From a virus: a stretch of DNA of 27,747 nt. Of this stretch, positions 1 to 27,747 are shown piece after piece. Position 1 is the first letter of the stretch. Each line of letters begins with the position of its first letter. Both the position numbers and the translations under genes were made by a program. The stretch is taken from positions 1 to 27,747 of the IMG/VR virus record IMGVR_UViG_3300049442_000113; one strand, written 5' to 3'. The notes beneath the pieces are model-generated. The model did not search any database. It saw only the letters and a program-made list of their open reading frames with translations, and was not told the origin of the DNA.

Positions 1-152
1 AGAAACATCAACTCGCCGTCGATCTGGATGGCTTGCGGCGGCTGCGCGTTCTGGGTGCCGACGGTCGGAAAGCCGGTGCTGGTGCTGGTGACGCCGAACG
101 TCGTCACCGACGCCGTGATGGCTGACGTGAGAGTGGTTTGTGTGAGTGCCAT
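1..152 (-). CDS. N-terminus of a virion-associated protein (runs off left edge)
   Basis: Only the first 50 residues are visible; they begin MALTQTTLTSAITASVTTFG and are rich in Thr/Ser/Val. The ATG is preceded by GAGGG at 8 nt, a usable ribosome binding site. The gene starts 27 nt after the coat stop codon on the same strand. In P22-like phages the position after coat is taken by head-completion or decoration proteins, and a beta-rich, Thr-rich N-terminus would suit a decoration or tail-side protein. That is inference from position only; I do not recognise the family. Confidence 0.6.
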   Translation of the reverse strand, partial: MALTQTTLTSAITASVTTFGVTSTSTGFPTVGTQNAQPPQAIQIDGELMF

Positions 153-179
153 GATTGAATCCCTCGTATCACTCAGGAG

Positions 180-1406
180 CTAACTCCAAAGACGAAGCGC
201 GAAATAAGGCAACACCGACGCCACGCCCCCGATCGAGTCGATGCGTGACGGTTGCTGATCGGTCTGGATGTTGTACTGCTCCACCCACCGCAGGCTCACG
301 CCGGTTTCCTTATCGTTCTTCCGTGCGGCGTTCGCCCCTGGCAGCTTCGACGGCAGATCGACCATCACGAATGCGAAGGCGGCGGGGTTGAAGAGCAGCG
401 ACTGCTTGCTGCTCTGCGTCGCCATCGTGCCGGCGACGGCGCCCGTGGCGCCGACGAACAGGATGCTGGCGTTGTTCGCGGGCGAGGCGGTCACGGTCTG
501 CAGCGCGCCGCTGGTGATGATCGGCGGGCTGATCGTCAGCGTCGCGGTGCTGGTGCCCGAGACATCCGCGACGAGCACGAACTGCTGCAGGTCGCCCGTG
601 TCGATGTAGGACACCGGGTTCACCGCGTTCACGCCGGCAATCGTGAACACGTCGCCGGCCTTCAAGGCGTAGGTGCCCCAACCGCTGGTCGTGACCGTCG
701 ATCCGGTCTGGCCTGCGCTGTTCACCAGCGGCGTGCTCGCCGTGAACGTGCCGGTCGTGTGCGTCGGGACGTTCGGATCCCAATACCACTCATCGATGCC
801 CATCGCCGCGCCGGAGAACTGGCCGGTCTTCCAATAGGTGGTGATCTGATTCTGGGGATTGAACTGCGTGAACGCGGTTTTCAGAATCGCGCTCTGCGAT
901 TTCGGGTCGAGCACCGCGCAGAATTCGTCGGGGACGCCAACGTTGCGCAGCTTCGCGACCGCATCGGTATACGTGCCTTCCGCCGAGATCGGCGTGCCCG
1001 GTGAGCCTGCGGAGTAGTAGACCGACTTGTAGACTTCCGCGCCCGCGACCACGTCCCACTTGTTCGCCTGCGCGGCACCCGCGGGCTTCGTATACCGCTC
1101 CTGCACTTCTTCGACGAGCAGGCGGTCATCGGCGCTCGACCACCCCATGCCGACCTGGAACTGATGGTTGACCGTGATCGGGACGGTCTGATTGAAAATC
1201 GCCTGCTGCACGAGCGCCTGGCCTTCGGTCACGACGAAGCGCTGTTGAATGCGCGCCTGCACCGTGTAGCCGATTTTTGCGCCGCCGGGATCGTTCTCCC
1301 ACGTGCGGTCCCACGAGCGGTCGAACTGCCCGATTAACTTGAGATTGTTCTTGAAATTGACGGCGACGTCGGTAGTAACCCAACTTGGACTGATAAACGT
1401 ATTCAA
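180..1406 (-). CDS. P22-like major capsid (coat) protein
   Basis: This 408-aa protein forms the icosahedral shell. Its size is close to P22 gp5 (about 430 aa). A C-terminal-half segment at about residues 245-300 (LKAGDVFTIAGVN, then FVLVADVSGTSTATLTISPP) resembles the beta-barrel I-domain inserted in P22 coat (KRGDKISFAGV, then VDGTHVEITP). The order scaffold then coat also matches P22. The start is unusual: an in-frame TAG, which is the scaffold stop, closes the frame upstream. No ATG or GTG lies between that stop and residue 88, so the initiator should be TTG at 1406, with a GGGCGGG stretch upstream as weak ribosome binding. Family-level identification is by remembered motif and context, without a search. 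Confidence 0.85.
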   Translation of the reverse strand: MNTFISPSWVTTDVAVNFKNNLKLIGQFDRSWDRTWENDPGGAKIGYTVQARIQQRFVVTEGQALVQQAIFNQTVPITVNHQFQVGMGWSSADDRLLVEEVQERYTKPAGAAQANKWDVVAGAEVYKSVYYSAGSPGTPISAEGTYTDAVAKLRNVGVPDEFCAVLDPKSQSAILKTAFTQFNPQNQITTYWKTGQFSGAAMGIDEWYWDPNVPTHTTGTFTASTPLVNSAGQTGSTVTTSGWGTYALKAGDVFTIAGVNAVNPVSYIDTGDLQQFVLVADVSGTSTATLTISPPIITSGALQTVTASPANNASILFVGATGAVAGTMATQSSKQSLLFNPAAFAFVMVDLPSKLPGANAARKNDKETGVSLRWVEQYNIQTDQQPSRIDSIGGVASVLPYFALRLWS

Positions 1407-1439
1407 GCTGCACCCGCCCTTACAGCGGGGCGCGAACGG

Positions 1440-2414
1440 CTAGGCCCGACGACGACCGTTGCGGTAGTAGAACTGTTCGTGCGCCGCAAGCGAGGCGTCA
1501 TCACCCGGCGGTTCGTCACCACCGCGCATCGGACCAGTCCGCACCGGATTAGGCGGGCGTGGGACCTGAGATGTCATCACGGGCGCAGTAGCCGATCCGG
1601 TGCCGGCAGCTACACTGCGCGTGGAGGGAGACGGCGCAGCGAGGTGCTGCGAAATGAGCGCGAGCGTTTCGAGTTGGTCGAGCGGCGACTGCGCGAGCAC
1701 GCGCGGGAGCTCGCCGGGATTCTTTTGAAAGTAGTAGAGCACGTCGGCGCCGGTGCGGTGTTCCCAGACCCAGCGGTCGATCAGCGAGCCCTGCGGAATC
1801 GCGGAGGGCGCATTGAGCGCAACCTCGTTGAAATCCGGATAGCGGGCCTGCGCGCCGGCCACTTTCTCTTGGAAGGTCTGCGCGAACTGCCGCTGGGCCT
1901 GTTGCTGCTGCTGCTGCTCCTCGCGGCGCTGCCAGGTCCAGTTCGCCATCGCTTCCGCGTGCCGCTCGACGGCCAGGTTGTAGTCTTCGTCGGGCTTTAA
2001 CTGGTCGATGAACCCTTGGAGCCGCGGCGCCTGCGTCGGCGCCGCAGCGCGCGGCTGGGCGGGCGCGGGCGCGGCGGCCGGTGGTGGGGCGGCCTTGCGC
2101 AGCGACTCGAGCTCCGCTTCACGCTCACGCAGCTTACGCGTCAGTTCGTTAATGCGGGGCGCATCGGCCGGCGTCGCGGCGTGGCTTTTCGCGCGCTTAC
2201 CGGATTTGAAGCGGCCTTGTTCATCGCGCTCGCCCGCCGCCGGCTCCGCGTCGTCGGCGCTTGAGGTCGCGGACGGCTCTGGCGCGGCGGCGGCGGGCGT
2301 GTCGCGGTCAGTCTGCCCGTGGAACTGTTTTTCGTGGTCGCTCAGCGACAGTTCAGCCGGTTCGGCGGGCGGGCCGCCGGCATCGGGACTCGGAACGGGC
2401 AGATCGTCGGCCAC
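1440..2414 (-). CDS. Putative capsid scaffolding protein
   Basis: This 324-aa hydrophilic protein lies immediately upstream of coat and ends 33 nt before it, the P22 scaffold position. It has an acidic, Pro/Ala-rich disordered N-terminus (1-85), a charged helix near residues 88-108 (INELTRKLREREAELESLRK), a Pro/Ala linker, a Gln run (REEQQQQQQAQRQ) at about 165-178 inside a long helix, and a tail ending YYRNGRRRA. Helical composition and a basic C-terminus are typical of scaffolds that bind coat transiently during procapsid assembly and then leave. The start is GTG; a TTGACA box lies about 35 nt upstream. Scaffold families diverge strongly, so the call rests on position and composition. Confidence 0.7.
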   Translation of the reverse strand: MADDLPVPSPDAGGPPAEPAELSLSDHEKQFHGQTDRDTPAAAAPEPSATSSADDAEPAAGERDEQGRFKSGKRAKSHAATPADAPRINELTRKLREREAELESLRKAAPPPAAAPAPAQPRAAAPTQAPRLQGFIDQLKPDEDYNLAVERHAEAMANWTWQRREEQQQQQQAQRQFAQTFQEKVAGAQARYPDFNEVALNAPSAIPQGSLIDRWVWEHRTGADVLYYFQKNPGELPRVLAQSPLDQLETLALISQHLAAPSPSTRSVAAGTGSATAPVMTSQVPRPPNPVRTGPMRGGDEPPGDDASLAAHEQFYYRNGRRRA

Positions 2415-2425
2415 GGATGGCCTGT

Positions 2426-2455
2426 AGTCTGCGCCCGTGGGGCGGGCAGTGTCAA
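2426..2455 (-). promoter_or_regulatory. Candidate promoter for scaffold/coat genes
   Basis: The minus strand has a perfect -35 TTGACA (2455-2450), an 18-bp spacer and a weak -10 CAGACT (2431-2426). Initiation would fall about 5 nt before the GTG start of the scaffold gene. The -35 is part of the left unit of a tandem inverted repeat, so an operator protein bound there would block it. Only the -35 is convincing. Confidence 0.35.
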
Positions 2456-2484
2456 GAATTTGACGATGTCAAGACCTTGACGAT
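2451..2484. promoter_or_regulatory. Two tandem palindromic units, operator-like
   Basis: Two 17-bp direct copies, GTCAAGAATTTGACGAT and GTCAAGACCTTGACGAT, abut exactly. Each contains a palindrome with GTCAAG/CTTGAC arms, perfect in the second unit and with one mismatch in the first. They lie in the 120-bp spacer between the divergently oriented scaffold gene (minus) and a small plus-strand gene. Such an array fits a dimeric repressor or activator binding two adjacent sites; the protein is unknown. Confidence 0.55.
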
Positions 2485-2518
2485 CCGCCGGCTGCCAGGC
2501 CATCAGGGCGCCGGCCGC

Positions 2519-2524
2519 TATACT
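2519..2524 (+). promoter_or_regulatory. -10 box TATACT before small plus-strand gene
   Basis: TATACT matches the -10 consensus at five of six bases and ends 10 nt before the ATG at 2535. No good -35 lies 17 bp upstream; the nearest TTGACG is about 37 bp away, in the tandem palindromes. Initiation here would give a message with almost no leader. Confidence 0.35.
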
Positions 2525-2534
2525 GGATGGACGT

Positions 2535-2759
2535 ATGTCTGTCATTGACGAGCGCGAGCGATTCAGCTTCCCCCGTAAAATGAGCGCCGGCATGGCCCGC
2601 CACATGAAAAAACGCTGCTATAGCGTGCGTGCGGAGAAGTGTCGAGCGGCCGGCGACATGGAAGGCTACGCTCGCTGGACCAAAGAAGCCGACGAACCCC
2701 TCAGTCTGTCGGCTGGTCGACCACCGATTGCCATCGCCGATAGGCGGCCAGACCGATAG
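2535..2759 (+). CDS. Small unknown protein, possible moron gene
   Basis: This 74-aa basic protein has a helical, charged first two thirds (KMSAGMARHMKKRCYSVRAE, then DMEGYARWTKEADEP) that reads like a real small soluble protein, with codon third positions mostly G or C. The last 20 residues are Pro/Arg-rich and overlap tail to tail (59 bp) the end of the convergent virion gene. It is one of only two plus-strand genes placed against the minus-strand late operon, and it has its own -10 box and a palindromic operator-like region upstream. That layout is typical of a moron, a cargo gene expressed independently. I do not recognise the family. Confidence 0.5.
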   Translation: MSVIDERERFSFPRKMSAGMARHMKKRCYSVRAEKCRAAGDMEGYARWTKEADEPLSLSAGRPPIAIADRRPDR

Positions 2760-4855
2760 GCGTGGCTAGTAACCCGGTCAAGAGCTCCGCATCGCCATTC
2801 CGGAGGCGCTGCTCCATCTCGGCAACGGTGATGCCCCAGGCTTTCGCCTTTTCCGCGACCATCTGATCGAAAATCCCGGCGAACCCTTGCGACGTGGTCG
2901 GAATGGTGTGCGCCGGATGCTTCATGCCGTAGAGCTCACCCGTGCGCTTAATCGTGTCGCCAATCCCTTCCCAGACGTAGGCACTGAAGCGCCCGAGCGG
3001 CATGTTGTGAGACTTGGCGCCTGTCCGCACGGCATTTTCAATTTGCGCATAGGGGCTAACGCTCTTCGTGCCCATCGTGCCAGGCACCTTGTCTTTGGTC
3101 GGCGACACGAAAATGCCCTTATCCCAATCTTCGGCGAGCTTCGCGAAGCGGCGATCGTAGACGCCGACATCGACACCAGTCAGCGCGTGAAACATGTCGT
3201 TGACTTTGTCTTTCTGGAGTTTGTCGTAGAGCTCCTGCGCCTCTTGTTCGGTCGGCGCATGGGCGGCGGCTTCCACCCGTTGCAGATTCGGTGCGCGCGT
3301 CGCTTCCATCGGCATCTGTGTGCCTGGTGCATTGAAATCGCCAGGGGTCATCGCGCCCATGCTGCCCGGTCGTGACCCGACCGCTGTGTCTGGGATGCGG
3401 AACCCAGGTTGGATGATCGGTTCGTTTTTGATTAACCGGCGGAGATATTCAGAGGCGCTGCGCAAGTTATGCACCGGGGCGCTGGCCGGCGAGGTCGAGG
3501 CCAGGAATCCAGCCAGCGGCGCGACCCGCTCCTTCCCATACACCCGCTCGAGCGGCCCGCCATACAAATTCCACCACTCTTTGCCGTTCATCACCGGCAC
3601 GCCGGCCGTATACATCTCATCGAGGCGCTTCTGAAATTCTGGACCGTTGAGAAATTCAGCGAGATTACCGACCGGCACATCGCTGCCCTGCTTCAAGTCA
3701 AATACGGCCTTTTGCGCCTTCGGCCACTCGCCGGTCACTGGGTCGCGGACAGTCGTTGATGGCTGCGTCTGGATTTCCCCGAGCTTGACCGCCTGGCGGG
3801 CCGTCTCGGCTTTCTGCGATACATCCAGATAGACCAACCCATTCGGCTTATCAACCCACGTCCCCACATAGAGGTCAGGGTTGTTCACCAAGGCGTCGGC
3901 GTGCTGCTCCATGAAACGACGCACGGCGGCGGGCGTAAACTTCGCGAGCGGAATCTCTGCCGTCTTCCCGCTTTGGTTGGCATATTTCCCGACCATAAAA
4001 CCCGTATGCCCAACGTCCTCGATTTCGCCAGTCAAGGGGCGAATGGTCAACCCACCATTCGTCATGGTGCTCTGGTGAATGGTGTTCGCCATCCGGTCTA
4101 AGGCCGTCGCCGGACCCGTCTCGGCGCCGGCAAGCTGCAGCGGGGCGTCCGACTTGTCGAGCGCCTTGCTGACTTGCGGCCAGCGTTTCGCGAGGCCGGC
4201 GGCTTCCCGCTCGGCCCGTTTCGCGGCAGCGGCTTCTTGCGCCGCGCGTTTCGCCAACGTCCCGCCTGCTTCGGCCTCCGCGCCCGCGGCGCCCGCGCCA
4301 GGCTCGAGCGGGCCTGGATAGAGGATGCCGAGCCGATCGCCCATGTCGCGCGTGTCCTGGCCCTCAGCCATGCCCCTGAGATTGGAGGCACCAAGAAGGT
4401 CGCCCAGTTGACCGGGCAGCGAGCTCGCCGCCGTGGCGTAGGCATCGCGGATGCGGTCACGGATCGCCTCGCCATAGGTGCGCGCGCGCATCGTGGGCGT
4501 CGCGTGCGTGAGCGGCGGGCCGCCAGCCGGCAGGCCGCGCACTTGGTTCGCGAAGCCAGAGTTCGGGTCCGCGCCGATCGAGGCCGCATGTTGAAACGCG
4601 CGCTCGATGCGATCGGGCTGCACGACCGCGTTGCCCTGCGCATCCTTCTCGTTCTGGCCCTGGAACACCGTCCGCACCACGGCGTTCCCTTGCGGGTCCT
4701 TTTCGTTGGACCCCTGGAACAGTGCGTGGACCTGGCCCTGTTTGCTGGATCAGCAGCTGCGCGCCGAGCTCGGCGTCCGGCCACTCGCCATACGCCTCCG
4801 GATTCTGCTCCTTCGCCACGCGCCCAATCGCCGCCGCGAGCTCGGCGAGGTCCAT
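2701..4855 (-). CDS. Large virion-associated protein with apparent +1 frameshift
   Basis: The natural start is ATG at 4855 (MDLAELAAAIGRVAKEQNPE). The frame is good to about residue 38 (GAQLLIQQ), then turns into Arg/Gly-rich nonsense. Good coding resumes one base over and runs about 670 codons to TGA at 2701. Dropping one A of the AAA at 4743-4741 restores a smooth QQQGQVHALFQG. Just after the join is a 54-bp tandem duplication (4719-4612) encoding two 18-aa units FQG-NEKD-QGNAVV. The middle has FTPAAVRRFMEQHADALVNN and LYGGPLERVYGKERVAPLAG, and the C-terminus is helical. It lies between portal and scaffold, so a structural or ejected protein is likely; the family is not recognised. The shift could be a sequencing indel, a real mutation or recoding. 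Confidence 0.7.
4612..4719 (-). repeat. 54-bp tandem duplication within the virion protein
   Basis: Two adjacent 54-bp units on the minus strand start TTCCAGGGGTCCAACGA and TTCCAGGGCCAGAACGA. They encode 18-aa repeats (FQGSNEKDPQGNAVVRTV and FQGQNEKDAQGNAVVQPD). Many of the differences between the units are synonymous or conservative, so both have been under coding selection since duplication. It lies within 25 bp of the apparent frameshift. Confidence 0.85.
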
Positions 4856-4866
4856 CAGAATCCCCC

Positions 4867-7356
4867 TTACACGGCCCCTGCGGGCTCAGGCGCGGCCTGT
4901 TGCGCGGCCTGGGCCTGTTGCGCCTGCTGCCCCTGCTCGAGCGCCGCCGCGTGGGCCTGCGCGCCCATCGCCGCCTCGTGCTGCTGATCCATGCCGGCCT
5001 GCGCCGCCTCGTGCTGCTGATCCATCATCGTCAGCGCCGCCTCGTGCTGCTGCGCGCCCACCCGCGCCCGCTCCTCGAGGAACAGCGCCATCCGGTCGAC
5101 CTTCGCGCCGAGCTCGGCGACGGTGATCTTCGTCTCGCGGTCGAGCGCCGCAATCCGCTCGCGCGATTCGAGCTCCATCTGCGTGCGCCTGAGTTCAGTC
5201 GTGTATTTCGCGTTGTCGCTCTGGATTTCCTGCGACGCATGTTGCAGGAGTTTTTCGGCGTCATTCAACCGCTGCTGGAGCTGCTGCATCTGCGCCGCGA
5301 TCGGCGGCGGAATCGCGCCCTGGCCTTGCGCCTGCTGCGTGAGCATCTGCTGGATCGGTGGCGCCAGCATCACCTTCGCGCGCTCGGCCATCTCGAGGTG
5401 GCCTGGCCCGTCTTGGTTTTTCAGGAACAAGTCGCCAAACCACGTAATGAGCTGCGGATTCGCCTGAATCAGGTCGGCCATCATCGAGGCCTCTTCCTGC
5501 CGGCGAGAATCGAAGGCTTTGGTGACGCGCACGACGACGTTGAAGGTGGCGTCCGGCGTCAGCGTGTAGACGGGCGGCGTCGGCGGCGGCGCCGGCGGGC
5601 GCATCATCTGCGGCGGCATCCCTGGAGGCGGTGCGCCCATCGGTCCCGGCGGCGGTCCCCCTGGTCCCAGCGGTGTGGGGGCTCCACCCGGCATGGGAGG
5701 CGGCCCAGGCAGACCGGGCATCGGCGGGCCTCCAGGCGCACCACCCATCGGCGACGGCAGCGTGCTCGTCGCCCCTTGTCCCATCATCCCCGGCGGCATC
5801 ATCGTCGGCGTCGGCCGCTGCCCGATCTGCACGGTCTCGGGCTCGCCCTGGCCGTTGATGATCCGCGCGAGCCGGCCGGGTCGCTTGCCGTAGATCGGAT
5901 ACAGCAGGTTGTTGACGATCTGCCCTTCGTAGCGCATCGACCGCCGCAGGTTATTCAAGAAATGCGACGTGCCGTGTTGCGACTGCGCGATCAGGATCGA
6001 CGCCATCTTGCCGCTGCGGACGCTGCTGTCCTGGTGGCCGATATTCGGGTCCGGCACGCCCGTCGTGCTCTTGATGGCGTTGTCGAACATCTGCACGCTG
6101 ACGGCGAGGTCGTTGATCGGCGTGTCGACCGGCGTCCGGAAGGGCGGCGGCGCCGGATTGCCCATCAGGTCCGTCGTCTTGTAGGGCAGCGCCGGCAGCG
6201 TGCGCGTCGTCGCCGCCTGATACCACGCGCGATACACTTCCCACGTCCCCTCGGCCACCATCCACGGCGGAATCGGCGTCAGGCCCACCGTCTCGACAAG
6301 TTTCGAGACCATCGAGTTGTAGCCCTGGTTGCTATCGCGCGCCGGCCGCACCATACCCTCGGCCCGCCGCTCCTGATCGTAGGGGTGGAGTTCCTCGCCA
6401 AGCACTTTCACGATCGGAATGTCCGGCCCACCCCAGTCGGTCTCATCGAGCTTCTGCACGCCGTCGATCTTCGCGAATTTGATCACTTTCTCGCTGACCT
6501 TCCGCGTGTCGATCGGGGCCACGTCGTCGTCATCAGGGCGCTCGTCCTGCCACACGAACGTCCCGTCCGGCATCGTGCATAGCGTGCGCGCTTTGTGCTC
6601 CGTATACCAATAATCCACGACGCGCACGCTCTTGGTGAGCTCGTTCGTGTTACTGAACCACCCCGGCGCCTCGTCGCCGAGCGCCCGCCACTCCATGTCA
6701 CTGAGGGTCGCCGCGCGGGCCACGCGGTTTTTGCCGAATTCGCGCTCGTAATCCGTAATCGGCATGTCGACCCCGACGAAGCCCCATCCGGCATCGCTGC
6801 CGTCGGGCTGTTCGTGCGCCGGATCAAGCAACACACACGCCTGGTTGTAATACCGATGGATGTAGACCTCCTGATCCATCGTTTTGCCCGGCAAGTAGCG
6901 CGTCATCACGCCGTAATAGCCGCGACCGGCGATGGCCGCGCGCGACGCGGCCCAGAGCCGCGCATCGGTCGCTTCCGGCGCGCGTTGAATCCCGCGCACC
7001 AGGCCTTCGCGCACGTCAATCTCGCGGTCGCGGGCGGCATTCGGCGTCGCGAGCGGCCCGAAATCATCCGCCGCCGCAATCGTGACCGTAAACTCCGCGC
7101 CCTCTTCCATGTTGAGGACTTGTCGAACCGGCTCCCTCACCTTATTGATGGTGAGGGTGGGACGCTCAGGAGTGGGCGGCAAATTCCCGAGCGCCTGCTG
7201 CCCCTGGCGCTGCATCTTCGCTTCTGCTCCCCACTGGTCACCAGAATAGAAGCGCAGGTCATCGAGCTCGCGCTTGCGCTGCTCGAGATCCGCTTGCTCG
7301 GCCTGGCTGAAGCGGTCGCGCGCCAATTTGATGAAATCGTCGTCGGCTTTACTCAT
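4867..7356 (-). CDS. P22-like portal protein
   Basis: This 829-aa protein would form the dodecameric DNA gate of the head vertex and docks the terminase. The N-terminal half has typical portal features: KADDDFIKLARDRFSQAEQA, DLRFYSGDQWG, PTLTINKVREPVRQVLN, and IHRYYNQACVLLDPAHEQPDGSDAGW. The C-terminus is a long helical region with repeated DQQHEAA units, consistent with the P22 portal barrel helix. It is longer than P22 gp1 (725 aa), partly because of a Pro/Gly/Met-rich insert at about residues 515-595. The start is ATG at 7356, in an ATGA overlap with the upstream 128-131-aa gene; the frame continues upstream but only as Arg-rich shadow. The match to the P22 portal family is by recall of motifs. 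Confidence 0.85.
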   Translation of the reverse strand: MSKADDDFIKLARDRFSQAEQADLEQRKRELDDLRFYSGDQWGAEAKMQRQGQQALGNLPPTPERPTLTINKVREPVRQVLNMEEGAEFTVTIAAADDFGPLATPNAARDREIDVREGLVRGIQRAPEATDARLWAASRAAIAGRGYYGVMTRYLPGKTMDQEVYIHRYYNQACVLLDPAHEQPDGSDAGWGFVGVDMPITDYEREFGKNRVARAATLSDMEWRALGDEAPGWFSNTNELTKSVRVVDYWYTEHKARTLCTMPDGTFVWQDERPDDDDVAPIDTRKVSEKVIKFAKIDGVQKLDETDWGGPDIPIVKVLGEELHPYDQERRAEGMVRPARDSNQGYNSMVSKLVETVGLTPIPPWMVAEGTWEVYRAWYQAATTRTLPALPYKTTDLMGNPAPPPFRTPVDTPINDLAVSVQMFDNAIKSTTGVPDPNIGHQDSSVRSGKMASILIAQSQHGTSHFLNNLRRSMRYEGQIVNNLLYPIYGKRPGRLARIINGQGEPETVQIGQRPTPTMMPPGMMGQGATSTLPSPMGGAPGGPPMPGLPGPPPMPGGAPTPLGPGGPPPGPMGAPPPGMPPQMMRPPAPPPTPPVYTLTPDATFNVVVRVTKAFDSRRQEEASMMADLIQANPQLITWFGDLFLKNQDGPGHLEMAERAKVMLAPPIQQMLTQQAQGQGAIPPPIAAQMQQLQQRLNDAEKLLQHASQEIQSDNAKYTTELRRTQMELESRERIAALDRETKITVAELGAKVDRMALFLEERARVGAQQHEAALTMMDQQHEAAQAGMDQQHEAAMGAQAHAAALEQGQQAQQAQAAQQAAPEPAGAV

Positions 7357-7739
7357 CGGCCACCCACTAACCAGCGCAGGCGCTGCCACACGGAGAGGTC
7401 TTTCGGGAGCAGCCCGCGCTGCACGGTCTGCAGCGTGGCGAGGTGATCGTCGTGGATCATCGTCAACCCCTCGAGAATCACGACGCGCGTCTCGAGCCGG
7501 CGCAGTTCTTCGGCGCACGTCTGCCGCGCGTCGGCGATGCGCTCTTCACTGCCGTGCGCGTGCCGCTCAAGCGCCGTCAACCGCTCGTCCACATGCTCGA
7601 GGCGCGCGGTGGAGGCATTGAGATTGGGCAGAATCTGGTGATTGATCGCGTTGGTCTGCGCGTCGATGATGTCGATCGCGTCGGCGCCGACGGTGCGCCG
7701 CACCTCACGCCGCAGCGCGCGGGCGGCGCGGCCGTTCAC
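7353..7739 (-). CDS. Small coiled-coil protein upstream of portal
   Basis: About 128 aa. The body is a predicted coiled coil (ASTARLEHVDERLTALERHA, EELRRLETRVVILEGL, DHLATLQTVQ) that ends with KDLSVWQRLRWLVGGR. The stop overlaps the portal start (ATGA). Two GTG starts are possible: 7739, which overlaps the upstream stop as GTGA and matches the coupling used throughout this operon, or 7748, which gives three more residues; I prefer 7739. A structural or assembly helper is plausible from position, but the family is unknown. Confidence 0.75.
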   Translation of the reverse strand: MNGRAARALRREVRRTVGADAIDIIDAQTNAINHQILPNLNASTARLEHVDERLTALERHAHGSEERIADARQTCAEELRRLETRVVILEGLTMIHDDHLATLQTVQRGLLPKDLSVWQRLRWLVGGR

Positions 7740-7873
7740 GCCGGCCACCGGTAGTCGTAGTCGCGCCGGATGCGCTCGACATCGAATGTGCAGATCGCCG
7801 ACGCGGCGCTGATGGTGCCGACGCCGAGCCGCGCCAGGAACGTGCGTCGGTCCATCCGCACGCGGTCGTTCAT
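7736..7873 (-). CDS. Tiny twin-arginine signal protein
   Basis: This 45-aa protein starts MNDRVRMDRRTFLARLGVG. It has the Tat consensus (S/T)RRxFLK in the form D-R-R-T-F-L-A-R, followed by a short hydrophobic stretch (LGVGTISAASAIC) and a charged tail VERIRRDYDYRWPA. This is essentially a Tat signal peptide with about 20 residues of passenger. It is coupled by GTGA to the coiled-coil gene upstream of portal. The role is unknown; it might be membrane-inserted via Tat or only resemble a signal. A longer reading from 7918 adds an Arg-rich stretch that I regard as untranslated. Confidence 0.65.
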   Translation of the reverse strand: MNDRVRMDRRTFLARLGVGTISAASAICTFDVERIRRDYDYRWPA

Positions 7874-7901
7874 TGCTCGCTCATCGCCGCGCCGCGGCTG
7901 T

Positions 7902-8144
7902 TCATGCCCGCGTCTCACACATCACTTCGCACCGCGCACTCTCCCGACCGCTCGGCGGCTCAGCCTGCCGAATCACCCGCACCCCCGACGGCAGCGTCTC
8001 CACCCGCGCGCCGAGATACGCAACCGCAATCGCCACGACGCGGCGGTTCGAGACCGCCTCGAGCACCATCGCTTCCGCGCGATCCTGTGCGTCCGATCGC
8101 TGCGGATCGAACGGCACCGAGATCAGGGTGAGGCCTGACGTCAT
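7902..8144 (-). CDS. Unknown 80-aa protein, copy A of a tandem pair
   Basis: It starts MTSGLTLISVPFDPQRSDAQ and ends CEVMCETRA. It is paralogous along its whole length to the neighbour at 8141-8383: both are exactly 80 aa and share FDPQ, AQDRAEAMVL-AV, RR-V, LPSGVRV and RCEV-CE-R. Two conserved cysteines near the C-terminus (C-E-V-x-C) could bind metal or form a disulfide. The ATGA overlap couples it to copy B. Function unknown. It lies in the small-gene run between terminase and portal. Confidence 0.8.
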   Translation of the reverse strand: MTSGLTLISVPFDPQRSDAQDRAEAMVLEAVSNRRVVAIAVAYLGARVETLPSGVRVIRQAEPPSGRESARCEVMCETRA

Positions 8145-8383
8145 CCGCGCGCCTCACACAGCACCTCGCACCGCCCGATGTGACGCCCAGTTGAGTGATC
8201 GTATTGAATGACCACGCGCACACCGGACGGCAGTTCTTGAGACGTCGCGCCGAGCAGCGCGACAGGATTCGGCACGATCCGGCGTCCCGCCACCGCGTCC
8301 AACACCATCGCTTCGGCACGATCTTGCGCAGCGGGCGTCTGCGGATCGAACAGGACGGAGAGTTGCGTCAGGGCCGGCGTCAT
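8141..8383 (-). CDS. Unknown 80-aa protein, copy B of a tandem pair
   Basis: It starts MTPALTQLSVLFDPQTPAAQ and ends CEVLCEARG. It aligns without gaps to the neighbour at 7902-8144 at roughly half identity by eye, with differences concentrated in the middle (RIVPNPVALLGATSQE against RVVAIAVAYLGARVET). It is joined by ATGA overlaps at both ends: its stop overlaps copy A's start, and its start overlaps the stop of the DUF3008-like gene. Equal length with diverged sequence suggests an old duplication in which both copies have been kept, perhaps as a heterodimer. Confidence 0.8.
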   Translation of the reverse strand: MTPALTQLSVLFDPQTPAAQDRAEAMVLDAVAGRRIVPNPVALLGATSQELPSGVRVVIQYDHSTGRHIGRCEVLCEARG

Positions 8384-8571
8384 CCGCGCTTCGCTTTCAG
8401 CCGCGCCGCGTAGCTGCTCGCGTGCTCCGGCTTGCCCTTCATCGGGCCGCTGGCGAAATCGGAGAGTTGCGTTTTCGTCATCGCCTGCCGCAGCTGCTTG
8501 GCTTTCGGAAACGTCGCGCCGTGCTCGGCGGCGGCCATCAATCGCTGCTGCGCTTTACTCGTGGCCGGCAT
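8380..8571 (-). CDS. DUF3008-like small protein
   Basis: This 63-aa protein begins MPATSKAQQRLMAAAEHG. It matches the remembered pattern of DUF3008-type proteins (MPAKSKAQQRLMG) found in many phages and bacteria, with a Lys-rich C-terminal half (KAKQLRQAMTKTQLSDFASG). The start ATG at 8571 shares one base with the upstream stop (TGATG). The biochemical role of the family is not known to me. It lies among the head-module small genes. Confidence 0.75.
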   Translation of the reverse strand: MPATSKAQQRLMAAAEHGATFPKAKQLRQAMTKTQLSDFASGPMKGKPEHASSYAARLKAKRG

Positions 8572-8990
8572 CAGTGCGCCTCCGCGCGCCACTCGTCGGC
8601 GTTCAGGTGCGCGCCCTGGTGCCCCTCGACCATCACGCACCGCCCGCCCATCACCACCGCGTCACACTGCGGCACCGGCGTCACCTCGCCGGCAGACGAT
8701 CCAGGCGCTGGCTTTGACGGTGGCAGCGGCGGCGGATTCAACATCTGCGGCGTGAGCGCGCCGCCGGCCGTGGGCGACAGCGGCGCCTGATATGGTCCCC
8801 AGACCGCGGCCCCTAGCGTGAGCGTCGCCGGGTCCACGCGCGCGAGTTCGTCCAACCGTGCGTCAATCTCGCGGATATCCATCGCGGCATCGGCCACGCC
8901 GTGCTGATCGCCCGCGTCCAGCTTCATCCGCGCATACGCCACCAACTGCGCCTTCTGCTGCTCGAGCGCCGCGCGTCGGTCCTCACTCAT
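8571..8990 (-). CDS. Unknown protein with C-terminal Cys/His motif
   Basis: 139 aa. An N-terminal helix pair (RAALEQQKAQLVAYARMK, then DIREIDARLDELARV) is followed by a Pro-rich linker and a C-terminal motif C-x7-C-x6-H-x3-H (CDAVVMGGRC then GHQGAH) that could bind zinc. Similar Cys/Gly-His-x-Gly-x-His tails occur in small phage and host proteins of unknown role. GGGAG lies 5 nt before the ATG. It ends in a one-base overlap with the DUF3008-like gene. It starts the small-gene run after the large terminase, separated by the plus-strand gene 9059-9280. Confidence 0.7.
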   Translation of the reverse strand: MSEDRRAALEQQKAQLVAYARMKLDAGDQHGVADAAMDIREIDARLDELARVDPATLTLGAAVWGPYQAPLSPTAGGALTPQMLNPPPLPPSKPAPGSSAGEVTPVPQCDAVVMGGRCVMVEGHQGAHLNADEWRAEAH

Positions 8991-9044
8991 ATCAGCTCCC
9001 AGTTTGGCCGCATTCTACACCCGCCTCATGCACAGCCCGCGTGG

Positions 9045-9050
9045 TAGGCT
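9045..9050 (+). promoter_or_regulatory. Possible -10 box TAGGCT before a plus-strand gene
   Basis: TAGGCTGGA lies 8 nt before the ATG at 9059 and resembles TATACTGGA before the other isolated plus-strand gene (2519). No -35 is recognisable. On its own this is weak; the shared TANNCTGGA and similar spacing are the reason to list it. Confidence 0.25.
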
Positions 9051-9058
9051 GGACCCCG

Positions 9059-9280
9059 ATGGCCGACAAGCCGATTCACGACGTGCTGCACGAGCTCGCC
9101 GCGACCGCCGACTATCTGCGCGAGAACGGACGGCTGATGCGCGAAACGTCCGAACGGATCGCCGAGATTGCCGACCGCCTCGAGAAAAGCAACGTGTTTT
9201 CCCAGCGCGTGCTCGAGCATATCGACAAGGCCATTAACGCCGCGCTCCGCATCGAGGACGGCCCGACGCCCGACGCCTAA
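9059..9280 (+). CDS. Small coiled-coil unknown protein, possible moron
   Basis: This 73-aa protein, MADKPIHDVLHELAATADYL onward, is acidic and almost entirely helical with heptad-like spacing (RLMRETSERIAEIADRLEKS, then FSQRVLEHIDKAINAALRI). It reads as a well-formed coding sequence with high GC at third positions. It is on the strand opposite its neighbours and ends 8 nt before the end of the convergent terminase gene. The upstream TAGGCT box would give a near-leaderless transcript. It could be a moron or an antisense-placed regulator; no family recognised. Confidence 0.65.
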   Translation: MADKPIHDVLHELAATADYLRENGRLMRETSERIAEIADRLEKSNVFSQRVLEHIDKAINAALRIEDGPTPDA

Positions 9281-9288
9281 CGTCGCCC

Positions 9289-10785
9289 TCACGCCTGCCA
9301 CGACGCCGCCGGTAACCATCGCCCCGCCGTCGTCTGGTCCCCCCGCGGCGCCACCGGCAGCGCAAACGTCAACGCCAACGCATCCGCATCGTCCGGCGAC
9401 GCCACCCCCCGCTTCCCCATCGATTCCTTCGACTCCAACACCAATTTGTTGTTCCGCAAGTGAAACCCCGGCCCCGCCAGGTCCAGCGCCAACCGCCCCT
9501 TCGCGTCCATCCCCCGCGTATCAATCGCCCCCCGCGTCAACCACTCCTTCATCCGCCGCCACATCGTCGCCCGCAAATTCCCGTCGCCCTTCTCAATCGT
9601 CGGCCCGCCGAAATTCACCTCGAACACCTGCTGAAACCCCAACCCCCGCAACCGCACGACCACCGCGGCGCCAAACGCGCTGTCGATAAACACCGCATCG
9701 GGCGCGTGCGTCCGGATCGCCTCCACCAACGTCGCCACCACCAACGCCCGGTCATCCGCCGCCGTCTGCGCCCCGCTCAACCGCAGCGCCGGCACCGACC
9801 GCGCATCCAACCCGCGCCGAAACCGCCCCACCGTCCACGCCGACCCGCCCCCGCTGACATCCACGCCCAGAATCAACGGCTCCCCCGCCAACGGCTGCAC
9901 CGCGTTCGTCTGCGCCGCCGCAATCCGCCCGCTGTCAATGAACTGCGTCTCGTCCGCCCGCGGCGGCACCCCCCGCACATGCACCCGAAAAAAATCCTCG
10001 TCCTCGTCCCCGCCGGCATCCTCGAGCCACTCCGCAATGAACGCCGGATTCGGCATCCGACACGTCCGCGCATCCACCACCCGCGTCGTCCACCGATCCC
10101 GCCCGCTCCCGAACACCGCCCGCCACGCATACCCCGTCGTCCGCGTCGGATTGAAAAACATGAACATCATCGGCTCGCCATCCGTCAACCCGCCCTCCGC
10201 GGCTTTGAAAATGGCGTCGTCAATCCCGGAGGCCTCATCGAAAATCATGAAGCTGGTCGACGTCGCGTTATGCTGGCCTTGAAAGGCTTCGCTGTTCTCC
10301 GGCGCACACGACGCCGGCGTCACCTTCCACGATTCCCGATACCCCTTCCGATACAGCACCTGCGAATTAATCTCAAACCAGTGGCCGGTAATACACCGCT
10401 GCGTCCACGTCCGAATCGCCGCCCACGTCTTCTCGCTCAACTGGTCGTTCGTGTTCGCCGTCACCGTCCCAATCGCCCCACGCCGCGTGCTCATAATCCA
10501 ATCCACTAACCACGCCGTCATCGCCCCCTTCCCCACCCCGCGCCCGCTACTCACCGCCACCCGAATCGGCAGCACCGCCGTGTGCCCGTCAAACCGCCGC
10601 GCCCGCACCTGCCGCCCAATCTCCTCCAGCAACTCCGCCTGCCACACGTCCGGCCCCCGATACGCCTCCAGCACCCCAGGCCGCCCCCACGGATACGCCC
10701 GCCGCACAAACCCCAACGGATCCCCAGCCACCGCCGCCATCGCCTCGTGCAGCTCCCGCTCCACATCCCGCCCAACTGCCTCCAT
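9289..10785 (-). CDS. Terminase large subunit
   Basis: This 498-aa packaging motor cuts concatemeric DNA and pumps it through the portal. The ATPase domain has Walker A SSGRGVGKGA (residues 79-88), Walker B SFMIFDEASG (D183, E184) and a coupling-like motif FFNPTRTTG (210-218). The nuclease domain has the RNase H-fold acidic residues in ILGVDVSGGG (D309), AVFIDSAFG (D368) and SPDDADALAL (D465-D468). The start is ATG at 10785, chosen because GGAGGGG lies 4-5 nt upstream; nine more residues in frame lack such a site. Upstream lies a 355-bp spacer, then the putative small subunit. Confidence 0.93.
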   Translation of the reverse strand: MEAVGRDVERELHEAMAAVAGDPLGFVRRAYPWGRPGVLEAYRGPDVWQAELLEEIGRQVRARRFDGHTAVLPIRVAVSSGRGVGKGAMTAWLVDWIMSTRRGAIGTVTANTNDQLSEKTWAAIRTWTQRCITGHWFEINSQVLYRKGYRESWKVTPASCAPENSEAFQGQHNATSTSFMIFDEASGIDDAIFKAAEGGLTDGEPMMFMFFNPTRTTGYAWRAVFGSGRDRWTTRVVDARTCRMPNPAFIAEWLEDAGGDEDEDFFRVHVRGVPPRADETQFIDSGRIAAAQTNAVQPLAGEPLILGVDVSGGGSAWTVGRFRRGLDARSVPALRLSGAQTAADDRALVVATLVEAIRTHAPDAVFIDSAFGAAVVVRLRGLGFQQVFEVNFGGPTIEKGDGNLRATMWRRMKEWLTRGAIDTRGMDAKGRLALDLAGPGFHLRNNKLVLESKESMGKRGVASPDDADALALTFALPVAPRGDQTTAGRWLPAASWQA

Positions 10786-11140
10786 CACCCCTCCACAGGC
10801 CCGCCACGCCACGACCGCCGACCCCGCCAGGCCCGAGGCCGACCAGACGCCCGGACGCGTCCTAGGCGATATTCACGGATGAGCTTCTCCCAGCCCCCCC
10901 ACCACGCTGCGGATGAGCTTCTTCCCAGATACGCCCGCCGGTGGGTGGTGGGGAGGGACCCAGACCGAAATCGCGCAGGCTGGAGGTCCCAGCCCCCCCC
11001 CGCCGGCCGGGGGTCGTTTGTGCCAGGCCTCACCCTGTGACGGCCGTGCGTGGTTGGCATGGTTGATGCCCACAATTCCTTCATTTCCTTTAGAATCAAC
11101 GACTTGCAGGTTAACATAACGTGACGTATCGGACTCAGGG
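10786..11140. other. 355-bp spacer with direct repeats and G/C runs
   Basis: There is no convincing gene here. An 18-19-bp direct repeat, CGGATGAGCTTCTCCCAG (10876-10893) and CGGATGAGCTTCTTCCCAG (10910-10928), flanks a C run. Near 10980 a GGCTGG/CCAGCC hairpin with a 5-nt loop is followed by nine C and then CCGGCCGGGGG. A minus-strand open frame (10785-11117) ends in TGATG overlap with the terminase start, but its predicted protein is dominated by Arg, Gly and Trp. It may be a decayed gene, or a leader whose translation couples to terminase. Confidence 0.6.
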
Positions 11141-11734
11141 TTAATCCTTAGGGATTTCAGTGGGCGTGAGAGGCAGAACCGTCTCTTCCACAACATCTTG
11201 TGGTGCCTCGATCTGTGCTTGGGCGAGGCGATTCGCCACCTTCCAGCTGTCCAACCGCGCCAGGAGCTCTTCGCTGTTGTGGATGATCACTTCCTGCTCC
11301 TGCTCCTTCGGCTTGTCGATCGCGCGGTTCATCAGGTCCGTAAAGGCCGCTGTCGAGGGGTCTTTCTCCCAGACTTCGACGCCGAGGGCGCCGGCTGCGA
11401 GCTCCTCTGGCCCGATGCGCCTGAATTTGCCGCTGTCATCGCGCGCCACGAGGTAGCGCAACCCCTTTGCCTGCGCGATTTGCGCGTCAATCATCGCCGC
11501 CATGTCGTCCATGATGCGGGCGCGCACCAGATCGCGGGCGATCCGCTTCGATATCAGCCCGTTCTTTGGCTGCGTAAAGCCGAGCGACTCCCACGCGAGT
11601 TTCTCGGGATCACTTTCGCCCCCGTTCGGACCTGGGGACGCGGGAAGGTGCGCGTCGGCCTTCCTATTCAGGGCCTCGTGGTCGCGCGTCGGCTGTTCCC
11701 ACCGTTCTCGGTTCTCACGTGTTTCCATATACAT
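11141..11734 (-). CDS. Putative terminase small subunit
   Basis: 197 aa: a charged N-terminus (METRENRERWEQ), a middle region with helices (LISKRIARDLVRARIMDDMA, MIDAQIAQAKGLRYLV), then DDSGKFRRIGPEE, VEVWEKDPSTAAFTDLMNRA, and an acidic C-terminus. The pattern of a helical body followed by VWEKDP-type sequence and an oligomer helix resembles small terminases, which recognise the packaging site, and the position just before the large subunit agrees. GGAG lies 5 nt before ATG 11734; ATG at 11728 is also possible. GTTC-type repeats extend into its first codons. The family is not securely recognised; another DNA-binding role is possible. Confidence 0.5.
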   Translation of the reverse strand: MYMETRENRERWEQPTRDHEALNRKADAHLPASPGPNGGESDPEKLAWESLGFTQPKNGLISKRIARDLVRARIMDDMAAMIDAQIAQAKGLRYLVARDDSGKFRRIGPEELAAGALGVEVWEKDPSTAAFTDLMNRAIDKPKEQEQEVIIHNSEELLARLDSWKVANRLAQAQIEAPQDVVEETVLPLTPTEIPKD

Positions 11735-11844
11735 ACCTACTCCGTATCACCATGGTATGAAAAAGGTAGGAACAGAGAGAACAGAGAGAACAAAGGCCGC
11801 GAATATTGACGCAAATCGTTCCCACCGTTCCCACTGTTCCCACC
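11695..11844. repeat. Nine GTTC/GAAC-phased motifs in three oriented triplets
   Basis: Plus strand: GTTCCCACC (11695), GTTCTCG (11704) and GTTCTCACG (11711) lie in the start of the putative small terminase gene. GAACAGAGA (11770), GAACAGAGA (11779) and GAACAAAGG (11788) follow in the opposite sense, then GTTCCCACC (11818), GTTCCCACT (11827) and GTTCCCACC (11836). Spacing is 9 bp except one 7-bp step. The array spans the gap between the helicase gene and the putative small terminase gene. A packaging (pac) site, a terminase-binding array or an iteron-type origin would all fit; none is proven. Confidence 0.7.
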
Positions 11845-11854
11845 TCCAACCACG

Positions 11855-13027
11855 TTATTTGTCCTCTTTTGACCACACCCAGGTGGGGATATTAGCGAGG
11901 CGGGCGCGTTTCCGTGTCCACCTCGCGAGTTTGAGGATGCGGGCGACGCGCATCTGGTCGGCCTTGGTGGCGCGGTCGATGGGGATGTGGAGGGGGCCGG
12001 CGAGGATGTCTTTCAGTTGGAGACTTTCGCCCCCCTTGCATTGGCGGGCGGCCCACTGGAGGATCGGCAGCGTCCATTCGTCGTGGTGCTGCCGCTCGCC
12101 TTGGACGGTGGTGGTGGCGGGGGGCATGTCCCACCAGGTGGCGCCGGCGTCGACGGCGGCGACGGCTTCGGCGAAGAGTTGGGGGCGGTCGGCGGTGAGG
12201 GCGGGGAGGTCGATGGTGCCGCAGCGAATGGGCCAGAAGCGCCGGAGGCCGGTCTCATCCGTGCCCCACTCGTCACTATTCGTCGTGCCGGCCATGACCG
12301 TCTGACGCTGGAAGCGCACGACGGCGCGCCCATACGTTGGGCGATAGTCGTCGTGCGGCGCCGACAACATATTCTTCACACTGGTGACGTCGGCCTTGGA
12401 GAAACTCTGGAGCTCGGCGATCTCGAGGAGCCAGACGCCGCGCAGGCCTTGCAGGAAATCTTTACTCCCGACCGTGGCGTGCGCGATGGAATACCAGGCA
12501 CCACCGAGCACCTGGAGGGCGCTGGATTTCTTGATGCCTTGGGCGCCCTCAAACACCGGCATCGTATCCAGCTTGCAGCCAGGCGTGAGAATGCGCGCGG
12601 CGAGGCCGATGAAAAAGTTCGTGCTGGCGCTGAGCGTATAGAGGTCGTCGTCGGCGCCCCAGTAGCGCGTGAAGGCTTGCTCGAGGCGCGGCGTGCCATC
12701 CCAGACGAGACTGCGCAGCCAGTCGCGGACGACGTGCGTCGTGCGCTGGCGGGCGACGAGGCGCACGGCGGCGGCCACGGTGCGTTCCTGAATGTTGACG
12801 AGGCCGGTCTGGTCCTGCATGTAGACGGCGAGGCGGGTGTCGTCATCATCGCGCCAGGGGCGTGGCGCGGAGGCGCGGACCTGCACCTGGTCGAGAAAAT
12901 CATCACGCCAGATGGTGTCGGGGCCGAGGGTTGGGTCGTGTTGGAGGACGCGCACGGCGTTGGTGAGATTCGGGCGCGGGCCTTTTTCGGAGCAATCGAG
13001 GATGGCGAGCCAGTTGGGCGCCGTCAT
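11855..13027 (-). CDS. VapE/VirE-type primase-helicase family protein
   Basis: This 390-aa protein has the layout of the virulence-associated protein E family, superfamily-3-like helicases used by phages and islands to start replication. Residues 58-120 (PWRDDDDTRLAVYMQDQTGL, TVAAAVRLVARQRTTHVVRD, WDGTPRLEQ) are followed by the ATPase core with Walker A VFEGAQGIKKSSAL (158-171), Walker B GVWLLEIAEL and a later FQRQTVMAGTTN motif (sensor-like), then DETGLRRFWPIRC. No N-terminal primase domain is present. It is joined by ATGA to the 82-aa gene upstream. It probably loads or unwinds at the phage origin. Confidence 0.85.
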   Translation of the reverse strand: MTAPNWLAILDCSEKGPRPNLTNAVRVLQHDPTLGPDTIWRDDFLDQVQVRASAPRPWRDDDDTRLAVYMQDQTGLVNIQERTVAAAVRLVARQRTTHVVRDWLRSLVWDGTPRLEQAFTRYWGADDDLYTLSASTNFFIGLAARILTPGCKLDTMPVFEGAQGIKKSSALQVLGGAWYSIAHATVGSKDFLQGLRGVWLLEIAELQSFSKADVTSVKNMLSAPHDDYRPTYGRAVVRFQRQTVMAGTTNSDEWGTDETGLRRFWPIRCGTIDLPALTADRPQLFAEAVAAVDAGATWWDMPPATTTVQGERQHHDEWTLPILQWAARQCKGGESLQLKDILAGPLHIPIDRATKADQMRVARILKLARWTRKRARLANIPTWVWSKEDK

Positions 13028-13272
13028 GCGTCATCGCGATTCGCGGGCGACGGGTCGACGGGAGACACGGGAGCAATCGGGATGGAAACGGGAGCAACGG
13101 GAGAAACCGGGCGCCCGCGCGTGGCCTTGCCGCCCTTGGCGCCGGCGACGGCGGCTTCGGCCTTCGTCCATTCGTGGGCGGTGCCTTGAACGTGCGCGGC
13201 GACGCCACCCTGCCGCGCGCGGGCTACACGGACGTCGGTCGGGAGCAATGCAAAGCCACGGCGTGCGGTCAT
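13024..13272 (-). CDS. Small protein with PVS/PVA repeats
   Basis: 82 aa. The N-terminal half is basic and Ala-rich and contains HEWTKAEAAVAGAKGGKATRG; the C-terminal half is a low-complexity run PVSPVAPVSIPIAPVSPVDP made by 9-11-bp DNA repeats of the CGGGAGCAA type (minus-strand sense TTGCTCCCG). ATGA overlaps couple it to the helicase gene and to the RuvC-like gene. The Lys/Gly segment could contact nucleic acid; this is inference. Function unknown. Confidence 0.65.
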   Translation of the reverse strand: MTARRGFALLPTDVRVARARQGGVAAHVQGTAHEWTKAEAAVAGAKGGKATRGRPVSPVAPVSIPIAPVSPVDPSPANRDDA

Positions 13273-13709
13273 GCCGTCGTCTCCAGGGTGCCGAGGTGTA
13301 AGCGGCGCGCGACGGTGGCGAGGAGGAGCGCGTCGGCCGTCGCGAGCGTGATTTTAACGCTCGGATACAGCTGCTGCGCGCGGGTTTTTAACCGCTGTTT
13401 ATCGCCGCCGCTAAGGCCGCCGAGGAGGCGCTGCCAGCGTTGCGGCAGGAGCTCCTCGAACGGAATCTTGGCGGCGGTCAGCGCCATGCGACAGCGGCCG
13501 TAACCCGCGCCGAAGGTGAAGGCACTGGTCACGCCCATTTGCGGACTCGAGTGAACTTTTTCGAGCACGGCGCGCGTCTCGGTGGTCGGCAAGAGGGCAC
13601 AGAGGTCCGCGTCGGTCGCCGGCATCTTCACGGCCCAGAGGCAGCGGCCCTCGTCGTCCACGAGCGCGAGGCCGCCGCTGACGCCGACGTCGATGCCGAG
13701 ATAGTTCAT
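13269..13709 (-). CDS. RuvC-like Holliday junction resolvase
   Basis: This 146-aa RNase H-fold nuclease begins MNYLGIDVGVSGGLALVDDE. Asp7 in the first strand, Glu50 in AVLEKVHS and Asp126 in ATADALLLA are the likely metal ligands of a RuvC-type active site. The length is close to bacterial RuvC (about 170 aa). It would resolve branched DNA before packaging. It is coupled by overlapping ATGA to genes on both sides. The sequence FEELLPQRWQRLLG followed by a Lys-containing loop (GGDKQRLKTRAQQLYP) matches phage crossover resolvases. Its exact subfamily is unknown. Confidence 0.87.
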   Translation of the reverse strand: MNYLGIDVGVSGGLALVDDEGRCLWAVKMPATDADLCALLPTTETRAVLEKVHSSPQMGVTSAFTFGAGYGRCRMALTAAKIPFEELLPQRWQRLLGGLSGGDKQRLKTRAQQLYPSVKITLATADALLLATVARRLHLGTLETTA

Positions 13710-13906
13710 ATTTCAATCTCGGCGTAGTCCACCGGCTCCAGCACGACGCGCGGCGCCGGCCCCTCACACGCCTCACACCGCACCAGCACGCGCGCGACGC
13801 CGGCAATCACGAGCTCGCACAGCGGCGTGCCTGGCGGCAGCACCCGGTCGCAGCCGCCACAGCGCACGCCGAACGTGCCGAACGGGACGCGCGTCCAGGC
13901 CTTCAT
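13706..13906 (-). CDS. Small zinc-ribbon-like protein
   Basis: 66 aa beginning MKAWTRVPFGTFGVRCGGCD. Two C-x2-C pairs (RCGGC and RCEAC), separated by about 30 residues, form a zinc-ribbon arrangement; the sequence ends VVLEPVDYAEIEI. The start at 13906 is chosen because the longer frame upstream is Arg/Ala-rich shadow of the next gene. ATGA overlap with the resolvase gene. A DNA- or protein-binding accessory is plausible; family unknown. Confidence 0.75.
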   Translation of the reverse strand: MKAWTRVPFGTFGVRCGGCDRVLPPGTPLCELVIAGVARVLVRCEACEGPAPRVVLEPVDYAEIEI

Positions 13907-13916
13907 GCGCTCACCT

Positions 13917-14366
13917 TCAGGCAATCCATCGAATTTTCTGTTGCAGGGGATAGCTATCCGTCGCCGCCGGCCGCGCCGCGCATCGCCAGCCGCCGCCCGC
14001 GCTGATGCCGTCGCGCGTCCAGCCGGCACCGCGGAGACTGGCCCCGTTCTCATCGATGAGCGTGTAGGTGATCACCTTGCGATACCCCATTGCTTGCGCC
14101 GCACGTTTCGCGGCGCCGTAAAGAAACGAACACGCATTGCGCGTCCCGTCAGTCGCCACGCGAATCACTTCCGCCGTCACGCCGTCATCTAGTGCCCGCG
14201 ACACCGGTCGTCCCACGATAGCCACGCCACAGAGCACCCCCCCCCGTTCGACGGAGAGCGCAAATTTGCCGCCTTGTGGCGCCTCGTGGTGCCGATGCCA
14301 CTGCGTCACGATCAGCCGCGCATCGTGCAGACTGATCGGTCGCAGCACCAACGGCGTCTCGCCCAT
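13917..14366 (-). CDS. XF1762-like protein (acetyltransferase-like fold)
   Basis: 149 aa. The sequence follows the XF1762-type phage protein pattern: LRPISLHDARLIVTQWHRHH, GGKFALSVERGGVLCGVAIV, GRPVSRALDDG, EVIRVATDGTRNACSFLYGA, AKRAAQAMGYRKVITYTL and SLRGAGW. The R-P-V-x-R-x-L-D-D-G and TDGT-NACS-LYGA blocks are strongly conserved in that family, and the layout recalls GNAT acetyltransferases. Start ATG 14366 shares one base with the upstream TAA (TAATG). Substrate unknown; such genes lie in early regions of many phages. Confidence 0.8.
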   Translation of the reverse strand: MGETPLVLRPISLHDARLIVTQWHRHHEAPQGGKFALSVERGGVLCGVAIVGRPVSRALDDGVTAEVIRVATDGTRNACSFLYGAAKRAAQAMGYRKVITYTLIDENGASLRGAGWTRDGISAGGGWRCAARPAATDSYPLQQKIRWIA

Positions 14367-14830
14367 TACCACGTCTTCGGCGACCAGCCGAGTTCTTCCT
14401 GGCGCACCGGCGCTTCTGTGCCCGCCGTCGTGCGCAGCCGCGCCGCCCACCCGCGGGCCCGCGCCGCCGATCGCTTGTCGTAAAAACTCTTCGGTCTGCC
14501 CTTCGCATCGACCGCGTTCTCGGCGTCGTTCTTTTTCGCGAAGTAGTCGTAGACGAGCGCCAGCTGCTCAAGGAACGCCGGCGGGCAGAGCGACATGCGC
14601 GTGCCCTTGAAGTCGTCGCCGCTCCAGTCGCGGGGCTTCACCTTCACGAGCTCGTCGGCGTCGGGCAGGTCGAGCTCGGTGTCGCCGGCGTGGACCGGCG
14701 CCGCGGCGCCGACCGTGACACCGGCCGCCTTGCGCGCGAGGCCGACGAGCGCATCGAGGCTGCGGTCGATGTTCTCGAGCGTCACGAGCACGGCGCCACG
14801 CCACTGCGCGGCCATCTCCGTATCCGTCAA
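14366..14830 (-). CDS. Conserved phage protein of unknown function, TTG start
   Basis: 154 aa: an N-terminal helix (ENIDRSLDALVGLARKA), then VKPRDWSGDDFKGTRMSLCP, PAFLEQLALVYDYFAKKND and SFYDKRSAARARGWAARLR. I recall similar proteins in other temperate phages, with no known role. The start is set by AGGAGGTGA, a full match to the anti-Shine-Dalgarno sequence, 6 nt before TTG at 14830; the internal ATG at 14815 has no comparable site. TAATG overlap with the XF1762-like gene. It may be a DNA-metabolism accessory by neighbourhood only. Confidence 0.72.
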   Translation of the reverse strand: MTDTEMAAQWRGAVLVTLENIDRSLDALVGLARKAAGVTVGAAAPVHAGDTELDLPDADELVKVKPRDWSGDDFKGTRMSLCPPAFLEQLALVYDYFAKKNDAENAVDAKGRPKSFYDKRSAARARGWAARLRTTAGTEAPVRQEELGWSPKTW

Positions 14831-14840
14831 GGGTCACCTC

Positions 14841-14927
14841 CTACCGCCAGCGTTTCCCGATCAGGCCGAGCGCCCAGAGCCCGACGACGATCGCGATCAG
14901 CACCCACGCCGCCGTGGTCACGCTCAT
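14841..14927 (-). CDS. Micro-protein, single membrane helix (28 aa)
   Basis: The predicted protein is MSVTTAAWVLIAIVVGLWAL followed by GLIGKRWR. It is a single transmembrane helix with a basic C-terminus, so by the positive-inside rule the C-terminus is probably cytoplasmic. It lies 10 nt after the end of the Thivi_2564-like membrane gene and ends just before the strong AGGAGGTGA site of the next gene. Small-gene packing and high GC at third positions support it. Function unknown; a membrane accessory to the gene upstream is possible. Confidence 0.55.
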   Translation of the reverse strand: MSVTTAAWVLIAIVVGLWALGLIGKRWR

Positions 14928-14937
14928 CGCGCGGCGC

Positions 14938-15123
14938 TCAGCGCCGAATCGGCAGCAGCGGCACGTCGCCGACGAACATGCGGAGCAACCAGAGCACCAC
15001 GACCAGAATCACCACCACGCGAATCACCGTCTTGATCCCCGCGTCCATGGGAATCTGCGTCTCGACCAGCCACAACAACACGCCGACGATCACGAGGATC
15101 ACGACTAGTTCGATGAGCCCCAT
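14938..15123 (-). CDS. Thivi_2564-like small membrane protein
   Basis: 61 aa with two hydrophobic segments: MGLIELVVILVIVGVLLWLV (about 1-20) and IRVVVILVVVLWLLRMFVG (about 36-54), joined by ETQIPMDAGIKTV. This matches the Thivi_2564-type pattern of two membrane helices around an IPMD-IK loop. GGGAGG lies 9 nt before ATG 15123. The role is not known. It follows the Acb2/Tad1-like gene and precedes a one-helix micro-protein, giving a small membrane-protein pair in the early region. Confidence 0.75.
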   Translation of the reverse strand: MGLIELVVILVIVGVLLWLVETQIPMDAGIKTVIRVVVILVVVLWLLRMFVGDVPLLPIRR

Positions 15124-15143
15124 CGCTTCGGCCTCCCTTTTAA

Positions 15144-15374
15144 TTACTTGCCCCGCAGCGCAATCGCGGCATTCGCCGTCATCACGCACTCCCGCAGCTT
15201 CCGCAGCGCGGCGGATTGGTCGGCGCAGACCGGCGTCAACTCGATGAGCGTCACCGAGAAGTCGTAGGCAGCGTTCCGTAGCTTCTCGTAAGTGATCTGC
15301 TGGTCGGCGTCAGGCGCGTGGTAGGTAAAGATGTCTCTAAGTTGTGTGAGTTGCTCGTGCGTGATTGTTGGCAT
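15144..15374 (-). CDS. Acb2/Tad1-family cyclic-nucleotide sponge (putative anti-CBASS/anti-Thoeris)
   Basis: 76 aa. The order of motifs is that of the Acb2/Tad1 hairpin domain: FTYHAPDADQ near the N-terminus (residues 16-25), YEKLRNAAYDFSVTLIELTP, then DQSAALRKLRECVMTANAAI at the C-terminus. In known members FxYHxP, a middle helix with ELxP and the ANAAIA end are the hallmarks; they form helical hexamers that sequester cyclic di- or trinucleotides or gcADPR and so silence CBASS or Thoeris. Assignment is by motif recall. It lies between RecT and membrane-protein genes, a usual site for anti-defence genes. Ligand specificity cannot be read here. Confidence 0.78.
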   Translation of the reverse strand: MPTITHEQLTQLRDIFTYHAPDADQQITYEKLRNAAYDFSVTLIELTPVCADQSAALRKLRECVMTANAAIALRGK

Positions 15375-15388
15375 AGGCTCCTCAGTTC

Positions 15389-15919
15389 CTAATCAAATTC
15401 TTCGGCGGCATAGAGGCCGTCGAGCACATCGGGATACACTAGGCGCGCGAGCTTCGTCGCCGCACGGGCGACACACATATCGGCAGGATGTTTGCCCCAG
15501 GCGCTCGTCGCAAACTTCGCCGGCTCCTTCGACCAGGCCTGCCGCGCCTCCTCGATCGTGAACGTCAGCACCGTATCGGTGGGGTCGCCGTCGCGGCGCG
15601 TCACGAACGTGGCGTGGTCGGGCGCGCGTTCGGTGCAGCGGAAATACTGCGCCTTGCCGGATTTGAGGATCAGCGCGTGGATGGCGCCGGCGCTCAACGT
15701 CGGCTTGCCTTCGATGATGTGAAACGCGCGCAGACTCGCCATCGCCTGGAAGCCGAGCTCGCGGCCGGCGAGCACGGTGGCGAGCACCGCTTGCGGCGTG
15801 CCGTAGGCGCTGAACAACCGCGACTGAAACATCCACGTCGAGAGCTCTTTGGCCTCGGTGATGTCTTGCGGCTCGAGTTGCCGCTCGAACGCTAGCCCCG
15901 CACTGTCTCGTCGCACCAT
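15389..15919 (-). CDS. RecT-like recombinase, possible separate product
   Basis: If translated alone, ATG at 15919 (MVRRDSAGLAFERQ) would give a 176-aa protein holding the whole RecT-like segment. The ATG lies 25 nt before the stop of the nested 67-aa gene, an overlap suited to re-initiation, but no ribosome binding site is visible. RecT-family annealases pair complementary strands with an exonuclease partner; the FEN domain upstream would be that partner. Ordinary RecT proteins are longer (250-300 aa), though shorter phage versions with this motif set exist. Whether this start is used is unknown. Confidence 0.45.
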   Translation of the reverse strand: MVRRDSAGLAFERQLEPQDITEAKELSTWMFQSRLFSAYGTPQAVLATVLAGRELGFQAMASLRAFHIIEGKPTLSAGAIHALILKSGKAQYFRCTERAPDHATFVTRRDGDPTDTVLTFTIEEARQAWSKEPAKFATSAWGKHPADMCVARAATKLARLVYPDVLDGLYAAEEFD

Positions 15920-16969
15920 CGCGCGAGGTGGGTCTGGATGATCACCATTTGCCGCTGGTGCAGTTCGAGGAGGCTGCACACCAAGAGCAGGAGCACCTCC
16001 TCCCGCGTCAGCAGGCCCGTCTCCGCGACCAGCACCGCGCTCTGCGCCATCGGCTCCGTCCGCGCCAGCGCTTTCAGGTCGTCCCACGTCTTCATGCGTC
16101 TCCTCCGGCATCAGCGTCTCCATCGCAAACGCGATATCGTCGTCGGCGCCGAACGCCGCGGCGTCCGCCGGCACGCGCGTCTGGAAAATCTCCGCGAACG
16201 GAATCGGGGCATCGGTGCGCAGGCGGATCAACGACCGCGCCGTCTCGAAGCGCGAGGGCTCACCCGAGAAAAAGTCGATCAACGATTTCCCGATGGCCGG
16301 CGTGAGCGACGCCTCGCCGCATTCAATCGCCGCCCACAGATCCTCAAGCGTGCCGTAGGTTCCGAGCAACTTCGCCGCGGTCACGGCGCCAATCCGATCC
16401 GCGCCCTGGACGTTGTCGCTTTTGTCGCCGACGAGGGTTAAAAAATCGCAGAACTGAGTCGGGTGGACCCCGAACTTTTCGACCACTGCCGCCGCGTCAT
16501 AGGTGCGTTCGGTGGCGGTGCCGAGCGCCGGCCGAAAGACGTGCACGCGGTCGCAGACGAGCTGTAGTAAATCTTTGTCGGCCGAGATGATCAGCACGTC
16601 GGCGCCGTCGCTGTCGGGCGGCTGCGCGGCGGCGACCGCCGTCGCGATCAGGTCGTCGGCTTCAAAGCCGCGCGCGGCCCAGATCGGAAACCCGTCGCCG
16701 CGCAGGATGTCGATCGCGACGCTGCCCTGATGATACAAGGCCGCATCGCGTTCGGCCGGTCGGTTCGCTTTGTAGTCCGTGCTGATCTCCGCGCGAAACG
16801 ATTTCCCGCTATCACAACAGATCGCGACGTGCGGATGGGCGCTCGCGAGCGCGCGGATTTTCGCGACGACCTGCACGCTCGTAGCATTCGGGTCGGAGTC
16901 CGTGCTCGCGAGCGCCCACGTCGGATGCAGGATCGAACTAAAATCAACCACCACTAAGCGATCACTCAT
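15389..16969 (-). CDS. FEN-type 5'-3' exonuclease in frame with RecT-like domain
   Basis: 526 codons without a stop. Residues 1-290 are a flap endonuclease/5'-3' exonuclease: VVDFSSI (D9), CCDSGKSFRAEIS (D53), ARGFEADDLIATA (E103, D105, D106), IISADKDLLQLV (D131, D133) and TLVGDKSDNVQG (D182, D185). Residues about 360-526 are RecT-like (single-strand annealing): AVLATVLAGRELGFQAMASL, IIEGKPTLSAGAIHALILKS, VLDGLYAAEE. The joint (about 292-358) is Gly/Ala/Pro-rich, with poor codon usage, and overlaps a better-looking 67-aa gene in another frame. So the protein may be a true fusion, or FEN may have lost its stop codon in a three-gene overlap. Start ATG 16969. Confidence 0.75.
   Translation of the reverse strand: MSDRLVVVDFSSILHPTWALASTDSDPNATSVQVVAKIRALASAHPHVAICCDSGKSFRAEISTDYKANRPAERDAALYHQGSVAIDILRGDGFPIWAARGFEADDLIATAVAAAQPPDSDGADVLIISADKDLLQLVCDRVHVFRPALGTATERTYDAAAVVEKFGVHPTQFCDFLTLVGDKSDNVQGADRIGAVTAAKLLGTYGTLEDLWAAIECGEASLTPAIGKSLIDFFSGEPSRFETARSLIRLRTDAPIPFAEIFQTRVPADAAAFGADDDIAFAMETLMPEETHEDVGRPESAGADGADGAERGAGRGDGPADAGGGAPALGVQPPRTAPAANGDHPDPPRAMVRRDSAGLAFERQLEPQDITEAKELSTWMFQSRLFSAYGTPQAVLATVLAGRELGFQAMASLRAFHIIEGKPTLSAGAIHALILKSGKAQYFRCTERAPDHATFVTRRDGDPTDTVLTFTIEEARQAWSKEPAKFATSAWGKHPADMCVARAATKLARLVYPDVLDGLYAAEEFD
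15892..16095 (-). CDS. 67-aa unknown gene nested inside FEN-RecT frame
   Basis: The protein starts MKTWDDLKALARTEPMAQSA and continues with LLTREEVLLLLVCSLLELHQ. GGAGGAG lies 5 nt before the ATG. Third codon positions are nearly all G or C in this frame, while the overlapping FEN-RecT frame reads low-GC third positions here; this marks the 67-aa frame as the selected one. It is helical with a hydrophobic Leu-rich centre. In the usual phage arrangement it would be a separate gene between the exonuclease and annealase. Function unknown. Confidence 0.72.
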   Translation of the reverse strand: MKTWDDLKALARTEPMAQSAVLVAETGLLTREEVLLLLVCSLLELHQRQMVIIQTHLARWCDETVRG

Positions 16970-16983
16970 AGGTCAATCCAATC

Positions 16984-17290
16984 GAGCCACACCTTGCCGT
17001 GCCCTACCATGCCGAGCCTTGCCTCGCCTCACCATGCCGTGCCCAACCCCGCCTGCCACACCTTGCCGGGCCGTGCCGTGCCTCGCCGTGCCTCGCCATA
17101 CCACGCCTGCCGTGCCCCGCCGTTGCCATGCCGCGCCATACCTAACCAGACCAGACCTCGCCGGCCTTCCCTCGCCCCGCCACGCCAGACCGCGCCAGGC
17201 CAAACCTCGCCGCGCCAAACCTGACCTTGCCGGCCACACCGCACCGCGCCTTGCCATGCCAAGCCTTGCCCTACCGGGCCAAGCCGCGCC
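16984..17290. repeat. Degenerate pentamer array 1 (GGYNN on minus strand)
   Basis: About 60 units. On the minus strand almost every fifth position starts GGC or GGT followed by two variable bases (for example GGCAAGGCTTGGCATGGCAA). Occasional four-base units (GGCC, GGCA) shift the phase without ending the array. It starts just after the stop of the 169-aa gene and ends about 15 nt before the FEN start codon. Open frames across it encode Ala/Arg/Gly/Trp strings that follow from the repeat and are not credible proteins. Transcript from the operon would be G-rich here. Confidence 0.9.
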
Positions 17291-17295
17291 CTATC

Positions 17296-17805
17296 TCACG
17301 CCGCTGATACGGCGCCTTCTATCGCGGTCCGCGCGCGCCGCACCGCTTTCACGATCTGATCAAATTCGCTATAACGATCTTCAAACGCGCGCAGCTCCGC
17401 CGCCGCCTGCTCGATGGCCTGCGCCAGCAGCTCGCTGTCCTCGACGACGCGCGCCATCGGCACATACGCGCGCTGCCGCTCGTCGCCGACTTGTTCCACG
17501 AGACTGACGAACGCGCGCAGCACGCGCGGCGCCTCGCGCGGGTCGCTCCGCGGGTGCACGACGCGAATCGACGCGAGCACATGCCGCGCCTGGTGCTCGC
17601 GGTGTAGTTCCGCCGCGCGCACGTCGTCCCATTCAAAGCACGGATGCAGCGCGGACGCCTCATTCCGCGCCGCGTCTACGACTGTGCGCGGCGTCAGCCG
17701 CCCGCCGTGTTCGGTCTGGAGCGTGTCGAGTTCATCGCCGACCGTTTGCGCCGGCGCCGTCTTGTTCGTCAGCCGACATGCCTTTGCCCATACGTATGCC
17801 GCCAT
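17296..17805 (-). CDS. Unknown early phage protein between the pentamer arrays
   Basis: 169 aa starting MAAYVWAKACRLTNKTAPAQ. Internal features are VVDAARNEASALHPCFEWDD, AAELHREHQARHVLASIRVV and a C-terminal helical region with EQAAAELRAFEDRYSEFDQI. I recall proteins with the LHxxFEWDD and QAR motifs in other phages, where the role is unknown. GGAGG lies 5 nt before the ATG; the longer upstream frame is array shadow. It is the only gene flanked on both sides by GGYNN arrays, and normal codon use resumes exactly at its ends, so it may travel with them or act on them. Confidence 0.8.
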   Translation of the reverse strand: MAAYVWAKACRLTNKTAPAQTVGDELDTLQTEHGGRLTPRTVVDAARNEASALHPCFEWDDVRAAELHREHQARHVLASIRVVHPRSDPREAPRVLRAFVSLVEQVGDERQRAYVPMARVVEDSELLAQAIEQAAAELRAFEDRYSEFDQIVKAVRRARTAIEGAVSAA

Positions 17806-17828
17806 GCGTCCTCCGTCTGATGAAAAAA

Positions 17829-18631
17829 ACCATGCCACGCCAAAGCGCCACCCCGACTCGCCCCGCCCGGCCACGCCTCGACATGCCTGCCAAGCCCCGC
17901 CATATCACGCCCGGCCGTGACGGGCCGTGCCTTGCCGGCCACGCCTTGACTGGCCCAGCCATGCCGGACCCAGCCAGACCAGACCATGCCAGGCCTTGCC
18001 GGCCTTGCCGGGCCGGGCCAAGCCTGGCCTCGCCATGCCACGCCTTACCAGACCGTGCCCTGCCGCGCCACGCCGGCCTTACCAGACCTAGCCCAACCCA
18101 GACGCGCCGGGACCAGCCACGCCCAACCCCACCCCGCCTCACCTGCCAAGCCACACCGGACCCAGCCAAGCCATGCCACGCCGTGCCTTACCCCGCTCAG
18201 CCCCGCCGTGCCGGGCCAGCCACGCCACGCCGTGGAGGACCAGCCGCGCCAGGCCTCGCCTAACCTCGCCACACCGACGCCGTGCCATGCCTCGCCGCGC
18301 CCAACCAGGCCGGCCTTGCCCAGCCACGCCACGCCCGACCAGACCCCGCCTTGCATTGCCTTGCCGGGCCTGCCACACCCGACCAAACCGCGCCGCGCCT
18401 TACCGGACCTGACCGTGCCGCGCCACGCCTGCCCTGCCGGCCATGCCCTACCCGAACTTGCCAAGACGCACCTCGCCCCGCCGGGACCGACCGTGCCTGC
18501 CGCGCCATACCCGACCAGGCCACGCCTCACCGCGCCGCGCCGTCCGCGACGGGCCTGACCACGCCGGACCTGCCTCGCCCGGCCACGCCTCACCATGCCT
18601 CGACGTGCCTTGCCTGCCTTGTCGGCCTCAC
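17829..18631. repeat. Degenerate pentamer array 2 (GGYNN on minus strand)
   Basis: About 800 bp, roughly 160 units, with the same rule as array 1: on the plus strand NNRCC (for example ATGCCGGACCCAGCCAGACC), on the minus strand GGYNN, with rare four- or six-base units. It begins directly after the TAG of the 222-aa gene and stops about 25 nt before the start codon of the 169-aa gene. The two N positions look close to random while GG is kept, and I see no longer-range unit. The G-rich strand is the one that would be in the mRNA. Confidence 0.9.
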
Positions 18632-19300
18632 CTACACCGCCGGCGAATCCGCCTGCGTCGCCACAGAAAATCGTCCGAATTGCCCATTTCGCTCCGGCCG
18701 CCACTCGCCAATCCCGACCCCAAAGCCCGCGAGGTTCAGTAGGTTGACAATCTGCGCCGGTGAGATCGCGGAGGCGTTATAGGAAATCCTCACGGTCGCC
18801 CGCCACGTCGGAAACCATCCGCGGAACCGAATATCCGCCGTGCCCATCCCGATCCGCACCATGTCCCCACCAGCGCGCATGACCGGCGTGCCGTCAATCT
18901 CCACGAATTCACCCTGCACATGGATCCGCCGCCGCATCTCGGTCTTCTTCGCGCCATCGACGTCGCCCGCCGCCGTGATCATCGCGTTCTTGAACGCGAT
19001 CGATGGAAACCCGAACCGCGCCTGCGCGACATCCTCGAGCGTGGGGTTCTCCGGCATCGGCGTCAGCCAATAGAGCGACTCCACGAAATCGCGATGGGGA
19101 TCCTTCGCGACCTTCGCGGTCTTCGCTTTCTTCATCTGCTTCGCGAGCATTTCCTCTCTCGCTTTTTTGCTCCAGGCATGACTAACCAATCCGGTCTCAC
19201 CGATGACGACGACTTCCATCTCCTGCACGTCGATCTTCGGGATCGAAATCGGCGTGTCGATGCTCACTGGGGCAGTCTTCGAGCCTGTGCTTTTCGCCAT
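18632..19300 (-). CDS. Conserved phage protein, recombination region
   Basis: 222 aa. Motifs in order: SIDTPISIPKIDVQEMEVVV, TGLVSHAWSKKAREEMLAKQ, MKKAKTAKVAKDPHRDFVES, FGFPSIAFKNAMITAA, IDGTPVMRAGGDMVRI, ADIRFRGWFPTWRATVRISY and GFGVGIGEWRPERNGQFGRF. I recall this pattern (HxWSxKAxxxM, FKxA, VGIGEWRPE) from phage genes next to annealases and nucleases; a DNA-binding or annealing role has seemed likely but I cannot name the family. GAGGA lies 5 nt before ATG 19300. Its stop is followed at once by pentamer array 2. Confidence 0.78.
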   Translation of the reverse strand: MAKSTGSKTAPVSIDTPISIPKIDVQEMEVVVIGETGLVSHAWSKKAREEMLAKQMKKAKTAKVAKDPHRDFVESLYWLTPMPENPTLEDVAQARFGFPSIAFKNAMITAAGDVDGAKKTEMRRRIHVQGEFVEIDGTPVMRAGGDMVRIGMGTADIRFRGWFPTWRATVRISYNASAISPAQIVNLLNLAGFGVGIGEWRPERNGQFGRFSVATQADSPAV

Positions 19301-19397
19301 GTGGTCCTCACGGTTCCGCTGTGACCGCCTGTGGTGTGCGCGGGCGGTCGGTCGCGCATGGCGCCGTGAAGCCGGCGCCGAGCTCGTCGTGACTACT

Positions 19398-19628
19398 TCA
19401 CGGCGATCCGAGATCGCCAGGAATGTCAACGGACCTGTTGCCGTGCAGGCAATCAGCCAACGTGGAAAACACGACGACGCGAGCGGCCCTCGGATCGCTG
19501 AGAAGGAGGCCCGCCCCTAATAACTCGCTCACGACGGCATTGCTAAGGTCCCGTAATCTCTCGCCGCGTTCGCCGGCGCGGGCGTGGTCGTGCGCTTCGG
19601 CCTGGCGGATCTCGTCCTCGTGCCTCAC
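19398..19628 (-). CDS. Small unknown early protein
   Basis: 76 aa: MRHEDEIRQAEAHDHARAGE, then RLRDLSNAVVSELLGAGLLL and VFSTLADCLHGNRSVD. It is helical and mildly acidic, with a hydrophobic central helix. Start GTG at 19628, chosen because it forms a GTGA overlap with the upstream stop, as elsewhere in the operon. It is followed by a 97-bp gap before the 222-aa gene. Function unknown. Confidence 0.68.
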   Translation of the reverse strand: MRHEDEIRQAEAHDHARAGERGERLRDLSNAVVSELLGAGLLLSDPRAARVVVFSTLADCLHGNRSVDIPGDLGSP

Positions 19629-19822
19629 GACGGCACCTCCGAGAACTGCAAATCGGGATGGCGCTCGGCGAGGTGCTGCCGATAGCGCTCGCGGAGCTCC
19701 AGGCTGATCGCGACCGCGTTGGTGCCGGTCTGCACGGCCACCCACGGGCAATCGATGCAGCAGATCGACGCCTGGACGGTGAGTCGCGGCGGCGGCGGAA
19801 ACGTCAACAGGGTGGCGCTCAT
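19625..19822 (-). CDS. Small Cys/His protein, possible zinc finger
   Basis: 65 aa beginning MSATLLTFPPPPRLTVQASI, followed by CCIDCPW and a C-terminal RYRQHLAERHPDLQFSEV. The C-x2-C then H-x4-H arrangement, with a hydrophobic-helix spacer of about 25 residues, resembles a C2H2 zinc finger. Start ATG 19822 forms ATGA with the upstream 47-aa gene. It may bind DNA as a regulator in the early operon; this is inference. Confidence 0.7.
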   Translation of the reverse strand: MSATLLTFPPPPRLTVQASICCIDCPWVAVQTGTNAVAISLELRERYRQHLAERHPDLQFSEVPS

Positions 19823-19962
19823 CGGCCGTTCTTCCCGTCGGTGTAAAGGTGATCGACGCGCCACTTTTCCGAGACGTAGACGGCGCGGTCCCGTGGCAGC
19901 AGTGGCCGATGCCGCGCGAGCCACAGCGCGACGAGCAACGCGCCGACGACGGCGAGGCTCAT
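19819..19962 (-). CDS. 47-aa small membrane-anchored protein
   Basis: Predicted sequence: MSLAVVGALLVALWLARHRP, then LLPRDRAVYVSEKWRVDHLY and TDGKNGR. The first 16 residues form one hydrophobic helix, with a basic flank (ARHR) and a soluble tail. ATGA overlaps join it to genes on both sides, which supports translation. Function unknown. Confidence 0.6.
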   Translation of the reverse strand: MSLAVVGALLVALWLARHRPLLPRDRAVYVSEKWRVDHLYTDGKNGR

Positions 19963-20165
19963 GATTGTGAGTCCTCCGATTCCGCGGTTATCGCCATCTG
20001 CCGGTAGCTCTCCCAGTAGTCTGGAAAGGCATCCCGCAAGCGGCCGCGATTAACGAGATCGGCCTGCCGGTAGAGGCGCGCGAGTTGCTGAATGAAGCCG
20101 CCGCCGAAGCGCAGCATCGCGTCGATGATGTCGGCATCGTCCCCAGCGGGACTCGTGTGCGTCAT
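19959..20165 (-). CDS. Small unknown phage protein with FGGGF motif
   Basis: 68 aa: MTHTSPAGDDADIIDAMLRF followed by GGGFIQQLARLYRQADLVNR and FPDYWESYRQMA. The FGGxFxxxLAxLxxxAD and FPxYWxxY pattern is frequent in small genes of temperate-phage early regions, without a known role. Acidic tail AESEDSQS. ATGA overlaps at both ends; start at 20165. Confidence 0.78.
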   Translation of the reverse strand: MTHTSPAGDDADIIDAMLRFGGGFIQQLARLYRQADLVNRGRLRDAFPDYWESYRQMAITAESEDSQS

Positions 20166-20443
20166 TTCACGCCTCGCCCGGCCGCTCGGCGCCCAGCTTT
20201 GAAGTAACGCGATGCCGTGTCCTCCTCCTCGCCATCGAGCCACGCCTGCAGCTTCTTCCCGCTGAAGCGCGGGCGATTCCCCAGCCGCGGCAGCAGTTCG
20301 AAGCGCGCGAACTCGCCCCGCTGGTAGAGCTCCCAGGTGCGGGACGCGCCGAGCCCCACGAGCTCGGCCAGGTCGCGCAGCACGAGCACGGCCGGCAGCG
20401 CGTCGCCGGCACGAAAGCGGGGCGCGGTCAGGGTCGGACTCAT
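20162..20443 (-). CDS. Helix-turn-helix DNA-binding protein (MerR/excisionase-like)
   Basis: 93 aa. The segment LVLRDLAELVGLGASRTWEL followed by YQRGEFARFELLPRLGN and RFSGKKLQAWLDGEEEDTA follows the winged-helix pattern of MerR/excisionase-type proteins: helix, turn, recognition helix, then a wing ending in a Trp-Leu helix. It is the second gene of the early operon, joined by ATGA to the XRE regulator. It could be an early transcription regulator or a second directionality factor. A basic tail KAGRRAAGRGVK may aid DNA contact. Confidence 0.75.
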   Translation of the reverse strand: MSPTLTAPRFRAGDALPAVLVLRDLAELVGLGASRTWELYQRGEFARFELLPRLGNRPRFSGKKLQAWLDGEEEDTASRYFKAGRRAAGRGVK

Positions 20444-20748
20444 GCGCGTCCCCCCGCCATCACCTCGGCCTGGCGGCGCCGCTCGTCGCGGGCGGCCGCG
20501 CGCGTGACCTGCAACTGCGTCGGCTTCATCTCGGGCCAGGCGATTTCGAAGGGTTGCACCTCGAGCATGCGGGCAATGGCGGCGCGTTCGTCCTTCCGGA
20601 GCGGCGCCCCTTCGCCATGCTCGATTTGCCAGTACCGGGTCTGCGTCATGCCGATCCGCGTCGCGATCTGGTGTTGGGTCAGTTCCCGTTCCGCGCGGAG
20701 CACCCGGAGGGTCCGGGCGGGGCGCGACCGTCGAGGTAGTTTGCCCAT
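20440..20748 (-). CDS. XRE-family regulator (Cro-like), first gene of early operon
   Basis: 102 aa with a Cro/C1-type helix-turn-helix at about residues 14-65: LRVLRAERELTQHQIATRIG, then MTQTRYWQIEHGEGAPLRKD. The N-terminus is basic (GKLPRRSRPARTL), the tail helical. It is transcribed divergently from the CI-like gene, with the operator palindrome and a predicted promoter just upstream. The -10 TATAGA ends 7 nt before the ATG, so the message may be leaderless. Upstream in-frame sequence is antisense to the repressor gene and was excluded. Role: controls the switch to lytic transcription, by position. Confidence 0.82.
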   Translation of the reverse strand: MGKLPRRSRPARTLRVLRAERELTQHQIATRIGMTQTRYWQIEHGEGAPLRKDERAAIARMLEVQPFEIAWPEMKPTQLQVTRAAARDERRRQAEVMAGGRA

Positions 20749-20755
20749 GCCGGAA

Positions 20756-20785
20756 TCTATACGTGACAAACCGCGGGTTTGTCTA
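20756..20785 (-). promoter_or_regulatory. Early leftward promoter
   Basis: Minus strand -35 TAGACA (20785-20780), 18-bp spacer, -10 TATAGA (20761-20756). The palindromic operator fills the spacer. The predicted start of transcription is at or next to the A of the XRE start codon (20748), giving a leaderless message. Confidence 0.55.
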
Positions 20786-20791
20786 TAAAAT
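20763..20791 (+). promoter_or_regulatory. Repressor promoter (rightward)
   Basis: Plus strand -35 GTGACA (20763-20768), 17-bp spacer, -10 TAAAAT (20786-20791), overlapping TATAAA. It overlaps the leftward promoter nearly completely, so the two should exclude each other. It would drive the CI-like gene, with initiation at about 20798. Confidence 0.55.
20765..20783. promoter_or_regulatory. Palindromic operator of the lysis-lysogeny switch
   Basis: GACAAACC-GCG-GGTTTGTC: perfect 8-bp arms around a 3-bp centre, lying between the -35 and -10 of both divergent promoters. This is the expected site for the XRE or CI-like protein. I see only one full copy; a second shorter palindrome, TTCCA-AA-TGGAA, sits at 20797-20808 at the repressor's transcription start. 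Confidence 0.7.
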
Positions 20792-20853
20792 AAAAATTCC
20801 AAATGGAAAGACAACCACAGGCGCGCGCCCGGGCTCGTTACAATCGCAAGAAG

Positions 20854-21246
20854 ATGCCACGCACCAAGGTGCCGCACCCGCTCGATGCGGCGCTGCGCAA
20901 ACACGTCCGCGACCTCAATCCCTACCAAAAGGGCATCGCGGAACGGATCGGCCGCAGTCAGAGCTGGCTGAACAAGTATCTGAACGGCGCCGGGAAGGCG
21001 ACGATCGACGACGTTATTCGGCTCGTCGCAGTCGTCGTGCTGGGCGTCGACGGGACGCCATCTTTGACCGCGGAGCAGCGGAAACTGTTGCGCGATTGGG
21101 AAGGCTTGCCGAGTGAAGGCCGGCGAGCGGTAAAAAGCGTGCTGGCGATCTGGAATATGCGTCGTCGCGAGCAGCACTCAAAATCATCCGCGCGAGCGGA
21201 ACAAAAAAATCACGGGACAACTGGGAGATCGCCCGGCACACGCTGA
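20854..21246 (+). CDS. CI-like repressor (HTH, divergent)
   Basis: 130 aa. N-terminal helices LDAALRKHVRDLNPYQKGIA, ERIGRSQSWLNKYLNGAGKA and TIDDVIRLVAVVVLG form a lambda-repressor-like helix-turn-helix; the rest (SLTAEQRKLLRDWEGLPSEG, RRAVKSVLAIW) is helical and suited to dimerisation. It lacks a LexA-type peptidase domain, so induction would not use RecA-driven self-cleavage of this protein. Start ATG 20854 follows AAGAAG; an in-frame ATG at 20803 adds 17 basic residues and would be nearly leaderless from the predicted promoter. It is followed by 164 bp and the integrase. Confidence 0.75.
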   Translation: MPRTKVPHPLDAALRKHVRDLNPYQKGIAERIGRSQSWLNKYLNGAGKATIDDVIRLVAVVVLGVDGTPSLTAEQRKLLRDWEGLPSEGRRAVKSVLAIWNMRRREQHSKSSARAEQKNHGTTGRSPGTR

Positions 21247-21410
21247 CACGGCTGGGAACGGTCGACATGGGGATCACTCCTTTAGAAGCAGTGCACCCGG
21301 CCAGTTATCGCCGGAACCATTCGCCAAACGCAATTGGAAATTCAGTGCAAGCCGCGGTTTCTGTGCAGCGCGGACACAAACCGGACAAAAGTGGAGAAAG
21401 TAGGAGTTTT

Positions 21411-22673
21411 ATGAGCAGGGGACGGACAACGCCGCTACCGCCGGGAGTCTCGCGCGAACCAGATGGACGCCTCCGCGCCCGCGTCAATGTCGGCGGCCGT
21501 CCCGCCTCGCGACGCTTTCCGCCAGACACCGACCCCGCCGTCGCCGCGGCGTGGATTGAAACGACGCGCTGCGCCCTCACCGACCAGCGCGCGGACTATG
21601 GCGATGCGCCGCTCGTGACCCACCGGCCGGCGCGGGATGGGAGCAGTTCGCTGGAGACGGAGGTCGCGCGGTATCTCCCACAGATCGCCGGGCGGCCGAG
21701 CACGAAGGCGGATACGTCGCACCTGCGCGCCTGGCTCGCCGTGGTGATCGAAGGCGTGCGGCTCGGGACGCTGCGCCGCTCGGCCATCACGACCGAGCTC
21801 GTCAATCTCGCCATCGCCCAGTGGCGCACGATGCCCTCGTCACACACCGTGCGCCGGGTGCGGGTGATGGCGCACGACCGCGACGGGCACACGATGCCGG
21901 CGTATGAACGGAAGGCACCCGTCACGAGCGGCGCCGTCGTCTCAGACCGGACGATTCGGCATCGGTGCCGCGTCCTCGCGGATCTGTATCACGCGCTGGA
22001 CGGGAAACGCGCGATCACGCCCGTGGACGATGCCAAGCTTCCGAAGCTCCCGAAGGACCATCCCATCGGCGTCGACGTCTCGATCGTCTTGGCGGTCGCC
22101 TGGAAGCTGGCGCAGGCCACGGTGTCCAGGCCGCGTGTGCGGGCGCCGCACGATCCCGAGGCGTATGCGGCGCGCGAGGCGGCCAGGCGCCGCGACTACC
22201 AACAAACCTACGCGCGGTATGTCGTGCTCGTCACGACCGGGCAGCGACCGTGTCAGGTCATGCGCGCGCAGCCCGAGGATCTCGATCTGGAGCTCGGCAC
22301 GTGGCTGGTCCGGAGCGCGAAGCTTGAGCCCGCGCACACCATCACGTTAACGGCGGATATGCGCCAGGCCTGGCAGGCGTTCATCGACGCCGAGGCGTGG
22401 GGCGACTACGACACGACGACGCACGCCAACCGGGTGCACGAGGCCGGGTGGCCGCGCGGCGTCCGGCCCTACAACGCGCGCCACACCCTGATGATGGATG
22501 CGCTGAAGGCCGGCATCGACCTGGGCGATGTCCAGGCGCTCGCCGGCCACACCAGTCCGTTGACGACCCGGCGCACATATGCGCCGCACCAGATCGACCG
22601 GCAGCGCGCCGTGACCCAAAAACTTGAGGGGCGGATGAAGGATCTGTTTGCGCCGCGGCTGGTGAAAAAATGA
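21411..22673 (+). CDS. Tyrosine-recombinase integrase
   Basis: This 420-aa protein integrates the phage at the tRNA-fMet site. The N-terminal part (arm binding) has PPGVSREPDGRLRARVNVGG; the core-binding helices lie at about 80-200; the catalytic domain has R279 (TTGQRPCQV), K304 (VRSAKLEP), Y354-N-A-R357-H-T, H380 (LAGHTSP) and nucleophile Y390 (RRTYAP). Tyr replaces the first His of HxxR, a common natural variant. Start ATG 21411 is set by AGGAG 5 nt upstream; 48 in-frame codons before it look untranslated. Its stop lies just ahead of the putative attP region. Confidence 0.92.
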   Translation: MSRGRTTPLPPGVSREPDGRLRARVNVGGRPASRRFPPDTDPAVAAAWIETTRCALTDQRADYGDAPLVTHRPARDGSSSLETEVARYLPQIAGRPSTKADTSHLRAWLAVVIEGVRLGTLRRSAITTELVNLAIAQWRTMPSSHTVRRVRVMAHDRDGHTMPAYERKAPVTSGAVVSDRTIRHRCRVLADLYHALDGKRAITPVDDAKLPKLPKDHPIGVDVSIVLAVAWKLAQATVSRPRVRAPHDPEAYAAREAARRRDYQQTYARYVVLVTTGQRPCQVMRAQPEDLDLELGTWLVRSAKLEPAHTITLTADMRQAWQAFIDAEAWGDYDTTTHANRVHEAGWPRGVRPYNARHTLMMDALKAGIDLGDVQALAGHTSPLTTRRTYAPHQIDRQRAVTQKLEGRMKDLFAPRLVKK

Positions 22674-22680
22674 CCGCCCG

Positions 22681-22732
22681 TGGAGCAGTCCGGTAGCTCG
22701 TTGGGCCACGGCCCAAAGGTCGCGAGTGCGAC
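22681..22732 (+). pseudogene. tRNA-fMet-like fragment (5' half), anticodon lost
   Basis: TGGAGCAGTCCGGTAGCTCG (22681-22700) reproduces the D-arm of an initiator tRNA (GAGC/GCTC stem, AGTCCGGTA loop). It continues with an anticodon-like stem TTGGG/CCCAA (22701-22716) whose loop is CCACGG (6 nt, no CAT), then AAGGTCGC and a hairpin GTCGC-GAGT-GCGAC in place of the T-arm. The acceptor side is not recognisable. It is on the strand opposite to the putative attP tRNA piece. This is a diverged tRNA relic or mimic, not a functional tRNA. Confidence 0.6.
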
Positions 22733-22736
22733 ATGC

Positions 22737-22823
22737 CTGGGCAAACCTTCTGGGCAAGTCGATTTGCCCAGGCCAGAAAATGGCCGGAAAAGAGCGGATG
22801 TTGCCGCAGGTTGACTTGCCCAG
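22737..22823. repeat. Four TGGGCAA sites, probable integrase arm-binding sites
   Basis: CTGGGCAA occurs at 22737 and 22750 and its reverse complement TTGCCCAG at 22764 and 22816. Sites 2 and 3 form a perfect 8-bp inverted repeat with a 6-nt loop. They lie between the integrase stop and the attachment core, as arm-type sites do in many attP regions. Host-factor sites and exact occupancy cannot be read. Confidence 0.65.
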
Positions 22824-22870
22824 ACCGGTGGCACTTTGAGGTCGAAATCGGTGATTTTGTTAAGGAAAGG

Positions 22871-22922
22871 TGGTTGCGGGGGCGGGATTTGAACCCGCGA
22901 CCTTTGGGTTATGAGCCCAACG
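22871..22922 (-). other. Putative attP core: 3' half of tRNA-fMet(CAT)
   Basis: On the minus strand TTGGGCTCATAACCCAA is an anticodon arm with CAT and the initiator-specific three G-C pairs. It is followed by AGGTC, a T-arm GCGGG-TTCAAAT-CCCGC and CCCCGCAACCA, an acceptor 3' strand ending in A-A-CCA as in initiator tRNAs. No D-arm or 5' acceptor strand lies upstream, so this is the 3' piece that would restore the host gene after integration. Confidence 0.82.
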
Positions 22923-23040
22923 GAAGATCGGGCAACAGATAGAGACATAAGGGTTTAACGACGTTACTCTTTCCTGCCTAGCCAAAAATCCACGACTTTC
23001 CGCCCAGTTTGAGCCTGTTTCCACATCGCACTTGCAAATC

Positions 23041-23367
23041 ATGGCAAGCTGGAAGATTATTCCGTTTAGAAATTTCATGCGTCCGCCGAAAGAACCTGAC
23101 GCCGACACCGCCCGCCGCCGGCGGCGCATCACAGAACAACTCCAGCGCTTCAGCGAAGACGACGTGCGGATCGTCGAAGCCTTGACGGAGCATCTTGATC
23201 AACGGTCGTCGCCTCATCAGGCTCTCGATGCGACCGGTAAGGACTCCCCCCTCGTCGCGGCGCTGATCCAGAACGTGCGCCGAATCGCCGACTGCTCCCA
23301 CGCTTCCGCAGCCGGATTGAACCGCTTCCTCGAGGCGATCCTCGCGACCGAACCCCTTGGGTCGTAA
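23041..23367 (+). CDS. Unknown 108-aa protein beside attP
   Basis: It starts MASWKIIPFRNFMRPPKEPD, then RRRRRITEQLQRFSEDDVRI, VEALTEHLDQRSSPHQALDA and LIQNVRRIADCSHASAAGLN. Helical, with a basic N-terminal third. TTG at 23032 would add three residues. It overlaps the Xis-like gene by 11 bp if that gene uses TTG 23357. Possibly an integration or excision accessory by position; family not recognised. Confidence 0.65.
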   Translation: MASWKIIPFRNFMRPPKEPDADTARRRRRITEQLQRFSEDDVRIVEALTEHLDQRSSPHQALDATGKDSPLVAALIQNVRRIADCSHASAAGLNRFLEAILATEPLGS

Positions 23368-23611
23368 AAACAAGCCTGCCGTGCTCGTGAGCCAGCGCCC
23401 GCCCGTCGTGAGCCCGTACCTGACAAGCCGAGAGGCGCTCGTCTACCTTCGCCTCAAGTCGTTGTCGGCGCTCTATCACCACATCCGCGAGAACGCGCTG
23501 CCGGTGTTACGGGCCGGCGGGGATCTGCGGTTCGACACGCGGGAACTCGATGCGTGGTTGCGCGGGACGACGGCGATCGAGATCGTGCGGACGCGGAGAA
23601 GTCATTGTTGA
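23357..23611 (+). CDS. Excisionase/MerR-type HTH protein
   Basis: 84 aa from a TTG start. YLTSREALVYLRLKSLSALY followed by HHIRENALPVLRAGGDLRFD and TRELDAWLRG is the classic helix-turn-helix 'excisionase family' pattern, with the wing (RAGGDLRFDTRELDAWL). It is 0.5 kb from the putative attP core and in the same direction as the integrase, so it is the probable directionality factor (Xis). The exact start is uncertain: TTG 23357 or GTG 23381. It ends 6 nt before the convergent late gene. Confidence 0.8.
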   Translation: MGRKNKPAVLVSQRPPVVSPYLTSREALVYLRLKSLSALYHHIRENALPVLRAGGDLRFDTRELDAWLRGTTAIEIVRTRRSHC

Positions 23612-23617
23612 TGCGGG

Positions 23618-24748
23618 TCACAGCGGCGCCCCGTCCGGCCGTCGGCCGCCGTTGCCGAATCCGCGGGCGACAAGCAACCCTGGCGCATTGCCGCACTCGA
23701 AGCCTTTGAGGTTGCCGATGTCCTCGTCAGCCAGCCGCTCGTCGCCGTCGTCATCGTTGTTGTATTGACAGGTGGCGACGGTTTCCCACACCACGTAGTC
23801 GATCGGGTGCCCGCGGCCGCTGTCGCCGAGTCCCCAGACACCGCCCGGTGCCAGGCGGTCGAGGCCATCCGTGACGCGCGCGGCCATCATGCCGGCCGTC
23901 CAATACGGATCGCACTGGTAGCAGATGCCGTCCACCTTGCCGTAGTTGGCGTTCCAGAAGTCGCTCGGCGTTTCGTGATTTTCCTGCCAGCTGATGTAGT
24001 GCGGATAGAAGTGCAGCATGATCAGGCACCGCATCCCGATCAGCGCGGCGTCGTGGTCGATCATCTGCCGGCAGACGGTGGGCGACCAGAAGTTCATCTC
24101 CCAGGCCGGCGTTTCGACCTGCATCGCGCCTTCCGACAGCAGGCGCTCAATCAGCGCATCGGGCGCGGCGAGCTCCGGCGGCGCACTGCGCTGCTTCGGG
24201 AGCGGCGGCCGGCGGAAGCGGTCGCGCAGCCGGTTCAGCGTCGGGTCGCGCGGCGCCGACTTCCCCATCGACGGCGTGTAGTACTTCGACCGCATCAAGT
24301 GATGCACGAAGAGGCCCGCCTCGCGGCAGCGCACACTCATCGCCACGTAGTCGTCTTCGCTCTGGCCGTTCGCGAAGCTGTCCTGGGGCGAGAGCGAGAT
24401 GTGCGTGTAGCCGTAGTCCCGATGCATCCGCAGAATGATGTCTTCCCACTCGCGGCCGTAGCGGTCGAGAAAATACGTGAGCACACGCGACTGCGCCGGC
24501 CCGTCGGCGCCGCCCGGCACGCGCGGCAGTCCCGGCACCGTCAGCCCCCAGGCATCGCCGCGCCACCAGCGCACGTCGGCGTGCGGCGGCGGCTCTTCGC
24601 GGAGCTCGGTGTAGACCGGCAGCGGGGCGCCGGTGTCAGGGTCGACGGTGTCCGTGTCGAACGGCGGGAGCGGCGGGCGCACCACAATCACCGGCGGCGG
24701 CGGCTGCGGCGACGACAGCAGCGGCCAGGTGTGCGCGTAGCCGGTCAT
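23618..24748 (-). CDS. Putative tail-associated (hydrolase-like) protein
   Basis: 376 aa. After a Pro-rich N-terminus it contains VRWWRGDAWGLTVPGLPRVP, TYFLDRYGREWEDIILRMHR, DYGYTHISLSPQD and later MLHFYPHYISWQENHETPSD, VDGICYQCDPYW and YVVWETVATCQYN. This recalls phage virion proteins that look like TIM-barrel glycan hydrolases (WRGD...VPGLP, TRFxLS). The rich set of Trp, His, Asp and Glu fits a carbohydrate-active fold, but I cannot point to catalytic residues. ATGA overlap with the upstream 101-aa gene; it is the last gene of this late cluster. Confidence 0.6.
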   Translation of the reverse strand: MTGYAHTWPLLSSPQPPPPVIVVRPPLPPFDTDTVDPDTGAPLPVYTELREEPPPHADVRWWRGDAWGLTVPGLPRVPGGADGPAQSRVLTYFLDRYGREWEDIILRMHRDYGYTHISLSPQDSFANGQSEDDYVAMSVRCREAGLFVHHLMRSKYYTPSMGKSAPRDPTLNRLRDRFRRPPLPKQRSAPPELAAPDALIERLLSEGAMQVETPAWEMNFWSPTVCRQMIDHDAALIGMRCLIMLHFYPHYISWQENHETPSDFWNANYGKVDGICYQCDPYWTAGMMAARVTDGLDRLAPGGVWGLGDSGRGHPIDYVVWETVATCQYNNDDDGDERLADEDIGNLKGFECGNAPGLLVARGFGNGGRRPDGAPL

Positions 24749-25050
24749 ACGTTCGGAATCTCGTCGGTGTAGGGCAGCAGGTAGACCGGGCCGGCGTCGC
24801 CAATCGGCGCATACACCAGGCGGTCGACCTTGAGCAGGGCCGTTTCATACGGCCCCGCACTGCCCGCCGGCCGCGTCTCCAGCGTGCCATCCGGCTGCAC
24901 CGAGAGCACCGTGCTGGCGCCGGCGGGATACGTCACCGTGACGCGGTCACTGTCGTCATCGAGATGGTGCACTTGATGCGGGCCGATCGCGAGCACCGCG
25001 GTGGCACCGGTAGACGTGGTGCGACTCGCCGCCGTCTTCGACTCAGACAT
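24745..25050 (-). CDS. Small beta-rich virion-associated protein
   Basis: 101 aa: MSESKTAASRTTSTGATAVL, then HHLDDDSDRVTVTYPAGAST, VLSVQPDGTLETRPAGSAGP, LLKVDRLVYAPIGDAG. The alternating hydrophobic pattern suggests a beta-sheet domain, and a position between putative ejection and tail-like genes suggests a virion accessory. Joined to the 376-aa gene by ATGA. Family not recognised. Confidence 0.65.
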   Translation of the reverse strand: MSESKTAASRTTSTGATAVLAIGPHQVHHLDDDSDRVTVTYPAGASTVLSVQPDGTLETRPAGSAGPYETALLKVDRLVYAPIGDAGPVYLLPYTDEIPNV

Positions 25051-25061
25051 AACGCTCCTTC

Positions 25062-26777
25062 TTACGGGTTCAGTTCAGAGATGGCCCGCGGCCCTTCCAC
25101 GATACCCAGCCGGCCCGCGGCGGTGCGCAACCAGCCTTCAAGTCCTGACCGCTGTCCACTGATGATCGCGTCCGCGATGCCGGTCTTGACGTTGGCTGAG
25201 AGCGACTGATAGCGTGGCGACGCCAACACCTGTTGCGCCAGCTTCGCCACCTTGCCGACCGCCCACGCCTGGCCGAGCGAGCCTTTGATGGCCGCGCCGG
25301 CGACCTGCCCCGCCCCTTCCGCCATCGGCGCCAATAGCCCGCCGACTTGCCCGGTCTTCCGCAACACCGTCGCGGTCATCACCGTGTCGAGGTCTTTCCA
25401 GAACGCGAATTCGCGATTGAGCGCGGCGAGGTCTGGACGGTCGCTCTGGACGATGGAGCGGATCGCGTCCCCGCCCATCTTCTTCGCCCACTTCGCCGAC
25501 TCGGTCGGGCCGATCTGGCCAAACGACGGCGTGGCATACGCGATTTCATCCCAGGCACGGCGCAGGCCGACGAGATCATCCACGCTCATATCGTTGCCGT
25601 GTGCCTGCACGATCTGCTTCAGCCCATCGATCTGTTTCACCTTCGCAGGATTCAGGGCAATCGCGATCTGCACCTGACCGCCTGGCATGGATCCAACGAC
25701 TGTCGCGCTCGGAGGCAGCGCCGCCGCTTCAGCGGCCGACACGATCCGGGTCTTGACGTAGCGCGCTTTCGCGGTATCCAGCGCCGCCATCAGCCGCTGT
25801 GGCGCGTCCTGCACGGTGTCGCTGCCGTAGACCGACAGCGCCTCATCGATGGCCTCACCGGCTTGCTGTCGCGCGGCGTCGAAGACATCAACCGCACCCG
25901 CGCGTGTCCGACCGAGCGCCCCGAGCACCTCGCTGCCACGGTCCAATATCTCCGGCGTGCGCTTCTCCACGATCGCCTTAAACGGTTTCGTGGTCGGGTT
26001 GAAGAACTTGCCGACATTCACCTCAGCACTGCTCTTGAGCGTGTCCGCGATCTTAGACGCCACCATGCCGATGGTCGGCACTGCGGCAGAGACGCCAGCG
26101 GTGACGCCAGCCGCCGTGTTCGAGCCGCCTTGCGCTTTCACCAGGGCGGCGTTGCCGGCGGCGCTGACCGCCGCCTTTGGTATCAACGCCGCGAGTTTCG
26201 GGCTGAGCACTCTCGTGAGATACGGCGCCGCGAGCTCGCTCGCCTTCACACCGGCGGCTTCGACCGCGCGTGTCGGTGCAAGGAGCTCAGCGCCTTGCTC
26301 GACCAGGCCGCCGATGGTCTGGCCCGTGTTCGCGGATTCGACCTGCGATGGCTTGAGCGGGATGAACTTGGGCGACACCGCATCGACGCCGGGGATCTTG
26401 CGCAGCAGTTCGCCGCCGCGAATGCCGGAGCGAAGCAGACTCTTACCCGCGCCAACCGCGACGTCTTTCGCAAAGCCGCCGATGTTGCGGATGTTCGCGA
26501 GGAGTTGATCGCCTTCCGCCGCTGACTCTGTCTTGAGCCGCACGACAGGGTCGCCTGTCGCATCGACCTCGTTGGTCGTGCGGAACGTGGGCGCCATCGC
26601 CTGTTTTAGATCCCAGAGGTCCGCTTTCACCTCGTTGGGAATCGCGAGGTCTTTCACCTTCTGCGCGAAGTCGTCGGCGCTGGTCGCCTGTTGGAAGGCG
26701 TCCCAGACATCGGCGCGCACGGCATTAGGTGCCTGCACTTGTTGGAGTCGTTCGGCGACGGGATCACGATCAGGCAT
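25062..26777 (-). CDS. Putative internal virion / DNA-ejection protein
   Basis: 571 aa. The N-terminus has a repeated helix motif, APNAVRADVWDAFQQA and IPNEVKADLWDLKQAM (about residues 16-31 and 46-61). Residues about 180-255 are Gly/Ala/Val-rich (AAGVTAGVSAAVPTIGMVAS) and could cross a membrane. The rest is helical (LDTAKARYVKTRIVSAAEAA, MSVDDLVGLRRAWDEIAYAT). In P22-like phages such proteins sit inside the head or portal and are ejected to make a channel. The start is ATG 26777, 2 nt after the upstream gene stop. Role inferred from layout and composition, not from a family match. Confidence 0.6.
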   Translation of the reverse strand: MPDRDPVAERLQQVQAPNAVRADVWDAFQQATSADDFAQKVKDLAIPNEVKADLWDLKQAMAPTFRTTNEVDATGDPVVRLKTESAAEGDQLLANIRNIGGFAKDVAVGAGKSLLRSGIRGGELLRKIPGVDAVSPKFIPLKPSQVESANTGQTIGGLVEQGAELLAPTRAVEAAGVKASELAAPYLTRVLSPKLAALIPKAAVSAAGNAALVKAQGGSNTAAGVTAGVSAAVPTIGMVASKIADTLKSSAEVNVGKFFNPTTKPFKAIVEKRTPEILDRGSEVLGALGRTRAGAVDVFDAARQQAGEAIDEALSVYGSDTVQDAPQRLMAALDTAKARYVKTRIVSAAEAAALPPSATVVGSMPGGQVQIAIALNPAKVKQIDGLKQIVQAHGNDMSVDDLVGLRRAWDEIAYATPSFGQIGPTESAKWAKKMGGDAIRSIVQSDRPDLAALNREFAFWKDLDTVMTATVLRKTGQVGGLLAPMAEGAGQVAGAAIKGSLGQAWAVGKVAKLAQQVLASPRYQSLSANVKTGIADAIISGQRSGLEGWLRTAAGRLGIVEGPRAISELNP

Positions 26778-26779
26778 CG

Positions 26780-27747
26780 CTACCGCCTAAACGGATTCGT
26801 CACCACAGGCGCCACAGGCGCCGTCGTCGGGGTCGTGGCTGCTGGGACGGTCGGCACGGTGCGGCCTTCGTTCTCTAACAGATGCGTCGAGAATCCTTGG
26901 AGCCCCTTAATCTTCGCAATGAGCGAGGCGGGCGTGCCCTTCTCGTTTAACATCGCGTTGATCTTGGCGGCTCCCTCCGCGCTCCGCATCCCATGCACGC
27001 CCATGTTCGCCAGCGAATACGATTCGATCGCGCCGGCGAGTTCGGAAAATTCAGGTGGCGGATTGCCGAGGAAATCTCGCAAGGTGTTGAATCGTCCCAT
27101 CGCCGGTCCCAGCGTCGCCGCAACGGCGGGATCGGACAGTTTCGCGATGATGTCGTTGCCGGTTTGGTTGACCGCCGTGGCGCTCGCGAGCCGATTCGCG
27201 AGCGTCCCGCTCAGTGGCTTGTTGTAGGTCTGCCCTTTCACCTCGCTCTTTGGCTTCCACTCGATGACGGTATTCCCGTTCGCGTCTTGATGCTCGACCT
27301 TGACCAGCGCATTCCCTGCCGCGTCTTCCATGGCCTTGTTGTGGCGCGCAGTTTCTGCTTGCGCCGCCTGTTCCCGGCCGGCCGTCATGGTGCTGATTTC
27401 TTCCAGCCGCTGGTTATGGCGCGCGGTTTCGTTGTGGAGTTTTGTTTCTGGGAGATCGGCGAGGGCGGCCCTAGCGGCGTCTCGCACGGGCGGCGGCTGT
27501 TTGGGATCGTTCGCGGTGGCAGCCAGTGAGGCTGCCGTGGGCGTTTCCTTTTTCTCTGGGGCGGTGAACACTGCGCCGAGTTCCGGATGCGCCTTCTTGA
27601 TGACAGAGGCCCCCGCCGGGACGTTCTCCGTCTCGGATTCCGCCTTCCCGGCGGCGGTCCCGGTCATTAGCATCTGCGTGAACTGCTTGATGCGCGCCGG
27701 GTCCGTTTCAGCCAATATGCTGTTCGCCTGCTCCGGCGGAATCAACG
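26780..27747 (-). CDS. C-terminal part of a large coiled-coil virion protein (runs off right edge)
   Basis: At least 321 aa visible; the 5' end is beyond the window and the apparent TTG near the edge is not evidence of a start. A helical repeat ETKLHNETARHNQRLEEIST, then QAAQAETARHNKAMEDAAGN, gives a coiled coil in which ETARHN occurs twice. It is followed by NKPLSGTLANRLASATAVNQ, LGPAMGRFNTLRDFLGNPPP and YSLANMGVHGMRSAEGAAKI. The tail has PTVPAATTPTTAPVAPVV low-complexity. I recall the coiled-coil plus NMGVHG-R pattern in other phage virion proteins of unknown function. Likely an internal or tail protein. Confidence 0.65.
   Translation of the reverse strand, partial: LIPPEQANSILAETDPARIKQFTQMLMTGTAAGKAESETENVPAGASVIKKAHPELGAVFTAPEKKETPTAASLAATANDPKQPPPVRDAARAALADLPETKLHNETARHNQRLEEISTMTAGREQAAQAETARHNKAMEDAAGNALVKVEHQDANGNTVIEWKPKSEVKGQTYNKPLSGTLANRLASATAVNQTGNDIIAKLSDPAVAATLGPAMGRFNTLRDFLGNPPPEFSELAGAIESYSLANMGVHGMRSAEGAAKINAMLNEKGTPASLIAKIKGLQGFSTHLLENEGRTVPTVPAATTPTTAPVAPVVTNPFRR

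What the first reader, a model, noticed from the sequence alone, without database searches (positions are those of the whole stretch)
16984..18631. Two long GGYNN pentamer arrays flanking one gene in the recombination module
About 1.1 kb in total keeps GG at every fifth base on the transcribed-sense strand while the other positions drift (Y, N, N). Classical satellites keep a sequence; here only the spacing of GG is kept, and four-base slips are tolerated. The arrays fill the two spacers around the 169-aa gene, between a conserved phage gene and FEN/RecT. Three hypotheses: (1) GG every 5 nt gives a chain of two-tier G-quadruplex or R-loop sites used as a replication or recombination entry point by FEN/RecT/RuvC-like; (2) the G-rich RNA is a binding platform for a protein reading 5-nt steps; (3) the arrays are homology arms that move the 169-aa gene as a cassette. 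The DNA period (5) is about half a helical turn.
Basis: partly seen in the sequence, partly recalled or inferred. Interest (0 to 1): 0.85.

Follow-up and report, generated by a model that had tools for sequence, protein, structure and literature searches.

The report
VIPR RNA-guide arrays in a phage
The strange GG-every-five-bases stretches are guide-RNA arrays of a VIPR system, a recently described phage-encoded relative of CRISPR in which the two free letters of each five-base unit spell out a DNA target, usually in a rival phage.

Summary
Two arrays (16984-17290, 62 units; 17827-18632, 164 units) keep GGY every 5 nt on the transcribed (-) strand, far above dinucleotide shuffles. They are best explained not as quadruplexes, homology arms or assembly error but as guide-RNA arrays. 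The gene upstream (18632-19300) is a Vipr protein: its family profile hits the solved SUSP1 Vipr structure at E 1.1e-37, and its model matches Csm3/Cas7-type CRISPR RAMPs. VIPR (bioRxiv 2026, PMC13142463) uses GGY/NN guide RNAs read with a 1-nt-skip DNA code. I had linked the arrays to this gene before finding that paper: 91 of 120 viral contigs fetched by the GGYNN pattern alone carry a vipr homologue, with 182 of 188 arrays on its sense strand. The 169-aa gene (phrog_15946) is probably a VIPR accessory. It occurs almost only with long arrays punctuated by a tetramer, mostly GGCA, about every 10 units. The module sits in 33 public phage records (27 Mycobacterium, 5 Gordonia, 1 cyanophage). 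Decoding a Quico guide predicts a target in phage Che8 gp14 (19/20 bases). Novelty: new member of a known kind.

The parts
18632..19300 (-). vipr gene: RAMP-fold (Csm3/Cas7-like) protein of 222 aa, phrog_4652 family; the likely reader of the arrays
   Evidence: Family profile hits PDB 36pp_D 'SUSP1 Vipr protein' at E 1.1e-37; all 61 aligned homologues match phrog_4652; AF2 model pLDDT 92.1 matches Csm3/Cas7 structures, best E 5.8e-6, 51 hits at E <= 0.001. Start codon chosen by inspection.
17827..18632 (-). Array B: 164 GGYNN units (146 of 5 nt, 16 of 4 nt, 2 of 6 nt); guide-RNA (vrRNA) array between vipr and the 169-aa gene
17296..17805 (-). 169-aa gene, phrog_15946; probable VIPR accessory (vap)
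   Evidence: phrog_15946 E 3e-22; AF2 pLDDT 93.1; no PDB fold match at E <= 0.001; all 33 phage records with a homologue show array-like hits. Function inferred.
16984..17290 (-). Array A: 62 GGYNN units; second guide-RNA array, between the 169-aa gene and the FEN/RecT gene

Best explanation
The locus is a VIPR (Viral Interference Programmable Repeat) system carried by a tailed, probably temperate phage. In the transcribed direction the order is vipr, array B, 169-aa accessory gene, array A. Array transcripts serve as guide RNAs. Vipr subunits bind one GGY per 5 nt and present the two free bases NN, which pair with double-stranded DNA under a rule that skips one target base per unit. In this array style a tetramer divides the array about every 10 units into guide modules, so many guides fit into 1.1 kb. 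The likely job is to silence genes of competing phages. Shown here: the arrays, the homology and fold of Vipr, the linkage of arrays with vipr and with the 169-aa family, strand co-orientation, the punctuation, and module gain or loss between phages. Taken from the VIPR paper and not tested here: transcription, RNP formation, 1-nt-skip DNA binding, repression. Inferred only: that the 169-aa protein is a vap, and that a segment between punctuations is one guide.
For: Vipr profile to PDB 36pp_D E 1.1e-37. RAMP fold. 91 of 120 viral contigs fetched by the DNA pattern alone carry a vipr homologue; median gap 48 nt; 182 of 188 arrays on its sense strand. tblastn with Vipr, tblastn with the 169-aa protein and the array DNA search converge on the same 33 phage records. 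GGY conserved with near-unconstrained NN is the vrRNA consensus of PMC13142463. Block-style relative L014 shows guide blocks followed by a conserved 49-nt tail with a hairpin-like inverted repeat, as the paper describes. One decoded Quico guide matches Che8 gp14 at 19/20 bases at skip 1 only, with all skip bases on codon position 3.
Against: No target was found for the window's own guides with three exact patterns. The Quico match is one event, reached by 2 of 150 NN-order shuffles. 29 of 120 pattern loci show no vipr homologue in the fetched stretch; some are truncated, some short or low-diversity arrays. The structured 3' tail of type II vrRNAs was not identified in the window. No RNA data.
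Confidence: 0.93

Rival explanations
1. The array RNA is bound every 5 nt by Vipr or a ring protein (as TRAP binds its triplets every 5 nt), but only as a regulatory or sponge platform, without target recognition.
For: 5-nt steps and strand co-orientation. I could not find targets for the window's guides.
Against: The protein is a RAMP homologous to a Vipr reported to be DNA-targeting. The Quico-Che8 match appears at skip 1 only.
Confidence: 0.04
2. The arrays act at the DNA or R-loop level as G-quadruplex-forming entry points for replication or recombination through FEN/RecT.
For: GG at 5-nt spacing fits a two-tier quadruplex pattern (sequence). FEN/RecT lies next to array A.
Against: Arrays follow vipr in 91 of 120 contigs; quadruplexes need neither the pyrimidine nor the regular tetramer.
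Confidence: 0.01
3. The window's VIPR is a decaying relic: vipr and arrays are present but no longer used.
For: No target for the window guides found. Array B has deviating units such as GTC and GAC.
Against: vipr and the 169-aa gene are intact ORFs with confident models. GGY is kept across 226 units. Only three exact patterns were searched.
Confidence: 0.1

Closest known systems
VIPR systems (SUSP1 and P. fulva type II and other types; PMC13142463, PDB 36pp)
   Same: Vipr RAMP protein; GGY/NN 5-nt repeats on the sense strand in long intergenic stretches flanking vipr; small locus with an accessory gene; phage-borne.
   Different: The window has long continuous punctuated arrays instead of separate 9-16-unit guides each with a structured tail. 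[quoted passage not shown] S18), which may be the same style; its supplement could not be read.
Class 1 CRISPR effectors (Csm3/Cas7 RAMPs)
   Same: RAMP fold of the backbone protein.
   Different: 5-nt instead of 6-nt steps (6 nt from the paper and general knowledge), no CRISPR array, no other cas genes seen.
TRAP (trp RNA-binding attenuation protein)
   Same: A fixed triplet about every 5 nt on RNA (general knowledge).
   Different: Unrelated protein, about 11 repeats rather than 62-164, and no target information in the spacers.

Membership tests
VIPR | Vipr protein: homologue of SUSP1 Vipr with a RAMP fold | tested here: met
   Family profile E 1.1e-37 to PDB 36pp_D; window protein alone E 0.0016; Foldseek to Csm3/Cas7
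VIPR | Non-coding tandem GGY/NN repeats, GGY conserved and NN hypervariable | tested here: met
VIPR | Arrays flank vipr, with an accessory (vap) gene in the locus | tested here: inconclusive
   Arrays and a linked small gene are present; identity of phrog_15946 with a named vap could not be checked, as supplements were not readable
VIPR | vrRNA with structured 3' tail | not tested
   No tail was sought or identified in the window; a conserved 49-nt tail exists in block-style relative L014
VIPR | 1-nt-skip DNA target recognition | tested here: inconclusive
   Quico-Che8 19/20 at skip 1, 2 of 150 shuffles as good; no target for window guides
VIPR | Array RNA expressed and bound by Vipr | not testable with these tools
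   Needs RNA sequencing and pull-down
CRISPR-Cas | Identical direct repeats with unique spacers, plus cas genes | tested here: not met
   The arrays are degenerate pentamers; neighbouring genes are phage DNA-metabolism genes; no PADLOC hit for the five proteins tested

The most novel reading that the evidence does not exclude
phrog_15946 marks a VIPR type whose guides are packed in continuous arrays, cut or framed by a phage-specific tetramer (GGCA, CGCA, GGCG, GGCT and others) about every 10 units, and the 169-aa protein reads or processes that punctuation. This would be a way to make many guides from one RNA without a tail on each. The paper mentions staggered overlapping arrays, so part of this may already be described in its supplement.
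Probability: 0.35. Interest if true: 0.6.

Novelty: new member of a known kind. Interest (0 to 1): 0.5.

Why it matters
VIPR was reported only in 2026 as a possible ancestor of CRISPR. This work places it in 27 records of culturable Mycobacterium phages (Cheoctovirus) and 5 of Gordonia phages, where lysogens, deletions and rival phages are routine, so the guide code, the punctuation and the accessory protein can be tested directly in M. smegmatis. It also connects two PHROG families of unknown function (phrog_4652 and phrog_15946) to a named system.

Tried and rejected
Assembly error: rejected, since an identical second contig and finished genomes carry such arrays. Simple microsatellite: rejected, since genome-contig hits to the same pattern are mostly near-perfect, low-diversity pentamer repeats without vipr. 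Coding repeat: disfavoured, with stops in five of the six sense frames examined. Rfam family or hammerhead ribozyme in 16000-19600: nothing near a gathering score. Homology arms: disfavoured. Helical phasing on B-DNA: disfavoured, since the slips are -1 while 5-bp steps would need extra bases (inference). Type III toxin-antitoxin: dropped, no fold match for the 169-aa protein and non-identical repeats. TRAP-like ring: my working idea until the PDB hit. Target search in 2.1 Mb of held loci: no signal after removing low-complexity guides. Pfam and NCBIfam gave no meaningful family for Vipr members, and PADLOC none for the window protein. The PHROG 169-aa family is rare in cellular genomes: 2 of 385, 1 of 369, 0 of 395 and 3 of 300 in four class samples, two of these being the seed genomes. 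Literature searches for pentanucleotide arrays in phages gave nothing relevant.

Full report
The observation. Two stretches keep GG at every fifth base on the - strand, the coding strand of the neighbouring genes. Lag-5 identity is 0.57 and 0.56, against about 0.33 in shuffles. An HMM gives array A 16984-17290 (62 units) and array B 17827-18632 (164 units), with no other in the window. The window is a virus record of 27,747 bases with terminase, portal, major head, helicase/primase and integrase genes. A second contig is identical across both arrays.

Relatives by DNA. A distant blastn of array B found 29 records among 50,697 phage records (27 Mycobacterium, 2 Gordonia). At a loose threshold it also found Gordonia phages Pipp, ODay and Ecliptus, cyanophage Cy-LDV1, LESphi2 and LittleE. 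A similar scan of bacterial genomes gave mostly near-perfect pentamer repeats of low diversity, a different thing.

The 169-aa gene. It belongs to phrog_15946, unknown function, with no Pfam family. All 33 phage records with a homologue show array-like hits; the arrays were confirmed by HMM in the records I fetched. Of the loci found by protein alone, six distinct from the window's own virus and from the array-scan loci (L254, L255, L258/L264, L260, L262, L263) all carry arrays; in one the array lies 2.8 kb away. The AF2 model is confident (pLDDT 93.1) but matches no solved structure at E <= 0.001 and only phage proteins without a named function.

Two array styles. In 42 of the 120 contigs the arrays contain at least three 4-nt units; 26 of these also carry phrog_15946. 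In the other 78, often separate blocks of about 10-17 units, only 1 does. In the phrog_15946 loci the short unit is GGCA in 196 of 279 cases, and the gap between successive short units averages 9.9 units with variance 10, where random placement would give 88. Some phages have their own punctuation: CGCA in L050 and L067, GGCG in L051 and L107, GGCT in L178, GGAC in L015, CGCC in L095. The window uses GGCA, GGCC and GGCT and is less regular. Among mycobacteriophages, segments between punctuations are gained or lost as units: Mattes and ByChance differ by one 11-unit module.

The partner gene. The gene beside the arrays in the window, in Mycobacterium phages and in Gordonia phages is phrog_4652. 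A profile built from it finds homologues in 91 of the 120 contigs, which were fetched without any protein information; the median gap is 48 nt and 182 of 188 arrays are on its sense strand. It is also present in LESphi2 and LittleE, which have block arrays and no detected phrog_15946. tblastn with the window protein finds the same 33 phage records plus LESphi2. Ten phages in a 20-phage panel carry it, and these are the ones with arrays (the panel was not chosen at random).

Identification. The profile of this family matches PDB 36pp_D, 'SUSP1 Vipr protein', at E 1.1e-37. The AF2 model (pLDDT 92.1) matches Csm3/Cas7 CRISPR RAMPs, with 51 hits at E <= 0.001. The paper behind that name is the VIPR preprint PMC13142463. 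It reports Vipr, an ancestral RAMP; vrRNAs of 9-16 YNNGG repeats; dsDNA recognition by NN with one skipped target base per unit; targets in competing phages, with skip bases mostly at codon position 3; seven types with accessory vap genes; and some types with staggered arrays of overlapping vrRNAs. The window meets the protein and repeat criteria. Its arrays differ from the type II form (separate guides each with a structured tail), so it is best read as another type, probably the staggered one. That step is inference, since the supplement was not readable.

Test of the code. Guide modules of ten VIPR phages were decoded and scanned against 2.2 Mb (both strands) of 19 phage genomes. At skip 1 the Quico module AA TT AT TT TT AT GC CC TC AT matches Che8 gp14 at 10431-10460 with 19 of 20 bases; at skips 0, 2, 3 and 4 no 10-unit window has fewer than 3 mismatches. 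All ten skip bases sit on codon position 3 of gp14. Two further contigs with the homologous site differ from Che8 there only at one skip base each; no homologous site was found in Quico itself. NN-order shuffles reached one mismatch in 2 of 150 trials, so this is supportive, not decisive. In IMG/VR the 9-unit Quico pattern has 15 hits at skip 1 (at least three of them Che8 or relatives) and 5 at skip 2. Three exact patterns from the window's own guides had none.

Verdict. A striking and correct observation whose explanation has been published for other phages. What this adds is a set of culturable Mycobacterium and Gordonia carriers, the regular punctuation with module turnover, a strong accessory-family link, and one testable predicted target.

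Noticed in passing
window 15144-15374 (-): A 76-aa protein with the Acb2/Tad1 hairpin domain (Pfam E 9.5e-10): a candidate cyclic-nucleotide sponge against CBASS or Thoeris, three genes downstream of the VIPR module.
   Followed up: partly
window 15389-16969 (-): One 526-aa ORF joins an N-terminal FEN-type 5'-3' exonuclease to a C-terminal RecT-like annealing domain; a fused exonuclease-annealase.
   Followed up: partly
L014 (blocks at 637-1197, -): Block-style arrays: guide blocks of 13-17 units separated by a conserved 49-nt spacer with an inverted repeat, fitting the vrRNA tail of the paper.
   Followed up: partly
L029, L043, L071, L074, L125: Very long arrays (69-182 units) with almost no 4-nt slips; L125 shows no vipr homologue in the fetched stretch. 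A further array style or a diverged reader.
   Followed up: no
L007 6000-6129, L008 1-136: Enterobacter plasmids carry near-perfect GGCGT x23 repeats, in L007 between a ParB-family gene and an antirestriction gene; low diversity and no Vipr hit, so a microsatellite rather than VIPR guides.
   Followed up: partly
L264 8028-8597 and 10784-11359 (-): Two vipr homologues in one prokaryotic genome region, with the array beside the second and phrog_15946 beside the first.
   Followed up: no
L011 3998-5774 (phage LittleE) and L012 2194-3173 (phage LESphi2): vipr homologues with block arrays and no detected phrog_15946; in LittleE the two-gene cassette is inserted, on the opposite strand, among tail genes.
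   Followed up: partly
L341 (TM4 about 40226, -): A Mattes guide module matches TM4 gp66 at 17 of 18 bases under the 1-nt-skip rule; weaker than the Che8 match and possibly chance.
   Followed up: partly
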